DNA of 64,000 bases. Source: Paraburkholderia aromaticivorans (lineage in GTDB: Bacteria > Pseudomonadota > Gammaproteobacteria > Burkholderiales > Burkholderiaceae). This document shows, piece by piece, positions 1 to 64,000 of the stretch (positions are counted from its first letter, which is position 1; every line of letters begins with the position of its first letter). The stretch lies in NCBI RefSeq assembly GCF_012689525.1, contig NZ_CP051515.1, positions 1,116,001 through 1,180,000 of the forward strand, read 5' to 3'. Position numbers and translations under genes: made by a program. The notes below the pieces were generated by a model that was not told the origin of the DNA, did no database searches, and saw only the letters and a list, made by a program, of their open reading frames with translations.

Positions 1-2
1 TG

Positions 3-761
3 AGCGGACTGTTCGCGTCGTGGGGCGTGCTTGCCGCGCTGTTGTCGCGCGAGAAGACCGGCAAAGGCACGCATGTCGATGTCTCGATGTTCGACGCGAC
101 CTTGAGCCTGAGCGCGACGCTGGTGGCCCGCTTTGCCGCGACCGGAATCGCGCCGCAGCGGGTAGGCAATCGTCATTCGTCGTCGGCGCCGTTCGGCGCT
201 TTTCGCGCGCGGGACGGTTTCTATGTGGTCGCGGTGCTCAACAACAAGCTGTTCGACGCGTTCGCCCAGGCGATCGGCGAGCCGCAACTTTCCGGCGATC
301 CCCGTTACGTGGACGATGCGACGCGCTGCGTGCACGAAGCGGAGTTGCGGGCTTGTGTCGAAGCTTGGTCGGCGCAGCGCTCGGTGGCCGAAGTGAACCG
401 GATTCTCGGCGCCGCCGGCATTCCGGTCGCGCCGATCCGCAACGTGCAGCAAGCGCTCGAAAGCGATCAGGCGACGTTTCGCGGCTTGCTGACCGACGTG
501 CCTCGCGTGAATGACGTCGCGGGCCACACGCGGCGTCTGCCTTCACAGCCCGTCAAGTTTTCCGCCTACGGCAGCAACCGTGTCACCGCCGCGCCGCAAT
601 TGGGCGAACACACCGCCGAGATTCTGCATACGTTCGGCCTCGACGCAGCGCGAATCGCCGGGTTGCGCATGCAAGGCGTGTTCGGTCGCGATCACGATGC
701 CGCCAATAGCGCGCAATTCACGCATTCCGATGCATTCAACAAGGAGACCGATCATGTTTAA
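3..761 (+). CDS. CaiB/BaiF-family CoA transferase, 3' part
   Basis: The window opens inside this gene; the reading frame is open from base 3 and the true start lies upstream. Class III CoA transferases move CoA between acyl-CoA and free acids in the cytosol. The visible part has the family's typical stretch SGLFASWGVLAALLSREKTG followed by GKGTHVDVSMFDA, and the later ERxLL-like C-terminal region ending in LGEHTAEIL. Its last 8 bases overlap the start of the acyl-CoA dehydrogenase gene, and that gene's ribosome-binding site lies inside this one, so the two are probably translationally coupled. The substrate cannot be told from sequence. The pairing with an acyl-CoA dehydrogenase suggests activation and then oxidation of an organic acid (inference). 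Confidence 0.9.
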   Translation, partial: SGLFASWGVLAALLSREKTGKGTHVDVSMFDATLSLSATLVARFAATGIAPQRVGNRHSSSAPFGAFRARDGFYVVAVLNNKLFDAFAQAIGEPQLSGDPRYVDDATRCVHEAELRACVEAWSAQRSVAEVNRILGAAGIPVAPIRNVQQALESDQATFRGLLTDVPRVNDVAGHTRRLPSQPVKFSAYGSNRVTAAPQLGEHTAEILHTFGLDAARIAGLRMQGVFGRDHDAANSAQFTHSDAFNKETDHV

Positions 762-1893
762 GCGAATGAGCGTCGAACAGAACGATCTGGAGATCGCCGA
801 CGCGATCGAGCGCTTTGCGCAAAGCGAACTGGCGCCGCGCGCGGCTGAGGTGGACCGCGATGAAATTTCCACCACGCGTTACGTCGGCCAGCTCGCCGAG
901 CTCGGCGTGATGGGCATGAATTTGCCCGAGCGATGGGGTGGTATCGGCGCGTCGCCGGTGGCGATCATTCTGTCGCTGGTCGAAATCGCGAAGGCGTGCG
1001 CATCGACGTCGTCGATGATCGGCGCGCACTATCTCGCGACCGATTCGATCCTGATCGGCGGCGACGACAGTTTGCGCGACCGCTATTTGCCGGAAGCCGC
1101 CGCGGGCGCGAAGCTCGGTGCATTTGCGCTGACCGAGCCGCGCGCCGGTTCGAATCCCGCCGACATGGCGACCCGCGCCACGCGCGAAGGCGACGGCTAC
1201 CGGATTCGCGGCGTCAAGCATTTCATCTCGAACGCGCAGGCGGCTGATTTCATCGTCGTGTATGCGAAGACCGATCCGGAGGCTGGCGCGCGCGGCATCA
1301 GCGCGTTCGTGGTCGACCGGCACAGTGCCGGCGTGGACGTGGCGCCCGCCGAGAAGCTGATGGGCATTCGCGGCGCGCCGGCGCACGAAATCGCCTTCGA
1401 CTGCTTCGTGCCGGCCGCGAATCGGCTCGGCGCCGAGGGCACCGGTTTCCGCACGGCGATGAAGGTGCTCGACAACAGCCGGCTCGATGTCGCTGCCACG
1501 AGTCTGGGTATCGCGGAGGCCGCGCTTGCGAGCGCGGTCGAGTGGGCGAAGCAGCGTCAGGTAGGCGGGGAGCCGCTGTCGCGCAAGCAGGGTCTGCAAT
1601 GGATGTTCGCCGACATGAAGACGCGGCTCGAAGCGGCCTGGCTTCTGACCTTGCAGGCGGCCGTGCGGCGCGCGGCGGGCGAGCCTTTTACCGACTACGC
1701 GTCGATGGCGAAGCTGTATGCGTCGGAGACGGTCGGCTTCGTTACGGATACCGCTTTGCAGATCCACGGCGGCTATGGTTTCACGCGCGAGATGCCGCTC
1801 GAACGGCTGGTGCGTGACGCGAGAATTCTGCGGATTTACGAGGGGTCGTCGGAGATCCAGCGCACCGTGATTGCGCGGATGGTGCTGGCCTGA
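754..1893 (+). CDS. Acyl-CoA dehydrogenase
   Basis: FAD-dependent acyl-CoA dehydrogenase of 379 residues, a normal length for the family. It introduces a 2,3-double bond in an acyl-CoA and passes electrons to ETF. The start at 754 was chosen because an AAGGAG site lies 7 bases upstream; a longer frame exists but lacks this. Visible motifs: FALTEPRAGSNPADMA in the FAD/substrate region, and the C-terminal IHGGYGFTREMPLERLVRD followed by RIYEGSSEIQR. The Glu of IYEG is the usual catalytic base of short- and medium-chain enzymes. The gene overlaps the CoA transferase by 8 bases, and etfB follows after 30 bases, which fits supply of the electron acceptor. The chain-length preference is not determined. 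Confidence 0.93.
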   Translation: MFKRMSVEQNDLEIADAIERFAQSELAPRAAEVDRDEISTTRYVGQLAELGVMGMNLPERWGGIGASPVAIILSLVEIAKACASTSSMIGAHYLATDSILIGGDDSLRDRYLPEAAAGAKLGAFALTEPRAGSNPADMATRATREGDGYRIRGVKHFISNAQAADFIVVYAKTDPEAGARGISAFVVDRHSAGVDVAPAEKLMGIRGAPAHEIAFDCFVPAANRLGAEGTGFRTAMKVLDNSRLDVAATSLGIAEAALASAVEWAKQRQVGGEPLSRKQGLQWMFADMKTRLEAAWLLTLQAAVRRAAGEPFTDYASMAKLYASETVGFVTDTALQIHGGYGFTREMPLERLVRDARILRIYEGSSEIQRTVIARMVLA

Positions 1894-1923
1894 TTCATTG
1901 AGACTTTGCGATAGGAGTGCGGC

Positions 1924-2673
1924 ATGAAGGCGTTGGTGGCTATGAAGCGGGTGGTCGATTACAACGTGAAGGTCCGGGTCAAGTCGGACGGCACGGGTGT
2001 GGATATCGCGAACGTGAAGATGTCGATGAATCCATTCGATGAGATTGCGGTTGAGGAAGCGGTGCGGTTGAAGGAAGCGGGTGTGGTTAGCGAAGTGGTG
2101 GCGGTTTCTTGCGGCGTTGCGCAGGCGCAGGAAACGCTGCGCACGGCGCTGGCTATTGGTGCGGATCGGGCGGTTCTGATCGAGTCTTCTGAGGACCTGC
2201 AACCGTTGGCGGTTGCGAAGGTGTTGAAGGCGCTGGTGGATAAAGAGCAACCTTCTTTGGTCATTCTCGGCAAACAGGCCATCGACGACGATTCGAACCA
2301 GACTGGTCAGATGCTGGCTGCTTTGGCTGGTTTGCCGCAAGCGACCTTTGCTTCGAATGTTGTCGTGGCAGACGGCAAGGCTACCGTTTCGCGTGAAATC
2401 GACGGAGGCGCGGAAACGCTGTCTTTAAAGCTGCCCGCAGTCATCACCACTGATCTGCGCCTGAACGAGCCGCGCTACGTGACGCTGCCGAACATCATGA
2501 AGGCGAAGAAGAAGCCGCTGGAAGTCCTCAAGCCGGAAGATCTCGGCGTCGATGTCACTCCGCGCCTGAAGACGCTGAAGGTCGTCGAGCCGCCGAAGCG
2601 CTCCGCTGGTGTGAAGGTGCCGGATGTGAAGACGCTGGTCGAGAAGCTGAAGACCGAAGCCAAAGTGCTTTAA
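1924..2673 (+). CDS. etfB: Electron transfer flavoprotein, beta subunit
   Basis: The 249-residue beta subunit of ETF, which with EtfA forms the soluble FAD/AMP carrier taking electrons from acyl-CoA dehydrogenases to ETF:ubiquinone oxidoreductase. The N-terminus [20 protein letters not shown], the motif [18 protein letters not shown] and the signature [19 protein letters not shown] match the family. It lies between an acyl-CoA dehydrogenase and etfA, with 22 bases to the latter, so all are likely one transcript. It probably serves both the upstream dehydrogenase and the isovaleryl-CoA dehydrogenase 9 kb downstream (inference). Confidence 0.97.
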
Positions 2674-2695
2674 GTAGAACGCGGAGACAGAGCAA

Positions 2696-3637
2696 ATGAC
2701 GAATCTGGTTAATCTTGTAATAGCAGAACACGACAGTGCGTCGATCAAGGCCGCCACGCTGAACACGATTGCAGCGGCGCAGAAGATTGGCGGCGACATT
2801 CACGTACTGGTGGCAGGGCACAACGCGCAAGCCGCGGCAGATGCAGCAGCGAAGATTGCAGGCGTGAGCAAAGTGTTGCTGGCCGACGCGCCGCAACTCG
2901 AAGCAGGCCTCGCGGAAAACATCGAAGCCACGGTGCTGAACATCGCGAAGGACTACACACACATCCTCGCGCCAGCAACCGCTTACGGCAAGAACATCAC
3001 GCCGCGTATCGCCGCGAAGCTGGATGTCGCGCAGATCAGCGACATCACGGCAGTGAATTCTGCTGATACGTTCGAGCGTCCGATCTATGCAGGTAACGCA
3101 ATCGCAACGGTGCAATCCGCTGATCCAATCAAGGTCATCACAGTCCGCACGACCGGCTTCGATCCGGTTGCAGCCGAAGGCGGCGGTGCAACGGTCGAGA
3201 AAATCGAAGCGGCAGCCGACAGCGGCATCTCGTCTTTCGTGAGCCGTGAAGTAACGAAGCTGGACCGTCCGGAACTGACGTCGGCGAAGGTCATCGTCTC
3301 GGGTGGCCGCGGTCTGGGCAACGGCGAGAACTACACCAAGGTTCTGGAGCCGCTGGCGGACAAACTGAACGCAGCGCTCGGCGCATCGCGCGCAGCGGTC
3401 GATGCGGGCTTCGTGCCGAACGACTATCAAGTGGGACAAACCGGCAAGATCGTCGCGCCGCAACTGTATGTGGCCGTCGGCATCTCGGGTGCGATCCAGC
3501 ATCTGGCCGGGATGAAAGACAGCAAAGTCATCGTCGCAATCAACAAAGACCCGGAAGCGCCGATCTTCAGCATCGCTGACTACGGTCTCGTAGGCGATCT
3601 GTTTGAAGCAGTGCCGGAACTCACCACCGCGTTCTAG
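2696..3637 (+). CDS. etfA: Electron transfer flavoprotein, alpha subunit
   Basis: The 313-residue EtfA, partner of EtfB, holding most of the FAD site. The N-terminal domain (about residues 1-190) is followed by the FAD-binding C-terminal domain with [52 protein letters not shown] and the final [20 protein letters not shown], all family hallmarks. It starts with ATG 8 bases after a GGAG-containing site and is immediately downstream of etfB. The length is normal and nothing is missing. Confidence 0.97.
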
Positions 3638-3759
3638 CGAACCAAACCGAACCACGCACCGGACGAATCGAATAACAACATCAGATAGCCACCGATCGTC
3701 ACCCAACCGCACACCCATAGCTGCCGCAATGCAGCTTAGCGACATGTCAGGAGAGTCAC

Positions 3760-5202
3760 ATGGCAACTTCCATCCCGCGTGCATCGACGCCCGCGCTGAT
3801 CGAGCAGCGCTCGATCGACTACATTCCCGAAGCGGAACGTCACGGCAGCCTCGTTAGCCAGTTCACGCTGTGGTTCGGCGCCAATCTGCAGGTTACGGCG
3901 GTCGTGACCGGCGCGCTCGCGGTCGTGCTCGGCGGCGACGTGTTCTGGTCGCTGATCGGCTTGCTCGTTGGACAGATCATCGGCGGCGCGGTGATGGCGC
4001 TGCATGGCGCGCAGGGTCCGCAACTCGGTTTGCCGCAGATGATTTCGAGCCGCGTGCAGTTCGGCGTCTACGGCGCGATCATTCCACTCGCACTGGTCTG
4101 CGTGATGTATGTGGGCTTCTCTGCCAGCGGCACCGTGCTCGCCGGGCAGGCGATCGGGCAATTGCTGCATGTCGAGAACACCACTGCGATCTTCATCTTC
4201 GCCGCGCTGATCGTGGTGCTGACCGCGCTCGGCTATCGCACCATTCATTCGATGGGGCGTATGTCGAGCGTCGTCGGCGTACTGGCTTTCCTTTATCTCT
4301 TCGCCAGTCTGCTGCATGGGCACGATATCGGCGTCCTGCTGAGCAACCGGCACTTCACGGTCGGCTCGTTTCTGCTCGCGGTGTCGTTGTCGGCTTCGTG
4401 GCAGATCGCCTACGGTCCGTATGTCGCCGACTATTCGCGCTATCTGCCGAGATCCACGTCGGCATTGAAGACGTTCTGGGCGGTAGGTCTCGGCTCGGTG
4501 ATCGGCGCGCAGATCTCGATGGTGTTCGGCGTGTTTGCAGCCGCGCTTGCAGGGAACCGCTTCGCGGGGCATGAGGTGTCGTTCATCGTCGGACTGGGTG
4601 CGACCGGCATGCTCGCCGCCGTGCTCTACTTCACGATCGCACTCGGCAAGCTCACCATCACCACGCTCAATGCGTACGGCAGTGTGATGTCGGTGGCGAC
4701 CATCGTGACCGGCTTCGGCGGGCAGCGGTCGATTTCGAATCGCACGCGGCTTTGCTTCATCTTCGTGATGGTGGGCGCGTCGACGGGTCTGGCATTGGCT
4801 GGCCACCATTCGTTCCTGAAAGAATTCACCGCGTTTCTGCTCTTCCTGCTCGCGTTCTTTACGCCCTGGAGCGCCATCAATCTGGTCGACTACTATTTCG
4901 TGACTAAAGAGCGTTACGACGTGCCGGCGTTATTCGATCCCGATGGCCGCTATGGTCGCTGGAATATGACGGGCATCGCGGTCTACGCGTTCGGCGTGCT
5001 GATCCAGATGCCGTTCATCGCGACGAGCTTCTATACCGGCGGATTGGTGGAATCGTTGGGCGGCGTCGATATTTCGTGGATCGTCGGGCTGGTCGCGCCC
5101 GCCTTGCTGTACTACTTTGCCGCACGCGTAAAAGGCGCTGACATTCCCGAGCAGATGATCCTGCCGCATGAATTCGGCGGCGCGGACAGCGTGGGGCAAT
5201 AG
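3760..5202 (+). CDS. NCS1-family nucleobase/cytosine permease
   Basis: A 480-residue inner-membrane permease with about 12 hydrophobic segments. It resembles purine-cytosine permeases (CodB-type NCS1 carriers), which import nucleobases or related compounds with H+ or Na+. Supporting stretches are the N-terminal SLVSQFTLWFGANLQVTAV, the LGLPQMISSRVQFGVYGAI loop in helix 3, and the later SASWQIAYGPYVADYSRYLP. A GGAGAG site lies 9 bases before ATG. It is 122 bases after etfA on the same strand and may be separately transcribed. No deaminase or other nucleobase gene is nearby, so the substrate is open; allantoin, hydantoin or thiamine-precursor transport are alternatives within NCS1. Confidence 0.85.
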   Translation: MATSIPRASTPALIEQRSIDYIPEAERHGSLVSQFTLWFGANLQVTAVVTGALAVVLGGDVFWSLIGLLVGQIIGGAVMALHGAQGPQLGLPQMISSRVQFGVYGAIIPLALVCVMYVGFSASGTVLAGQAIGQLLHVENTTAIFIFAALIVVLTALGYRTIHSMGRMSSVVGVLAFLYLFASLLHGHDIGVLLSNRHFTVGSFLLAVSLSASWQIAYGPYVADYSRYLPRSTSALKTFWAVGLGSVIGAQISMVFGVFAAALAGNRFAGHEVSFIVGLGATGMLAAVLYFTIALGKLTITTLNAYGSVMSVATIVTGFGGQRSISNRTRLCFIFVMVGASTGLALAGHHSFLKEFTAFLLFLLAFFTPWSAINLVDYYFVTKERYDVPALFDPDGRYGRWNMTGIAVYAFGVLIQMPFIATSFYTGGLVESLGGVDISWIVGLVAPALLYYFAARVKGADIPEQMILPHEFGGADSVGQ

Positions 5203-5231
5203 AGCAGGGCGACGAGACGCGGGGGAATCGA

Positions 5232-7205
5232 CTACGGCAGCATTTGCACAGCGTAGTCGTGCCCCTGCGCCGTCTGCAAATAGGCGGCGATTGCGCTCGC
5301 CCGCATCGGCCGGCTGAACAGATAACCCTGCACCGCGCGTGCGCCAAGCATCTTGACGACCTCGACTTGCGATGGCGTCTCGAGTCCTTCCACCACGCAT
5401 TCGAGTCCAAGGTTGCGGCACAGGTCGAGTACCGACTTGACGATTTTCTTCGATGCGCTGTTGGTATCCACGTCCGTCATGAAGCTGCGGTCGATCTTGA
5501 TCGTATCGAAGGGCAGGCGATGCACGTAGCTGAGGCTCGAATAGCCGGTGCCGAAGTCGTCGAGCGACACGCGGCAGCCGGCTTTCTTGATCATGGTGAG
5601 CGAACAGCGGGCCTGTTCGAAATCACGTGTCACGGCGGTCTCGGTGATTTCGAACGACACGCGATGCGGCGGCACGCCGCTAGCCAGCACGATATCGATC
5701 AGCCGGCGGGCGCGCGCCGACGTGCAGATATCGATCGCCGACAGATTGAACGACAGATAAAGCTCGGCCGGCCAGCGCGCCGCTTCGTCGAGTGCTTTGT
5801 GCAGCAGGACTTCCGTGATGCGCAGAATCAGTTCCGTACGCTCGGCAATCCGGATGAATTCTTCCGGCCTCACGGCGCCGAGCCGAGCGTTATGCCAGCG
5901 CCCGAGCGCTTCCAGGCCGAGGGTGCGTTGCGTGACCACGTCGTAAATCGGCTGAAATTCCAGAAACAGTTCCGACTCGAGGTCCGCATGGCGGAGTTCC
6001 TGGGTCACGAGACTCGAACGCCGGATGCGCGTTTCATGTTCGGTCGAGAAGATGACCGGCGTGCCGCGTCGGCTTTCCTTGCCCACGTACAGCGCCGCGT
6101 CGGCGCGTTCGAACACTTGCGCCACCGTCGTGCCGGCCTCGGGAAACGCGGCCCAGCCGATCGTACCTGACAACTCGGCGACATTGCCGGCGACCCGATA
6201 TGGCTGACCCAGCGTCTCGCAGATGCGCTCGCCCAACTCGAGCAGCGTCTCGTCCGCCAGTTTGTGTTGCGCCAGCACGCCGAACTCGTCGCCGCCGAGC
6301 CGTGCGAAGAAAATGCCGGGCTCGGCAAGCGCCAGCAAACGCGAGCCGACTTCCTGAAGGACGAGGTCGCCGCTGGCGTGGCCGTAGATATCGTTGACCT
6401 GTTTGAAACCGTCGAGATCGATCAGTCCGACATTGAAGCCGCTGCTGGTGCCCATCGCCTGTTCGGACAGCGCGCGCAGCGAGGCGAAGAAACTGCGCCG
6501 GTTGGGCAGGTCCGTCAGACTGTCGATGCTCGCGAGCCGGAAGTTGTCGTCGCTGAGGCGTTGCGTCTTTTGCTGGCTCGCCTGCAATTCGCGCTGTGCG
6601 TGCACCACGTCGGCAAAGGTGCGGCAATAGAGCTGAATGATGAAGGCGAGCGCGACGCCGACCAAGGTCATGTCGACAGCCATCGCGATGAAGACCGGAT
6701 AGCCGGTGAAAACCAGAAAGGTCGAAAAGCTTAGGATGACGATCGACAGCAGCAGCATGGCCGCCGCGCGCAGGTGCATCAGGCAGAACACGCAGCCAAC
6801 CAGCGTGGTCGCCATGTAAAACGCGACCTGCGTCTGTTCGTACGCGGTGCCGTAGGGGAAAAGGAACAGCGACCAGGCGCTGAATGCGACGGCGAAGAGG
6901 CCCGCAAGCCAGGTCAGCTTGCGCAGTTCGGGCACCGCTTGGTCGAGAGTCAGGACGCGGTGCCGAAGATGCCACCATCGCATGCACCGGATGATGCACA
7001 GGGTGCACAGCGTCGCGGGAAAGTAGATCGATAACCACGCCGGCGCGCAGCTCACATGCGTGATCGCGACGGCCGCCGTATTGACGAGCAGGATGAAATA
7101 CAGAAGCGGGACCTGGTGGCCGAATGCTTCGAGCTGCGAACGTACGAGATCGGGGTCGCGTTCCGCGACCGACAGCGCATCCCTCAATTTGGCTAACAGA
7201 ATCAT
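5232..7205 (-). CDS. Membrane-bound GGDEF/EAL cyclic-di-GMP protein
   Basis: A 657-residue two-domain c-di-GMP enzyme. Residues 30-195 hold several hydrophobic segments (a membrane sensor of no recognised type). A short linker leads to a GGDEF domain (about 215-385) with an intact GGDEF motif at 304-308, and then an EAL domain (about 400-650). The EAL domain has EAL at 432-434, FNLSAIDI, FEITETAV, DDFGTGYSSL and the C-terminal EGLETPSQ and QGYLFSRP, so phosphodiesterase residues look complete. No RxxD inhibitory site sits just before GGDEF. It probably has phosphodiesterase output with a regulatory or active cyclase domain; the dominant activity cannot be read from sequence. It is a single gene facing away from its neighbours. 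Confidence 0.95.
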   Translation of the reverse strand: MILLAKLRDALSVAERDPDLVRSQLEAFGHQVPLLYFILLVNTAAVAITHVSCAPAWLSIYFPATLCTLCIIRCMRWWHLRHRVLTLDQAVPELRKLTWLAGLFAVAFSAWSLFLFPYGTAYEQTQVAFYMATTLVGCVFCLMHLRAAAMLLLSIVILSFSTFLVFTGYPVFIAMAVDMTLVGVALAFIIQLYCRTFADVVHAQRELQASQQKTQRLSDDNFRLASIDSLTDLPNRRSFFASLRALSEQAMGTSSGFNVGLIDLDGFKQVNDIYGHASGDLVLQEVGSRLLALAEPGIFFARLGGDEFGVLAQHKLADETLLELGERICETLGQPYRVAGNVAELSGTIGWAAFPEAGTTVAQVFERADAALYVGKESRRGTPVIFSTEHETRIRRSSLVTQELRHADLESELFLEFQPIYDVVTQRTLGLEALGRWHNARLGAVRPEEFIRIAERTELILRITEVLLHKALDEAARWPAELYLSFNLSAIDICTSARARRLIDIVLASGVPPHRVSFEITETAVTRDFEQARCSLTMIKKAGCRVSLDDFGTGYSSLSYVHRLPFDTIKIDRSFMTDVDTNSASKKIVKSVLDLCRNLGLECVVEGLETPSQVEVVKMLGARAVQGYLFSRPMRASAIAAYLQTAQGHDYAVQMLP

Positions 7206-7389
7206 CCCCGTCCCTTTAAACGTTTGCGCAGCACACGCAGCTTTGTATATCGGCAGGACGGGTGGGACCTTGAGGGCGGCTCAGATACAAATCGATCGCT
7301 CTGCGAATAAACGGTAAGTACGACCGGACGGCAAGGTCCTGTGTGTCATTTGTGCCGCGTCCAGACGGGCGAAGTGACAGGTCGCCGTC

Positions 7390-7773
7390 TCAAAGCGCCG
7401 GACATGAGAGCACGTTTTGCGGCGCGAGTGTCGTGCCGGGTTGGCCGTTCTGCGCCGGCGTGCCTTGCGGCGGCGTGGAGACGAGCCGCACGCTGTTCAC
7501 ACCGGCATTCGCCAGCACAAATTTTTCCGGGCTGTTCTCGGGCTGCCAATAGGCCCGGAAAACGCCGCTGTCGCCGAAAACCAGCAGCTTGCCGTGCACG
7601 GTTTTAGCGCCGCTGACGAGGTCGACCGGCCCGCCGTCACGTACCTGAAAGCTCTGCGGCGCGGGTGAATTTGCCGTGCCGACAAGCGTCGCGCAACTTT
7701 TGTCGTCGGCTGCGAGGGCCGCGCAGGACGTCGCGGCGAGCAACGCACATGTTGCAATATGGCGAAATTTCAT
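7390..7773 (-). CDS. Small exported protein of unknown function
   Basis: A 127-residue protein with a clear Sec signal peptide: MKF start, basic residues, the hydrophobic run TCALLAATSCAALA, and a likely cut after ALA-A-D. The mature part contains two or more cysteines and ends CPAL. The start at 7773 was chosen because GGGAGGAA lies 8 bases upstream; a longer frame lacks a site. I do not recognise the family. The fold looks like a small periplasmic beta-rich protein (residues around LLVFGDSGVFRAYWQ), and no enzyme motif is seen. It is a single gene, divergent from the HU gene across a 350-base gap. Confidence 0.75.
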   Translation of the reverse strand: MKFRHIATCALLAATSCAALAADDKSCATLVGTANSPAPQSFQVRDGGPVDLVSGAKTVHGKLLVFGDSGVFRAYWQPENSPEKFVLANAGVNSVRLVSTPPQGTPAQNGQPGTTLAPQNVLSCPAL

Positions 7774-8123
7774 TTTTTTATTCCTCCCGGATTCTTTATT
7801 TACCGCCGCCACGCCTGACAAATGCCGAGTCTTCCCGATCCACCATAACATAGTAAAAAAGCCCGCTGGTAGCGGCTTGCGGCGCGCTAAATCACTGAAA
7901 TTGCAACGGATTGTGATAACGCGGAAACACGCATCGAGCCGAAGAAACGTCTAAGCGCACGATTCTTATGGCACTTTGCCGGAAAAAATCGTCAAATTCC
8001 CTGTGGGCGGGTGATACAAGGCTTACACCCAAGGTTTGCGCGAACCCGCGCCTATGCGTTAGTGTGTCGGTCCCGGCGCAACAGATGTGGCGCCGGTTCC
8101 ATGATTACCATACGGGAAGTGCT
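7774..8123. other. 350-base intergenic region between divergent genes
   Basis: This holds the promoters of the small exported protein (leftward) and of the HU gene (rightward). The half nearest the exported-protein gene is AT-rich, with a run of A residues near 7854-7860. I saw no convincing gene, RNA or inverted repeat. A frame opening at 7968 runs into the HU gene but has no ribosome-binding site and is not protein-like before the HU start. Confidence 0.5.
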
Positions 8124-8402
8124 ATGAACAAACAGGAACTGATTGATGCAGTCGCCGCAGCGACGGGCGAAAGCAAAGCGGCCACCGGCCAAACCATCGA
8201 CGCGATCGTCGAAGCGGTGACCAAAGCCGTGGTGGGTGGTGATACGGTGCAACTGGTCGGTTTCGGTTCTTTCTCGACTGGCGCGCGCGCAGCACGCGTG
8301 GGCCGCAATCCGTCGACGGGTGCCGAGATCCAGATCGCGGCTGCCAAGACGGTGAAGTTCACCGCAGGCAAGGCGTTCAAGGAAGCTGTCAACGCGTCGT
8401 AA
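8124..8402 (+). CDS. HU-family DNA-binding protein
   Basis: A 92-residue histone-like nucleoid protein. The sequence starts [15 protein letters not shown] and carries the family signature [20 protein letters not shown] followed by [20 protein letters not shown], which includes the DNA-intercalating Asn-Pro of the beta arm. HU dimers bend and compact DNA without strong sequence specificity. The start at 8124 was chosen by homology; a GGGAAG sequence lies a few bases upstream. It is a monocistronic gene. It could be hupA or hupB; species usually carry several paralogues, so no symbol is given. Confidence 0.96.
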
Positions 8403-8605
8403 TGCAACGCGCTTCGCGCCGGAGCATCCACGCGCGCTGCCATGGCGCGCGGCGAGCGATGTATCGGGCGTGAGGAATCACGCGCTGCCCAACCCCGGTA
8501 AGGTGGATCGATCGGCGGATGGTGCGGCGCGTGTGTTTTTGTGCTCTGCCCCAAGGGGCTTCCTCGGGGGCATGCTCGACGCGGCGTTTGCAGCCCGGCG
8601 CGCGC

Positions 8606-9724
8606 TCAGCCCGCGCGACGTTTGCGGGTGGCCTCGGCGAGCGTCTCGAGCGCCGGCTCGGTCTGCGCCCAGCTAACGCAGGCATCCGTGATCGATACGC
8701 CGCGACGCAACGGCACGCCTGGCTTCAGATCCTGACGGCCTTCTTCCAGATGACTTTCCAGCATGACGCCGATGATGCGGCGCTCGCGCTGCGACAATTG
8801 CTGCGCCAGATCCTGCACCACCTCCAACTGACGCAAATGCGACTTGCCCGAGTTCGCATGCGAACAGTCGACCATGACCTGCTCGCGCAAACCCGCTGAT
8901 TTGAGCGCCGCGCAGGTGGCTTCCACCGACGCGCTGTCGTAGTTCGGGCCTTTCTTGCCGCCGCGCAGGATCACGTGCGCATCGTCGTTGCCGCGCGTTT
9001 CGAAGATCGCGGCCATGCCCATTTTCGTCATGCCCATGAACGCGTGGCTCGCGCGTGCGGCGACGATCGCGTCCGCGGCGATCTGCACGCCGCCGTCCGT
9101 GCCGTTCTTGAAACCGATCGGGCAGCTCAACCCCGAAGCCAGTTGACGATGGCTCTGGCTCTCGGTCGTGCGCGCGCCGATGGCGCCCCACGCGATCAGG
9201 TCGGCGATGTACTGCGGGCTCAGCAGATCGAGAAACTCGGTGGCCGTGGACAAGCCGAGACCATTGATGTCGAGCAGCAGTTGCCGCGCCAGACGCAGAC
9301 CTTCGTTGATGCGGAAACTGCCATCCAGACGCGGGTCGTTGATATAGCCTTTCCAGCCGACCGTGGTGCGCGGCTTCTCGAAGTAGACCCGCATCACGAT
9401 CAGCAGATCGTCTTTGTAAGTGTCGGTGGCGACTTTCAGTTTATGTGCGTATTCGATTGCCTGGTCGTGGTCGTGAATCGAACACGGTCCGACGATCATC
9501 ACGAGACGGTCGTCACGGCCATGCAGAATGTCGGCGATTTCCGCGCGGGTTTTCTCGACCAGCGTCTGCACCGAAGGCGGCACGGGCAACTCGTCCTGCA
9601 GCAGGGCAGGGGAAATCAGTGGACGTACCGCGCCGATCCGAACGTCGTCGATGCGCGTGGTGTCCTGGGTGGCGTCGGCCGAGCCGACTTCCTGATCGTG
9701 CAAAGGATTGTCGATGGCGCTCAA
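8606..9724 (-). CDS. aroG: DAHP synthase (3-deoxy-7-phosphoheptulonate synthase)
   Basis: A 372-residue class I DAHP synthase, the first shikimate-pathway enzyme, condensing phosphoenolpyruvate and erythrose 4-phosphate. Motifs: VMIVGPCSIHDHDQAIEYA, MRVYFEKPRTTVGWKG, IGARTTESQSHRQLASGLS, GFKNGTDG, and VDCSHANSGKS near the C-terminus, with the metal Cys and His ligands. The predicted start is TTG at 9724 with GGGAG 7 bases upstream; no suitable ATG exists nearby, so the TTG is probably real. The symbol reflects the AroF/G/H type; which feedback amino acid controls it cannot be read. It converges with the HU gene across about 200 bases that contain only weak GC-rich hairpins. Confidence 0.95.
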   Translation of the reverse strand: MSAIDNPLHDQEVGSADATQDTTRIDDVRIGAVRPLISPALLQDELPVPPSVQTLVEKTRAEIADILHGRDDRLVMIVGPCSIHDHDQAIEYAHKLKVATDTYKDDLLIVMRVYFEKPRTTVGWKGYINDPRLDGSFRINEGLRLARQLLLDINGLGLSTATEFLDLLSPQYIADLIAWGAIGARTTESQSHRQLASGLSCPIGFKNGTDGGVQIAADAIVAARASHAFMGMTKMGMAAIFETRGNDDAHVILRGGKKGPNYDSASVEATCAALKSAGLREQVMVDCSHANSGKSHLRQLEVVQDLAQQLSQRERRIIGVMLESHLEEGRQDLKPGVPLRRGVSITDACVSWAQTEPALETLAEATRKRRAG

Positions 9725-9851
9725 AATATTCTCCCGGACCTTGGTGATGAAGCGGCCTCGCGGCCTGACTGCGTGTGTGGGGGTGCGTCGATTGTGCCTG
9801 TCTTCGCTGCCGGGATTATGACACTCGCGCGATGCGGCCGGGAGGCGCGTG

Positions 9852-10673
9852 TCAGAGACGTTTGATCAGCGCCATGGCGGCCGCCGGATTGCGTTCCTTG
9901 AAGCCGCTGATCACGTAGAGGTAGACGTCGCGCGCGGCGGTTTTTGCCGGAGCTTCCGCGGAGGTTTCAAGGTCGTCCGGTGTGGTGCCCGCCGCCAGTT
10001 GCCGCGCGCGTTCTGCCCATGCGTCGAGCGCTTTGGTCGAATAGCCTTTGGCCTGTTTGTCCGTGGTGCCCATGATGCGGGCGTACACGAAGGGCGCCGT
10101 GATATCCGCGATCTGCGGGTACTCGCTGTCGCCGGCCAGCACGACGGCGACTTTATATTTGCGGGCCAGCGCGATGAAGTCCGGCGTCTTGAAGGTGTCG
10201 TTGCGAACTTCGATCGCATGCCTGAGCTTCTGGCCTTCGATACTGGCCGGCAGTAACTTCAGAAAGGCTTCGAAGTCTTCCTTGTCGAATTTCTTGGTGG
10301 TCGCGAATTGCCAGTTGACCGCGCCGAGCTTCTGTTTGAGCAGCAGCACGCCGCTGCCGAAGAAGCGTTCGATCGTTTCGCCCGCGTCGGCGAGGACTTT
10401 TCTGTTGGTCGCGTAACGCGGCGCCTTCAGCGAAAAGACGAAATCATCCGGGGTTTCCTGATACCACTTTTCGTAGCTCGCCGGTTTTTGCAAACCGTAA
10501 AACGTGCCGTTGATTTCAATCGATGTGAGGTTCTTGCTCGCGTATTCGAGTTCGCGGCTTTGCGTGAGGTCGGACGGGTAGAAAGTGCCGCGCCAGGGCG
10601 CGTAGGTCCAGCCGCCTATGCCGACGCGGATGTTCGAGGTTTTTGCGGTCTTCGCGGCTGCTTCTTTCGGCAC
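9852..10673 (-). CDS. DUF72 family protein
   Basis: A 273-residue protein of the YecE/DUF72 family, TIM-barrel-like proteins of unknown function. Typical stretches are VGIGGWTYAPWRGTFYP near the start, LTSIEINGTFYGLQKP, DDFVFSLKAPRYAT, a middle RHAIEVRNDTF and the later YARIMGT. The start is GTG at 10673 with GGAG 9 bases upstream. It lies 127 bases downstream of the DAHP synthase gene's start on the same strand. Nothing in the neighbourhood points to a role. Confidence 0.92.
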   Translation of the reverse strand: MPKEAAAKTAKTSNIRVGIGGWTYAPWRGTFYPSDLTQSRELEYASKNLTSIEINGTFYGLQKPASYEKWYQETPDDFVFSLKAPRYATNRKVLADAGETIERFFGSGVLLLKQKLGAVNWQFATTKKFDKEDFEAFLKLLPASIEGQKLRHAIEVRNDTFKTPDFIALARKYKVAVVLAGDSEYPQIADITAPFVYARIMGTTDKQAKGYSTKALDAWAERARQLAAGTTPDDLETSAEAPAKTAARDVYLYVISGFKERNPAAAMALIKRL

Positions 10674-10764
10674 TTGGCTTCTCCATCTGACTTCGCCCGG
10701 GAAGCAGTAGATTAGCCGTTTTTTTGCCGCGGAACAGAGGCGCGCGGCTACGAAATCGCGGCGG

Positions 10765-11514
10765 CTATTCGCTGCCGCGAGTGGACGTATCCGTTACGCC
10801 CCGCGCAGCCTCTTCAAACCGCCGGTTCGCCTCCGCCACTTCCACCCTGAACTGCTGCAACGCGCTTACCGCGAGATCCGGTGGCGTTAGCGCGGCCCAC
10901 AACACGTCGATCAACTGATCCGCCGTCGCATCGATATCGATATGCCGGTTCGCGAGCGTGGCGTCCCACAGCACATGCTCCATCGGCCCGAACACCATCG
11001 AGCGCAACAGGCGCAATGGCATGTCGGCACGAATCTGCCCGCTCTCCTGGCCTTGCGCCAGCACGCGCATCAACGGCGCGGTATAGCGGCGCTGCAACTC
11101 CGTCAGCGCCTCGCTCAGTTCATGATGCCGCGCCCGACCTTCGGACAACACCAGCGCGCAAAGATCCGTGCCGTTCACCAGCATTAACCGCAAGTGCGTG
11201 CGAACGATGAACGCAAACTGCTGGCGCACATTGCCGTCGCGCGGCAAGCCGGACTCGATGGCTTCGATGATCTCGTCGTACCAGTCGCCGATCACCCGCG
11301 CGCATAACTCGCGTTTGCCGCGGAAGTAGCTGAACACGGTCGCCTCGGAAATGCCGAGGCGCTGCGCGATTTCGGCGGTGGTCGCGCGCTCGTAGCCCTT
11401 TTCGGAGAACACGTCGCGCCCCGCCTGAAGGATCTCCTTCACGCGTTGCTGCGACTTGCGCCCGGCCGGCTGGCGGCGCGAGGCGGGTAACTCGGCCTTC
11501 GTGGCAACCGTCAT
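10765..11514 (-). CDS. TetR-family regulator, probable repressor of the liu operon
   Basis: A 249-residue TetR-type regulator. The N-terminal helix-turn-helix (about residues 30-75) reads KEILQAGRDVFSEKGYERAT followed by TAEIAQRLGISEATVFSYFR, typical of the family. The C-terminal ligand domain is not specific. The start at 11514 (MTVATK) was chosen because the frame upstream has no protein-like sequence. It is divergently transcribed from liuA-liuB-liuC-liuD. TetR-type regulators of branched-chain amino acid catabolism (called LiuQ) are known from comparative genomics of betaproteobacteria; assigning this gene to that role is inference from position. Its likely operator is the palindrome described at 11651-11679. 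Confidence 0.88.
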   Translation of the reverse strand: MTVATKAELPASRRQPAGRKSQQRVKEILQAGRDVFSEKGYERATTAEIAQRLGISEATVFSYFRGKRELCARVIGDWYDEIIEAIESGLPRDGNVRQQFAFIVRTHLRLMLVNGTDLCALVLSEGRARHHELSEALTELQRRYTAPLMRVLAQGQESGQIRADMPLRLLRSMVFGPMEHVLWDATLANRHIDIDATADQLIDVLWAALTPPDLAVSALQQFRVEVAEANRRFEEAARGVTDTSTRGSE

Positions 11515-11650
11515 ATGAGTCCAGTTCAGATTTGTGAGGCTCGTTCGGCCCGTGTAGGTGCGGAATGAGCCCGATGACTGCGATGCTATCACGTCATAAC
11601 GGCTTTGTAGGCAAGCGCTTCAGTTTCTGAGTAACACTCAAAAATACCTA

Positions 11651-11679
11651 TTGACGCTTACGTAAATCTAGCGTGAAAT
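11651..11679 (+). promoter_or_regulatory. Putative liu promoter with palindromic operator
   Basis: A good -35 box TTGACG (11651-11656) is followed after 17 bases by TGAAAT (11674-11679). Within the spacer is a perfect 8-bp palindrome TTACGTAA (11658-11665), and a wider ACGC...GCGT inverted pair brackets it. A repressor bound here would block the promoter. It lies between the TetR gene and liuA. Promoter and operator are predictions from sequence only. Confidence 0.5.
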
Positions 11680-11811
11680 GCGCCTTGAACGTTTCGCGCC
11701 TCGTGCGGGACGACTGAGGCGGCCCACAAGGCTGCCGCCGTCCGCTGAGCCGCAACCGGAACCGCCGGCGCCTACCCAGGCCGGCCGCCAACGAACTCTG
11801 GAGACACTGCA

Positions 11812-12993
11812 ATGAGCAACCTGCCCGGTTTGCAATTCCCGCTCGGCGAAGAAATCGCAATGCTGCGCGACAGCATTGCGGGATTCGCCGCCAAAGAAAT
11901 CGCCCCGCGCGCCGCGGAAATCGATCGCACGGATCAGTTTCCCATGGACCTGTGGCGCAAGTTCGGCGATCTGGGCGTGCTCGGCATGACGGTCTCGGAA
12001 GAATACGGCGGCGCGAACATGGGCTACACGGCGCACATGATCGCCATGGAGGAAATCTCGCGCGCATCGGCCTCGGTCGGTCTCTCGTACGGCGCGCATT
12101 CGAATCTGTGCGTCAACCAGATTCATCGCAACGGCACGGAAGCGCAAAAACAGAAGTATCTGCCGAAGCTCGTGTCGGGTGAACACATCGGCGCACTCGC
12201 CATGAGCGAGCCGAACGCGGGCTCGGACGTGGTCAGCATGAAGCTGCGCGCCGAGAAGAAGGGCGACCACTACGTGCTCAACGGCACCAAGATGTGGATC
12301 ACCAACGGCCCGGATTGCGACACGCTGGTCGTCTACGCCAAAACCGATCCCGAAGCGAATTCGCGCGGTATTACGGCGTTTATCGTCGAGAAGGGCATGA
12401 AGGGTTTCTCCGTTGCGCAGAAGCTCGACAAGCTCGGCATGCGCGGCTCGCATACCGGCGAACTGGTGTTCCAGGACGTGGAAGTGCCGGAAGAAAACAT
12501 TCTGGGCCAGTTGAACGGCGGCGCGAAGGTGCTGATGAGCGGTCTCGACTACGAACGCGCCGTGCTCGCGGGCGGCCCGACCGGCATCATGGTGGCAGTC
12601 ATGGACGCGGTCGTGCCGTATATCCACGACCGCAAGCAGTTCGGCCAGTCGATCGGCGAATTCCAGCTCATTCAAGGCAAGGTGGCCGATCTCTACACCA
12701 CGTTGCAGGCGTGCCGCGCGTACCTCTACGCGGTGGGCCGTCAACTCGATACGCTCGGCACGGCACATGTGCGCCAGGTGCGTAAAGACTGCGCGGGCGT
12801 GATTCTCTACACGGCGGAAAAAGCCACGTGGATGGCGGGCGAGGCGATCCAGATTCTCGGCGGCAATGGCTATATCAACGAGTATCCGGTCGGCCGTTTG
12901 TGGCGCGATGCGAAGCTCTATGAAATCGGCGCCGGTACGAGCGAAATCCGCCGCATGCTGATCGGCCGCGAGTTGTTCGCCGAAACGGCATGA
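11812..12993 (+). CDS. liuA: Isovaleryl-CoA dehydrogenase
   Basis: A 393-residue acyl-CoA dehydrogenase specific for isovaleryl-CoA, the first dedicated step after leucine transamination and decarboxylation. It makes 3-methylcrotonyl-CoA and passes electrons to ETF. FAD/substrate motifs are [16 protein letters not shown] and [18 protein letters not shown]. Unlike most family members it has Gly, not Glu, in the C-terminal [12 protein letters not shown]. Instead it has Glu 248 in [13 protein letters not shown], the known position of the catalytic base in isovaleryl-CoA dehydrogenase, so the specificity call is strong. It is the first gene of the liuABCD operon. etfBA upstream can supply the acceptor. 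Confidence 0.96.
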
Positions 12994-13042
12994 GCGCAAC
13001 GGCCCGAAGCGAATAAGAAGCGGCGAACAGGAGAGCCACGTA

Positions 13043-14650
13043 ATGCCGATCATCGAATCAAAGCTGAATCCGCGCTCGGACGACTTCCGCGCCAACGCGA
13101 CGGCGCTCGAAGCGCTGGTCGCCGACCTTCGCGCGAAAGTCGAGAAGCTCGCGCTGGGCGGCGGTCAGGCGGCGCGCGACAAACACACGGGCCGCGGCAA
13201 ACTGCTGCCGCGCGAGCGCATCGAGAAACTGCTCGATCCGGGCACACCGTTTCTCGAGTTCTCGCAACTCGCAGCCTACGGCATGTATCACAACGATGCG
13301 CCGGGCGCGGGGGTGATCACGGGTATCGGCCGGATCGCCGGGCAGGAGTGTGTGATCGTCTGCAACGATGCAACGGTCAAAGGTGGCACCTACTATCCGG
13401 TCACGGTGAAGAAGCACGTACGGGCCCAGGAAATCGCCGCTGAAAATCACTTGCCGTGCGTCTATCTGGTCGACTCGGGCGGCGCGAATCTGCCGAACCA
13501 GGACGACGTGTTCCCGGACCGCGATCACTTCGGCCGCATCTTCTTTAACCAGGCGAATCTGTCGGCGGCAGGCATTCCGCAAATCGCTGTTGTGATGGGG
13601 TCGTGCACGGCAGGCGGCGCGTATGTGCCCGCTATGAGCGACGAGTCGATCATCGTCAAGAATCAGGGGACGATTTTTCTCGGCGGTCCGCCTTTGGTGA
13701 AAGCCGCGACTGGCGAAGTGGTGAGCGCGGAAGACCTCGGCGGCGGCGACGTGCATACGCGTCTGTCGGGCGTGGTCGATCATCTCGCGCAGAACGACGC
13801 GCATGCGCTGGGGATCGCGCGCAGCATCGTCGGCAATCTGAATCGCAGCAAGCAGGTGCCGGTCGCGTTGCAGGAACCGAAGCCGCCGCGCTACGACGTG
13901 AAGAGCATGTATGGCGTGATTCCCGTGGATACCCGCAAGCCGTTCGATATTCGCGAGGTGATCGCGCGTATCGTCGACGATTCCGCGTTCGACGAATTCA
14001 AGGCGCGCTACGGCACCACGCTCGTCACGGGCTTCGCGCATATCTGGGGGCATCCGGTCGGCATCATCGCGAACAACGGCATTCTGTTTTCGGAGTCGGC
14101 GCTCAAGGGCGCGCACTTCATCGAGCTGTGCTGCCAGCGCAAGATTCCGCTCGTGTTCCTGCAGAACATCACCGGCTTCATGGTGGGCCGCAAATACGAA
14201 AACGAAGGCATCGCGCGTAACGGCGCGAAGATGGTGACGGCGGTGGCCACGGCCAAGGTGCCGAAGTTCACGGTGATCATCGGCGGGTCGTTCGGTGCGG
14301 GCAACTACGGCATGTGCGGCCGTGCGTATTCGCCGCGCTTCCTGTGGATGTGGCCGAACGCGCGCATCTCGGTGATGGGCGGCGAACAGGCGGCGTCGGT
14401 GCTGGCTACGGTCAAGCGCGACGGCATCGAAGGCAAGGGCGGCTCGTGGAGCGCCGAAGAAGAAGAGGCGTTCAAGCAGCCGATCCGCGATCAATACGAA
14501 CATCAGGGCCACCCGTACTACGCGAGCGCGCGTCTGTGGGACGACGGCGTGATCGATCCGGCGCAAACGCGCGATGTGCTCGGTCTCGGCTTGTCGGCCA
14601 CGATGAACGCACCGATCGAAGACACGCGTTTCGGCGTGTTCAGAATGTGA
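13043..14650 (+). CDS. liuB: Methylcrotonyl-CoA carboxylase, carboxyltransferase (beta) subunit
   Basis: A 535-residue carboxyltransferase subunit. With the biotin subunit LiuD it converts 3-methylcrotonyl-CoA to 3-methylglutaconyl-CoA. Typical stretches: [75 protein letters not shown] and [20 protein letters not shown]. The oxyanion-hole glycines are intact. AGGAGAG precedes ATG by 7 bases. It lies 49 bases after liuA and 31 before liuC, clearly one operon. Confidence 0.97.
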
Positions 14651-14681
14651 CGATGCGCAACGAAGCGCGGGAGCAGCGACG

Positions 14682-15467
14682 ATGCAATACGAAACATTGA
14701 ATGTCGAATTCGCCGGACCGATCGCGACGATCACGCTGAATCGTCCGGACGTGCGCAACGCGTTCAACGAAACGATGATCGCGGAAGTGACCTCGGCCTT
14801 CACGGCGTTGAACGATCGCGACGACGTGCGCGCGGTGGTGCTCGCCGCGAACGGCAAGGCGTTCTGCGCGGGCGCGGATCTGAACTGGATGAAGAAGATG
14901 GCCGGCTACTCGGACGACGAGAACCGCGCCGACGCGATGCTGCTGGCGAACATGCTGTCGTCGATCTATCGCTGCAACAAGCCGGTGATCGCGCGCGTGA
15001 ACGGCGACGCGTACGCGGGCGGCATGGGTTTGATCTCGGCGTGCGACATCGTGGTGGCCGTCGAAAGCGCGCGCTTCTGCCTCTCGGAAGCGCGTCTCGG
15101 TCTGATTCCCGCCACTATCGCGCCGTACGTGATTCGCGCGCTGGGCGAGCAGGCATCGCGCCGCTATTTCACGACCGCCGAGCAATTCGATTGCGCGACG
15201 GCATTGCGTCTCGGGCTCGTCAGCGAAGCCGTCGGCATGGAGCAACTCGACGCCACCGTGCGGCAGATTGCCGACACGCTTTGCGCCAACGGCCCGCAGG
15301 CAGTGCGCGCATGCAAGCAACTCGTGCAGGACATTGCGGGCCATGAGTTGAACGACGCGATGATCGAGGACACGGCGGCGCGCATCGCGCGTACGCGTGC
15401 CGGCGCGGAAGGCCGTGAAGGCGTCGCGTCGTTCCTCGAAAAACGCACACCGGCCTGGCGCAACTGA
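14682..15467 (+). CDS. liuC: Methylglutaconyl-CoA hydratase (enoyl-CoA hydratase family)
   Basis: A 261-residue crotonase-fold enzyme, the likely hydratase turning 3-methylglutaconyl-CoA into HMG-CoA. Crotonase features: TITLNRPDVRNAFNETM at the start, the oxyanion-hole stretch AANGKAFCAGADLNWMKKM, and NGDAYAGGMGLISACDIVVA followed by SEARLGLIPATIAPYV with the catalytic Glu. Position between the two carboxylase subunit genes is the normal place of liuC in betaproteobacteria and decides the substrate call. No HMG-CoA lyase (liuE) follows in this window. Confidence 0.93.
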   Translation: MQYETLNVEFAGPIATITLNRPDVRNAFNETMIAEVTSAFTALNDRDDVRAVVLAANGKAFCAGADLNWMKKMAGYSDDENRADAMLLANMLSSIYRCNKPVIARVNGDAYAGGMGLISACDIVVAVESARFCLSEARLGLIPATIAPYVIRALGEQASRRYFTTAEQFDCATALRLGLVSEAVGMEQLDATVRQIADTLCANGPQAVRACKQLVQDIAGHELNDAMIEDTAARIARTRAGAEGREGVASFLEKRTPAWRN

Positions 15468-15548
15468 AGCATCTATTCCAGGGCGCCCGCCGCGCCTTGA
15501 TCAGAACAACAGCCCCGAAAAAAACGGCTCACTTCATCGAGACACTTC

Positions 15549-17603
15549 ATGTTCAACAAGATCCTGATTGCCAACCGGGGCGAGATTGCGTGCCGCGTCG
15601 CCGCGACCTGCAAGCGGCTCGGCATCGCGAGCGTGGCCGTCTATTCCGATGCGGACGCCAACGCCAAACACGTGGCCGCGTGCGATGAGGCGGTGCACAT
15701 CGGCGGCTCGACGGCGGCGGAGAGCTATCTGCGCGTCGAACGCATTATCGAAGCCGCGCGCGCCACTGGCGCGCAGGCGGTGCATCCGGGCTACGGCTTT
15801 CTGTCGGAAAACGAGGACTTCGCGCAGGCGTGCGAGGCGGCCGGCATCGTCTTCATCGGACCGCCGGTCGAAGCCATCGCCGCGATGGGTTCGAAGGCCG
15901 CCGCGAAGGCGCTGATGCATACAGCCGCCGTGCCGCTCGTGCCGGGTTATCACGGCGACGATCAGGATGCGCAACTGTTGCACCGCGAGGCGGATGCGAT
16001 CGGTTATCCGGTGCTGCTCAAAGCGAGCGCGGGCGGCGGCGGCAAGGGCATGCGCGTGGTGGAACGCAGCGAGGATTTCGCGGCGGCACTCGCTTCGTGC
16101 AAGCGGGAAGCGGCGAGCAGCTTCGGCAATGATCGCGTGCTGATCGAAAAATATCTGACGCGGCCGCGTCACGTGGAAGTGCAAGTGTTCGCGGATCGTC
16201 ACGGCGGCGCGGTCTATCTGTTCGATCGCGATTGCTCGGTGCAGCGGCGTCACCAGAAAGTGCTGGAGGAGGCGCCGGCGCCCGGATTGGCCGCTGAAAT
16301 CAAGCGCGAAATGGGCGAGGCGGCGGTCGCCGCCGCGCGTGCGGTGAATTACGTCGGCGCGGGCACGGTCGAGTTCATCATGACCGGCACGGGCGACTTC
16401 TACTTCATGGAAATGAACACGCGCCTGCAGGTCGAACACCCGGTCACGGAGATGGTGACCGGCCAGGACCTGGTGGAATGGCAACTGCGCGTCGCCGCCG
16501 ACGAACCGCTGCCGCTCACGCAGGAACAGCTGAAGATCGACGGTCACGCGATCGAGGCGCGTATCTATGCCGAACATCCGGCGCGCGGCTTCCTGCCGTC
16601 GACGGGCACGCTCAAGCATCTGCGCATGCCGGAAGGCGTGGAGTTCGCTCTCGACGCGGCCGGTCTCGGCGAGCCGGGACGCAAGGCGCCGGTGCGTATC
16701 GACAGCGGCGTGCGTGAAGGCGACACGATCACACCGTTCTACGATCCGATGATCGCCAAGCTGATCGTGCACGGCGCGACGCGTGAAGAGGCGCTCGCGC
16801 GTCTGAGCCGCGCGTTGCATGCCTGCGAGGTGGTCGGCCCGCACACCAACGTCGAGTTCCTGCAAAGCATCGTCACGAGCGAGCCGTTTGCGACGGGCGA
16901 TCTCGACACGGGCTTGATCGAGCGTCATCACGACGCCTTGTTCGCGCCGCGCAAGAAGCCGTTCAAGGAAGCGTTGGCGTTGGCTTGCGCGGCGTTGCTC
17001 AAGCGCGAGGGCGGCACGGCGCACGGCGCGTCGCCGTGGGATGCGCTGTCGCACTGGCGCCTGAACGGCGGCTACACGCAGACGCTCGGCTGGCGCGATC
17101 TGGACAGCGGCAGCGCGGGTAACGACAGCGAAAGCACCTTCACCGTCACGTTCGCGCGCGACGGCGGCGCGCAAACGCTCGAACACGACGGCGTGCGCGC
17201 GAACTTTAGCTGGTCGGACGGCAGCGGTCCGCATGAATACCGCGCGACGATCGGCGATGCGCGCGCAACGGGCCGTGTGTTCGTCGACGGCGACACGTTC
17301 CATGTGTTTTGCCTTGGCGAAGCGCTGTCGTTCGAATGGCAGAACCTGCTCGCGCATGCCGCGGATGCCGAAGGCGGCGAAGGCCGCTTGACCGCGCCGA
17401 TGCCGGGCAAGGTGATCGCGGTGCTGGTCGAACCGGGCACCGTGGTGGAGAAGGGTACGCCGCTGATCGTGATGGAAGCGATGAAGATGGAGCACACCAT
17501 CGGTGCGCCGACGGCCGGTACGGTGTCGGAAGTGCTGTACTCGGTCGGCGATCAGGTTGCCGACGGCGCGCAGCTTCTGGTGCTGGACGTGCAGCCGCAG
17601 TAA
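15549..17603 (+). CDS. liuD: Methylcrotonyl-CoA carboxylase, biotin (alpha) subunit
   Basis: A 684-residue subunit with biotin carboxylase (residues 1-450: FNKILIANRGEIACRVAATC, KASAGGGGKGMRVV, MEMNTRLQVEHPVTEMVTG), a linker domain, and a C-terminal biotinyl domain. The biotinylation motif VMEAMKMEHT puts the modified lysine at residue 646. It uses ATP and bicarbonate to carboxylate biotin, which LiuB then transfers to methylcrotonyl-CoA. It is the last gene of the liuABCD operon; the next gene converges with it after only 16 bases. The domain order and length fit methylcrotonyl-CoA rather than acetyl-CoA carboxylase. Confidence 0.96.
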   Translation: MFNKILIANRGEIACRVAATCKRLGIASVAVYSDADANAKHVAACDEAVHIGGSTAAESYLRVERIIEAARATGAQAVHPGYGFLSENEDFAQACEAAGIVFIGPPVEAIAAMGSKAAAKALMHTAAVPLVPGYHGDDQDAQLLHREADAIGYPVLLKASAGGGGKGMRVVERSEDFAAALASCKREAASSFGNDRVLIEKYLTRPRHVEVQVFADRHGGAVYLFDRDCSVQRRHQKVLEEAPAPGLAAEIKREMGEAAVAAARAVNYVGAGTVEFIMTGTGDFYFMEMNTRLQVEHPVTEMVTGQDLVEWQLRVAADEPLPLTQEQLKIDGHAIEARIYAEHPARGFLPSTGTLKHLRMPEGVEFALDAAGLGEPGRKAPVRIDSGVREGDTITPFYDPMIAKLIVHGATREEALARLSRALHACEVVGPHTNVEFLQSIVTSEPFATGDLDTGLIERHHDALFAPRKKPFKEALALACAALLKREGGTAHGASPWDALSHWRLNGGYTQTLGWRDLDSGSAGNDSESTFTVTFARDGGAQTLEHDGVRANFSWSDGSGPHEYRATIGDARATGRVFVDGDTFHVFCLGEALSFEWQNLLAHAADAEGGEGRLTAPMPGKVIAVLVEPGTVVEKGTPLIVMEAMKMEHTIGAPTAGTVSEVLYSVGDQVADGAQLLVLDVQPQ

Positions 17604-17619
17604 ATCCGCGGCTCAGGCC

Positions 17620-18411
17620 TCAGGCGAGGCGCGTATAGCCGACGGCGCGCGCTTCGTTTTCGAGTTGCTCGATGCGTTCGTAGTCCGAGGGCGGCAACAC
17701 GGAAAAGCCCTGCAAACGCAGACGTTTCGCGCGCTCGGGCTGGGTCACGAGCGCCTCGTTCAGCGCTTCGCGCAGTGCCTCGATCGTCGCTGAGGGCACC
17801 GTGTCGGAGGCAATTAAAGGCAGACCCGGCGAGGGCGCCGTCGTGCCGATCCGGCGAACCTGCCGGGCCAGTTCCGGCATTTCATCGCACACGAAAGCGA
17901 ACGTCACGCAATCGATCGCGGCGACGTCCGCGCGATTTTCCGCCACCGCGCGCAACGAGCCGAGATGCGAGCCGGTTCGCAACACTGAGCTAAAGAACAT
18001 GCCGGCGCGCGAGAACGGCGCCACGGCGTGGCGAAATACGTTCATGCCGCTATTCGAATCGTCCTGATTGTAGGCGGCGCGCGCGCCGTGGCAGGCCGCG
18101 AGCGTCTCGAACTGCGCGTCCGCGCGCGTCACCAGCACGCTCGAATAATGCGCGCCTTCGCAGCCCGGTGCGTCGAAGCGCGGCGTCGCGACCAGTTGAA
18201 CCTGTTCCTGCAGACCATGCATGAACGGATAACCGCAGGTCTGCGAGATCAATAGATTGGGACGCCGCCAGAAGCCGTGCAATTCCTCGTCCGGTTCGAC
18301 GATGCGGCACGCGGGCTTGACCATGCGCAGCACGTCGGCGAGCCACTCGCGCCACTCGAGGTCGAGCGCGGGCGTGACGTTATACATTGGCAGGGCGGCG
18401 ATCCAGGTCAT
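17620..18411 (-). CDS. PhnD-like phosphate/phosphonate-binding fold protein
   Basis: A 263-residue protein resembling the periplasmic-binding-like PhnD family: MTWIAALPMYNVTPALD at the start, NLLISQTCGYPFMHGLQ, YSSVLVTRADAQFETLA, YNQDDSNSGMNVFRHAV, TGSHLGSLRAVAENRADVAA and IDCVTFA. In this orphan subgroup there is no signal peptide, so the protein is probably cytosolic or the start is misjudged. No ABC transporter partner is nearby. The start at 18411 was taken because the frame upstream is not protein-like. It follows the DUF1488-like gene by 26 bases on the same strand, likely an operon. The ligand is unknown. Confidence 0.8.
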   Translation of the reverse strand: MTWIAALPMYNVTPALDLEWREWLADVLRMVKPACRIVEPDEELHGFWRRPNLLISQTCGYPFMHGLQEQVQLVATPRFDAPGCEGAHYSSVLVTRADAQFETLAACHGARAAYNQDDSNSGMNVFRHAVAPFSRAGMFFSSVLRTGSHLGSLRAVAENRADVAAIDCVTFAFVCDEMPELARQVRRIGTTAPSPGLPLIASDTVPSATIEALREALNEALVTQPERAKRLRLQGFSVLPPSDYERIEQLENEARAVGYTRLA

Positions 18412-18437
18412 GATGCGATTCTGGCATACCTGTTGTT

Positions 18438-18716
18438 TTAATGTCTGACCAGTCGGAATTCGTCGAGGCCGAGACGCACCGGCTCTGTCGGTCTGAATGC
18501 CCATTTCTGCGCCGCGACCGACAGGATCTCGAACTGCGCATCCTCGAATGCGACGAGCAGATCTTCCTTGCGTTTGCTCGCCGCGCCGCAAAAGGTCACA
18601 AGTGCCTCGGCGCTGACCTCGAAAATCTGCGCGCGATCATCACAGCACACCCGGAACGCGACCGTCGCGCATTCCGTCACACAGGGCCTGAACCCTTCAT
18701 CGACATAGACCGACAT
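18438..18716 (-). CDS. Small DUF1488-like protein
   Basis: A 92-residue soluble protein. The pattern VAFRVCCDDRAQIFEVSAEA, then LVTFCGA, LLVAFEDAQFEILSVAAQKW and a C-terminal VRLGLDEFRLVRH, looks like the DUF1488 family of small proteins of unknown function; this is a by-eye match. The start at 18716 is favoured because GGGAG lies about 7 bases upstream; an ATG six bases earlier would sit directly on that site. It is first in a two-gene unit with the PhnD-like gene. Confidence 0.65.
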   Translation of the reverse strand: MSVYVDEGFRPCVTECATVAFRVCCDDRAQIFEVSAEALVTFCGAASKRKEDLLVAFEDAQFEILSVAAQKWAFRPTEPVRLGLDEFRLVRH

Positions 18717-19061
18717 AGCCATCTCCCGCCATACACACGCCTGAGCCATCAGGATGACAAGTCGTAAGCTGTCGGTATGTGGGAAAACCGGCATTTGCGG
18801 TGAAATGGCGCGACTCAATAGGCTGCGTCGAGCAGAAACTGAATACGTCTGCGGAAGCTTTTTGTAATCGGCTCCCTCTTTGTCCCCGGTATTCGACCGT
18901 TTTGCGGCGAAGCTCGCTGGCTACACTCGCTCCAGCGATTTCGCGTTGGCGCAGGCCAATCAACACGAGAGGGGAACGATGATCCACAGCAGTCGATACA
19001 GCCAGCTTGCGCGCAACCGCACCCGGCAACCGCGCAAGCCGCGCGAGCGGCGCGCGGCCGT

Positions 19062-19415
19062 GTGACCACCATGGAATTGCACGACGACAAATCGGCCTAC
19101 GCACGCGAGATGGCGGGCCGCGCCGGCGTTGCTTCTTATGTCGATTTCAAGGTCGGCAATGCGGTCGCCCTGATCGAGGATATGCCGATCAAGCCGGATT
19201 TCGTCTTCATCGATCTTTGGAAAGATCTCTACGTGCCGTGTCTCGACGCGTTTTATCCGAAGCTCAATGCGGGCGCGATTATCGTCGCCGACAACATGAT
19301 TCGGCCAGGCGGCGAGAATGCGTTGCGCTATATGCGCGCGGTTCGCGCGAAGCCGGGCATGACGAGTCTATCGTTGCCGGTGGGTTCCGGTCTGGAGGTC
19401 AGCCGGTTTCGCTGA
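19062..19415 (+). pseudogene. O-methyltransferase remnant (C-terminal half)
   Basis: About 115 residues match the second half of a small class I SAM-dependent O-methyltransferase: TTMELHDDKSAYAREMAG (motif with the acidic residue contacting ribose), then VDFKVGNAVALIEDM, PDFVFIDLWKDLYVPCLDA and GAIIVADNMIRPGGENALRY. The glycine-rich SAM motif I and the whole N-terminal part are absent. Upstream the frame stays open for some 35 codons but is low-complexity and unlike the family. The normal length is near 220 residues. I call it a truncated gene; a frameshift hidden further upstream is possible, but no matching sequence was seen in other frames back to the DUF1488-like gene. Confidence 0.75.
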
Positions 19416-19543
19416 GGGGTAAACCCGCTCAAACGGATCATCGCGGCGGCCATCGAGAATGCTCGACAAAGCGGGCTTGCGCAGCGGGGAATGATGATTG
19501 ATCACGCCATTGCGTTTCCGGTATCGCGCCGCAGACCCGGTCG

Positions 19544-20380
19544 TCAAGCTCCCGTGCTATCCCACGGCGGGGCAAGACCCGGCGGATCTACGATCCGGCT
19601 ATTCGCCGTCGCCAATGCGTGGATGGCCGCCATGTCGGCACCATCTAACTCGAAGTCGAATACCGCCATGTTTTGTGCCAACCGATCGATCCGCGTGGTT
19701 TTCGAAAGCGCCACAACGCCGGGCTGTTGAACAAGCCACCGTAAGACGATCTGGGCGATGGTTTTGTCATGACGGGCCGCGATCTCCTTGAGCGTTGGGT
19801 CGGAAAACACGCGGCCAATCGCCATGCCGCAATAGCCTGTCACGGCAAGCCCAGCTTGACGCGTGCTTTCGATGAGCAAGGATTGGTTCAGGTACGGATG
19901 GTATTCGAACTGATTCGTGACCAGCGGAGCCGCCGAAAGCCGGATAGCTTCCGTCATCAGTGCACGGTTGAAATTGCTGACGCCTATGTGCCGGACCTTG
20001 CCGGCGCGCACGGCCGCATTGAGTCCCGCGACCTGTTCGGCCAAGGGCACATCCGATCCCGGCCAGTGCAGCAGGAGCAAGTCGATATGGTCCGTCTTGA
20101 GCTTGCGTAGACTCTCGTTCACGGACGCATCGAAGTGTCTTGCGGAGTAGTTGCTGACCCAGACCTTGGTCGTGAGAAATATTTCGTTTCTGGGGATGCC
20201 GGATTCGGCGACGCACTCGCCGATCTCGACTTCGTTACGGTAGATCTGCGCGGTGTCGATATGGCGGAAGCCAGCACGAAGGGCGGCGGGGATCATTCGA
20301 TGGATGTCGTCGCCATTCATCCCGTAGGTGCCAAAGCCTATGGCCGGAATGGCCGCGTTACCGGCACGGACGTTTTGCAT
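19544..20380 (-). CDS. Aldo/keto reductase
   Basis: A 278-residue NADPH-dependent aldo/keto reductase, a TIM barrel reducing aldehydes or ketones in the cytosol. The catalytic tetrad is visible: Asp and Tyr in FRHIDTAQIYRNEVEIG, Lys in LTTKVWVSN, His in LLLHWPG. NADP-binding stretches are IGVSNFNRALM and LSKTTRIDRLAQN. The start ATG at 20380 has AGGA 8 bases upstream; a TTG 21 bases earlier is the only other candidate. It is close to DkgA/DkgB-type enzymes. It lies on the same strand as, and downstream of, a LysR gene. Confidence 0.92.
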   Translation of the reverse strand: MQNVRAGNAAIPAIGFGTYGMNGDDIHRMIPAALRAGFRHIDTAQIYRNEVEIGECVAESGIPRNEIFLTTKVWVSNYSARHFDASVNESLRKLKTDHIDLLLLHWPGSDVPLAEQVAGLNAAVRAGKVRHIGVSNFNRALMTEAIRLSAAPLVTNQFEYHPYLNQSLLIESTRQAGLAVTGYCGMAIGRVFSDPTLKEIAARHDKTIAQIVLRWLVQQPGVVALSKTTRIDRLAQNMAVFDFELDGADMAAIHALATANSRIVDPPGLAPPWDSTGA

Positions 20381-20555
20381 GAACTGTTCCTGATGGGCCA
20401 AGCGTCAAGGAGGATGGCGGGAAGAGTAAGCGTTGGCGTGTCGGAAAAGAAGCCTATAGCTTTCGATGCGATCTATCGTCGGAGGCGATACTTATTGGGC
20501 GGGTTATATCGACGTGAGGCCATCCGCGAAGCCTCGTGCAGTTACGCGCTCACGA

Positions 20556-21470
20556 TCACTTCCGGTTCAGTTCTTCGAATCCCGAAACCAGGGCGTCCAG
20601 TAGATGCCGGACGGCCGGAACCATGCCGCGGCGCGTGGGGAAGATCGCGTGCACGAGGCCAGGCGTCGTAGCCAGACCCGCCAGCAAGTGCTGCAACCGG
20701 CCGGCCTGAATATCGGCGTCGACCAGTTCGCGAGGCAGCATCGCCACGCCGACGCCTTGCAAGGCGGCAACCCGCAAGCTCGCTAGGTCGTCGGTCGCCA
20801 GACGAGGTAGATGCGCCCATGACGTCGTGCGACCCTCGGCGTCCACCAGGTTCCACGCAAACCGCTCGCTCCTGCTGGACATGGCAAGAGTGGGCCATTC
20901 CTTCAGCGATTCAAGCGACTTGGGCACCGGATGGCGCGCCGCCAGATCCGGACTGGCGACCAGAATCTGAACGGATAAGCCTAATTGCCGGACGGCGAGA
21001 TCGGTGTCTTCCAAAGGGGGAAGCCGGACCCGGATGGCGAAGTCCAGACCTTCCTCGACCACATCCACGCGGCGGTTGGTTGCATCGACCAGGACCTGCA
21101 CTTGCGGGTTGTCCTGGACATACTGCGCAATGATCGCGGAGATGCCGGAGGTCAGCAGTGCCACGGGGCAGCTTATCCGTATGGTGCCCTGCGGCTTTGA
21201 GCGCGTCTGGTCCACGAAATCCCTGGCGGCCTTCGACTCCGCGACCAGGGCGAGGCAATGCTGGTGGAAGCGTCGCCCGGTTTCCGTCAGGGACAGGCTC
21301 CTGCTGGTGCGATTTAGCAGACGAACGCTAAGCTCTTCCTCCAGTGCGCGAACACGGCGGCTGAGTTTCGACGTTTGTACGCCGAGGCTGCGGGCCGCTG
21401 CCGTGAAACTTCCGTGCTCGACGACTTCCGCGAAAAGTCGAAGATCATTGAGGTCGGTGATTGGGTTCAT
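20556..21470 (-). CDS. LysR-family transcriptional regulator
   Basis: A 304-residue LysR regulator. The N-terminal winged helix-turn-helix is DLRLFAEVVEHGSFTAAARS, then LGVQTSKLSRRVRALEEEL; the rest is a periplasmic-binding-like effector domain (about 90-300). It is of the AaeR/YafC-like subgroup that often controls nearby oxidoreductases. It is divergent from the DoxX/WrbA/pirin genes and upstream of an aldo/keto reductase, so it may control either. A 25-residue copy of its own N-terminus lies just upstream (see 21562-21637). Confidence 0.93.
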   Translation of the reverse strand: MNPITDLNDLRLFAEVVEHGSFTAAARSLGVQTSKLSRRVRALEEELSVRLLNRTSRSLSLTETGRRFHQHCLALVAESKAARDFVDQTRSKPQGTIRISCPVALLTSGISAIIAQYVQDNPQVQVLVDATNRRVDVVEEGLDFAIRVRLPPLEDTDLAVRQLGLSVQILVASPDLAARHPVPKSLESLKEWPTLAMSSRSERFAWNLVDAEGRTTSWAHLPRLATDDLASLRVAALQGVGVAMLPRELVDADIQAGRLQHLLAGLATTPGLVHAIFPTRRGMVPAVRHLLDALVSGFEELNRK

Positions 21471-21561
21471 CGGGGGCTTTAAGTTGGGCCTTTGACGACT
21501 TGGTTATCTCGCGGATCGAAGTGCCCCACACGCGCAAGGACGGATCGACACTGGCTGTGCC

Positions 21562-21637
21562 TGGCCGCTATGTAGTTTCCATACTCCACCACCTCAGCGA
21601 GGAACCGAAGATCGCTTAGACGAGTGATCTGGTCCAT
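21562..21637 (-). pseudogene. LysR N-terminal fragment
   Basis: On the minus strand this encodes MDQITRLSDLRFLAEVVEYG followed by NYIAA, which closely resembles the first 25 residues of a LysR protein, including that of the intact neighbour. After this the frame continues with unrelated sequence and stops at 21479. It is too short to fold as a DNA-binding domain. It is probably the scar of a deletion or partial duplication of a LysR gene. Confidence 0.7.
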
Positions 21638-21764
21638 CGGGAAACCGTGATTCATTCCCATCGTTCTACCAGAAGCAACGATACATTGTCGACACGGAGA
21701 TATGCGCATCAACATTGCGGACGTAGCATTCATGTCGGTCGTCATTTCACTTCAGGAGATTGTC

Positions 21765-22187
21765 ATGGATCGTTATAGGTTTCTTCCGTTGTTGGGCCGC
21801 ATCTTGATCGGGGCGCCGTTTGTCATGAGCGGGCTTGGCAAGCTGGGAGCGTATGCTGCGACAGTCGGCTATATTGCCGCCATGGGTCTGCCGGTGCCGC
21901 CGCTTGCGTTTGTTGTTGCCGTGCTGACCGAACTGGGCGGCGGCCTGCTGCTGCTGTCGGGCTACAGGGCTCGCGCCGTATCGCTGGCGATGGCGGTATT
22001 CTGCGTGGTCACTGCATTGTTCTTTCACCACAACTTCGCCGATCAAAACCAGATGATTCACTTTCTCAAGAACGTGATGATGGCCGGTGGTCTTCTGCAG
22101 ATCACCTACTTCGGTGCCGGCGCGTTCAGCCTGGACGCGCGCTCCGCGCGGACAGCTTCGGGCCGTTCACCTCTGAGCGCGAGCTAA
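21765..22187 (+). CDS. DoxX-family membrane protein
   Basis: A 140-residue inner-membrane protein with four predicted helices: LLGRILIGAPFVMSGLGKL, PLAFVVAVLTELGGGLLLLS, SLAMAVFCVVTALFFHH, and NVMMAGGLLQITYFGAGAFS. The motif pattern fits the DoxX/DUF417-like family, members of which associate with thiol or quinone redox systems. ATG at 21765 has CAGGAGA 6 bases upstream. It heads a same-strand group with wrbA and a pirin gene. The function is inferred only as redox-linked. Confidence 0.88.
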   Translation: MDRYRFLPLLGRILIGAPFVMSGLGKLGAYAATVGYIAAMGLPVPPLAFVVAVLTELGGGLLLLSGYRARAVSLAMAVFCVVTALFFHHNFADQNQMIHFLKNVMMAGGLLQITYFGAGAFSLDARSARTASGRSPLSAS

Positions 22188-22201
22188 CAGGACGGATCCG
22201 C

Positions 22202-22234
22202 TGAGACGACCGCCTGGCCGGCCGGATCGTCTCA
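22202..22234. repeat. Hairpin after the doxX gene
   Basis: Arms TGAGACGA (22202-22209) and TCGTCTCA (22227-22234) are perfect 8-bp complements enclosing a GC-rich core containing CGCCTGGCCGG. There is no U-rich tail, so it is not a classical terminator. The core is shared with the hairpin at 22968-22993 after wrbA. Confidence 0.55.
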
Positions 22235-22328
22235 CATGAATGGGCACCTCGCAGTAACACAGTGCGCGTTGTCGGGCGCACATCATTTCCCCCAGTGGCA
22301 TCACCGCAGATATAGGAAGGAGATCGAA

Positions 22329-22928
22329 ATGTCGAAAGTTCTGGTTCTATACTATTCCTCGTATGGTCATGTCGAAGCGTTGGCGGATGCCGTCGCCGAA
22401 GGTGCGCGCTCGGCGGGCGCTACGGTCGACGTCAAGCGGGTGCCTGAGACCGCGCCGGAGGAAGTCGCCAAAGCCGCCCACTTCAAGCTCGACCAGCAAG
22501 CGCCGGTTGCAACGATCGCCGAGCTCGCCAACTACGACGCGATCGTCGTCGGCACGCCGACCCGTTTCGGGCGCATCTCGTCGCAGATGGCGGTGTTTCT
22601 GGATCAGGCCGGCGGCTTGTGGATGAGCGGCGCATTGAACGGCAAGGTCGGCGGTGCCTTCACTTCGACCGCCAGCCAGCACGGCGGACAGGAGGCGACG
22701 CTGTTTTCGATTATCACCAACCTCCTGCACTTCGGCATGACCATCGTCGGCCTGCCGTATAGCCATCAGGGGCAGATGACGTTGGACGAGATCGTCGGCG
22801 GCTCTCCGTATGGCGCCACGACCATTGCCGGTGGACAAGGTCAGCGTCAGCCGAGCGCTATCGAGCTTGCCGGTGCTCGCCACCAGGGCGAACTGATCGC
22901 CCGCACGGCAAACAAGCTGTTTGCCTGA
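22329..22928 (+). CDS. wrbA: NAD(P)H:quinone oxidoreductase, WrbA type
   Basis: A 199-residue flavodoxin-like FMN enzyme reducing quinones by two electrons. It starts [20 protein letters not shown] (FMN phosphate loop) and contains [38 protein letters not shown] and the C-terminal [20 protein letters not shown], all WrbA signatures. GGAAGGAG sits 6 bases before ATG. It is grouped with a DoxX gene and a pirin gene, suggesting a quinone or electrophile stress response (inference). Confidence 0.96.
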
Positions 22929-22967
22929 GCGTCATTCAGGTTTGCACCATCGACGCGTGAATGAGAC

Positions 22968-22993
22968 GGCCAGGCGGATTCCCGCCTGGCCGG
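22968..22993. terminator. Strong hairpin after wrbA
   Basis: A perfect 11-bp stem, CGGCCAGGCGG / CCGCCTGGCCG, closes a 4-base loop 40 bases after the wrbA stop. There is no U tract, so it would work with Rho or stabilise the 3' end. Its right arm repeats a CGCCTGGCCGG element also found in the hairpin before wrbA. Confidence 0.5.
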
Positions 22994-23086
22994 TACCGGT
23001 CTGGATATCGAATTGACCTGGATAGGAGCGTCGTACGACATTGGCGACACGCGCCGCATTGACCGTGGCGCGAAACGGAAAAAGAC

Positions 23087-23785
23087 ATGCTTATACACAG
23101 ACGTTGGGAATCATTGGACGGGGCAGAGCGCGGCTGGCTGCGCGCGAAACATCACTTCGTGGTCAGCGCCGACGGCAATCCCGCACACGCCGCCCTAGGT
23201 CCCCTGATTGTCTGGAACGATGACGAGATCGCGGTTGGCAGCGGGTTCCCCCTGCACGGGCACCGCGACATGGAGATCATCACGTATGTGCGCCAGGGCC
23301 TGCTCGGGCATCGAGACACCCTGGGATCCGAGGGAACGATCCACGCGGGCGATGTCCAGGTCATGAGCGCCGGCACGGGCATACGCCACGCCGAGTTCAA
23401 CAAGGGTGAGGTGCCGCTCAAGCTTTACCAGATCTGGCTGCTGCCTCGTGAAGCCGGTCGTGAACCCGCATGGGATACCAGGCCGTTTCCCAAAAGCGAC
23501 CGGTCAGGGCGCTTTGTAGTCCTTGCCAGCGGGTTCGCTCGCGATGAAGGCGCGCTTCCCATTCGCGCCGATGCGCGTGTGCTTGGCGCAATGCTCAAGG
23601 CAGGCGAAAGCGTTCGACACGAGTTGGGTCCGGCGCGTCGTGCCTATCTCGTCGTGGCCTCGGGACGCATCGAGGTGAATGGCGAGCCCGTCGGGCCGCT
23701 GGACGGCGTGGCGATCACGAAAGTCGCCGCGGCGCAGATTGCCGCCCTCGAAGATTCCGAACTGGTGATGGTGGACGCGGGCTAA
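23087..23785 (+). CDS. Pirin-family protein (YhhW-like)
   Basis: A 232-residue bicupin of the pirin family, some members of which are quercetin 2,3-dioxygenases. The metal ligands are visible: HGHRDMEIITYV (two His) and GTGIRHAEFN with the downstream His and Glu. The N-terminus MLIHRRWESLDGAERGWL resembles YhhW. The second cupin is degenerate, as usual. A second, longer pirin gene lies at 24832-25713, with a LysR gene between them. Confidence 0.92.
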   Translation: MLIHRRWESLDGAERGWLRAKHHFVVSADGNPAHAALGPLIVWNDDEIAVGSGFPLHGHRDMEIITYVRQGLLGHRDTLGSEGTIHAGDVQVMSAGTGIRHAEFNKGEVPLKLYQIWLLPREAGREPAWDTRPFPKSDRSGRFVVLASGFARDEGALPIRADARVLGAMLKAGESVRHELGPARRAYLVVASGRIEVNGEPVGPLDGVAITKVAAAQIAALEDSELVMVDAG

Positions 23786-23844
23786 TTCCCTTTTTTGCAC
23801 TCCACCGACGCAAATTCAGTTCAGACCAGATCGCCGTAATTAAC

Positions 23845-24729
23845 CTACTTCCCCAGTTGTGCGATGAAGGCGCGGGCAGCCGGCCCCGGCGGCGCGTCCT
23901 TGCGGTAAACAACCTTCATCGGCATCACGACTTCGCGCGGCAGGCCTTCAATGCGAATCGTGACCAGGGCGCCACTGTCGAGATCCTCCTTGACCATGTG
24001 CAGAGGCATATGGCCCCAGCCCAGTCCCGCCTTCAGAAAGGCGTGCTTGGCCCCCAGATCCGCGAGCCTCCACGTCGAGGCGGTCAGGACACCGAATTCG
24101 CGTCCTTCGGACAGTGCGGTCCGGTCGCTGAGGACCAGTTGCACGTGCTTTTTGATTGCGGCCGCCGACACAAGGCCTCGGCGATTTGCCAGCGGATGAG
24201 AGGGGCTCACGACGGTGACCAGCTCGAGCTCGCGCAACAGTTCGACCTGCAGTTCGTCCGTAACGATCGGCAGGGTGCCGATCACGCCGATGTTGCAAAC
24301 CCGATCGAGCACCAGCTTCATCACGCCACCCAGTGCCTCGACATAGAGCCGCAGCGGCGTGTGCGGATAATCCTTTTGCGATTGAGCCGCCGCGCTCGTC
24401 AGGCTGTCCATGGGGTACATCACGTCCATCGCCACCGCGAGCTCGGGCTCCAGACCTTCTCGCATCGCGCGTGCTCGCGCCTTGAAGCCATCAATCGTAT
24501 CCGCCACGGAACGGGCGTCGAGCAGCAAGCTCTTGCCGGCGTCGGTGAGTTGCGGGTAACGGGCCGTGCGATCGAACAGTTTCACCCCGAGCTGTGCCTC
24601 GAGATTCGAGAGGGTCTGGCTGACCACTGATTGCGCGCGCCGGAGCTTGCGTCCGGCCGCTGAGAAGCTGCCTTCATCGACTGCCGCGATGAAGGTCCGA
24701 AGCTGGTCCAGGGTCACGCCGTCAAGCAT
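23845..24729 (-). CDS. LysR-family transcriptional regulator
   Basis: A 294-residue LysR regulator with HTH TLDQLRTFIAAVDEGSFSAA, then GRKLRRAQSVVSQTLSNLEA, and an effector domain. The start at 24729 was preferred (GGAG 8 bases upstream); an ATG two codons earlier is only 2 bases from that site. It is divergent from the second pirin gene and convergent with the first, so it probably controls the longer pirin gene and itself through the inverted repeat at 24775-24801. Confidence 0.92.
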   Translation of the reverse strand: MLDGVTLDQLRTFIAAVDEGSFSAAGRKLRRAQSVVSQTLSNLEAQLGVKLFDRTARYPQLTDAGKSLLLDARSVADTIDGFKARARAMREGLEPELAVAMDVMYPMDSLTSAAAQSQKDYPHTPLRLYVEALGGVMKLVLDRVCNIGVIGTLPIVTDELQVELLRELELVTVVSPSHPLANRRGLVSAAAIKKHVQLVLSDRTALSEGREFGVLTASTWRLADLGAKHAFLKAGLGWGHMPLHMVKEDLDSGALVTIRIEGLPREVVMPMKVVYRKDAPPGPAARAFIAQLGK

Positions 24730-24774
24730 ATCCATCGCTCCAGGCGATATGTGAAATCTAAAAATATAGGCTTT

Positions 24775-24801
24775 TAAGATGGCGTGCAAGCTCTTATCTT
24801 A
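24775..24801. promoter_or_regulatory. Putative LysR operator
   Basis: An inverted repeat TAAGAT (24775-24780) - 15 bases - ATCTTA (24796-24801) lies in the 100-base gap between the LysR gene and the divergent pirin gene. The size and dyad fit a LysR recognition site, but the T-N11-A core is not exact, so this is a prediction. Confidence 0.4.
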
Positions 24802-24831
24802 CGGGCATCGCGTTTTTCTTGAGGCAGAGCC

Positions 24832-25713
24832 ATGAACATCGACACAGCCGTACTCAACCCGATTCAGGAAACCATGCTGGCGCCGCGCCGGATTGCTTTT
24901 CGCACCGGCGGCAGTGCGCACGGCGGCATTACTCGTCTGGCCAGTCCTTCCGATATCGGAGAATTGATCAAGCCTTTTGTGTTCCTCGATCACGCCGTGG
25001 TTGTGCCGACCGGCAAGCCGATGTTTGGGTTCCACCCGCACTCGGGCATCGCAACACTCACCACCGTGCTGAGTGGCGGCATCTCCTATGCGGACACGAC
25101 CGGCAAGCATGGAGAACTTCACGCCGGCGGCCTCGAATGGATGAAGGCGGGCAATGGTGTCTGGCACGACGGAAACGTCTTGCCTGGCGAAACCGTACGC
25201 CTCTTTCAACTCTGGGTTGCGCTACTGCCCTCGCTGGAGAATTCGCCGCCGGAAAGCCAGTACATTTCGCCGGCCCTGGTCCAGCGCGATGGACCCGTCC
25301 GCGTGATTCTCGGTCGCCACGGATCTGCGGCGAGTGAGATTCGCGCGCCTGAAGGCATCAACTACTTTCACGTTCAACTGAGCGCTGGAGAGACGTGGCG
25401 ATATGTGCCGCCCGCCGGGCACAACGTCGCGTGGCTCGCGATCGACAAGGGCCGCTTGAACGCGTCCGAGCCGATCGAGGCGGGGCAACTCGCCGTGTTC
25501 GAGGAATCGGACGAGGCGCCCATTGAGTTGCACGCCGAGGACGCGACGTCGTTCGTCATCGGCTCCGCTATCAAGCATCCGTATCCGCTGGTGCTCGGCC
25601 ACTACTCGGTGCATACGAACCCAGACGCGCTTGCGCAGGGCGAGGCCGAGATCCGCCGCGTCGGTCGCGATCTGGCCGCGCAGCGTCGCAACGGTGCGGC
25701 GCGAAATACTTGA
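24832..25713 (+). CDS. Pirin-family protein
   Basis: A 293-residue pirin with N-terminal cupin ligands in MFGFHPHSGIATLTTVLSGG and the EWMKAGNGVWHDG region, and a full C-terminal cupin (about 160-285). It is of the longer pirin type. The start codon ATG has a modest AGGCAGAG site. It lies divergently next to a LysR gene. The substrate is unknown; pirins act as quercetinase or as redox-sensing Fe proteins. Confidence 0.9.
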   Translation: MNIDTAVLNPIQETMLAPRRIAFRTGGSAHGGITRLASPSDIGELIKPFVFLDHAVVVPTGKPMFGFHPHSGIATLTTVLSGGISYADTTGKHGELHAGGLEWMKAGNGVWHDGNVLPGETVRLFQLWVALLPSLENSPPESQYISPALVQRDGPVRVILGRHGSAASEIRAPEGINYFHVQLSAGETWRYVPPAGHNVAWLAIDKGRLNASEPIEAGQLAVFEESDEAPIELHAEDATSFVIGSAIKHPYPLVLGHYSVHTNPDALAQGEAEIRRVGRDLAAQRRNGAARNT

Positions 25714-25764
25714 TGTGGGAACTCGTCCGGCAGCTTATTGTGACCTGCCGATCACCGCAAATTT

Positions 25765-26376
25765 TCACGCGGCAGGGGTCGCCAATGCCGCCGCGACTCG
25801 CTCGCGCAATGTCGGCAAAACGCTCGCATCGAACCACGGATTGCGTTTGAACCAGGCAATGTTGCGCGGCGACGGATGCGGCAGCGGCACGACCTGTGGG
25901 CCGAATTCGCGCCACCGGACGAGCGTGTCCGTCAGGGTCGGTCCGAATGCCTTGCCCAGTCCGAATCGCTGCGCGTATTGTCCGACCAGCAGCGTGAGCC
26001 GGACCGACGACATGTGCGCGAGCAATTCCTTATGCCAGCGGGCGGCGCACTCGGGGCGCGGCGGCAAATCACCGCTCGGGCCGCGGCCTGGAAAACAGAA
26101 GCCGATTGGCACGACGGCGAATTTCGACGTGTCGTAGAACGTGGTGTCGTCGACGTCGAGCCACGCGCGCAACCGCGCACCGCTCGCGTCGCTCCACGGA
26201 ACGCCAGACGCATGAACCCGCGCGCCCGGCGCCTGGCCGATGATCAGAATGCGCGCCTGCTCGGATGCCGCCAGCACCGGCCGTGGAGCGTGCGGCAGCA
26301 CCGCCGAGCAGAGTGTGCAGGCGCGAATCTCGCGAAGAAGGATATCGAGCGACGTGGGTTGTGTAGTGGCAGTCAT
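25765..26376 (-). CDS. Uracil-DNA glycosylase superfamily protein
   Basis: A 203-residue protein with uracil-DNA glycosylase motifs: the GQAPGARVHASGVPWSDASG loop (motif A) and the C-terminal LPHPSPRNIAWF (motif B with catalytic-loop His). Cysteines in IRACTLC near the N-terminus, GFCFPG and RPEC are placed as in Fe-S glycosylases of families 4/5, so a cluster is likely. Motif A lacks the canonical GExPG acidic residue (Gln instead of Glu), which makes the substrate uncertain. It is 45 bases downstream of the DUF488 gene and likely co-transcribed. Confidence 0.88.
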   Translation of the reverse strand: MTATTQPTSLDILLREIRACTLCSAVLPHAPRPVLAASEQARILIIGQAPGARVHASGVPWSDASGARLRAWLDVDDTTFYDTSKFAVVPIGFCFPGRGPSGDLPPRPECAARWHKELLAHMSSVRLTLLVGQYAQRFGLGKAFGPTLTDTLVRWREFGPQVVPLPHPSPRNIAWFKRNPWFDASVLPTLRERVAAALATPAA

Positions 26377-26421
26377 GCAATCGTGCAAAACGGCTGACGG
26401 GCAGTCGCGTTGTGTGCCGGT

Positions 26422-26964
26422 TCAGGTCGTGGTTTGAGCCGGATAGATCAACGTGCCGTCGGGTTGAGGTTGCGCGCCCGGTGTCATCGTCGCAACGGTC
26501 GTGTGACGCGCGTCCATGATGTGCAGTACGGTCTCGCCGTGCAGCAGCAGGTAATCCGTGATGATACGCCGGTGGCAGCGCCACCAGACCGCCTCCGCGC
26601 ACATGATCGCGCAGCGGCGCTGATGGCCGAGCGCGAGCAGCTGCGCCAGGCCATCGCGGAAAGCGTCGCTCATCGCATAGTCCGCGTAATTGCGGAACGC
26701 CGGATGGGTCCAGTACGCGTTGAGCGACGATGCATCGTCTTTGCGCCTGCTGCGGCGCCCACCCAGATCTGCGAGATGCACGTAATCGATGTGTTCCGGC
26801 GCGAGCGCATCCGGCAGCGTGTCCTGATTGAACTGCGGATTGGTGCGTGAGCGTGGAATGCTGCGCACATCGATCAGCGTCGCGACTTCCGCCTCCTTCA
26901 GCAGACTCACGAATTCGGGCAACGGACGGTTGGAATGACCAATCGTGCAAAAGGGGCGGCTCAT
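26422..26964 (-). CDS. DUF488 family protein
   Basis: A 180-residue DUF488 protein: FCTIGHSNRPLPEFVSLLKE at the start, TLIDVRSIPRSRTNPQFNQD, then YVHLADLGGRR and MCAEAVWWRCHRRIITDYLL. This family's Cys-Ala-Glu...CHR pattern is intact. The function is not established. Its start has AGGAAGG upstream. It is first in a two-gene unit with the glycosylase-like gene; DUF488 genes are often found near DNA repair genes. Confidence 0.93.
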   Translation of the reverse strand: MSRPFCTIGHSNRPLPEFVSLLKEAEVATLIDVRSIPRSRTNPQFNQDTLPDALAPEHIDYVHLADLGGRRSRRKDDASSLNAYWTHPAFRNYADYAMSDAFRDGLAQLLALGHQRRCAIMCAEAVWWRCHRRIITDYLLLHGETVLHIMDARHTTVATMTPGAQPQPDGTLIYPAQTTT

Positions 26965-27149
26965 CGGTGCCTTCCTGAAACGCTTGCGTCCATGCCATGT
27001 TGTGTACAACGTGGGTTGCGAAAGGTCAACGTGCCGACGCCAACGAAATCGTCGCGCGGCGAGGGCCGATCCATCGGTTTGAACGATCGCCATGTCCTCT
27101 ACGGAGCAATCTGCACCTTGGAACTATACTGGAGCACCTGGAGGCCTCA

Positions 27150-27953
27150 ATGACCGATCACGACAGACTGCATCCACTACGTCCGCTCCTGAAAAATTGG
27201 GTTTGGGAGCATGGTCGAGTTGGGACTCGCTACTTGGACTGCGTTGATGGCGAGATCAAGTTTGACGAAGGCAAGAAATCGCATTTTGCAGCCGAGAAGT
27301 ATACCTACGTGCCCCTCGGTAAGGACGCTCAAGACAATGTATCCGAGGAGGGTCCCGCGATCCAGGAGGCGGGACTTGCCCGATTTTTGCGGGCTGCGCA
27401 GTTGGGCAAGCCAGAGGAAGCCGGTTCTGTGGCGGAGGTTCAACGCGCGGTGCAGGACTGCGTTGAACTCGGCCTGTTCAGCGCCTATCAATGGGAGGCG
27501 CGCGAGGCATTTGCCCGCTACGCGCAGGAACCCATGTTCGAGGACGAGATCCGCGCGGCGGTTGTCGACGACATCCGGCGTAGTTACGCCCGCATGCCGG
27601 AACAACTGGCGCTGTACGATTTCAGTGTGCTTTACGGCTTGCCCACACCGCTGCTTATCAGCGAGACGCCCTTCATCGACTGGCGCGTGCGCGCCAGTCC
27701 GGCTCTTCCGTTTGTATCGCTTCCGCTGGGACCTTATTGCCTGCTTGTCGGCGCGCCGTCGGGCAGGCAAAGCCGAGTCGGCCCGGTGGTCTGGAAGGCG
27801 GCTGCCGCGATGGGCCCGTTGAAGGACCACAACCGCCGGATCGCGGAGCACGCACGTCTGTGGCTGGTGGCGACTACGGATGACCAGCTCGTTGCCGCAC
27901 AAAGCCGTATTGCTGCGGCGTTGGGCGCGAGGCAAGAGGATATGAAGCGCTGA
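27150..27953 (+). CDS. Hypothetical protein, possibly DUF4238-like
   Basis: A 267-residue soluble protein, unrecognised with confidence. The first third has LLKNWVWEHGRVGTRYLDCV, resembling the layout of DUF4238 proteins (opening segment, mid helical region around AIQEAGLARFLRAAQ, then a region LLISETPFIDWR and FVSLPLGPYCLLVGA). No catalytic motif was found. ATG at 27150 has GGAGG 7 bases upstream. It is alone on its strand, divergent from the DUF488 gene. The base composition is slightly less GC-biased than that of neighbouring housekeeping genes, suggesting accessory origin (impression only). Confidence 0.7.
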   Translation: MTDHDRLHPLRPLLKNWVWEHGRVGTRYLDCVDGEIKFDEGKKSHFAAEKYTYVPLGKDAQDNVSEEGPAIQEAGLARFLRAAQLGKPEEAGSVAEVQRAVQDCVELGLFSAYQWEAREAFARYAQEPMFEDEIRAAVVDDIRRSYARMPEQLALYDFSVLYGLPTPLLISETPFIDWRVRASPALPFVSLPLGPYCLLVGAPSGRQSRVGPVVWKAAAAMGPLKDHNRRIAEHARLWLVATTDDQLVAAQSRIAAALGARQEDMKR

Positions 27954-28063
27954 CCGCCACTGAAGGCGGAGGTTGGTGGCGCCCGGTCGCCAATTCGGTC
28001 TCCCGCGGGAGCGAACAGAAGGGGATGAACTTCTGAGCGACTCAACGGGCCCGCTTGCCGAAC

Positions 28064-28642
28064 CTACTCCGTCGGCCTGGACCCAAGTAAAAGTATATCG
28101 ACCAGCCTCTTCGCACTTTGCTGCCAGTCTGGCGCCGACGCGACATTCGAAACGCCGACGAGCGCGCGAAGCAGATCCAGTGGCTCGATATCGGGGCGGA
28201 TGTCGCCACTCGCGATTGCGCCCATGACGAGCGAGTGAATCGCGTCCTTGATCTGCGCGCCGGACGATTCGAATAGCTTCGTCGGCCCTCCGACGATTGA
28301 ATTCAATGCAGGCGCAATGATCTTCTTCGTTTCGATGTAATCCACGAAGAGCAACATCCACGATCGCAACGCATCGGGAGGAGGCAGCGAGTCGGACAGT
28401 CTGCGCTGCTCCTCGGCAAGCTTCGCCACCTCGGCACGGTAGACGCTCTCCAGCAGCGCATCGCGCGTAGGGAAGTGCCGGTACAGCGTGCCTGCACCGA
28501 CGCCCGCCTGACGGGCGACGTCCTCCAGGCTGATTTCGCCACCAGCGCGAGTGAACGCCGTTTTCGCTTCTTCAAGGATGCGCTCGCGATTGCGCAGCGC
28601 GTCTGCTCTGGGTTTTCGTTCTTTTGGCGTCGAATCGGTCAT
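28064..28642 (-). CDS. TetR-family regulator
   Basis: A 192-residue TetR regulator with N-terminal HTH (about residues 18-65): NRERILEEAKTAFTRAGGEI, then SLEDVARQAGVGAGTLYRHF. The C-terminal domain resembles the SbtR/YcdC-like TetR_C group. It is divergent from a short-chain dehydrogenase gene; two strong palindromes lie in the 123-base gap between them. It probably represses itself and that gene in response to an unidentified small molecule (inference). Confidence 0.94.
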   Translation of the reverse strand: MTDSTPKERKPRADALRNRERILEEAKTAFTRAGGEISLEDVARQAGVGAGTLYRHFPTRDALLESVYRAEVAKLAEEQRRLSDSLPPPDALRSWMLLFVDYIETKKIIAPALNSIVGGPTKLFESSGAQIKDAIHSLVMGAIASGDIRPDIEPLDLLRALVGVSNVASAPDWQQSAKRLVDILLLGSRPTE

Positions 28643-28661
28643 TTACACGTCGGGTCCTTGC

Positions 28662-28682
28662 AAACGGAGGGTGTCTCCGTTT
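28662..28682. promoter_or_regulatory. TetR operator site 1
   Basis: A perfect 8-bp inverted repeat: AAACGGAG (28662-28669), 5-base spacer, CTCCGTTT (28675-28682). It lies between the TetR and SDR genes. Its sequence is shared by site 2. Confidence 0.75.
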
Positions 28683-28693
28683 AGTATCGATAA

Positions 28694-28714
28694 AAGCGGA
28701 GGTAAGCTCCGTTT
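28694..28714. promoter_or_regulatory. TetR operator site 2
   Basis: A second copy: AAGCGGAG, 5-base spacer, CTCCGTTT, identical in the CGGAG/CTCCG core with one mismatched pair in the arms. Its centre is 32 bases (about three helical turns) from that of site 1, so two dimers could bind on the same face. Confidence 0.7.
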
Positions 28715-28765
28715 CTATCCCGGACGGGGAATGACGTCAATCTTCATTGTGCTGGAGCGGCGGAA

Positions 28766-29743
28766 ATGACTGAGAAATTTGGGGCGACTTCGACGACGGA
28801 CGACGTGCTCGCAGGCGTCGATCTTCATGGCAAGCGAATTCTGGTGACCGGTGTGTCGGCGGGATTGGGCGTAGAGACGGCGCGGGCGCTGGCGGCGCGC
28901 GGGGCCAACGTTATCGGCGCGGCTAGAGATCTGGAAAAAGCAAAGCAGGCAATCGCTGAGGCGCGGCGGGAGGCCGCCGCGGCGGGCGGCAGCATCGAGC
29001 TGATAGCGCTCGATCTTGCGAGCCTCAAGAGCGTCAGGGATTGCGCCGACAGGCTGCGGGAGGACGGCAAACCTATCGACGTCATCATCGCGAACGCGGG
29101 CGTGATGGCAACGCCCTTTGGCAAGACCGCGGATGGATTCGAGACGCAGTTCGGTACGAACCATCTGGGGCATTTCGTGCTGGTGAATCGCCTGGCGTCG
29201 CTGATCCCATCGGGTGGTCGAGTCGTGATGCTCGCGTCGTCGGGCCACCGTTTCGCTAACGTGGATCTCGACGAACCGGGCTTCGAGCGAACGCCTTACG
29301 ACCCGTTCGTTGCATACGGGCGCGCCAAGACGGCGAATATTCTGTTTGCGGTGGCCTTCGATCAGCGGCATCGAGCGCGCGGTGTACGCGCAGCCGCAGT
29401 TCATCCGGGCGGAATCCACACAGAACTCGCTCGTCACATGGACGAAAGCCAAATGACTGCGCTGCTCGGAGGGATCAACAAGCAGCTCGAGTCGGAGGGG
29501 AAGGGGCCGTTTCAGTTCAAGACCGTGCCACAAGGGGCAGCGACTTCCGTGTGGGCGGCGGTGGTGGCGGCAGCTGACGCCGTGGGCGGTAGATACTGCG
29601 AGAACTGCCATGTGAGCCAAACCGTTGCCGACGACGTTGTCATCACGCCCGTCAGCGAAGGCGTCCGACGCTATGCGCTTGACGCTGCAGGCGCTGACGC
29701 GCTCTGGCGCAAGAGTGAAGAAATGGTCGGTGAATCGTTCTGA
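28766..29743 (+). CDS. Short-chain dehydrogenase/reductase
   Basis: A 325-residue SDR of the retinol-dehydrogenase-like group. NAD(P)-binding TGVSAGLG follows an HGKRILV strand; VIIANAGVM (NAG motif), VMLASSGHRFAN (catalytic Ser) and YGRAKTANI (Tyr and Lys of YxxxK) are all present. C-terminal residues after about 270 form an extended tail with Cys-Glu-Asn-Cys. The substrate is unknown. It is divergent from the TetR gene, whose twin operators lie just upstream of this start. Confidence 0.93.
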   Translation: MTEKFGATSTTDDVLAGVDLHGKRILVTGVSAGLGVETARALAARGANVIGAARDLEKAKQAIAEARREAAAAGGSIELIALDLASLKSVRDCADRLREDGKPIDVIIANAGVMATPFGKTADGFETQFGTNHLGHFVLVNRLASLIPSGGRVVMLASSGHRFANVDLDEPGFERTPYDPFVAYGRAKTANILFAVAFDQRHRARGVRAAAVHPGGIHTELARHMDESQMTALLGGINKQLESEGKGPFQFKTVPQGAATSVWAAVVAAADAVGGRYCENCHVSQTVADDVVITPVSEGVRRYALDAAGADALWRKSEEMVGESF

Positions 29744-29934
29744 CGCGACGCTGCGGATGCTACTGAGGCGGTCGTCCGCTACGCGAGAGTCATTGCTTCA
29801 TGCGGCGGTCGTTTCCGGGTCGACATGAGTGTTCTCGGCGGGTCTTTTCATCATTGCGTCTGCGGCAGACTGGGAATCGATGACACGCGGCCACAGTTCT
29901 GCATGCCATGCGTTTCGGACTCGGCGAGTGCCGC

Positions 29935-32900
29935 TCACGGCGCATTTTTGGCAGTCGTACGCCTGCTGCGACATGACTCAACTAACGCATTAAGCTGCTC
30001 GAGATTGGCGGGCTTGACCAGGTGACAATCGAAACCAGCCTGCCGGCACCGCTCGGCATGCTGTTCCCCTCCATACCCACTCACCGCGATCACGACAGCA
30101 TCGGCCAGAGCCGGCATCGTACGTAGCCGCTGTACGACCTCATAGCCGTCCATTCCGGGCAGGCCAATGTCGAGCAATACCACGTCGGGGCGAAAATCCT
30201 CCGCGGTCCGCAACGCGGCTGGCCCGTCGCAGGCTATCTGCACCTCATGTCCGTCGAGTCGCAACAGCGCGGCGCTGCTTTCCGCCGCGTCGACATTGTC
30301 GTCGACGACCAGAATCCGGTGGGTAGCGGTTGGTCCTTCCGCCGATCGACCGGGGTTCGGTGAATGTTCCGGTGCGGTGCCCGGCAGCAGTGCCGGAAGC
30401 CGGACGACAAACCTGCTGCCGCGATCAAGACCTTCGCTGGAAGCATGCACCGATCCCCGGTGCAGTTCAACCAGCCGCCGCACCAGCGTCAGGCCGAGCC
30501 CGAGACCCGCGCCCCTGCGATCGGACGTTCGCTGCGCTTGAACAAAGATCCTGAAAATCGTAGGGATGAACTCGGCAGTCATCCCGATACCGTTGTCGGT
30601 GACGCTCAGTACGGCATCGTGTCTTTCGCGTTCGAGCGAAAGCCGGATGCGACCACCGGCAGGGGTGTACTTGATCGCGTTGCCGAGCAGGTTCGTCACG
30701 ATCTGCTCAAGCCGCATCGTATCGCCCTCGACCGTCAGGATTTCCTCTGGCAACTCGAGTGTCAACTCGTGCTGTCGCGCTCCGATTTCCGCCTGCATCG
30801 TCTCGACCGCGTGGCGAACCGCATCAGCCAGATCGATGCGCTGTACCTTGAGCGTGATGATGCCGCGCGAAATCCGGGATACGTCCAGCAGGTCGTCGAC
30901 CAGACCGATCTCATTGGCAAGCTGACGCTGGGCGGCAGCCTGAGCCGCCTTGATGGACGCATCGTCGGCATCACCGCGTTGCCATAGCTGTATCCCGTTG
31001 CGAATCGCAGCAAGAGGATTACGCAGTTCGTGCGCAAGCATGGCAAGGAATTCGTCCTTTTGATTATCCGCTGCCTCTAGACGCGTCACCGCATCGCGCT
31101 GCTGGGTCATGTCCTGAATGGTGAGCAGGACAAGCGCCTGCTCAGGCCATGCGATGCGCACTGCGTTCAGGCACATGGTGCGCGTGCCGACGCGCGGAAA
31201 CTCGTGCGTTATCTCGTAGTCGCGAACGCTGGTCCTCTCTGGAAGAATTTCTTCGAGCATCGTGCGCAGCGCAGGAATATCCCACTGGCCGTTGCCGAGC
31301 AGATACAGCTTCGTGCCAATCGTCGCCTCGGCCGAGGTCGCGAATGCCTGGTAGAAGGCCCGATTGGCTCGCGTGATGCGCAGATCCGCCTCGAGTACGA
31401 GGACCGGTTCGGCGATCGTTTCAATGATCGCCTCGGCGTAGTCGCGCGCACGCGTGACTTCATCGTGCAGGGTCTTCAGCTCACGGACCCGATAGCGCAG
31501 CTCGTCGTTGGTCGTGGAAAGCTCCTCGTTGACTGACTGCAGTTCCTCCTTGGCTGTCTCGAGTTCCTCGTTGGTGCTCTGGAATTCCTCATTGCTGGAG
31601 AGCAGTTCCTCCTCGCTCGATTTGAGCTCTTCCCGGGCGCTCTCATGCTCTTCGATCGTTGCCCGAAGCTGTTCACGGGTGGCGTCCAGTTCGGTTCTGA
31701 GACGCGCGATCTCCGCGTCCTGGTCGCCTCGATCCTGCTCGTGCGTTCGGGCGAGGCCCCGCTTCAAGGTCCGAAGCACGGCGGACCTGATCGAACCATC
31801 TTCGAACGCGGCTGGCCTGCTTTCCGCTATCCGTTGCGGCGCGCCCTCAAAGAAGACGATAAACCACCGTCCATCGGCACCGGCGATCTGTATCTGATGC
31901 ACCTCGATGCCGGCATCGCCCGCGCTCCCCGCAGTTCCGACGCGCAGTCCTGTCTTGCGCAACGGGGCGCCACTCGTGCGGGCCTGCCGGACGGCTTCGC
32001 TGATGGCCAGAAACACTTCCGGTCGGGCGAGCCGTTGCAGATTGCTGCTCGGCGGCCCTTCGGGATTGACCAGATACGGTCCGGTGTCGCCGTGAAACTC
32101 GATGATGTTCAGTTCGTCATCGCACAGGACATAGGGTGGTGCATACCGCGTGAGCGCCTTGCGTGCGGCCTCGCGCCCCAGCCGTTCGACTAGCGGTGGC
32201 TCGCGTCGATCCTGCGTCGAACTCGTGGGCTGGACCGCCGATTCGGGCGACGACATCAGACTGAGCGAACGGGCACCCGGGTGTGCGGGACGAGGCTTCT
32301 TGCTATACAGCTTCGTACGCTTGCTTTCGATGACGCCGAACAGGTCGGAGAAGGCGCCCACCGTTTCCGATGGCCCCAGCATCAGCACGCCGCCGGAACG
32401 CAACGCGTAGTGAAACAGCGGCATGACGTTTCGCTGCAGAACCGGATTCAGGTAAATGAGAAGATTGCGGCAGCTAACAAGATCCATCCGCGAGAAGGGC
32501 GGGTCGGTGGCAACGTTGTGACGTGCGAACGTGCAAAGATCCCGGATGCGCTTGTCGAGCCGGAAGTAATCGCCGTCCCGTACAAAGAAGCGTTGCAGAC
32601 GCTGGGACGATACGTTTCGTGCGATGTTTTCGATGTAGCGTCCGGCGCGGGCAACGTCCAGTGCATCGACGCTCACGTCGGTACCGAAAATCTGGATCGG
32701 CGTATCCGCTGCGCGTTCTCCCAGGTATTCGATCAGGCAGATGGCGATCGAATAGACTTCCTCGCCGGTCGCACAGCCGGGAATCCACAACCGGATCGGC
32801 ATATCCGGTTCGCGGTCTGCGAGCAACCTCGGAAATACGATCTGGACCAGCGCTTCGAACGTTTCTGGGTCGCGGAAAAATTGGGTCACCTGGATCAGCA

Positions 32901-33771
32901 GATCCCGTCCGAGTGCGAGCACTTCCGTCGCATCGGATTCGAGCACGACTGCGTAGTCCGCGACGGACGAGATCTGACGCAGCGCCATGCGCCGGGACAG
33001 CCTGCGTTCAATGGTGCCGCGTTTGTAGTGCGTGAAGTCGACGTTGCAGGCCTTGTGAAGCAACCGGAATACATGCCGCAGACTTTTTTCAGCCTGGGTT
33101 GCCGGCATCGACTGATCGGGACCGGTATGGGGCTGCCGTCCGATGCGCGCGATCTCCTCCGCGATTTGCCGCGGGGGAAGAACCAGATCGACGCATCCCG
33201 TGCCAATAGCTGCCTGAGGCATGCTGGCAAAACGGGCGGACGCCTCGTCCTGGGCGAACGTGATGCCACCTTCATTCTGAATTGCCTTGAGACCTAGCGC
33301 ACCGTCGGATCCACTGCCCGAGAGTATGACCCCGATGGCGTTGGCGCCCTGGTCGTTGGCGAGCGACTCCAGCAGGTCGTCGATTGGCATTGGTGGCCCG
33401 AGAATGTCGACGCGTGGCTGCAGGTTGATGCGCCGCTCCGCAATCAGCATGCGGGCGTTGGGCGGAATGACGTAGACGTGGTCAGCCTCGATGGCCATTC
33501 CCTCGATCGCCTCGACAACTGGCATCGCGGTATGTTTGGTCAGAATCTCCGGCAGCAGGCTACGACGGGACGGATCGAGATGCTGCACGATAAGGAATGA
33601 CAGCCCGCTCGAACGCGGAATCGTGGAGATGAGTTCGGAGATCGCCTCCAGTCCGCCCGCGGAAGCGCCGATACCTACAATGGGAGAGGCTGAAGGCGCC
33701 AACTCTGCCTCTGCCGCTGGTATGTTGAACACAGGCTGGATCCCGTCCGGAGCAAACGCAGATATTGACAT
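29935..33771 (-). CDS. CheB-CheR-PAS-histidine kinase-receiver fusion protein
   Basis: A 1,278-residue cytosolic signalling giant. Domain order: CheB methylesterase (about 30-210; active-site Ser 37 in GIGASAGG, His 64, Asp 156), CheR methyltransferase (about 226-490; IPGCATGEEVYSIAI SAM site), and a linker. Next come a long Glu-rich coiled coil (about 684-776), a PAS domain (about 779-889), HisKA with His 914 in LAHELRNPLAA, HATPase (about 1019-1128, NAIKYTPAGG and DNGIGM), and a receiver domain with phospho-acceptor Asp 1201. No transmembrane segment is present. The start ATG at 33771 was taken over a TTG 12 bases earlier. The family is common in Burkholderia and is linked to stress or light responses; the signal here is unknown. 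Receptor substrates for the CheB/CheR parts are not encoded nearby. Confidence 0.95.
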   Translation of the reverse strand: MSISAFAPDGIQPVFNIPAAEAELAPSASPIVGIGASAGGLEAISELISTIPRSSGLSFLIVQHLDPSRRSLLPEILTKHTAMPVVEAIEGMAIEADHVYVIPPNARMLIAERRINLQPRVDILGPPMPIDDLLESLANDQGANAIGVILSGSGSDGALGLKAIQNEGGITFAQDEASARFASMPQAAIGTGCVDLVLPPRQIAEEIARIGRQPHTGPDQSMPATQAEKSLRHVFRLLHKACNVDFTHYKRGTIERRLSRRMALRQISSVADYAVVLESDATEVLALGRDLLIQVTQFFRDPETFEALVQIVFPRLLADREPDMPIRLWIPGCATGEEVYSIAICLIEYLGERAADTPIQIFGTDVSVDALDVARAGRYIENIARNVSSQRLQRFFVRDGDYFRLDKRIRDLCTFARHNVATDPPFSRMDLVSCRNLLIYLNPVLQRNVMPLFHYALRSGGVLMLGPSETVGAFSDLFGVIESKRTKLYSKKPRPAHPGARSLSLMSSPESAVQPTSSTQDRREPPLVERLGREAARKALTRYAPPYVLCDDELNIIEFHGDTGPYLVNPEGPPSSNLQRLARPEVFLAISEAVRQARTSGAPLRKTGLRVGTAGSAGDAGIEVHQIQIAGADGRWFIVFFEGAPQRIAESRPAAFEDGSIRSAVLRTLKRGLARTHEQDRGDQDAEIARLRTELDATREQLRATIEEHESAREELKSSEEELLSSNEEFQSTNEELETAKEELQSVNEELSTTNDELRYRVRELKTLHDEVTRARDYAEAIIETIAEPVLVLEADLRITRANRAFYQAFATSAEATIGTKLYLLGNGQWDIPALRTMLEEILPERTSVRDYEITHEFPRVGTRTMCLNAVRIAWPEQALVLLTIQDMTQQRDAVTRLEAADNQKDEFLAMLAHELRNPLAAIRNGIQLWQRGDADDASIKAAQAAAQRQLANEIGLVDDLLDVSRISRGIITLKVQRIDLADAVRHAVETMQAEIGARQHELTLELPEEILTVEGDTMRLEQIVTNLLGNAIKYTPAGGRIRLSLERERHDAVLSVTDNGIGMTAEFIPTIFRIFVQAQRTSDRRGAGLGLGLTLVRRLVELHRGSVHASSEGLDRGSRFVVRLPALLPGTAPEHSPNPGRSAEGPTATHRILVVDDNVDAAESSAALLRLDGHEVQIACDGPAALRTAEDFRPDVVLLDIGLPGMDGYEVVQRLRTMPALADAVVIAVSGYGGEQHAERCRQAGFDCHLVKPANLEQLNALVESCRSRRTTAKNAP

Positions 33772-34826
33772 GGCTGAAGCCAATTTTATGCCTGATTACT
33801 CGCAAACAAGACAATGAATGATAGTCGGCCCGGCATTTGATCGCTTAGCGTAAATATTACTGCGCCGACGGAGCGGCAACCGGGGCAACCTTACCGTCTT
33901 GGCCATGATGGCCGTCTGGGCCGCGCGGCTTGTCCGCCTGTCATGAGAGAGGCGGCGACGCTCCCGCTCCTACGCCGTTTGCCAAGACCTCAACTGCCGA
34001 TGACATCTCCGCCGAGGTTGTGCAGCGACGCGTCGCCGCTAAATGGCAAAGCGCGAGGTTGCATTCCGCACAGACCAGATCACAGATGAGTGCGTGAGCG
34101 CCTATATTTGACCGTGCGGCGCAGCGGACGCCTCGCGATCATCTTTGCGACCGGAAAGTCTGACAGGTTGCTCGCATCACAGCGTGTGGCAGTAGCCGAT
34201 TCTTCAGGCTGGAATCCAGGCGCGGGGAAAAACGTTGCCCAGAGCCAGTAAGGCATTGCAAATGTGTTCATCGGGACTACCTCGTTGAAATGTGGTCATG
34301 CGAAAAGGTGGCACACGCGTCGACTGGCCCCCACCTCCTGCGCATTTCCCGTTCCCGCACATTATTTCTTCGGCACTCCGTCCATGTCCTCCTTGCAGAG
34401 CCATATTGATCCCGCTACGGACCCTCCTATCACTAGCGGCCGTTAACCACGTCGGAGGGCGGCCAATCAATCGCAAGCGAGCGATTCGCTCCGGATCGTC
34501 GGGTACGGTGCACGGTACGCACCGCAGCACGTGTCCGCAACTGGAAAAGCTGCCGCGAAGGGTTGAAGGTTTGCGTATTTGACCGATTCGTACACGACGG
34601 CAAATCGCGAACGGCTGCTTGATTGCAGGTTTCGGTCGCTTGCATCGACCGGTTGAATCCGCAGTCGAACTGAGCCGGTCGTGTTGGACCGGGTCTGGCG
34701 AGTTCAAGGACGTTCTTGACCAATCACTCACCGAACTCCGCGTCACTGTTGCCTGGGGTCTGGGAGTTATTCAGCAGCTTGACCGCTCGCGCTCCATGCG
34801 CCAATGCGAGGCGTGCGAGCACCGCC
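33772..34826. other. About 1 kb without a convincing gene
   Basis: No frame here has protein-like composition plus a ribosome-binding site. On the minus strand near 33860-33940 there is a short run ending APVAAPSAQ and a stop, which looks like the tail of a lost protein but has an upstream stop only 27 codons before. A frame at 34204-34746 (180 codons) is rich in Arg, Ser and Pro and is probably noise. The stretch ends at a hydrolase remnant and looks like decayed DNA. Confidence 0.55.
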
Positions 34827-35156
34827 TTACTTCTGCTCGCCGGTCGCTTCGAGGATCAGAACCGCCACTTCCGTCGGATGCGACAGCAGCGACACGTGGC
34901 TCGACTTAAGCTCGATCGTATGCGCGTGCATCCGGTTCGCCACGAAGCGTTGCAGATCGGGGTCGATGGTCCGATCGTCGGTTGACACCGCATACCAGGT
35001 CGGCTTGTCGTGCCACGCGGCGACGGTCGTCTTCGTCATCGTGATCGCCTTGCCAATCGGCGGCTGAACCGCGTAGTACATTTCGGCTTCAGCCGTCGGT
35101 AGATTGCCGGCGAAGTCTTTGACAAATGCCTGCTCGTCTTCAGGCAGCCATTGCAT
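34827..35156 (-). pseudogene. Alpha/beta-hydrolase remnant (C-terminal third)
   Basis: About 108 residues match the end of an alpha/beta hydrolase: EDEQAFVKDFAGNLP, TVAAWHDKPTWYAVSTDDRT, IDPDLQRFVANRMHA and SSHVSLLSHPTEVAVLILEA. The catalytic Asp and His regions are present. The first two thirds, with the GxSxG nucleophile, are missing. A frame continues upstream to 35324 but is not family-like. It is a truncated gene. Confidence 0.75.
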
Positions 35157-35466
35157 TTGGACAAGCGCAAACGGCTGATGTGGGGCGAGCCGGGAAGCTG
35201 ACTTCGTGGGGAAGCACATCGTTCGATTCCCGTCATCGATGGAAGTGCGCCGATGAACGCAAGGGCCAAATTCCGGTCCCGGTCGAAACGGCGGCGGTCC
35301 GATCGCGGTGTAGTATCCCACCATGTCTACGCTATTGCGCGGCCTCGACGGCGCAGATTCGACGCATCCATGACGAGGACGGCAAGCTGGTCAAAGGCCT
35401 GAAAACTGGTCCAACGGTACCTAGGGTGGCGTCGGCCGTAACAGCGGCATCGATGGGAAAAACATC

Positions 35467-35868
35467 ATGTCAATCGAGTGGAAGCGCCGCTTCAAGCTAT
35501 TTATCCAGCGTTTCTGGCAGCCGACCAGCGCGTGCATGACCTGCATGCCGGGGAGCTGGGGCAACATCATTAGCCTTCCCCACTGGACGATTGCATTCCA
35601 TACAGGGCTGCTCACCGGACTCCTGGCCGTACTGTTGACCTTCACGCCTGCCGCGAAACTCTACACGAATCGATACGGCAATGCGCTGGTCGTCGGATTA
35701 CTGACAACCTTAGGCGACGCCTATTCGCACGTGGGTCACTACCGCATCCCCTATGTCGAGCACATCGTGACGGGTGTTATTTCAGGTCTCTTCACGCTGG
35801 CTGCGTCATATCTCTTTGAAGACCGCGCGCGGCGCCTTCGGGCGGTATGGGTTCGGGTTTTCAAATGA
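35467..35868 (+). CDS. Small inner-membrane protein
   Basis: A 133-residue protein with about three hydrophobic segments (WTIAFHTGLLTGLLAVLLTF, ALVVGLLTTLGDAYSH, IVTGVISGLFTLAASYLF) and a positively charged C-terminus RARRLRAVWVRVFK. A Cys pair in SACMTCMPG precedes the first segment. The family is unrecognised. Initiation is ATG with a weak site. It is alone among remnants and a LuxR-type gene, so the neighbourhood says nothing about function. Confidence 0.65.
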   Translation: MSIEWKRRFKLFIQRFWQPTSACMTCMPGSWGNIISLPHWTIAFHTGLLTGLLAVLLTFTPAAKLYTNRYGNALVVGLLTTLGDAYSHVGHYRIPYVEHIVTGVISGLFTLAASYLFEDRARRLRAVWVRVFK

Positions 35869-36015
35869 CCTATCCGTGGACTTTCCGGCCCGCCTTGTCG
35901 AACAGAAGGAGGCTTGCCGGTTTGGCTGCTCGTCATTGCCAAGGAGCCTGCGCGTGGACAACGGCCGTTCGGCATCGGCCATCTCGTCGACCATTTTCGT
36001 TCCGATCGAACAAGG

Positions 36016-36630
36016 CTAGGCAAGGAGCGTTTTAACCAGCGCGTTGGTCGAGGGCGCGTCGAACTTCTTCAACAGTTTTCCACGAAAGACCTCAACAGTG
36101 CGGGGGCTGATACCCAACGCTATGCCGATCTCCTTGGCGGTCTGGTTCTGGATGAGCAATGCCGCCACATCGCGCTCGCGCCTGGTCATTGAATTCTTGG
36201 CCTCTGCGATCAACTTATTAGCGGAGCTTGCACCGCCGGATAGGCTGGTTGCCACACCCATCTCCGAGAAAAACCACAGCGCCTCGCGGTACGGGTCGTC
36301 CCGGTGTTCACTGACACCCGTCACATTCACCCAGAACAGCTCGCCGTCGGTCCGTTGCATGGCGCGCGGCTCCGTGATCCGGCCGAACTTCTTTAGCGCC
36401 GGAATCACACGAGCACCGAACCGTTCGAAGGCCACGTCATTCGGATAGAGGATTCGGACCGTCTGGCCGACGAGTGCCTCGCTGGTGGCGCGGAACATGT
36501 CCATGAATTGCTGGTTGCACGCGGTTATCACCCGCTGTCGGGTGACCATTAGTGCAACCGGCACGTGCGCGAAAACCTGCTCGTAGTCAATCGGCTCAGA
36601 CAGCGGCGCGCTGGCGGGCATTCCTTTCAT
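36016..36630 (-). CDS. PAS-LuxR transcriptional regulator
   Basis: A 204-residue regulator: a PAS domain (about 15-130; YEQVFAHVPVALMVTRQRVI, MQRTDGELFWVNVTGV) and a C-terminal LuxR/NarL helix-turn-helix (about 145-200; NSMTRRERDVAALLIQNQTA, then KEIGIALGISPRTVEVFRGK). It probably senses a small ligand through the PAS domain and activates or represses the divergent isochorismatase-family gene through the repeated TACGTA boxes between them. No N-terminal receiver or AHL-binding domain is present. Confidence 0.93.
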   Translation of the reverse strand: MKGMPASAPLSEPIDYEQVFAHVPVALMVTRQRVITACNQQFMDMFRATSEALVGQTVRILYPNDVAFERFGARVIPALKKFGRITEPRAMQRTDGELFWVNVTGVSEHRDDPYREALWFFSEMGVATSLSGGASSANKLIAEAKNSMTRRERDVAALLIQNQTAKEIGIALGISPRTVEVFRGKLLKKFDAPSTNALVKTLLA

Positions 36631-36659
36631 ACAACCTCTTCGAAGTCAGGGTGATTCCG

Positions 36660-36713
36660 TACGTAACCGATACGTATTGTTGTACGTATATTGAACTCGT
36701 ATTCTCATACGTG
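36660..36713. promoter_or_regulatory. Array of TACGTA boxes in a divergent promoter
   Basis: Three perfect TACGTA palindromes lie at 36660-36665, 36671-36676 and 36683-36688, with a related TACGTG at 36708-36713. Box centres are 11 and 12 bases apart, then about 25, so they share one face of the helix. They fill the gap between the PAS-LuxR gene and the isochorismatase-family gene. Confidence 0.65.
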
Positions 36714-36747
36714 CAATGACATTTAAACCGTTGATTTGGAGGAAGAA

Positions 36748-37368
36748 ATGGACGACTACAAAAATCGCTCGTATGGCGCCGTTGAGATCGGCATGAAGGG
36801 GAAGGTCGGGATTGTCGTCGTGGACTATCAGTTGGCCTTCACCGAGTCGAAATACCCATTGGGTGGCGCGCCGCTGGTCATGCGTGGACTTGAAAATACG
36901 GCACGTCTTCTCAAGGTGGCGCGCGCGCACGACGTACCCATCGCAACTTGTTTCACCGCTTATAAAACCGAGCGTGACATGCCGCACTGGAAAGTGGCCG
37001 CAGTCCGCGATCAGTTCAGACTCGATCATCCGAGCTCGGCACTGGACCCTCGGATATACGATAAGGATTACGACGTAGTGGTTTGCAAGTTTGGCCCGTC
37101 GATATTCTTCCAGACGCCCGTAGTGCCTTATTTCATCAGAGAGGGCGTTGAGACGGTCATCATCACGGGCTGCAATACGAGCGGATGCATTCGCGCATCG
37201 ACGATCGACAGTTTTCAGTGGGGCTTTCGCACGATCGTTCCGGAAGACTGCGTGGGCGACATCGAAGAAGGACCGCACCGCGACAACCTGCGCGATGTCG
37301 GTCGACGGTACGCGGACGTGTCGAGCGCTGACGATGTGATCGCGTATATCAAACACTCGACAGCGTAA
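36748..37368 (+). CDS. Isochorismatase-family cysteine hydrolase
   Basis: A 206-residue cysteine hydrolase with the family triad visible: Asp 26 in VVDYQLAF, Lys 114 in VCKFGPSIFF, Cys 147 in GCNTSGCIRAS. The opening KNRSYGAVEIGMKGKVGIVV resembles N-carbamoylsarcosine amidase and maleamate amidase relatives, so an amide substrate is likely. The start at 36748 has GGAGGAA 4 bases upstream. It is divergent from a PAS-LuxR gene. No nicotinate or creatinine pathway genes are adjacent, so the substrate stays open. Confidence 0.9.
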   Translation: MDDYKNRSYGAVEIGMKGKVGIVVVDYQLAFTESKYPLGGAPLVMRGLENTARLLKVARAHDVPIATCFTAYKTERDMPHWKVAAVRDQFRLDHPSSALDPRIYDKDYDVVVCKFGPSIFFQTPVVPYFIREGVETVIITGCNTSGCIRASTIDSFQWGFRTIVPEDCVGDIEEGPHRDNLRDVGRRYADVSSADDVIAYIKHSTA

Positions 37369-37618
37369 CGCTCGGCATACCGTGGCTGGAATCGCCAGTG
37401 CACGGAAATCTGCTCCGGATGCCGCGCTTAGCCGAGGTGTCCGGCCGCCACTAATCTGGATTGGCGTACTACACGACCCAGCGCTCTGAAATCGACGGTC
37501 GCGTCCGCTGACCTGAAAGAACTCGTAGGTCCCGCTCCGCCCCTGATCCGAACAGTGTCAAACCCTATTGACAGTGCCCGGATAGTCGGCGCGCGCTCAA
37601 TTTCCCGTGGAGCCTCCC

Positions 37619-38983
37619 ATGAATCACGCCAGCACCGTCGACGGTACCCTCGAACCGGATGAAATCGAGTACAGCATGAAAAGAATTGCGATCGCGAGTG
37701 TCATTGGCACAACCGTCGAATGGTACGACCTGTTCGTGTTCGCGACCGCCTCGGCGCTTGTGTTCAATAAGGTGTTCTTTCCGGGTTTTGTGCCGTTGAT
37801 TGGCACCTTGCTTGCGTTCGGCACCTTTGCGTCTGCGTACCTGGCACGTATCGTCGGCGCGGCGCTGTTCGGCCATTTCGGCGACAGGCTAGGGCGCAAG
37901 TCGATGCTGCTGGTGTCACTGGTGATCATGGGCATGGCCACATTTTGCATTGGGCTCCTGCCGGACTATGCGTCGATCGGTATCTGGGCGCCGCTCCTGC
38001 TGCTCACGCTACGCATCGTGCAAGGTCTCGCGCTGGGTGGCGAATGGGGCGGTGCGGTGTTGATGGCGGTCGAACACGCCCCCGCGAACCGGCGTGGCCT
38101 CTACGGTTCCTGGGTGCAAATTGGTGTGCCGGCAGGCACGTTGATCGCCAACCTCGTGTTTCTGTTGAGCAACGCATTGCTGCCCAACGGCGCGCTGCTT
38201 GCATGGGGTTGGCGTCTCCCTTTTCTGGGCAGTGTGTTGCTGGTCGCCGTCGGACTTTACGTTCGGTTGAACACGTCGGAAACGCCGTCGTTCCGTAAGA
38301 TCAGGGACACCAACGCTCAGGTTAAAGTGCCGTTGGCCGAACTGCTGGGCAAGCACTGGAAACCGGTGCTGCTGGGCGGCATTGCGACGATGTCGACCGG
38401 TACGTCCTTCAACCTGATCGTTGCATTTGGACTGACCTATGGAACGCAAACACTCGGCTATTCTCGCAACGCGATGCTATCCATTGCGCTCATCGCCTGC
38501 GCGCTTTGCGTTGTGATGTTGCCCGCGTTTGGGCGGCTTTCGGATCTGATCGGGCGCAAGCCCGTGATCATTGGCGGAATCGTCGCGGAGGCGTTGCTGG
38601 CATTCCCGCTTTTCTGGCTGCTCGACACCCGCGAGTTTCCCCTCGCGCTGCTGGGATACCTGTTGATGATGACCGCTTTCGCGGCCAACTACGGGCCGAT
38701 TGCCACCTTTCTCGCGGAACTGTTCAGCACTGAGATTCGATACTCGGGCCTGTCGGTCAGCTACATGCTGTCCGGTCTGTTGGGCAGTGCAGCGACGCCG
38801 ATCGTCACGACGGCACTACTGTCGGCCACCGGGAAGGGATCTTCGGTTGCGTGGTTTTTGGTCGCGTCAGCGATCATTTCGATCGCTGCGTTGCTGCTGA
38901 TTACGGAAACGCGCGGAAGGGACACGAATACAGCGACTTGGCCCGTGGCCGCGAGCCCTACGGTTCGCGGACAGCCACGCTGA
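37619..38983 (+). CDS. MFS transporter, metabolite:H+ symporter family
   Basis: A 454-residue carrier with 12 hydrophobic segments. MHS-family hallmarks: IASVIGTTVEWYDLFVFATA in helix 1, GHFGDRLGRKSMLLVSLVIM (loop 2-3 motif), VQGLALGGEWGGAVLMAVEH in helix 4 and GRLSDLIGRKPVIIGG at loop 8-9. These carriers import organic acids such as shikimate, citrate, ketoglutarate or tartrate relatives with protons. The start at 37619 has GGAG 7 bases upstream. It converges with the LysR gene (14-base gap) and sits beside tartrate dehydratase, so tartrate is a plausible substrate (inference). Confidence 0.92.
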   Translation: MNHASTVDGTLEPDEIEYSMKRIAIASVIGTTVEWYDLFVFATASALVFNKVFFPGFVPLIGTLLAFGTFASAYLARIVGAALFGHFGDRLGRKSMLLVSLVIMGMATFCIGLLPDYASIGIWAPLLLLTLRIVQGLALGGEWGGAVLMAVEHAPANRRGLYGSWVQIGVPAGTLIANLVFLLSNALLPNGALLAWGWRLPFLGSVLLVAVGLYVRLNTSETPSFRKIRDTNAQVKVPLAELLGKHWKPVLLGGIATMSTGTSFNLIVAFGLTYGTQTLGYSRNAMLSIALIACALCVVMLPAFGRLSDLIGRKPVIIGGIVAEALLAFPLFWLLDTREFPLALLGYLLMMTAFAANYGPIATFLAELFSTEIRYSGLSVSYMLSGLLGSAATPIVTTALLSATGKGSSVAWFLVASAIISIAALLLITETRGRDTNTATWPVAASPTVRGQPR

Positions 38984-38997
38984 CTGCGATGGACGAC

Positions 38998-39957
38998 TTA
39001 TGGCTTGCGGCCTGCTTTGTTTTTTTGTGCATAAATCAAGGCTCCGGTTTCAACCGGGACGAACGGCGCCTGAAAATGAACGATCAAAAAATCAATGAAT
39101 GCTCGCGCGCGCGCAGTCTGGTTCCGCTGGCTGGGATAGTAGACGAACAGATCAGCGGACGGCAGTAGTGTATCGGGCAACACCAGTTTTAACCGGCCGC
39201 TCTGAACGTACTTCGCCAGATCCCATTCGGAACGGATCAATATCCCGTGCCCGTCGAGCGCCCACCGCAGCACGATGTCACCATCGTTGCTTGAGAGCGC
39301 TCCTTTGACTTTCAGCGCTTCGGTGTGATCGCCTTGCAGGTATCTCCAGACGCCATAGGCATCATCGTTCTGGCGATGAATGATGCAGCGGTGCCGAACA
39401 AGGTCCTCGACGCGCTCGGGTGTTCCGAAACGCTCAAGGTACTTTGGAGACGCGCAAAGGAAACGACGGTTGCTCATGATGCGCCGTGCGCTAAGCCGGC
39501 TGTCGGGAAGCTCGCCAAAACGGATTGCCATATCGAATGCTTCCTCGACCAGATCGATGGGGCGGTCGGTTACCTGAAACTGGATTTCGACATTGGGAAA
39601 CCGCTTCGCGAAGTCAGATACCAGCGGCGCGATGGTCGTGCGCCCGAAGCCGAGCGTCGCATTGACGCGTAACAGCCCATGCGGGTCGGACTTGGCCCCG
39701 GATATCTCGTCTTCCATCTGCCGGACTTGCCCGACGATCTGCGTCGCGTAGCGCAGGTAGGTTTCGCCTTCCGGCGTCAGACTGACACTCCGCGTCGTCC
39801 TGTTGACCAGCCGCGCCCCCAGCCTCTGTTCGATCAGCCCCAGCCGTTTGGTCGCCGCCGGCGGGGTGAGATCGAGCGCACGCGCCGCTCCTGACATGCT
39901 TTTCAGCCTGGCGAGGAGGATAAAAAACTCGAAATCGGAGGTCGAATCCGTTGTCAC
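38998..39957 (-). CDS. LysR-family regulator of the tartrate cluster
   Basis: A 319-residue LysR regulator with HTH SDFEFFILLARLKSMSGAAR and LDLTPPAATKRLGLIEQRLG, and an effector domain from about residue 90. The start is GTG at 39957. It is divergent from the D-tartrate dehydratase gene and convergent with the MHS transporter, so it is the likely regulator of tartrate use (inference). The 129-base divergent gap is AT-richer than its surroundings and probably holds the operator. Confidence 0.92.
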   Translation of the reverse strand: MTTDSTSDFEFFILLARLKSMSGAARALDLTPPAATKRLGLIEQRLGARLVNRTTRSVSLTPEGETYLRYATQIVGQVRQMEDEISGAKSDPHGLLRVNATLGFGRTTIAPLVSDFAKRFPNVEIQFQVTDRPIDLVEEAFDMAIRFGELPDSRLSARRIMSNRRFLCASPKYLERFGTPERVEDLVRHRCIIHRQNDDAYGVWRYLQGDHTEALKVKGALSSNDGDIVLRWALDGHGILIRSEWDLAKYVQSGRLKLVLPDTLLPSADLFVYYPSQRNQTARARAFIDFLIVHFQAPFVPVETGALIYAQKNKAGRKP

Positions 39958-40086
39958 TTCAGTTGTTCACCTAAAGTAAAAAATGAAATGAATCTAAGCG
40001 AATTCTAACCCCTCCTTTCGCGGATAAGCTTGTTTCCATTGCAGCCAGACGCATGCAATACGTGCCCAAACTCAGGAGACAGTGTC

Positions 40087-41253
40087 ATGAAAATTGTTGA
40101 AATCCGCGAAAAGACCATTCCGATCAGCTCCCCGATCCGGAATGCTTACATTGACTTCAGCAAGATGACGCTGAGTCTCGTCGCCGTGGTGACGGATGTC
40201 ATCCGGGACGGCAAGCCGGTTGTCGGTTACGGTTTCAATTCCAACGGCCGCTACGGGCAGGGCAAGCTGATGCGCGAGCGTTTTATTCCGCGCATCCTCG
40301 AAGCCGATCCCGCCACGCTCGTCAACGATGCCGGCGACAACCTCGATCCGCACAAGATCTGGGCGACCATGTTCACGAACGAAAAACCGGGTGGCCACGG
40401 CGAGCGCTCGGTCGCGATCGGCACCATCGACATGGCGATCTGGGATGCGGTGGCGAAAATCGAAGGCAAGCCGCTGTTCCAGTTACTGGCTGATCGTTAT
40501 GGTAATGGCCAGCCCGACCGCAAGATTTTCGTGTACGCCGCCGGCGGTTATTACTACCCCGGCCAGGACCACCAGAAGCTGAAAGACGAAATGCGCAGCT
40601 ACATCGACCGTGGCTATACGGTGGTGAAGAAGAAGATTGGCGGCGCATCGCTCGATGAAGATCTGCGCCGCATCGACTCGATTCTGAGCGTGCTCGGTGA
40701 CGGTCAGAAGCTGGCGGTCGATGCAAACGGCCGCTTCGATCTCGACACCGCCGTTCAATACGCGAAGGCGCTCTCGCAGTACGACCTGTTCTGGTACGAA
40801 GAACCGGGCGACCCGCTCGACTATGAATTGCAGGCAACGCTGCGTAACTACTACGACAAGCCGATGGCGACCGGTGAAGACCTGTTCTCGATGCAGGACG
40901 CCCGCAACCTGATTCGCTACGGCGGCATGCGCCCGGATCGCGACTGGTTGCAATTCGACTGCGCGTTGAGCTATGGCCTCGTCGAATACCTGCGCACGCT
41001 CGACATGCTGCGTCAGCATGGCTGGTCGCCGAGCCGCTGCATTCCGCACGGCGGACATCAGATGTCGCTGAATATTGCCGCCGGCCTCGGTCTGGGCGGC
41101 AACGAATCCTATCCGGACCTGTTCCAGCCGTTTGGCGGATTCCCCGACGGCGTAAAGGTGGAAAACGGTTACATCACCATGCCCGATCTGCCCGGCATTG
41201 GCTTCGAAGGAAAAGCCGATCTCTTCGCCGAGATGCAAAAGCTGTCCGCATAA
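40087..41253 (+). CDS. tarD: D(-)-tartrate dehydratase
   Basis: A 388-residue enolase-superfamily enzyme converting D-tartrate to oxaloacetate. It is strikingly close to the characterised Bradyrhizobium D-tartrate dehydratase along its length (for example SSPIRNAYIDF, NEKPGGHGERSVA, MRPDRDWLQFDCALSYGL, IPHGGHQMSLNIAAGLGL). Metal ligands are Asp 212, Glu 238 and Glu 264; the catalytic Lys 183 (KKKIGG) and His 321 line up with Lys 184 and His 322 of that enzyme. ATG 40087 has GGAG 9 bases upstream. It is followed by dctA and a malic enzyme, making a tartrate-to-pyruvate cluster. Confidence 0.93.
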   Translation: MKIVEIREKTIPISSPIRNAYIDFSKMTLSLVAVVTDVIRDGKPVVGYGFNSNGRYGQGKLMRERFIPRILEADPATLVNDAGDNLDPHKIWATMFTNEKPGGHGERSVAIGTIDMAIWDAVAKIEGKPLFQLLADRYGNGQPDRKIFVYAAGGYYYPGQDHQKLKDEMRSYIDRGYTVVKKKIGGASLDEDLRRIDSILSVLGDGQKLAVDANGRFDLDTAVQYAKALSQYDLFWYEEPGDPLDYELQATLRNYYDKPMATGEDLFSMQDARNLIRYGGMRPDRDWLQFDCALSYGLVEYLRTLDMLRQHGWSPSRCIPHGGHQMSLNIAAGLGLGGNESYPDLFQPFGGFPDGVKVENGYITMPDLPGIGFEGKADLFAEMQKLSA

Positions 41254-41272
41254 GCCGTCAACCGGCATAACG

Positions 41273-41372
41273 CGCCGACAAAAGCGTCGGCGTAGCGTTC
41301 AAAAAAACAGACAAAAGGAACGCAGCCGAAATCACTCGGTGCTCACCGCAGCGGTAGATCCCGCTGCGGGTG
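41273..41372. repeat. Two hairpins between tarD and dctA
   Basis: Hairpin 1: CGCCGAC (41273-41279) and GTCGGCG (41286-41292) with a 6-base loop. Hairpin 2: CACCGCAGCGG (41344-41354) and CCGCTGCGGGTG (41361-41372), one bulged base, 6-base loop. Neither has a U tract. They may process the transcript or lower expression of the downstream genes. Confidence 0.5.
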
Positions 41373-42074
41373 TTCGACCTGACTTTCATTAAAAGATGCC
41401 ACGCATAGGAGACAGTCATGCGGGTTTCAAAGATCGGAAAATCTCTTTCCAAGCTCTACGTCCAGGTTCTGATTGGCATTATTGCCGGTGTCCTCGTCGG
41501 CCACTTCTACCCTGACATCGGTTCTCAACTTAAACCACTCGGTGACCTGTTCATTAAACTGATCCGGATGCTGCTTGCCCCGATCATTTTCGCATCCGTT
41601 GTTGTCGGTATTGCCCGCATGAATGACCTTCACGAGGCTGGCCGGGTGGGCGTCAAGGCAGTCCTTTACTTCGAAGTCGCATCGACGATTGCGCTGCTGG
41701 TTGGCCTCGTGGTCGTGAACATCGTCAGGCCCGGCAGCGGGATGAACATTGATCCCACGCACATCGACAGTTCAGCCATTGCCACCTACACCCACGCGGC
41801 TGAGCAGCATGGGATGCTTGAGTTCTTGATGAGCATCGTTCCGAACAGTATTGTCGGGGCATTCGCGAATGGAGATATTCTGCCCATCATCTTCTTCTCG
41901 CTTCTGCTCGCGGTCGCCCTCGCCAAGCTTGGTCCCCGCACAGCGCCGTTCGTCGACATGCTCGACATGTTCCTTCAGGGCATGTTTGGCGTGGTTCGGA
42001 TCGTCATGTATGTCGCACCGATCGGCGCCTTCGGCGGCATGGCGTTCACAATCGCCAAGTATGGGATTGGCACG

Positions 42075-42083
42075 CTGGCGTCG
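42075..42083. repeat. Target-site duplication, left copy
   Basis: CTGGCGTCG, identical to the copy at 43506-43514. A 9-bp (or 8-bp) duplication is typical of IS256-family insertion. Confidence 0.9.
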
Positions 42084-42109
42084 AGTTATCGTCAGAAGTG
42101 GTGTACGGG
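42084..42109. repeat. Left terminal inverted repeat of the IS
   Basis: A 26-bp end beginning AGTTATCGTCA and ending GTGGTGTACGGG, matching the complement of the right end at 22 of 26 positions. Confidence 0.88.
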
Positions 42110-42198
42110 GATGAGTCGGGGATTTGAGAAGGCGGCGGCGGTTAGCTGAGAATGTTGCTTGTCGAGAGTAACGAACCAGCGAACCGGAATCCACCACC

Positions 42199-43467
42199 AT
42201 GAAGAAGTTTACGGAAGAAACGAACGACGGTAAAGCAGCAGCAAGCGTTGGTAGCCTTGATGAGCTGATCCAGCAAGGCGCGCGACAGATCATCCAGCAG
42301 GCGATCGAGGCAGAATTGGCAACATTGCTCGAACAGTACGGGAACGTGAAGACACTCGACGGCCGGCGCGCCGTGGTGCGCAACGGCTATCTGCCGGAGC
42401 GTGAGGTCGTCACGGCGATCGGTCCGGTCCCAGTCAAAGTGCCGAAGGTACGCGACCGCTCAGGCTCGGGCGTGAAGTTCAATTCGAACATTGTGCCGCC
42501 CTACATCCGCAAGTCACCACGGGTGTCGGCGGCGCTGCCGTGGCTCTACCTGCGCGGCGTGTCGACCGGCAACATGAGTGAGGCGCTCAGCGTGCTGCTG
42601 GGCGAGCAGGCGAAAGGGCTTTCGCCGAACGTAGTCAGCCGCCTGAAGGCGCAATGGGCCGAGGAGCACCTGTTATGGAACCGACGCGACCTAGCAGACG
42701 CGCGCTGGGTCTACTGGTGGGCTGACGGCATTCATACCGGACTGCGCAGCGACGATTCCGAGGGCCAGTGCCTGCTGGTGATCATCGGCGTGAAGCCGGA
42801 CGGAACGAAGGAGCGCGTGGCGATCGCCGACGGCTATCGCGAATCGAAGGACGCGTGGCGCGACGTGTTGCTTGATCTGAAGGCGCGTGGCCTGCAAGGC
42901 GGCCCGATGCTGGCAAGCGGGGACGGTGCCATGGGGTTGTGGGCAGCATTGGCCGAAGTGTTCCCGCAGACGCGGCACCAGCGCTGCTGGTTTCACAAGA
43001 CCGGCAACGTGCTCAACGCATTACCGAAATCGCAGCACAGCCGGGCCAAGGAAGGACTACAGGAAATCTGGCAAGCCGCCACGCGCGAAGACGCGCTCGC
43101 GGCCTTCAACCGTTTCGTCGACGTCTATTCGGCCAAATATCCGAAAGCCGCCGGGAAGCTCACAAACGATCGCAATGAGTTGCTGGCCTTCTACGATTTT
43201 CCCGGGGAGCACTGGCAGCACTTGCGGACCACAAACCCCATTGAATCGACGTTTGCAACCGTCCGGCATCGCACGACGCGCACGCGCAATTGTGTTTCGC
43301 GAGCGACCTTTCTCGGTCTGGCATTCAAGCTGATCGAGTCGGCCGAGCAATCGTGGCGACGCATTCGCGCACCAGAGAAGATCGCCTCGCTGCTTGAAGG
43401 AATCCCTTTCAAGGATGGCGTACCGGTGACCGACAGCACACCGGCCCAGCAACCGTTGGCCGCCTGA
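42199..43467 (+). CDS. IS256-family (Mutator-like) transposase
   Basis: A 422-residue DDE transposase. N-terminal domain, then the catalytic Asp in [12 protein letters not shown], second Asp in [14 protein letters not shown], conserved [15 protein letters not shown], and catalytic Glu in [15 protein letters not shown]. The length is normal and the frame intact. It starts 116 bases inside the left end and stops 38 bases before the right end. The mechanism is cut- or copy-out through a circular intermediate in this family (established knowledge). Confidence 0.96.
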
Positions 43468-43479
43468 TCATGCCTGCCG

Positions 43480-43505
43480 CCCGTACACCACATTTGACTT
43501 TAACT
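43480..43505. repeat. Right terminal inverted repeat of the IS
   Basis: A 26-bp end reading CCCGTACACCAC and finishing TAACT, the inverted partner of the left end. Confidence 0.88.
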
Positions 43506-43514
43506 CTGGCGTCG
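43506..43514. repeat. Target-site duplication, right copy
   Basis: CTGGCGTCG, identical to the left copy. It joins directly to the second half of dctA. Confidence 0.9.
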
Positions 43515-44245
43515 TTTGGCCAGTTGATGGGCTGCCTCTATCTGACTTGTGTCATCTTCGTGGTCGTTGTCCTCGGCATCGTGATGCGGATGTGTGGGTT
43601 GTCGTTATGGAAGTTTCTCCGCTACATTAGGGATGAAATCTTCATCACCCTCGGCACGGCTTCAACTGAAGCGGTGCTCCCGCAAATGCTCATCAAGATG
43701 GAGAAACTGGGGTGTTCACGACCCGTCGTTGGGATGGTATTGCCTACGGGCTACACTTTCAATGCCGATGGAACCGCGATTTACCTGACGATGGCCGCAC
43801 TGTTCATTGCTCAAGCGATGAATATCCATCTGACGATCTGGGACCAGTTGCTCCTGCTCGGCGTGATGTTGCTGACGTCCAAAGGGTCTGCGGGTGTAGC
43901 CGGAGCGGGATTCGTGGCGTTGGCTGCCACGCTGGCCACCATGCACAAAATCCCTGTGTCCGGATTGGTGCTGTTGCTGGGCGTTGACCGCTTCCTCAAC
44001 GAGGCCCGCGCGGTGACGAACCTGATCGGCAACGGGGTGGCGACCATTGTGGTGGCCCGATGGGAGGGTGCGCTCGATATGGACAAGGCGCGAGCGATGC
44101 TCAACCGGACCGCCGACACAAGCATTGATGCCCTTGAGTCCACTGGTCTGGAGCCGGCAGTTGGGGCGACGCCGACGAAAGATTCCATTGTCCAGCCCCA
44201 CAGTCATTGAGTCGTCCAGTCAACTTCATCCCGAGTACCGCAGCC

Positions 44246-46543
44246 ATGACCAAGCAATCTGATACAACGAGCTTCCGCGAAGCCGCCCTCGATTACCACG
44301 AGTTCCCGACGCCTGGGAAGCTGGCGATCACGCCGACGAAGCAGATGATCAACCAGCGCGACCTGGCGCTGGCCTACTCTCCCGGGGTTGCGTTCGCGTG
44401 CGAGGAAATCGTCGAAAACCCGCTGAACGCCGCGCGCTTCACTGCGCGCAGCAACCTCGTCGGCGTTGTCACAAACGGCACCGCGGTGCTGGGCCTGGGC
44501 AACATCGGCCCGCTGGCGTCCAAGCCGGTTATGGAAGGCAAAGCGGTGCTATTCAAGAAGTTTGCCGGCATCGACGTGTTCGACATCGAGCTGAACGAGT
44601 CGGATCCGCACAAGCTGGTGGATGTGATCGCCGCGCTGGAGCCGACCTTCGGCGGGATCAATCTGGAAGACATCAAGGCGCCGGACTGCTTCATCGTCGA
44701 ACGCGAATGCCGCAAGCGCATGAAGATTCCGGTCTTCCACGACGACCAGCACGGCACGGCGATTGTCGTCGCGGCGGCGATCATCAACGGTCTGAAGGTA
44801 GTCGGCAAGCACATCAAGGAAGTGAAGCTGGTGGCGTCGGGCGCAGGTGCGGCGGCGCTGGCCTGTCTTGACCTCCTCGTCGATCTCGGGTTGCCACTCG
44901 AAAACATTCTGGTGACGGACCTCGCCGGCGTGGTCTACAAGGGCCGCGTCGAGTTGATGGACCCGGACAAGGAACGGTTCGCACGCGAAACCGACGCCCG
45001 CACGCTTGCCGAAGCCATCGCCGGCGCGGACGTTTTCCTGGGGCTGTCGGCCGGCGGCGTGCTCAAGCAGGACATGGTCAAGCAGATGGCGGACAAGCCG
45101 CTGATTCTGGCACTCGCCAATCCAACGCCGGAAATCCTGCCGGAACTCGCCCTCGAAGTACGTCCGGATGCCATCCTCGCCACGGGACGTGCCGACTTTC
45201 CGAACCAGGTGAACAACGTTCTGGTGTTCCCGTTCCTGTTCCGCGGCGCGCTGGACGCGGGCGCGACCACGGTGACGCGGGCAATGGAAATTGCGGCCGT
45301 CAACGCGCTTGCTGAACTGGCGCGCCAGGAGCAGAGCGATATCGTTGCGACGGCTTACGGCATTCGGGATCTATCGTTCGGGCCGGAATACCTGATTCCG
45401 AAGCCGTTTGACCCACGTCTGATTGTCAAACTCGCGCCAGCGGTGGCGAAGGCCGCGATGGATTCAGGCGTCGCCGAGCGTCCGATCGAGGACATGGAAG
45501 CCTACGCACAGCATTTGCAGCAGTTCGTGTATCAGAGTGGCACAACGATGAAGCCGATCTTCCAGTTGGCGCGTAGCGTTGAGCCGGAGAAGAAACGCAT
45601 TGTGTTCGCTGAAGGCGAAGAAGAGCGCGTGCTGCGCGCGGTGCGGATTATCGTCGACGAAAAGCTGGCTAAGCCGATTCTGATTGGCCGTCCGGCCGTG
45701 ATCGAGCAGCGGATGACGCGTTACGGCCTGCGTCTGGTCGCGGGTCAGGACTACACGGTCGTGAACACCGACCATGACGAGCGCTACCGCGATTTCTGGC
45801 AGGAATACTACAAGATGATGTCCCGCAAGGGCATCACACAGCAGATGGCGAAGCTCGAAATGCGCCGCCGCACCACGCTGATCGGCGCAATGCTGGTGAA
45901 GCGGGGCGAGGCGGACGGCATGATCTGCGGCATGATCAGCACGACGCACCGGCATCTGCATTTCATCGATCAGGTGATTGGCAAGAAGAAAGGCTGCAAC
46001 GTCTACGCAGCGATGAACGCGCTGGTGCTGCCTGGTCGGCAGATTTTCCTCGTCGATACGCACGTGAACGTCGATCCGACGGCCGAAGAACTCGCCGAAA
46101 TCACGATCATGGCTGCCGACGAAGTGCTGCGCTTCGGCATCGAACCTAAGATCGCGCTGGTGTCGCATTCGAATTTCGGCACGAGCAACGCGCCGTCGGC
46201 GCAGAAGATGCGCGATGTGCTGGCGCTCCTGCGCCAACGCGCACCACACTTGCAGGTGGACGGAGAAATGCATGGTGGTCTTGCGCTCGACCACAAGCTG
46301 CGCCGCGAAGTGATGCCCGATTCGACGCTCGAAGGTGACGCGAACCTGCTCGTGTTGCCGAACATCGACGCGGCCAACATCTCGTACAACCTGCTGAAAA
46401 CGGCCGCGGGCAACAACGTCGCAATTGGCTCGATTTTGTTGGGCGCGGCGCAGCCGGTGCATGTATTGCCGCCATCCGCGACGGTGCGCCGGATCGTCAA
46501 TATGACGGCGTTGCTGGTGGCGGATGTGATCGCACTCAAGTAG
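44246..46543 (+). CDS. maeB: NADP-type malic enzyme with phosphotransacetylase-like domain
   Basis: A 765-residue multimodular malic enzyme (malate to pyruvate and CO2). The malic enzyme part (1-430) shows ALAYSPGVAFACEEI, NGTAVLGLGNIGPLASKPVM, VFHDDQHGTAIVVAAAIING and the NADP-fold SGAGAAALACLDLL. The C-terminal part (about 440-765) is phosphotransacetylase-like (RIVFAEGEEERVLRA, AMNALVLPGRQIFLVDTHVN), probably regulatory. The start at 44246 is by homology; the site upstream is weak. It lies 36 bases after dctA, so the insertion there may reduce its expression unless the element drives it. It completes tartrate-to-pyruvate conversion. Confidence 0.96.
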   Translation: MTKQSDTTSFREAALDYHEFPTPGKLAITPTKQMINQRDLALAYSPGVAFACEEIVENPLNAARFTARSNLVGVVTNGTAVLGLGNIGPLASKPVMEGKAVLFKKFAGIDVFDIELNESDPHKLVDVIAALEPTFGGINLEDIKAPDCFIVERECRKRMKIPVFHDDQHGTAIVVAAAIINGLKVVGKHIKEVKLVASGAGAAALACLDLLVDLGLPLENILVTDLAGVVYKGRVELMDPDKERFARETDARTLAEAIAGADVFLGLSAGGVLKQDMVKQMADKPLILALANPTPEILPELALEVRPDAILATGRADFPNQVNNVLVFPFLFRGALDAGATTVTRAMEIAAVNALAELARQEQSDIVATAYGIRDLSFGPEYLIPKPFDPRLIVKLAPAVAKAAMDSGVAERPIEDMEAYAQHLQQFVYQSGTTMKPIFQLARSVEPEKKRIVFAEGEEERVLRAVRIIVDEKLAKPILIGRPAVIEQRMTRYGLRLVAGQDYTVVNTDHDERYRDFWQEYYKMMSRKGITQQMAKLEMRRRTTLIGAMLVKRGEADGMICGMISTTHRHLHFIDQVIGKKKGCNVYAAMNALVLPGRQIFLVDTHVNVDPTAEELAEITIMAADEVLRFGIEPKIALVSHSNFGTSNAPSAQKMRDVLALLRQRAPHLQVDGEMHGGLALDHKLRREVMPDSTLEGDANLLVLPNIDAANISYNLLKTAAGNNVAIGSILLGAAQPVHVLPPSATVRRIVNMTALLVADVIALK

Positions 46544-46787
46544 CCGCGGCGTTCAAATACCAGGACTGCGTTATGCGTGGTTTCTGCAAATTCACGTGTT
46601 GGCAGAAAGAAAATGCGCGACGAACGGCGCTCTGTTATCGAGGCACGACGGTCGGGTCGAAGCGCAGCTTCGGACCTTCGGCAAAAGGCTGTGAATGACG
46701 GCAACGGGTCGTCACGTGTCCGACGCGTCAAGCAGTACGCGGCCAGCTTCCACCGCGCGCTCGAAACATATTGCAGTCAACCCGTCT

Positions 46788-47243
46788 TTATTCTGCAATG
46801 CGCTTGAAACTGACGTAGTAATCGTCGGTGTAATAGCAGTCGCCTGTCTGCCTGCGCGGTCCACCACATATGATCCGGCGCTGCCCGCGATCCGTCGACC
46901 CAGGCGTGCGAACTGTGTATGTGTGGTAATAGCCGCGCGGATGCTGCGGCAGCAATCCCGCGCTGTTGCGGAACACTACGCCGTCTTCCCCAAAAGGGAA
47001 GGGGCCGCCTGCCTTGATCAGCCGCAATGTTTCGGCTGCTTCCCCCGGCAACTGTGCCTTGGTGACGGTGCCCAGTGCGCCTGACGCGACGGGTGTACCG
47101 CTCGCGCCCTGCGCTGGCTGAACCGGCGCCTGGCTCGCGGATGCGCCCGATGCCTCAGTGACGTTTTGCGATCCCTCCTTGCCGCATCCGCCGAGGATCG
47201 CGCTCAACGCGACGATGCAGGAGAAAGCCCACGCTCTTTTCAC
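46788..47243 (-). CDS. RNase Sa/barnase-fold lipoprotein with lost catalytic residues
   Basis: A 151-residue protein. The signal peptide ends in the lipobox LGGC with Cys 20. A Ser/Ala/Pro-rich linker leads to a microbial RNase (N1/T1/barnase-like) domain: LPGEAAETLRLIKAGGPFPF, EDGVVFRNSAGLLP, GYYHTYTVRTPGSTDRGQRR and CYYTDDYYVSFKRI. In RNase Sa the general base is Glu 54 (YYHEYTV) and the acid is His 85 (GDHYATF). Here these are Thr 108 and Tyr 142; the Arg residues remain. It therefore probably cannot cleave RNA by the usual mechanism. The start is GTG with GGAG 9 bases upstream. It is convergent with maeB. Confidence 0.85.
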   Translation of the reverse strand: MKRAWAFSCIVALSAILGGCGKEGSQNVTEASGASASQAPVQPAQGASGTPVASGALGTVTKAQLPGEAAETLRLIKAGGPFPFGEDGVVFRNSAGLLPQHPRGYYHTYTVRTPGSTDRGQRRIICGGPRRQTGDCYYTDDYYVSFKRIAE

Positions 47244-47653
47244 GAAACGGGTCTCCTCTCGTTGACCAGAATTCGACGACCAGGATAGATGTAAAGGTAT
47301 CGCTATTGGCGGAGCAAATCAATGTTCGGCAGGAGATAGACACTTTATACACCGCAACCAGGGCGATGTACCGTTTTCGGCGTTTGGGACTGCATGGCGC
47401 CCGCATGCAAGATGTCGACTCTCCACTAAAGTCCACCATGTACCGGCCGTTAACGATGTGATGGCGTTCCGGGCCGATCTATATCTCGGTGACTGGCGAA
47501 ATTAGTCCGTCGCAACCTATCGGCTCACGGTGCACGCCATCAACGATCCTGGAACCACTCGGAAGAACCGGTGCAGGAGTTCATTTACCTACGATGTTGC
47601 AATTGGGTTCAACACCAGGATAAGCCGGTGGACCGGCTACAGGGGATCTGGAG
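47244..47653. other. 410-base divergent intergenic region
   Basis: This separates the RNase-like lipoprotein gene from the 595-residue protein gene and must hold both promoters. A perfect dyad AGCCGGT-GG-ACCGGCT (47624-47639) ends 14 bases before the ATG at 47654 and overlaps the likely ribosome-binding zone's upstream edge. Otherwise I saw no gene or RNA. Confidence 0.5.
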
Positions 47654-49441
47654 ATGGGTGCAAAAGGACCGTTGGAAGTTGTCAATGCAAGCGAGTGGAT
47701 CCGCCGCACGGCGCTGACTCTCAGCGCGCGAAGCGCGAGCACACGGCGCGTCGATGCTGCGTACTCCGTCTGGTGCACGGCGCGCTTCGACTCGCTCAAG
47801 GCCGCCACCCTGCGCGACGCCCTCGACGACTACGTCGCCGAAAAAGGCGGTGACTGGGCCCGAGTGCCGCGCAACACCGACAGTGGCGGCCTGATGGAAT
47901 ACATCCTGCGGCAGGCAACCGCCGTTGCACCGCCCCGGGCGTCGGCCGCGGCCGCCCGCGACCGGATCCGGAACTTCGATATCCCGCACTCGCGTTACGG
48001 TGTGCTCTACCTGCTGGGCAATCTCAACATCGACATGAACTGCTTCACCATCGCGATGGAGGGCGTGGCCGCCGTCGGTGGCGCAGTGGGGTCCGGCTTC
48101 GCCACGAACACGCAACATCTGAACAGCGCCACCCAGGCCACCCGGCATGTCAGCATGGCAGGCCACCAGGTGTCCGCTCAAGCGCTCACCACCGCATCCG
48201 CGACAGGCGTCAAGCTGTTGCCCAAGGGGGTCGCGAAAGTGGACGATATTTTCGGTCTGAGCGCCCCCAACACCAGAGAGCGGCGCTGGGCGACCACCGG
48301 CACCGTCAGGCCCGGCATGGAGAGCCCCGGCAGCGGAGTGGTCAAGTCCAGCGTGACCTGGACTTACCCGGTGACCCAGGCCGGCTTCGACATGATCAAG
48401 GAAGATCCGGCTCTTTTCCTCAACCCTTGGGTCTTGCCGACCACCATGGTCGGCGCGGCGTTCGTCACCGTCACGGAAACGCTCAACAACCTGCGCCGCG
48501 AGATAGAAAGCGCCGTCACGTGGGCTTTCGAGAAGATCAAGAATGCCTTGCTCGGCGCATCGGCCGGCACGTTCAACCTGGCCGGCAGCGTGGTGCGTTC
48601 GTTGATCAAGGTCGTCGTCACACAGTGCCTCGCCAGCGCGGCGCCTTTCGTGGGCGCGGCCATCGACATCGGCGCGGGTATTGTCAAGACGCTGCGCGCC
48701 GCGGCGGAAAAGGTCGGTGCCTGGCTGCAGCGGCGCCGCATCGAACTGAACCCAGGACATCCCGAACTGATTGCCGCAACGCTTGAAGGCGAAATGGAAT
48801 CCGGCATTTTCCAGGGATTGTGGACCACGCTGAAAGGCGTGGTGTCCATGTCGTTGAGCACCTTCCTGCCGGGCGCCGGCAGCCTCGTATCGGCTATCGT
48901 CACGGGCGTCGAGTGGCTGGTGAAGTTCACCTTCCGCCTGTGGGAGCAGAGCAAGATTCACGCGTTTCTCGTCAAGGCACGCGAGGTCTACCTGCAAGAG
49001 CGTGAGCTCGCCACGCGCGACCCGGGCCCGCGTGGCCTCGAGTTCCAGCCGAATATGGATCCGTCCAAAGGCGGCATCATCCATGATCTCGACAAGTTCA
49101 AGACGTTTTTCCAGGAAGGGTGCGACGCCAGCCCGCTGATCCCGATGCTGACGTTGAATACCGGCATTTGCGGCAGCCTGATGACGCTCGCCAACCTGTT
49201 CCGGGATGAAATGGAACCGGCTCGCGAGGTGGTCGATCGCGCCACCTATAACAGCGGCGCGGAGTATTTTGCCCGGCTCAAGGGTTTCGGCGCGCGGTAT
49301 CTGCAGAGCTCCGGCTTCAAGTTCCAGACACGCGACACCGAGGGCCGCAGCAATATTCAGGGTCTGCTCGATCACGCGGTGCATCATCACACGCAGGATA
49401 CGTTCGCCGACAAGGCCGCCGCCTTCCTCTCGGCAACGTAA
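47654..49441 (+). CDS. Unrecognised 595-residue protein next to the T6SS, possible membrane-acting effector
   Basis: I do not recognise the family. Residues 1-300 are mainly soluble, with a Gly/Ala-rich segment around 133-150. Residues 301-345 (ASAGTFNLAGSVVRSLIKVV, then APFVGAAIDIGAGIVKTL) and 386-428 (FQGLWTTLKGVVSMSLSTFL, then AGSLVSAIVTGVEWLVKF) form two amphipathic or hydrophobic blocks separated by a charged linker. The C-terminal 165 residues are soluble and end in His-rich LLDHAVHHHTQDTF. There is no signal peptide. Initiation at ATG 47654 follows AGGGGA by 7 bases. It lies 372 bases before tssB, same strand. The layout would suit a pore-forming or membrane-inserting T6SS cargo, but this is inference; a structural or regulatory role is equally open. 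Confidence 0.8.
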   Translation: MGAKGPLEVVNASEWIRRTALTLSARSASTRRVDAAYSVWCTARFDSLKAATLRDALDDYVAEKGGDWARVPRNTDSGGLMEYILRQATAVAPPRASAAAARDRIRNFDIPHSRYGVLYLLGNLNIDMNCFTIAMEGVAAVGGAVGSGFATNTQHLNSATQATRHVSMAGHQVSAQALTTASATGVKLLPKGVAKVDDIFGLSAPNTRERRWATTGTVRPGMESPGSGVVKSSVTWTYPVTQAGFDMIKEDPALFLNPWVLPTTMVGAAFVTVTETLNNLRREIESAVTWAFEKIKNALLGASAGTFNLAGSVVRSLIKVVVTQCLASAAPFVGAAIDIGAGIVKTLRAAAEKVGAWLQRRRIELNPGHPELIAATLEGEMESGIFQGLWTTLKGVVSMSLSTFLPGAGSLVSAIVTGVEWLVKFTFRLWEQSKIHAFLVKAREVYLQERELATRDPGPRGLEFQPNMDPSKGGIIHDLDKFKTFFQEGCDASPLIPMLTLNTGICGSLMTLANLFRDEMEPAREVVDRATYNSGAEYFARLKGFGARYLQSSGFKFQTRDTEGRSNIQGLLDHAVHHHTQDTFADKAAAFLSAT

Positions 49442-49509
49442 GCGCCGCACACGGAACGTTGTTCCGCCACTACTCGGCGGCGGGTTTCCATTGCGAAAAA
49501 TGGCCACCC

Positions 49510-49540
49510 GCCGGTCGTCGCGGGCCGGTCGACGACCGGC
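49510..49540 (+). terminator. Hairpin after the 595-residue protein gene
   Basis: GCCGGTCGTCG (49510-49520) and CGACGACCGGC (49530-49540) form a perfect 11-bp stem with a 9-base loop. The inner sequence can pair alternatively as GGGCCGGTCG/CGACCGGCCC. There is no U tract. It is probably a 3'-end structure or Rho-type terminator. Confidence 0.55.
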
Positions 49541-49745
49541 CCGCAGAGCCCTCACTGACCCTATATCGACCCTCACATGGCGACGCAAACGTTAGCGTGG
49601 CCCAGGCTCGTAGGTACTAACCCGGTTTCTGAAGGAAAACTCTAAAGATCAAACAGACGCCCGCCGATATAGCTTTGGCGACGGTTGCGCGCGCCTGCCC
49701 TCGTCATGCGATTCCTGCGCGTTCCACCCCGAATTACCTGATATG

Positions 49746-49783
49746 CCGCTCGCCTTCGAGAAGACGAGCGGGACGGTTTTCTT
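49746..49783 (+). promoter_or_regulatory. Attenuator-like structure in the tssB leader
   Basis: CCGCTCG (49746-49752) pairs with CGAGCGG (49765-49771); inside, CTTC and GAAG extend the stem. TTTTCTT (49777-49783) follows after five bases, and tssB starts 31 bases on. It looks like an intrinsic terminator placed in the 5' leader, though the gap before the U tract is not ideal. Confidence 0.5.
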
Positions 49784-49813
49784 AATGTATGCGAGCTTCA
49801 TCGGGAGATACGT

Positions 49814-50386
49814 ATGTCCAATAGTTTGCAGAAGTGGGTTGGGCGTAATCGTCCGCCGCGCGTCCAGATCACCTATGACGTGGAAATCGGCGACGCGATT
49901 GAAAAGCGCGAATTGCCGATGGTCGTCGGCCTTCTGGCTGATTTGTCCGGTCACCCGGCACAGCCGCTGCCGAAGCTGAAAGAGCGCCGGCTGGTCGAAA
50001 TCGATCGCGACAACTTCGACGAGATCATGGGCAAGATCGCACCGCGTCTGGATCTGTCGGTTCCGGACACGATGAAGGGCGAAGGCAATCTCAAGGTGGA
50101 ACTGAATTTCGCCAAATTCGGCGACTTCCATCCGGAAGCGATCGTGCAGCAGGTTCCGCGCCTTGCGAAGCTTCTGGAAGCACGTCAGCAACTGCGTGAT
50201 CTGCTGGCCAAACTCGACGGCAACGACGAACTCGATCTGATGCTGGAGCGCATCGTCCAGAACACCGAGGACCTGAAGAAAGTTCAAAGCCAGGCTCACG
50301 GCGGCGACAAGCCGGCGGCCGCAGGCGCTAACACTCAAGCCGAGGCTGCAACTGAACCGGCCGATGAAAGCGCACCCGCAGCGTAA
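49814..50386 (+). CDS. tssB: T6SS sheath small subunit TssB (VipA)
   Basis: A 190-residue sheath protein. The family opening SNSLQKWVGRNRPPRVQITY, then RELPMVVGLLADLSGHPAQP, then VEIDRDNFDEIMGKIAPRL, identifies it clearly. With TssC it forms the contractile cytoplasmic sheath around the Hcp tube. GGGAGA lies 6 bases before ATG. The C-terminal 35 residues are an Ala/Glu/Pro-rich tail. It is the first gene of the T6SS run; tssC starts 53 bases after its stop. Confidence 0.98.
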   Translation: MSNSLQKWVGRNRPPRVQITYDVEIGDAIEKRELPMVVGLLADLSGHPAQPLPKLKERRLVEIDRDNFDEIMGKIAPRLDLSVPDTMKGEGNLKVELNFAKFGDFHPEAIVQQVPRLAKLLEARQQLRDLLAKLDGNDELDLMLERIVQNTEDLKKVQSQAHGGDKPAAAGANTQAEAATEPADESAPAA

Positions 50387-50439
50387 CGGCATTGCATGCC
50401 CGTCATGGCGGGCGTAACGAACTTTCACAGGTGATCCAG

Positions 50440-51951
50440 ATGGCAAGCAAGAATGCAGCCGGCATGGCGGCAGGCGATACCCAGACAATCGAAGCAACGG
50501 CGCCGGGCGCCGAACTGAGTCTGCTCGAACGCATCGTTCACGAAGGGAACATGGCGGTCGAGGAGTCGCAAAGCGTCTACGCGAAGAAGCTGATCGGGCA
50601 ACTCGCGTCGCAGATTCTCGATGAAGGCATGCGCACGAGTCCTGACAAGTCCGTTGTCGCGATGATCAACGAACGTGTCGCGGAAATCGATTCGCTGCTG
50701 ACCGATCAGATCAACGCGATCATGCACGACTCGTCGTTCCAGGCGCTCGAAGCATCGTGGAGCGGTCTGCACGACATGGTGTACGGCACGGAGACGAGCA
50801 CGCAGCTCAAGCTGCGTCTGCTAAACGTCACGAAGAAGGAACTGCTGAAGGATCTCGAAACAGCTGTCGACCACGACATGAGCGTGCTGTTCAAGAAGAT
50901 CTACGAAGAAGAGTACGGCACGTTCGGTGGCTATCCGTATTCGCTGCTGATCGGCGACTACAGCTTCGGCCGTCATCCGCAGGATCTCGCATTGCTTGAA
51001 CGCCTGTCGAAGGTCGCCGCGGCCGCGCACGCGCCGTTTATCACCGCCGCCGCGCCGAGCCTGTTCGACCTGAAGTCGTTCACCGAGCTGGGTGTCACGC
51101 GCGATCTGTCGAAGACTTTCGAAAGCGCCGAACTCGCCGCATGGCGCAGCTTCCGCGATTCGGAAGATTCACGTTACGTGTCGCTGGTCTTGCCGTCGTA
51201 CGCCGCGCGTTTGCCGTATGGCGCGAAAACCAAACCGGTCGAGAGCTTCAACTTCGAGGAAGACGTCGACGGTACCGATCACAGCAAGTATCTGTGGGCC
51301 AACTCGGCATACCAGCTCGGCCTGCGCATTACCGACGCCTTTGCGAAATACAGCTGGTCGACAGCGATTCGCGGCGTGGAAGGTGGCGGCAAGGTGGACG
51401 GCATGGTCGCTCACACGTTCAAGACCGGTGAAGGCGACGTTGCGCTGAAGTGCCCGACGGAAGTCACGATTACGGATCGCCGCGAGAAGGAACTGAACGA
51501 CCTCGGCTTTATCGCGATCGTCAATTCGAAGGGCTCCAACTACGCGACGTTCTTCGGCAGCCAGACGGCCAACCGTCCGAAGGTCTACAACAAGGACGCG
51601 GCAAACGCGAACGCGCAACTGTCGTCGCGCCTGCCGTATGTGCTCGCCGCGTCGCGCTTCGCGCATTACCTGAAGGTGATCATTCGCGACAAGATCGGCA
51701 GCTTCCAGACCCGCTCCGACGTGGAAAGCTATCTGAACAACTGGATTGCCGACTACGTGCTGATCAATCCGTCGGCCTCGCAGGCTTCGAAGGCACGCTA
51801 TCCGCTCGGCGAAGCGCGTATCGACGTGACGGAAGTGCCGGGCAAGCCGGGCGCGTATCGCGCAACCTGCTTCCTCAAGCCGCATTTCCAGATGGAAGAA
51901 CTGACGGCGTCGATCCGCCTCGTCGCCGAATTGCCGGCAGCGGCAGCCTGA
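50440..51951 (+). CDS. tssC: T6SS sheath large subunit TssC (VipB)
   Basis: A 503-residue sheath subunit, normal length. Signatures: FQALEASWSGLHDMVYGTET, LLIGDYSFGRHPQDLALLER, LPSYAARLPYGAKTKPVESF, YLWANSAYQLGLRITDAFA, and the C-terminal KARYPLGEARIDVTEVPGKP, then AYRATCFLKPHFQMEELT. The ATG at 50440 was chosen by homology. It binds TssB in the sheath and is recycled by ClpV. Confidence 0.98.
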   Translation: MASKNAAGMAAGDTQTIEATAPGAELSLLERIVHEGNMAVEESQSVYAKKLIGQLASQILDEGMRTSPDKSVVAMINERVAEIDSLLTDQINAIMHDSSFQALEASWSGLHDMVYGTETSTQLKLRLLNVTKKELLKDLETAVDHDMSVLFKKIYEEEYGTFGGYPYSLLIGDYSFGRHPQDLALLERLSKVAAAAHAPFITAAAPSLFDLKSFTELGVTRDLSKTFESAELAAWRSFRDSEDSRYVSLVLPSYAARLPYGAKTKPVESFNFEEDVDGTDHSKYLWANSAYQLGLRITDAFAKYSWSTAIRGVEGGGKVDGMVAHTFKTGEGDVALKCPTEVTITDRREKELNDLGFIAIVNSKGSNYATFFGSQTANRPKVYNKDAANANAQLSSRLPYVLAASRFAHYLKVIIRDKIGSFQTRSDVESYLNNWIADYVLINPSASQASKARYPLGEARIDVTEVPGKPGAYRATCFLKPHFQMEELTASIRLVAELPAAAA

Positions 51952-52014
51952 TGCATGGCGTGCGGCCAGGCCGCACGCGAGCTTGCTCACCCACTCGAAT
52001 AAACCAGGACAGTC

Positions 52015-52503
52015 ATGGATACGATTCTTCTTCAGATCAAGGACATCAAGGGTAACGCGATGATCGACGGCTACGCCGATCAGATCGTGATCCACTCTTT
52101 CTCGCATTCCGTTTCGCTGCCGATGGGCATGGACGCGACCAATACGGAACGCACACTCGGCCGCCCCAGCTTCCAGGAATTCACGTTCTCCAAGAGCACC
52201 GACCAGTCGACGCCGGGGCTTTACGCAGCCTGTACGGCCGGCACGAAGCTCGGCGACGCGACGTTGTCGATCGGCCGTAACGAAAACGGCAAATTCATGC
52301 TGCAAATGAAGTACGTGATGACCAACGCCATGGTGTCGTCGATCGGCACGAGCGGCGGCGGCCAGATGAGCGACTCGTTCTCGCTCAACTTCACGCAGAT
52401 CACGTCGGCGTACACGCAGCAAAACATCGATTCGACGAAGAAGGGCAATGCGTCGTTCGGTTGGGACCTGTCGAAGAACGTCGCGGTCTCGCCGGCTGCC
52501 TGA
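52015..52503 (+). CDS. hcp: T6SS tube protein Hcp (TssD)
   Basis: A 162-residue Hcp, forming stacked hexameric rings of the inner tube. It begins MDTILLQIKDIKGNAMIDG, then YADQIVIHSFSHSVSLPMGM; further on, FTFSKSTDQSTPGLYAACTA, and the beta-rich YTQQNIDSTKKGNASFGWDL at the end, fit the family. There is no C-terminal extension, so it is a structural Hcp. It lies 63 bases after tssC. Confidence 0.97.
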   Translation: MDTILLQIKDIKGNAMIDGYADQIVIHSFSHSVSLPMGMDATNTERTLGRPSFQEFTFSKSTDQSTPGLYAACTAGTKLGDATLSIGRNENGKFMLQMKYVMTNAMVSSIGTSGGGQMSDSFSLNFTQITSAYTQQNIDSTKKGNASFGWDLSKNVAVSPAA

Positions 52504-52568
52504 GTATTTGTCGCGGGTCGCGCAAGCGAACGTCGTATCACCGTCCGCGTTTCAGGAGTATTTGCGTC

Positions 52569-53024
52569 ATGTCGGCAATTGCAAGGGGTTCGGCCATGCC
52601 CCTGTTCGACCGTCTCGCCGCTGCCGGCGAGACGCAACTCACGGGCACGAGTGCGCTCCGTGAGTCGGTGGCGCGCGACCTGGGCAGGTTGTTGAATACG
52701 CGTTCGCGGCTCACCTTCGAGGAGTTCGGTGAGACCGACGGCAGCGTCATCGATTACGGAGTGCCGGATTTCTCCGAGCGTTCGTTGCGCTCGGGCGGCG
52801 ATCGCGACGCGATTGCCGCGGTAGTGCGGCACGCGATCACGTTATTCGAGCCGCGTCTGAAGGACGTGACGGTCAGTTTTGCTTTTCCCGCCGATCGCGC
52901 GCCCGACGCGATCCTGATGATCGGCGGACAGATCCGTGAACAAAGCGGCGTTGGCCACGTGGCCTTCGAACTGGCGCCGTCGGGCCATTACACCGCTGAT
53001 CCGCGCTGGGTGGAACATGGCTGA
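52569..53024 (+). CDS. tssE: T6SS baseplate protein TssE
   Basis: A 151-residue gp25-like baseplate wedge protein: PLFDRLAAAGETQ, then VARDLGRLLNTRSRLTFEEF, VIDYGVPDFSERSL and a C-terminal ITLFEPRLKDVTVSF. The ATG at 52569 follows GGAG by 12 bases; a second ATG at 52596 (MPLFDRL) is an alternative. Its last 8 bases overlap tssF. Confidence 0.95.
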   Translation: MSAIARGSAMPLFDRLAAAGETQLTGTSALRESVARDLGRLLNTRSRLTFEEFGETDGSVIDYGVPDFSERSLRSGGDRDAIAAVVRHAITLFEPRLKDVTVSFAFPADRAPDAILMIGGQIREQSGVGHVAFELAPSGHYTADPRWVEHG

Positions 53025-54780
53025 CCTCGCGCACGACGATATTCTCCAGTACTACAAACGCGAACTGTCCTATCTGCGCACGCAGGGCGCCGATTTCGCG
53101 CAGCGCTATCCGAAGGTCGCGGCGCGGCTCGCGCTGCACGGCACCGAATCGCTCGATCCTCACACCGAGCGGCTGATCGAAGCGACCGCGTTTCTCGCGG
53201 CACGCGTGCATCGCGATCTCGACCAGGAATTCCCGCAGGTCGCGTCGGCGTTGCTGGACAACGTGTGTCCGTCGCTCGTTCAGCCGACGCCGTCCATGAC
53301 GGTCGCGCAGTTCGAACTCGATCCGAGTCAGGGCAAGGTGACGGCGGGCTTCAAGGTGCCGCGTCACACGGGACTTCAGGCGCTCACCGAGAGCGGCGAC
53401 GCTTGCCGGTTCCGCACCTCGTGGGAGACGGTGCTGTGGCCGCTGCGAATCAGCCGGGCCGCGTTCGGTGATGACTCGACGCTGCGCCTCACGCTCGAAT
53501 GCGAGCCGGGCGTCGATTTTTCGGAGCTCGAACTGAAGCAGTTGCGCATCCATTTGCACGGCGACTGGATGGTGACGATGCCGCTCTATGAATTGCTGGC
53601 CTCGGCCGTGACGAACGTATCACTGCGGCCGGAAAGCGGCGGTGGCGTGGTTCTGCCCGCATCGGCGTGGCGCGAGGTAGGTTATGCGGAGGCGGACAGC
53701 GTGCTGCCGCAGCCGGCCCATGCGCAGCCCGCCTATGGGCTGATGCAGGAGTATTTCGCCTTTCCGCGCAAGTTTCATTTTTTCGATCTGCACCATCTGG
53801 CGGGTCGTCTCGGCACCGGCCGCACGTGCGAAATCGTGCTGCATCTCGAACGCGTGCCGCGCGGCCTCGGCATGCTCGGCGCGCAACATTTCAAGCTCGG
53901 CTGCACGCCCATCGTCAACCTGTTTTCGCAGACGAGCGAGCCGATCGCGATCGATCACCGTCATTACGAATACCGGCTGGTCGCGGATCAGCGGCGCGAC
54001 GCCATGACGGAAATTCACTCGATCGTCTCAGTGGTCGCGTCGGACCCGTCGATGGAACGCTCGGCGACCGTGCCTGGCTTTTCCTCGATCGATCACGTCG
54101 ACGCGAACGGCGCGACGATCTTCTGGTCCGCGCGCCGCGAGCCTAGCTTGCGCGAGAACGTGCAGGGCACCGACATGTTCCTGAGCTTCGTCGACGCGAG
54201 CAATGCCGTCAGCGAGCCGGCCGAGCCGGTGGTCTACGCGAACGTGCTGTGCACCAACCGACATCTTGCCGAGCAGGTGCCGGTCGGTGCCCGCATGCTG
54301 GTCGACAAGGTGTCGCAGAACGCGCGGGTGCGCTGCCTGTATGAACCGACCCTGCAGCGCAACCCGCCGCTCGGCAGCGAGACGCTGTGGCGTTTGATCT
54401 CGTTGCTGACGCTCAACTATCACTCGCTCGTGAGCGGCGCGACGGGCCACAAGCAGTTGCAGGAAATGCTGCGTCTGTTCGCGTCCGAGAGCACTCGTGA
54501 GCAGGACCAGATTCGCGGTATCAAGAGTATTCAGGCGCGCAGCGTGACCGCGCATGTCGGCGCCGACGCATGGCGCGGCTACTGCCGCGGCACGGAAGTC
54601 AGCATCGAGTTCGACGCGCATGCGTTCGTCGGCGGATCGCCGTTGCTGATGGGCGCGGTGCTGGCGCGCTTTTTCGCCATGTACACATCGGTCAATTCTT
54701 TTGTGCGGTTGGTGGTGCGCCGTGGAGACGAGATATGGAAGCAATGGGAACCGATGACCGGTTGCCAGCAGCTGCTCTGA
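53017..54780 (+). CDS. tssF: T6SS baseplate protein TssF
   Basis: A 587-residue baseplate subunit. It starts MADLAHDDILQYYKRELSYL, with the typical RVHRDLDQEFPQVASALLDN, then CPSLVQPTPSMTVAQFEL, and a later YFAFPRKFHFFDLHHLAG. The normal length supports it. With TssG it forms the wedge that holds VgrG and recruits the sheath. It overlaps tssE by 8 bases and tssG by 46. Confidence 0.97.
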   Translation: MADLAHDDILQYYKRELSYLRTQGADFAQRYPKVAARLALHGTESLDPHTERLIEATAFLAARVHRDLDQEFPQVASALLDNVCPSLVQPTPSMTVAQFELDPSQGKVTAGFKVPRHTGLQALTESGDACRFRTSWETVLWPLRISRAAFGDDSTLRLTLECEPGVDFSELELKQLRIHLHGDWMVTMPLYELLASAVTNVSLRPESGGGVVLPASAWREVGYAEADSVLPQPAHAQPAYGLMQEYFAFPRKFHFFDLHHLAGRLGTGRTCEIVLHLERVPRGLGMLGAQHFKLGCTPIVNLFSQTSEPIAIDHRHYEYRLVADQRRDAMTEIHSIVSVVASDPSMERSATVPGFSSIDHVDANGATIFWSARREPSLRENVQGTDMFLSFVDASNAVSEPAEPVVYANVLCTNRHLAEQVPVGARMLVDKVSQNARVRCLYEPTLQRNPPLGSETLWRLISLLTLNYHSLVSGATGHKQLQEMLRLFASESTREQDQIRGIKSIQARSVTAHVGADAWRGYCRGTEVSIEFDAHAFVGGSPLLMGAVLARFFAMYTSVNSFVRLVVRRGDEIWKQWEPMTGCQQLL

Positions 54781-55943
54781 TCGCCCGGCTCATCGCGAAT
54801 CCGCAGGGCTTCGAGCTGTTCCAGGCGATCAGTCTGCTCGAACGCGCGGTGCCGCATGCGCGCCCGCTCGGTCGAGGCAATGGCGCGGGCGAAGGCGTGC
54901 GGCTGAGCGGTTTCGTGTCGCTTGCCTTCGAGCCGAGCGATGTCCACGGTGTGCGGCGTGGTGAGTCGCCGAGGCATCCGTCTGCTCACGAGCGCGAGCC
55001 GCAAGACGCGCCTCGCGCATACGAACACGAACACGACCGGCAAACTCCGGCCTACACGCTGTCCACGCCGGTGCTCACGCTGGCCGGCGCAAACGGCCCG
55101 CTGCCCATGCCGTTCACGGAACTGGTGCTGGAGGGTCGCGCACGGCGCGACTTCGCCACCGCCGACCTGCTCGACATTTTCAATCACCGCTTTCTCTCGT
55201 TTCTCTATCGCAGCCGCAAGAAGCACGCGCCCGGTTTGAACTGGCGCTCGCCGCACGCTTCGGCGCTGGCCGCATGCCTCGATGCGTTGAGCAATCTGGG
55301 GCTGCACGGTGCGCTGCGCGGCCCTCACGAGGAACGGCTGTGGATGCGTCATGCGGGCCTGCTCAGTGCGGCGCCGCGTTCGATGACGGGTCTGCTCGCG
55401 TTGCTGTCCGATCGCCTTGGGACGCCGGTGCGCGGTATGCAGTTTGTCGGCGGCTGGCGCCAGATCGACGCGACGGATTCGCTGCGGCTTGCGCGGGTGG
55501 GTACGCGCGCGCCCCGGCTCGGCGGACACAGTGTGCTCGGACGGCGGGCGTGGGACCAGGCCACCGGCATCCGCATCGAGTTCTCCGACCTGTCGCGTGA
55601 GCGCTTTGCCGCGTTGCTGCCCGGCGGCCGCGATCACGCGCTGGCGCAATGGCTGATCCAGTGTTACGTGCAACAGGATTTCGACGTGGAGTTCGTGCTG
55701 AAACTCACGCCGCAAAGGGTGAATTGCGCACTCGGCGGCCCGAATGCCGCCCGGCTCGGCTGGACCTCCTGGGTGGCCGGCGGACAGCAGAATGCGCAAG
55801 ACGACGGCGCCTCGCTTGACACCGCGCGCACCAACCCTACAACAACCGCACTCGGCACCACTGCCGCGGCGCCGGCGCCAGTTCGTCTCGCGCTGCGCGC
55901 GGCCGGCAACCCCCCGCGCCACTACGAAGGATGCAGCGCATGA
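54735..55943 (+). CDS. tssG: T6SS baseplate protein TssG
   Basis: A 402-residue protein. Family features: IANPQGFELFQAISLLERAV near the start, LTLAGANGPLPMPFTELVLE, DIFNHRFLSFLYRSRKKHAP and the C-terminal HALAQWLIQCYVQQDFDVEF. GTGGAG lies 8 bases before ATG 54735; an in-frame ATG 9 bases later is an alternative. The C-terminal 60 residues are a low-complexity Thr/Ala/Pro tail not usual in the family. It overlaps tssF by 46 bases and clpV by 4, indicating tight coupling. Confidence 0.94.
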   Translation: MEAMGTDDRLPAAALIARLIANPQGFELFQAISLLERAVPHARPLGRGNGAGEGVRLSGFVSLAFEPSDVHGVRRGESPRHPSAHEREPQDAPRAYEHEHDRQTPAYTLSTPVLTLAGANGPLPMPFTELVLEGRARRDFATADLLDIFNHRFLSFLYRSRKKHAPGLNWRSPHASALAACLDALSNLGLHGALRGPHEERLWMRHAGLLSAAPRSMTGLLALLSDRLGTPVRGMQFVGGWRQIDATDSLRLARVGTRAPRLGGHSVLGRRAWDQATGIRIEFSDLSRERFAALLPGGRDHALAQWLIQCYVQQDFDVEFVLKLTPQRVNCALGGPNAARLGWTSWVAGGQQNAQDDGASLDTARTNPTTTALGTTAAAPAPVRLALRAAGNPPRHYEGCSA

Positions 55944-58675
55944 ACATCGATATCCGCACGTTGCTGAGCCGGCTCAATCCGGAGTGCAAGCACGCGATGG
56001 AGCAGGCCGCGCAAGCGTGCGTGCGGCAGACCCATTACAACGTGGATGTCGAGCATCTGCTGTTGACCTTGCTCGAAGCGGATGCGCCCGATCTGCACGC
56101 GATCCTCGCGCATTTCCAGATCAAGCCCGACACGCTGATCGCGCAACTCCAGAAATCGATCGATCAGTTCAAGCGCGGCAATGGCCGCACGCCGGCTTTG
56201 TCGCCGAACTTTTCGTCGCTGTTTCAGGAAGCCTGGTTATTGAGCTCGATGCTGCTCGCGGAGCAACAGATCCGCTCCGGCACGCTCGTGCTCGCGCTGC
56301 TCGAGGTCGACAGCTTGCGCGGCCTGCTGCTCGAATCGGCGCCGGCGTTGCTGAACATTCCGCGCGCGACCTTGCGCGAGATGCTGCCGACCGTGCTGGC
56401 CGGCTCGGCGGAAGACGCCGGCGGCGCTGCCGCGCGCAGCGCTGCGCCAGGCGGCAAGCCTGCCGATGCGTCCGGTGAAACGGCCACTCCGCAAGTGCAA
56501 TCCGCCATGCCGTCGATGTCGCGCGCGCCGGGCGGCGGCACGCAACGCACCGCGCTCGATCAGTACACCGTCGACCTCACCGGTCTGGCCCGCGAAGGCG
56601 CGATCGATCCGATTCGCGGCCGCGATGCGGAGATCCGTCAACTGATCGACGTGCTGCTGCGGCGGCGCCAGAACAATCCGATTCTGACGGGTGAGGCAGG
56701 CGTCGGCAAGACGGCGGTCGTCGAAGGTTTCGCGCAACGCATCGTGTTGGGCGACGTGCCGCCCGCGCTGATGAACGTGTCGGTTCGCTCGCTCGATCTC
56801 GCGTTGCTGCAGGCCGGCGCCGGCGTGAAGGGCGAATTCGAGAATCGCCTGAAGTCGGTGATCGCCGAGGTGAAGGCGTCGCCGGTTCCCGTGATTCTCT
56901 TTATCGATGAAGCGCATCAGCTGATCGGCGCGGGCGGCAGCGAAGGACAGGGCGATGCGGCCAACCTGCTCAAACCGGCGCTGGCGCGCGGCGAGCTGCG
57001 CACCATCGCCGCGACGACATGGGCGGAATACAAGAAGTATGTCGAGCGCGACCCGGCGCTCGCGCGGCGCTTCCAGGTGGTGAAGGTCGAGGAGCCGAGC
57101 GAAGCGGTCGCCATCGACATGCTGCGCGGCATGGTGCAAAAGCTCGCCGAACATCACGGCGTGGAAATTCTCGACGACGCGGTGCGCGATGCGGTCAAGC
57201 TGTCGCATCGCTATATTTCCGGCCGCCAGTTGCCCGACAAGGCGATCAGCGTGCTCGACACCGCGTGCGCGCGGGTCGCGATCGGGCAGAACGGCGTGCC
57301 CGAGGAAATCGAAGCGCTGGGCCGTTCGATCGAGAGCAACGAAAACCAGTTGCGCATTCTGCGTCACGAAGCCGCCACCGGCAGCGATCGCGCGGACGCG
57401 ATCGTTGCCGTCAACAAGCAGCTCGACGAAGAGCGCGCGCAGCACGCGCGTCTCTCTGAAAAGCTCGTCACCGAAAAGCATGCGGTCGGCGAAATCATCG
57501 CGTGGCGCAAGAAAATCGGCCTCTATCTGGCGGATGAACGCAAGGCCGCGGAGGGCGACGATGCCGAGGACGGCGCGTCGTTGACGGCGAATCTGGCGCG
57601 CCTGGAGAAAGGGCTCGAAGCTGTCCAGAGCGATGAGCCGATGGTGCCGGTCTGCGTCGATTCCGCCATCGTGGCGAAGGTGATTTCTGGCTGGACCGGC
57701 ATCCCGGTTGGCCGGATGCTCGCCGACGAATTGCACACGGTTCTATATCTGCAGGACAAGCTCGCCGAGCGCGTGGTCGGCCAGGACCAGGCGCTCGACG
57801 CGATTGCGCGCCGCGTGCGCACGTTCCGCGCCGATCTCGACGATCCGGGCAAGCCGGTCGGCGTATTCCTGCTGGTCGGGCCAAGCGGTGTCGGCAAGAC
57901 GGAAACGGCCTTTGCACTCGCGGACACGCTGTACGGCGGCGAGCGCAACATGATTACCGTCAACATGTCCGAGTTTCAGGAGGCCCATAGCGTGTCCGGC
58001 CTGAAGGGCGCACCGCCCGGCTACGTGGGCTATGGACGCGGCGGCGTGCTGACCGAAGCGGTTCGGCGTCGTCCGTACAGCGTCGTGCTGCTCGACGAAA
58101 TGGAAAAAGCCCATCCCGACGTGCTCGAACTGTTTTTCCAGGTGTTCGACAAGGGCGTGATGGAAGACGGCGAAGGCGTCCCGATCGACTTCAAGAACAC
58201 GCTGATCCTGCTGACCTCGAACGCGGCGCAGGACATCATCACCGACGCGTGCCAAGGCGGCCGGCGGCCGGAACCCGAGGCGCTGATCGAACGCCTGCGT
58301 CCGGCGCTGCTCAAGCAGTTCAGCCCAGCGTTTCTCGGCCGCCTCGTGCTCGTGCCTTATTACCCGCTCGGCGACGCGCAGATCACGTCGATCGTCAATC
58401 TGAAGCTCACGCGACTCGCGCAGCGTTTCGAACGCAATCACCACGCGCGTCTGACGTGGGACGAACCGTTGGCTGCGTTGATTACCGAGCGCTGCAAGGA
58501 AGTGGATAGCGGCGCGCGCAATGTCGATCACATCCTGACGCAATCGATCTTGCCCGAACTGGCGCGCCAGGTGCTGGAACGCATTTCGATCGCCGAACCG
58601 TTCGGCGGCGTGCACCTCGCGTTGAATGACGTGGGTGGCATCGAATTCCGCTTCCTGTCTGTCGAGGAGGCGTAG
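55940..58675 (+). CDS. clpV: T6SS sheath-recycling ATPase ClpV (TssH)
   Basis: A 911-residue AAA+ unfoldase that disassembles contracted sheaths. N-domain (1-160, with TLLSRLNPECKHAMEQAAQA), then AAA1 with Walker A GEAGVGKTA and Walker B VILFIDEAH, a middle coiled coil (about 455-540), AAA2 with GPSGVGKTE, and the C-terminal D2-small domain. The T6SS-type N-terminus and position distinguish it from ClpB. ATG at 55940 overlaps the tssG stop (ATGA); an in-frame ATG 9 bases earlier is possible. Confidence 0.97.
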   Translation: MNIDIRTLLSRLNPECKHAMEQAAQACVRQTHYNVDVEHLLLTLLEADAPDLHAILAHFQIKPDTLIAQLQKSIDQFKRGNGRTPALSPNFSSLFQEAWLLSSMLLAEQQIRSGTLVLALLEVDSLRGLLLESAPALLNIPRATLREMLPTVLAGSAEDAGGAAARSAAPGGKPADASGETATPQVQSAMPSMSRAPGGGTQRTALDQYTVDLTGLAREGAIDPIRGRDAEIRQLIDVLLRRRQNNPILTGEAGVGKTAVVEGFAQRIVLGDVPPALMNVSVRSLDLALLQAGAGVKGEFENRLKSVIAEVKASPVPVILFIDEAHQLIGAGGSEGQGDAANLLKPALARGELRTIAATTWAEYKKYVERDPALARRFQVVKVEEPSEAVAIDMLRGMVQKLAEHHGVEILDDAVRDAVKLSHRYISGRQLPDKAISVLDTACARVAIGQNGVPEEIEALGRSIESNENQLRILRHEAATGSDRADAIVAVNKQLDEERAQHARLSEKLVTEKHAVGEIIAWRKKIGLYLADERKAAEGDDAEDGASLTANLARLEKGLEAVQSDEPMVPVCVDSAIVAKVISGWTGIPVGRMLADELHTVLYLQDKLAERVVGQDQALDAIARRVRTFRADLDDPGKPVGVFLLVGPSGVGKTETAFALADTLYGGERNMITVNMSEFQEAHSVSGLKGAPPGYVGYGRGGVLTEAVRRRPYSVVLLDEMEKAHPDVLELFFQVFDKGVMEDGEGVPIDFKNTLILLTSNAAQDIITDACQGGRRPEPEALIERLRPALLKQFSPAFLGRLVLVPYYPLGDAQITSIVNLKLTRLAQRFERNHHARLTWDEPLAALITERCKEVDSGARNVDHILTQSILPELARQVLERISIAEPFGGVHLALNDVGGIEFRFLSVEEA

Positions 58676-58679
58676 CAGC

Positions 58680-60575
58680 ATGTCCAGCGTGCCCAGCCAG
58701 GCCAACAGCTTCGTCTCGGTCACGACGCCGTTCGGCGCCGACGTGCTGCTGCTCGACGGTTTCGGCGGTCGCGAGGCGATCTCCGAGCCGTTTCATTTCG
58801 ACTTGCGGATGCACTCGGCGAACAAGGCACTGGACGCGCAGACCATCATCGGCAAGAGCGTCACGGTGACGGTCAAGGATCAGGTCGGCACGCCGCGCTA
58901 CTTCAACGGCATCGTCAAGCGCTTCGCGCACACGGGCGCCAATTCGCAGTACGGCTTCTACTCGGCCGAACTTGCGCCGCGCCTGTGGCTGCTGACGCTC
59001 GGCCAGGACCGGATGATCTATCAGAACCAGAGCGCGCTCGACATCGTCAAGACCGTGCTGGGCAGCTTTCAGGTGCCGCTCGAATTGCGCATCAGCGGCA
59101 GCGACTATGCGGTGCGCGAGTACTGCGTGCAGTACGACGAAAGCGCGTTCGCCTTTATTTCGCGGCTGATGGAAGAGGAAGGCATTTTCTATTTCTTCAC
59201 CTTCGCGAATGGCGCGCACACGATGGTGCTCGCCGACAGCCCGTCGGCGCACGAAGTCGGTCAGCCGACGCTGTATTTCGCGCCCGACAGCAGCGTGGCG
59301 CCGCGCGCCGAGCGGGTCGCCGACTTCACCCTGACGCAGGGCATCGTGTCCGGCGAACATGTGCTTGGCGATTACGACTATCTGGCCGCGGCCAGTTCGA
59401 CGGCGTCGTCGAGCGCGAGCGCGTCCGTGCCCACCGGACGGCGCTATACGTTTCCCGGCAAGTACGCGACCAGCGCGGAAGGCACGCGCAAATCCGCAGT
59501 CCGGCTCGCCGCGCAAACCGTACAGCAGCAGACCGGACGCGGCGCCAGCTATTGCTATGCGCTGACGGCCGGCACGTCGTTCGCGCTGAGCGGACACGTC
59601 AACAGCGCGCTCAACGTGTCGTATGTGGTGCGCGACGTCACGCATACGGCATCGAACGATACGTACAGCAACGAATTCCATGTGTTTCCGGAATCGGTGC
59701 CGTTTCGCGCGCCGCTCGTGACGCCGCGTCCGCTGGTCGCCGGGACGCACACCGCGAAAGTGGTCGGTTCGTCCGGCGAAGAAATCTGGACCGACGCGAA
59801 CGGCCGCGTGAAGCTGAAATTCCCTTGGGACGGCAGTGCCGGCGCCGATGAGAACAGCTCGTGCTGGGTGCGCGTGTCGCAGGCATCGGCGGGGCAAGGA
59901 TGGGGACATCTGTTCCTGCCGCGCATCGGCCAGGAAGTGGTGGTGAGCTACGTCGACGGCGACCCCGACCGGCCGCTCGTGACCGGCAGTGTCTACAACG
60001 GCCAGAACACGACGCCGGTCGCGCTGCCTTCGCTGCAGACACAAAGCGTGATGCGCTCGCGCTCGTCGAAAAGCGGCACCGCCGGCAACGAAATCCGCAT
60101 GGAAGACAAGCTCAATTCAGAAGAGCTGTATTTCCACGCGCAAAAAGACATGACGGTCGCGATCGAAAATGCGCTGACCACGACCGTCATGGCCGGCGCC
60201 GAATCGCATGTGATTCAGAAGGGCGACCGCACGATCGACGTGCAGACCGGCAAGGAAACGCACAACGTCAAAGGCACCCGTTCGCTCGACGTCACCGGCG
60301 ACGAGACGCACACCAACCATGCGGCCTTCACGCAGAACGTGACCGGCAATTACACGCTGAAGGTCAGCGGCAACCTCGTGCTCGACGTAAGCGGTTCGAT
60401 CAGCATCAAGGCGGGCACGTCGCTCAGCAGCGAAGCCGGCACCACGCATGCGAGCAAGGCGGGCACGACCTTGAGCAATGAAGGACTGTCGCTTTCACAC
60501 AAGGCCTCGACGACGCAGACCGTCGACGGCGGCGGCATGCTCGCGCTCAAGGGCGGACTGGTCAAACTGAACTGA
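58680..60575 (+). CDS. vgrG: T6SS spike protein VgrG (TssI)
   Basis: A 631-residue VgrG: gp27-like domain (1-370), gp5 OB-fold region (WVRVSQASAGQGWGHLFLPR, RIGQEVVVSYVDGDPDRPLV) and a C-terminal beta-helix (about 470-631). The helix carries repeats such as GTRSLDVTGDETHTNHAAFT and ISIKAGTSLSSEAGTT, ending GGGMLALKGGLVKLN. No C-terminal toxin domain is present, so effectors must ride through adaptors or PAAR proteins. GAGGAGG lies 9 bases before the ATG. Confidence 0.97.
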   Translation: MSSVPSQANSFVSVTTPFGADVLLLDGFGGREAISEPFHFDLRMHSANKALDAQTIIGKSVTVTVKDQVGTPRYFNGIVKRFAHTGANSQYGFYSAELAPRLWLLTLGQDRMIYQNQSALDIVKTVLGSFQVPLELRISGSDYAVREYCVQYDESAFAFISRLMEEEGIFYFFTFANGAHTMVLADSPSAHEVGQPTLYFAPDSSVAPRAERVADFTLTQGIVSGEHVLGDYDYLAAASSTASSSASASVPTGRRYTFPGKYATSAEGTRKSAVRLAAQTVQQQTGRGASYCYALTAGTSFALSGHVNSALNVSYVVRDVTHTASNDTYSNEFHVFPESVPFRAPLVTPRPLVAGTHTAKVVGSSGEEIWTDANGRVKLKFPWDGSAGADENSSCWVRVSQASAGQGWGHLFLPRIGQEVVVSYVDGDPDRPLVTGSVYNGQNTTPVALPSLQTQSVMRSRSSKSGTAGNEIRMEDKLNSEELYFHAQKDMTVAIENALTTTVMAGAESHVIQKGDRTIDVQTGKETHNVKGTRSLDVTGDETHTNHAAFTQNVTGNYTLKVSGNLVLDVSGSISIKAGTSLSSEAGTTHASKAGTTLSNEGLSLSHKASTTQTVDGGGMLALKGGLVKLN

Positions 60576-60631
60576 GGCAAGCGATCGAAACTTTTCTGTC
60601 ACCGCCAGCCGCAACGCCAGCCGACCCGTCG

Positions 60632-61327
60632 ATGCCATCGCAAGCGACGGATGGCGGCGCGCGGATCGTCGAAGAGCGCGACGAAGCGGGCCGCCTCGTC
60701 GGCCGCGCGTCGTTGCTGGCCGGCGTGCCGCATGGCGAGAACACGCGCTATGCGCCCGACGGCACCGCGCTCGTGCAGGCCAACTTTGCGCACGGCGCAC
60801 TGAGCGGGCCGCTGACCGCCTTCGACGAGCAGGGCGTGCCGCTGCAGCAAGCGCACTACCTGAACGGCAAGCTGCATGGCGTGACGACGCTTTATCAGGA
60901 AGGCCGCGTTGCCGCGCGTCAGCACTATGTGCAAGGCGTGCCGCATGGCGAGAGCGTCTCCTACGCGCCGTCGGGACTCGTCACGTCACGGCTGAATTAC
61001 ACGGCGGGCAAACTCGATCGCGAGGCGTTGTTCATGAGTGACGGCGTCATCGTGCGGCGCGTGAACTACCGTCACGGACTGCTCGACGGCGAAACGCGCG
61101 ACTACTCACGCGAAGGCGCGCTGGTTCAATCATCGCCTTACCGCGCGGATCTGCTGCATGGCACCGTGCGCCGCTTCGCGCCCGACGGCAGCGTGGTGGA
61201 AGAGCGTGTCTACCAGCAAGGCAAGCCGCAAGGCGAATGGCGCAAGGTCGACGCGGGCCAGCCGCCCGGCGGTTCGCCCGCCGCGCCGCGGCTCGTCAAG
61301 CATTTTGAAAAATGGGTGAGGGGCTAG
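60632..61327 (+). CDS. MORN-repeat protein (YwqK-like) after vgrG
   Basis: A 231-residue protein made of about eight MORN/YwqK-type repeats of roughly 23 residues, each with the pattern G-x-x-H/D-G-x-x-x-x-Y/F, for example GVPHGENTRYAPDGTALVQA and GVPHGESVSYAPSGLVTSRL. It forms a beta-hairpin stack. YwqK-type proteins sit in many vgrG islands; some are called antitoxins, but this is not proven here. ATG at 60632 has no clear site, and the frame stays open back to the vgrG stop, so a non-ATG start upstream is possible. It overlaps no neighbour. Confidence 0.9.
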   Translation: MPSQATDGGARIVEERDEAGRLVGRASLLAGVPHGENTRYAPDGTALVQANFAHGALSGPLTAFDEQGVPLQQAHYLNGKLHGVTTLYQEGRVAARQHYVQGVPHGESVSYAPSGLVTSRLNYTAGKLDREALFMSDGVIVRRVNYRHGLLDGETRDYSREGALVQSSPYRADLLHGTVRRFAPDGSVVEERVYQQGKPQGEWRKVDAGQPPGGSPAAPRLVKHFEKWVRG

Positions 61328-61329
61328 AC

Positions 61330-61716
61330 GTGGGCATCCAGGTAACGGCAGGGACCACGCTCCAATGCAGCTTCGGCGCCGCGCCCGGCGCGCTCGGCGT
61401 ACTGCCGGCGAACCGCGTGCTGTCCGGCGCGCCGGCGGCCACCATCATGGACCATCTGCCGATGGTCAACGTGGTGCCGTTCGGCACCTGCAGTTGCCTG
61501 GGCAATCCGATGGTCGCCGCCGCGACCGCCGCGGCGCTCGGCGCGTTGACGCCGATGCCGTGCCTGCCGGTCACCGCCGCGCCGTGGGTGCCGGGTTCGC
61601 CGACCGTGCTGATCGGCGGAATGCCGGCGCTGCAGAATTCGTCGAAGCTGATGTGCTCCTGGGGCGGCGTCATCCAGATCGTCGCGCCCGCGCAGTTCAC
61701 CACCATGGTTCCTTGA
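61330..61716 (+). CDS. DUF4280 (PAAR-like) protein
   Basis: About 128 residues. The Cys-containing pattern GTTLQCSFGAAPGALGVLPA, IMDHLPMVNVVPFGTCSCL, LTPMPCLPVTAAPWVPGSP and SSKLMCSWGGVIQIVAPAQ is that of DUF4280, a PAAR-like cap for VgrG. It probably sharpens the spike and carries cargo. I chose GTG at 61330 because GAGGGG lies 6 bases upstream; an ATG at 61312, overlapping the MORN gene, is an alternative. Four conserved cysteines are visible. Confidence 0.88.
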   Translation: MGIQVTAGTTLQCSFGAAPGALGVLPANRVLSGAPAATIMDHLPMVNVVPFGTCSCLGNPMVAAATAAALGALTPMPCLPVTAAPWVPGSPTVLIGGMPALQNSSKLMCSWGGVIQIVAPAQFTTMVP

Positions 61717-61728
61717 GGATAGAGGCCA

Positions 61729-61977
61729 ATGCAGCAATACGTTTTTTCCATGACTTCGCGGATGGTGACCATTGCCGCGGCCTGTGCGTTGTTGCTCTGC
61801 GTCCTGCTGTTCCTGCTGGGCGTCGAGATCGGCGCGCGTTTCAGCGCCGACGCGCCGCGGGACGAATCCGCGACACCGGTAGCCCGCGCGACGGTCGCCA
61901 CCGGCAGCGTGGCGCCGCAGTCGGCGTCGCCGGGCGCCAATGACCTCGCCCCGGTTCCCGCTTCTTCGACTCTCTAA
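61729..61977 (+). CDS. Small single-pass membrane protein
   Basis: An 82-residue protein: a short N-terminal tail, one transmembrane helix (TIAAACALLLCVLLFLLGVE) and a Ser/Ala/Pro-rich periplasmic tail. GAGG lies just before the ATG. I do not recognise the family. It is coupled by position (12 bases after the DUF4280 gene, 13 before the solute-binding protein start), so it probably belongs to the T6SS-linked operon. Confidence 0.75.
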   Translation: MQQYVFSMTSRMVTIAAACALLLCVLLFLLGVEIGARFSADAPRDESATPVARATVATGSVAPQSASPGANDLAPVPASSTL

Positions 61978-61990
61978 GGCTGGTATTTTC

Positions 61991-62998
61991 ATGTCGTTTC
62001 CGCTCCTTATCCTCGTCCGGTTCCTCGACCGCCAAGCCCTGGCGGCATGCCTCACGCGCGGCGTGCAGCGCCGGGTGGCCGTGCTGCTCATCGCGATTGC
62101 CACGCTGACCACCCTGGCCATACTGGGCTCGCCGCCCGCCGGCGCCGCGGGCACGCCGCCGGCACCGGCTGCGGCCGTTTCACCGGCTGCACCGGCCGCC
62201 GCCGCTGCCACAGCCGCGTTGCCGACCACCTCGACGGGGCTCGTCCAGATGCCGGACGGCCGCCTGCTGGCGCCGGAGTTCGCACGCATCGTCGGCCGGG
62301 GAGAGCTGGTGGTCGCGGTGCTCGGCGTCGACCAGCCGCCGTTCTTCGAAGAACACGATGGCAAGCTGAGCGGCCTCGACATCACGCTCGCCACCGACAT
62401 CGCCAGAAAGCTCGGGGTAAAGGTGCGCTTCAATCGCGACGCGAAGACTTTTGACGACGTTGTGAGCCTGCTCGCTAAAGGTAAGGCGGATATTGCCGTC
62501 AGTAAGTTGTCGCGGACGCTGTCGCGCGCGCAGGTGATCAGTTTCAGCGCGCCGTATCTGAGCCTGAAACGTTCGCTGCTGCTCAATCGCGTGAAGTTCG
62601 CGCAACTGGCGCATGGCCGGCCGGTGCCGGAAGTGATCCGCGCGTACGACGGCTCGATCGGCGTGGTCGCCAATTCGTCATACGCCGGCTATGTCACCAA
62701 CAACTTTCCGAAGGCGCAAGTGCGTAGTTATCCGACCTGGGATGCGGTCCTGAGCGCGCTGAACGCCGGCGAAGTGACAGCGGCCTTTCGCGACGAGTTC
62801 GAGGTCAAGCGCGTGCTCAAGATCGACCCGACCGCGTCGCTGCGGCTTCGTGTCGTCACCTTGCAGGATCTGGAAGACACGCTTGCCATCGGTGTGAACG
62901 TGTCCGAGCCGACGCTGCTCGCGTTCGTCAACCAGTTTCTGGCAGAGCGCAATACGAAGTTCGATGTCGGCACTGTTCTTCAGGCCACCGATCACTGA
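61991..62998 (+). CDS. Family 3 extracellular solute-binding protein
   Basis: A 335-residue protein. A hydrophobic N-terminal segment (about residues 29-47, VAVLLIAIATLTTLAILGS) followed by a long Ala/Pro linker suggests a membrane anchor or signal. The binding domain (about 95-335) shows LVVAVLGVDQPPFFEEHDGK, LSGLDITLATDIARKLGVKV, GKADIAVSKLSRTLSRAQV and YAGYVTNNFPKAQVRSYPTW, as in amino-acid binding proteins. No ABC permease or ATPase follows; the next gene is a symporter, so it may act with that or as a sensor. The start at 61991 has a weak site. Confidence 0.88.
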   Translation: MSFPLLILVRFLDRQALAACLTRGVQRRVAVLLIAIATLTTLAILGSPPAGAAGTPPAPAAAVSPAAPAAAAATAALPTTSTGLVQMPDGRLLAPEFARIVGRGELVVAVLGVDQPPFFEEHDGKLSGLDITLATDIARKLGVKVRFNRDAKTFDDVVSLLAKGKADIAVSKLSRTLSRAQVISFSAPYLSLKRSLLLNRVKFAQLAHGRPVPEVIRAYDGSIGVVANSSYAGYVTNNFPKAQVRSYPTWDAVLSALNAGEVTAAFRDEFEVKRVLKIDPTASLRLRVVTLQDLEDTLAIGVNVSEPTLLAFVNQFLAERNTKFDVGTVLQATDH

Positions 62999-63023
62999 TA
63001 CGCATCACGCAAGAGAGCACACC

Positions 63024-64000
63024 ATGAATTCCAGCAGGATCTATGCATTCGTTCTAAACCCGTGGGTGGTGATCGGCAGCCTCGCGATCGGTGGCGCACT
63101 CGGCCTGCTCATGCCGGTCGAGGCGCAGAAACTCGGCTTCATCGGCGACATCTATGTCGATCTGCTAAAAATGACGACGTTGCCGTTCATGATTTCGGCG
63201 GTCATCTTCAGTTTGCAGCGCCTGTTTCGCGACGGCGGCACCTCGCGCCTGCTGGTGCGGGTCATTACGGTGTTCATCTGCACCTCGGCGACCGTGGCGG
63301 TGGTCGGCGCGATCGTGCTGCTGACGCTTCATCCGGGCGCCAACCTGTCGAGCGCGACGATGCGCACGTTCGGTCTGATGGTGGGCAGCGACGCCACCTC
63401 CAGCGACACCGTGATGAACCTGTACGGCGCCGATGTCCCGCAACCGTCGCTCAGTTTTTCCGACGTGCTGACGAGCCTCGTGCCGACCAACATCTTCGCG
63501 GCGCTCGCGAACGGCGATGCGCTGAAAGCGCTGGTGTTCGCGTTGCTGTTCGGCCTGGCGGTCGGACGCGTGCCCGAGCGCATTTCGGCCGGCCTGAGCC
63601 AGTCGCTGGAAACGATCTATCACGCCTGTCAACGGCTGATGCACTGGCTCAGCTATCCGCTGCCGCTGATCCTGATCTGCATGAGCGCCGCTCAGCTCGG
63701 CAAGTCGGGCGTCGGACCGCTGCATGCGATGCTGCAGTTCGTCATCGCTTTCTTTGTCGTGTCGGTGCTGTTGCTGATGCTCGCGGCCGCGATCATCTGG
63801 AAGCGTTCGAGTCACAGCCTCGCCAGGACGCTGGACGCGCTGCGCGCGCCGTTCGCGCTGGCCCTCGCCACCCGCAATAGCGCCGCCTGCATGCCGAGCA
63901 TGATCGAAAGCCTCGTCGACGGACTGGGTTTTGCGCGTTCACGTGTCGAGCTGCTGGTGCCGCTCACCATTTCGCTGTTGCGCGTCGGACCGATGGTCTA
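63024..64000 (+). CDS. Dicarboxylate/amino acid:cation symporter, 5' part
   Basis: A frame beginning ATG 63024 stays open to the end of the window (at least 325 codons). The translation starts MNSSRIYAFVLNPWVVIGSL and includes LLKMTTLPFMISAVIFSL, TNIFAALANGDALKALVFAL (DAACS motif) and the substrate-loop region LALATRNSAACMPSMIESLV. This is the glutamate/aspartate or C4-dicarboxylate:cation symporter family (DAACS). It differs from DctA at 41.4 kb. It lies 25 bases after the solute-binding protein gene. The 3' end lies beyond the window. Confidence 0.88.
   Translation, partial: MNSSRIYAFVLNPWVVIGSLAIGGALGLLMPVEAQKLGFIGDIYVDLLKMTTLPFMISAVIFSLQRLFRDGGTSRLLVRVITVFICTSATVAVVGAIVLLTLHPGANLSSATMRTFGLMVGSDATSSDTVMNLYGADVPQPSLSFSDVLTSLVPTNIFAALANGDALKALVFALLFGLAVGRVPERISAGLSQSLETIYHACQRLMHWLSYPLPLILICMSAAQLGKSGVGPLHAMLQFVIAFFVVSVLLLMLAAAIIWKRSSHSLARTLDALRAPFALALATRNSAACMPSMIESLVDGLGFARSRVELLVPLTISLLRVGPMV

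What the first reader, a model, noticed from the sequence alone, without database searches (positions are those of the whole stretch)
46788..47243. RNase Sa/barnase-like lipoprotein with both catalytic residues replaced
The domain aligns clearly with RNase Sa, but the general base Glu (YYHEYTV) is Thr 108 here (YYHTYTV) and the general acid His (GDHYATF) is Tyr 142 (DDYYVSF). The Arg cluster and fold landmarks stay. Tyr from His needs one base change (CAC to TAC). With the LGGC lipobox this looks like a membrane-anchored dead RNase: a binding protein, an immunity-type decoy, or a decaying gene. An inactive barnase-like lipoprotein next to a T6SS region is unusual.
Basis: partly seen in the sequence, partly recalled or inferred. 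Interest (0 to 1): 0.72.

Follow-up and report, generated by a model that had tools for sequence, protein, structure and literature searches.

The report
Conserved dead RNase lipoprotein, roaming gene
A bacterial envelope protein that looks like an RNA-cutting enzyme has lost its cutting residues, yet many related bacteria keep it well conserved at ever-different places in their genomes, so it probably has a new job that is not cutting RNA.

Summary
The 151-residue protein encoded on the minus strand at 46788-47243 is an RNase Sa-type domain (RNase Sa3 E 1e-28; confident fold model) behind an LGGC lipobox. The general base is Thr108 and the general acid Tyr142. A third residue, the guanine-binding Glu, is also replaced (Ala95). 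Decay or sequencing error is unlikely: 92 of 92 distinct relatives have Tyr142 and Ala/Thr at 108, and the domain is under purifying selection as strong as on active-type copies (dN/dS 0.12 vs 0.14). The dead form arose once on the tree, apparently from a lipidated RNase of Caballeronia-type genomes that keeps Glu/Glu/His. Active-type copies have a barstar gene just downstream (41 of 41) and usually maeB upstream (34 of 41). The dead copy kept the promoter block, has no barstar nearby (0 of 80) and lies in varied surroundings (0 of 91 locus pairs share a flank). The T6SS neighbourhood is incidental. Most likely it is an outer-membrane-tethered pseudoenzyme that uses the old active-site cleft, still Arg/Tyr-rich, to bind an anionic partner without cleaving it. 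Activity, location and ligand are untested. It is a new variant of a known kind, not a new fold.

The parts
46788..47243 (-). gene for the inactive RNase Sa-like lipoprotein (151 aa, GTG start, TAA stop)
   Evidence: ORF list; PF00545 E 6e-22; RNase Sa3 E 1.1e-28; orthologues
47184..47243 (-). signal peptide with lipobox LGGC; lipidation at Cys20 predicted
   Evidence: sequence; Cys20 in 120 of 120 closest homologues, Lys22 in 120 of 120, Gly21 in 114 of 120
47073..47183 (-). Ser/Ala/Gln/Pro-rich linker, residues 21-57, weakly constrained
   Evidence: median dN/dS 0.48 over residues 21-59 against 0.12 in the domain
46791..47072 (-). RNase Sa-type domain, residues 58-151
46959..46961 (-). Ala95, in place of the guanine-binding Glu (RNase Sa Glu41)
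   Evidence: alignment; codon; A 83, S 7, D 2 of 92 distinct copies
46920..46922 (-). Thr108, in place of the general base Glu (RNase Sa Glu54)
   Evidence: alignment; codon; A 55, T 37 of 92
46818..46820 (-). Tyr142, in place of the general acid His (RNase Sa His85)
   Evidence: alignment; codon; Y in 92 of 92
47294..47322 (-). conserved promoter-like block TTGATT-N17-TACCTT, shared with the region upstream of the active-type paralogues
   Evidence: A pattern fitted to sequences already seen matches upstream of 62 of 79 dead copies and 36 of 41 active-type copies; in the 80 dead loci (3.0 Mb, both strands) it occurs nowhere else. Promoter function is inferred.

Best explanation
A conserved pseudoenzyme. 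A lipidated, usually maeB-linked RNase of the RNase Sa/barnase family was duplicated together with its promoter region, most likely in the Caballeronia lineage. The copy lost general base, general acid and guanine-binding Glu, and its active-site face was remodelled and then held. Without toxicity it no longer needed the neighbouring barstar gene and could spread as a lone promoter-plus-gene unit through Caballeronia and Paraburkholderia (inferred from loci and tree). The product is exported, lipidated and, by its lipobox context, probably held at the outer membrane on a flexible linker (inferred). There the intact fold most likely binds, without cleaving it, an anionic partner through the retained cleft (Arg119, Arg122, Arg123, Tyr143, plus the new invariant Arg92, Arg112, Tyr142). 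Inactivity and a conserved function are strongly indicated. The binding role is inference, and the ligand is unknown.
For: All three residues changed together in every dead copy read, no mixed ones: 126 of 167 locus copies (some fetched twice) lack all three Glu/Glu/His, 41 keep them. Wider controls: 119 of 120 EEH, 1 DEH among orthologues of the window genome's other RNase; 119 of 120 EEH, 1 EET among other relatives. Purifying selection: median dN/dS 0.117 (92 copies) vs 0.142 (38 active-type). Single clade, SH-aLRT 100, trait columns left out, nested with the lipidated RNases. Dead-type fixed residues Arg92, Arg112, Gly115, Tyr142 in 92 of 92. Shared promoter block. Barstar 67-230 bp downstream on the same strand in 41 of 41 active-type loci, none in 80 dead loci. 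Fold intact. Shared flanks: dead 0 of 91 pairs on each side, active 120 of 120.
Against: No activity, binding or location was measured. Four Args of the lipidated active parent, at 94, 96, 115 and 117, are replaced, which argues against RNA as the ligand and weakens a general anionic pocket; net domain charge is nevertheless +5.3 in 120 dead against +4.5 in 120 active orthologues. Arg119 is not absolute: 118 of 120. Two deep copies keep an acid (Asp) at 95. Arg122/Arg123 may be structural. No conserved neighbour hints at a partner.
Confidence: 0.6

Rival explanations
1. It still binds RNA or nucleotides specifically (a periplasmic or surface RNA-binding protein), only without cutting.
For: Fold and Arg119/122/123/Tyr143 kept. 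A fungal RNase-like effector without the catalytic triad was reported to interact with RNA (PMC6464244, abstract and passages).
Against: The guanine-binding Glu is replaced in 92 of 92 (Asp in 2 of them) and four Args of the active parent are replaced.
Confidence: 0.17
2. Immunity-type decoy: it soaks up an inhibitor, toxin or receptor that targets RNase Sa-like proteins, or protects against imported RNase toxins.
For: Lone, apparently laterally spreading gene with its own promoter and patchy presence: 27 of 60 listed genomes of the window's genus, 47 of 56 of a second genus (hand count).
Against: No barstar, T6SS or other shared neighbour in most loci. The His that barstar grips in barnase is lost (contacts recalled). 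Decoys usually diversify (recalled); this domain is held constant.
Confidence: 0.12
3. An RNase with altered chemistry: Tyr142 or His107 takes over catalysis.
For: Tyr142 is invariant, 92 of 92.
Against: Both acid and base are gone. Loss of the His alone gave an inactive barnase control (H102A, PMC10018487 passages; PDB 2c4b title 'catalytically inactive barnase mutant H102A'). Position 108 switches between Ala and Thr, not what a catalytic residue does. His107 is not invariant: 118 of 120. No barstar guard is kept nearby.
Confidence: 0.07
4. A decaying gene or sequencing artefact.
For: Key residues lost; one or two base changes each.
Against: Same state in 92 distinct copies from many species; dN/dS 0.117; promoter block kept in 62 of 79; no stops in any copy above 70% identity listed.
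Confidence: 0.02

Closest known systems
RNase Sa / Sa2 / Sa3 (guanyl-specific RNases of Streptomyces, PF00545)
   Different: General base, general acid and guanine-binding Glu all replaced; lipid anchor signal and linker; two Cys (126, 136) that it shares with its active paralogues.
Barnase-barstar pairs
   Same: Same superfamily; the window genome's EEH paralogue has a barstar gene just downstream.
   Different: The dead copy has no barstar nearby (0 of 80 loci) and lacks the catalytic His.
RALPH effectors of powdery mildew, e.g. CSEP0064/BEC1054 (PMC6464244)
   Same: T1/F1-type RNase fold kept, catalytic triad absent, proposed to act as a pseudoenzyme by binding (passages read).
   Different: Fungal, secreted into plants, a large diverse effector family; here a bacterial lipoprotein under strong purifying selection. 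No common descent of the loss is implied.
Lipidated RNase of Caballeronia-type genomes (L142-L161, L169)
   Same: Nearest relative and likely parent: same signal peptide, lipobox, linker style and promoter block.
   Different: Keeps Glu/Glu/His and a downstream barstar gene; sits beside maeB in most of the loci read.

Membership tests
PF00545 / RNase Sa fold family (homology) | sequence profile match above the curated cut-off | tested here: met
   78.4 bits, cut-off 24
PF00545 / RNase Sa fold family (homology) | RNase Sa fold | tested here: met
guanyl-specific RNase (as an enzyme) | general base Glu | tested here: not met
   Thr108; A/T in 92 of 92
guanyl-specific RNase (as an enzyme) | general acid His | tested here: not met
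   Tyr142; Y in 92 of 92
guanyl-specific RNase (as an enzyme) | guanine-binding Glu | tested here: not met
   Ala95; A 83, S 7, D 2 of 92
guanyl-specific RNase (as an enzyme) | phosphate-site Arg residues | tested here: met
   Arg119, 122, 123 in 126 of 126 dead locus copies; Arg119 in 118, Arg122 and Arg123 in 120 of 120
guanyl-specific RNase (as an enzyme) | RNA cleavage | not testable with these tools
   needs an assay
toxin-immunity pair with barstar | barstar gene next to the RNase gene | tested here: not met
   0 of 80 loci; the window genome's only barstar match lies beside its other RNase on C3
T6SS effector or accessory protein | regular linkage to T6SS genes | tested here: not met
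   3 of 80 loci
bacterial lipoprotein | signal peptide with lipobox Cys | tested here: met
   Cys20 in 120 of 120; my loose lipobox pattern matched 117 of 120
bacterial lipoprotein | lipidation and outer-membrane location | not testable with these tools
   inferred: Gly, not Asp, after Cys20; the E. coli sorting rule is recalled

The most novel reading that the evidence does not exclude
A roaming single-gene pseudoenzyme: an RNase Sa-type enzyme that, once dead, escaped its barstar partner and its fixed locus. Keeping its promoter and lipid anchor, it spread laterally through two genera as a self-contained unit with a new, strongly selected binding role at the cell envelope. No bacterial pseudoenzyme of this family showed up in the listings of my literature searches (open-licence PMC only, top 15 of 91 seen).
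Probability: 0.4. Interest if true: 0.72.

Novelty: new variant of a known kind. Interest (0 to 1): 0.5.

Why it matters
Where sources name these proteins they call them 'ribonuclease' or 'ribonuclease T1' and the like, which by sequence is probably wrong for the whole group. The family gives a clean case of a toxin-like enzyme turned into a non-enzyme: one origin on the tree, a close living parent still beside its barstar, the same promoter block, and many orthologues. That makes the question 'what does a dead RNase do in the envelope?' directly testable. It also suggests that loss of toxicity can free a gene from its antidote and so from its locus.

Tried and rejected
T6SS link: rejected. 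In the one relative with a close homologue (79%) of the neighbouring ORF 47654-49441 (G020), that ORF lies about 112 kb from the dead RNase gene.

Decay: rejected by dN/dS and conservation.

Mobile-element ends: shared DNA mostly stops at about -80 to -100 upstream and within about 20 bases either side of the stop codon; one subgroup shares about -270 to +160. A count of 10-mers showed no boundary repeat common to the loci, so how the gene moves is unexplained. No hit in 50,697 phage records. Seven megaplasmid records have full-length matches at 66-82% identity; the five that I fetched are all of the dead type.

First structure model (39 rows, whole protein): mean pLDDT 57.7, no Foldseek match at E 0.001 or better. 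Discarded. A domain-only model with a more diverse alignment gave 90.5.

Flank control: an MFS transporter proved a large multi-copy family and was not used. DAHP synthase (75 upstream and 88 downstream of 435 pairs share a flank) and a LysR regulator (36 and 5 of 36) were used. These are only two genes besides the active RNase, so the control is thin.

maeB beside the active type is not universal: found in the fetched stretch of 34 of 41 active-type loci. Five loci of 4.5-8 kb lack it (L142, L145, L158, L159, L160), and two stretches of 1.2 kb are too short to tell.

Lateral spread: the genus-label test is soft. 14 changes on 62 labelled rows equals the lowest of 100 shuffles (mean 19.9), so some genus signal remains.

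Ascertainment: the search used the patterns HPRGYYH[AT] and EAA[ED]TLRLI. The first selects Ala/Thr at 108, so those 80 loci are biased at that position; position 142 was not in a pattern. The protein searches without such a pattern give the same picture. One search lists only the best 120 of 448. Of the 55-65% hits I fetched 20 regions and a few more; the rest were not read.

Dropped rows: L167 (two stops) was left out of dN/dS and tree. The 166 sequences without stops or N collapsed to 130 distinct ones; dN/dS pairs were kept only at dS 0.1-1.5.

PADLOC and NCBIfam gave nothing for the RNase gene or ORF 47654-49441. Literature searches were for comparison and residue roles; one found nothing useful.

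Full report

The lost residues. In the 120 closest of 448 homologues, position 108 is T in 68 and A in 52, and position 142 is Y in 120. Across 167 locus copies, some of them the same gene fetched twice, 126 lack Glu/Glu/His at the three positions and 41 keep all three; none is mixed, though two of the 126 have Asp at 95. Of 130 distinct sequences without stops, 92 are of the dead and 38 of the active type. Controls: of 120 orthologues (closest of 6368) of the window genome's other RNase, 119 are EEH and 1 is DEH; of 120 other relatives (closest of 7992), 119 are EEH and 1 is EET. 'Active type' means only that the residues are present; nothing was assayed.

Not decay. Nei-Gojobori dN/dS over the domain has a median of 0.117 among 92 dead copies (4101 pairs) and 0.142 among 38 active-type copies (573 pairs), pairs kept at dS 0.1-1.5. 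For the dead copies the linker gives 0.48 and the signal peptide 0.33. The dead group also has its own fixed residues: Arg92, Arg112, Gly115 and Tyr142 in 92 of 92. Args present in 21 of 21 lipidated active copies at 94, 96, 115 and 117 are replaced, while Arg119, Arg122, Arg123 and Tyr143 stay. The catalytic face was rebuilt and then held. That barnase without its His is inactive is on record (H102A control, passages of PMC10018487; title of PDB 2c4b).

Origin. With the three trait columns left out, the 92 dead copies form one clade (SH-aLRT 100). They nest among lipidated EEH RNases, which are then not one clade themselves (quick method, many weak inner branches; the two forks that place them there have 85 and 91). 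These lipidated RNases (L142-L161, L169) come from genus g34 of the search. One g34 genome, G138, has its dead copy at the same coordinates as Caballeronia sp. M1242, so I read g34 as Caballeronia. They share signal peptide and lipobox with the dead copies. Both types carry the same upstream block, TTGATT (or TTGCTT) and AGCGATAC at a -35/-10-like distance. A pattern fitted to it matches before 62 of 79 dead and 36 of 41 active-type copies and nowhere else in the 80 dead loci, 3.0 Mb of both strands. So promoter region and gene were probably copied together. On the tree His to Tyr needs one change, position 108 needs 12 and position 95 needs 7.

Escape from barstar and from the locus. In 41 of 41 active-type loci a barstar homologue starts 67-230 bp downstream of the aligned RNase end on the same strand; in 80 dead loci with up to 10 kb flanks none was found. 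The window genome has one barstar match, directly beside its EEH copy on C3. maeB is in the fetched stretch of 34 of 41 active-type loci; five lack it and two stretches are too short. The 80 named loci (best 80 of 88 relatives) share few neighbours: 78 upstream flanks fall into 56 groups and 78 downstream flanks into 60. Among the 14 dead copies of one genome panel 0 of 91 pairs share an upstream or downstream flank; for the active RNase it is 120 of 120 on each side, for a DAHP synthase 75 and 88 of 435, for a LysR gene 36 and 5 of 36. Genus names change 14 times among 62 labelled rows of the gene tree. That is far more than one change for strictly vertical descent, but equals the lowest of 100 shuffles (mean 19.9), so some genus signal remains and weak branches make the test soft. 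By hand count, with E below 1e-60 as the line, 27 of 60 listed genomes of the window's genus and 47 of 56 of g34 have the dead copy, and none of the other listed genomes; each of these 74 has at least one further RNase match. 62 genomes without a match are not listed, so their genera are unknown to me.

T6SS. tssB and tssC lie from 2.6 kb upstream of the gene's start here, but none of 80 other loci has them, and proteins of the window's T6SS stretch or a VgrG match in 3 of 80. The link is incidental.

Most likely working. Shown by sequence: export and lipobox signals, a predicted intact fold, replaced catalytic and guanine-binding residues, conservation, common upstream block. Inferred: lipidation and outer-membrane tethering, no RNase activity, and use of the remaining Arg/Tyr cleft for binding without cleavage. 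The nature of the ligand is open. RNA is less likely because the guanine site and four Args are lost. Barstar is less likely because of the compartment and the lost His (recalled contacts).

Comparison with what is known. It is a member of PF00545 by descent and fold but fails the features that define a guanyl-specific RNase. The closest known kind is the fungal RALPH pseudoenzymes (CSEP0064/BEC1054, PMC6464244, abstract and passages), which keep the T1-type fold without the catalytic triad. A survey of polymorphic toxins describes simple barnase-barstar gene pairs as widely distributed (PMC3482391, passages). The listings of searches (open-licence PMC only; one search showed 15 of 91 papers) named no bacterial pseudoenzyme of this family. 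I therefore file it as a new variant of a known kind.

Noticed in passing
window 41418-44210: A dctA-like dicarboxylate symporter gene is split by an IS256-family (Mutator) transposase (42199-43467); its two halves flank the insertion.
   Followed up: no
window 44207-46543: A second maeB gene, 91% identical to the one on C3. maeB is the usual upstream neighbour of the active-type RNase (34 of 41). Here the dead copy also lies beside a maeB, convergent, which none of 80 other dead loci shows; coincidence or recombination is unresolved.
   Followed up: partly
window 47654-49441: 595-aa ORF between the dead RNase gene and tssB with no Pfam, NCBIfam or PADLOC match; homologues in 5 of 59 genomes searched, own genome included.
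   Followed up: partly
L142-L161, L169: Caballeronia-type genomes carry a lipobox-bearing RNase Sa-like protein with all three catalytic and guanine-site residues beside barstar.
   Followed up: partly
L158, L159: These two active-type loci lack maeB and the promoter block; their upstream DNA differs from that of their relatives.
   Followed up: no
L167 (G221): An active-type copy interrupted by two TAA codons in a 4.2 Mb g34 genome.
   Followed up: no
L043 and L050: Two dead copies in one genome, Caballeronia sp. SEWSISQ10-4 2, at different places.
   Followed up: no
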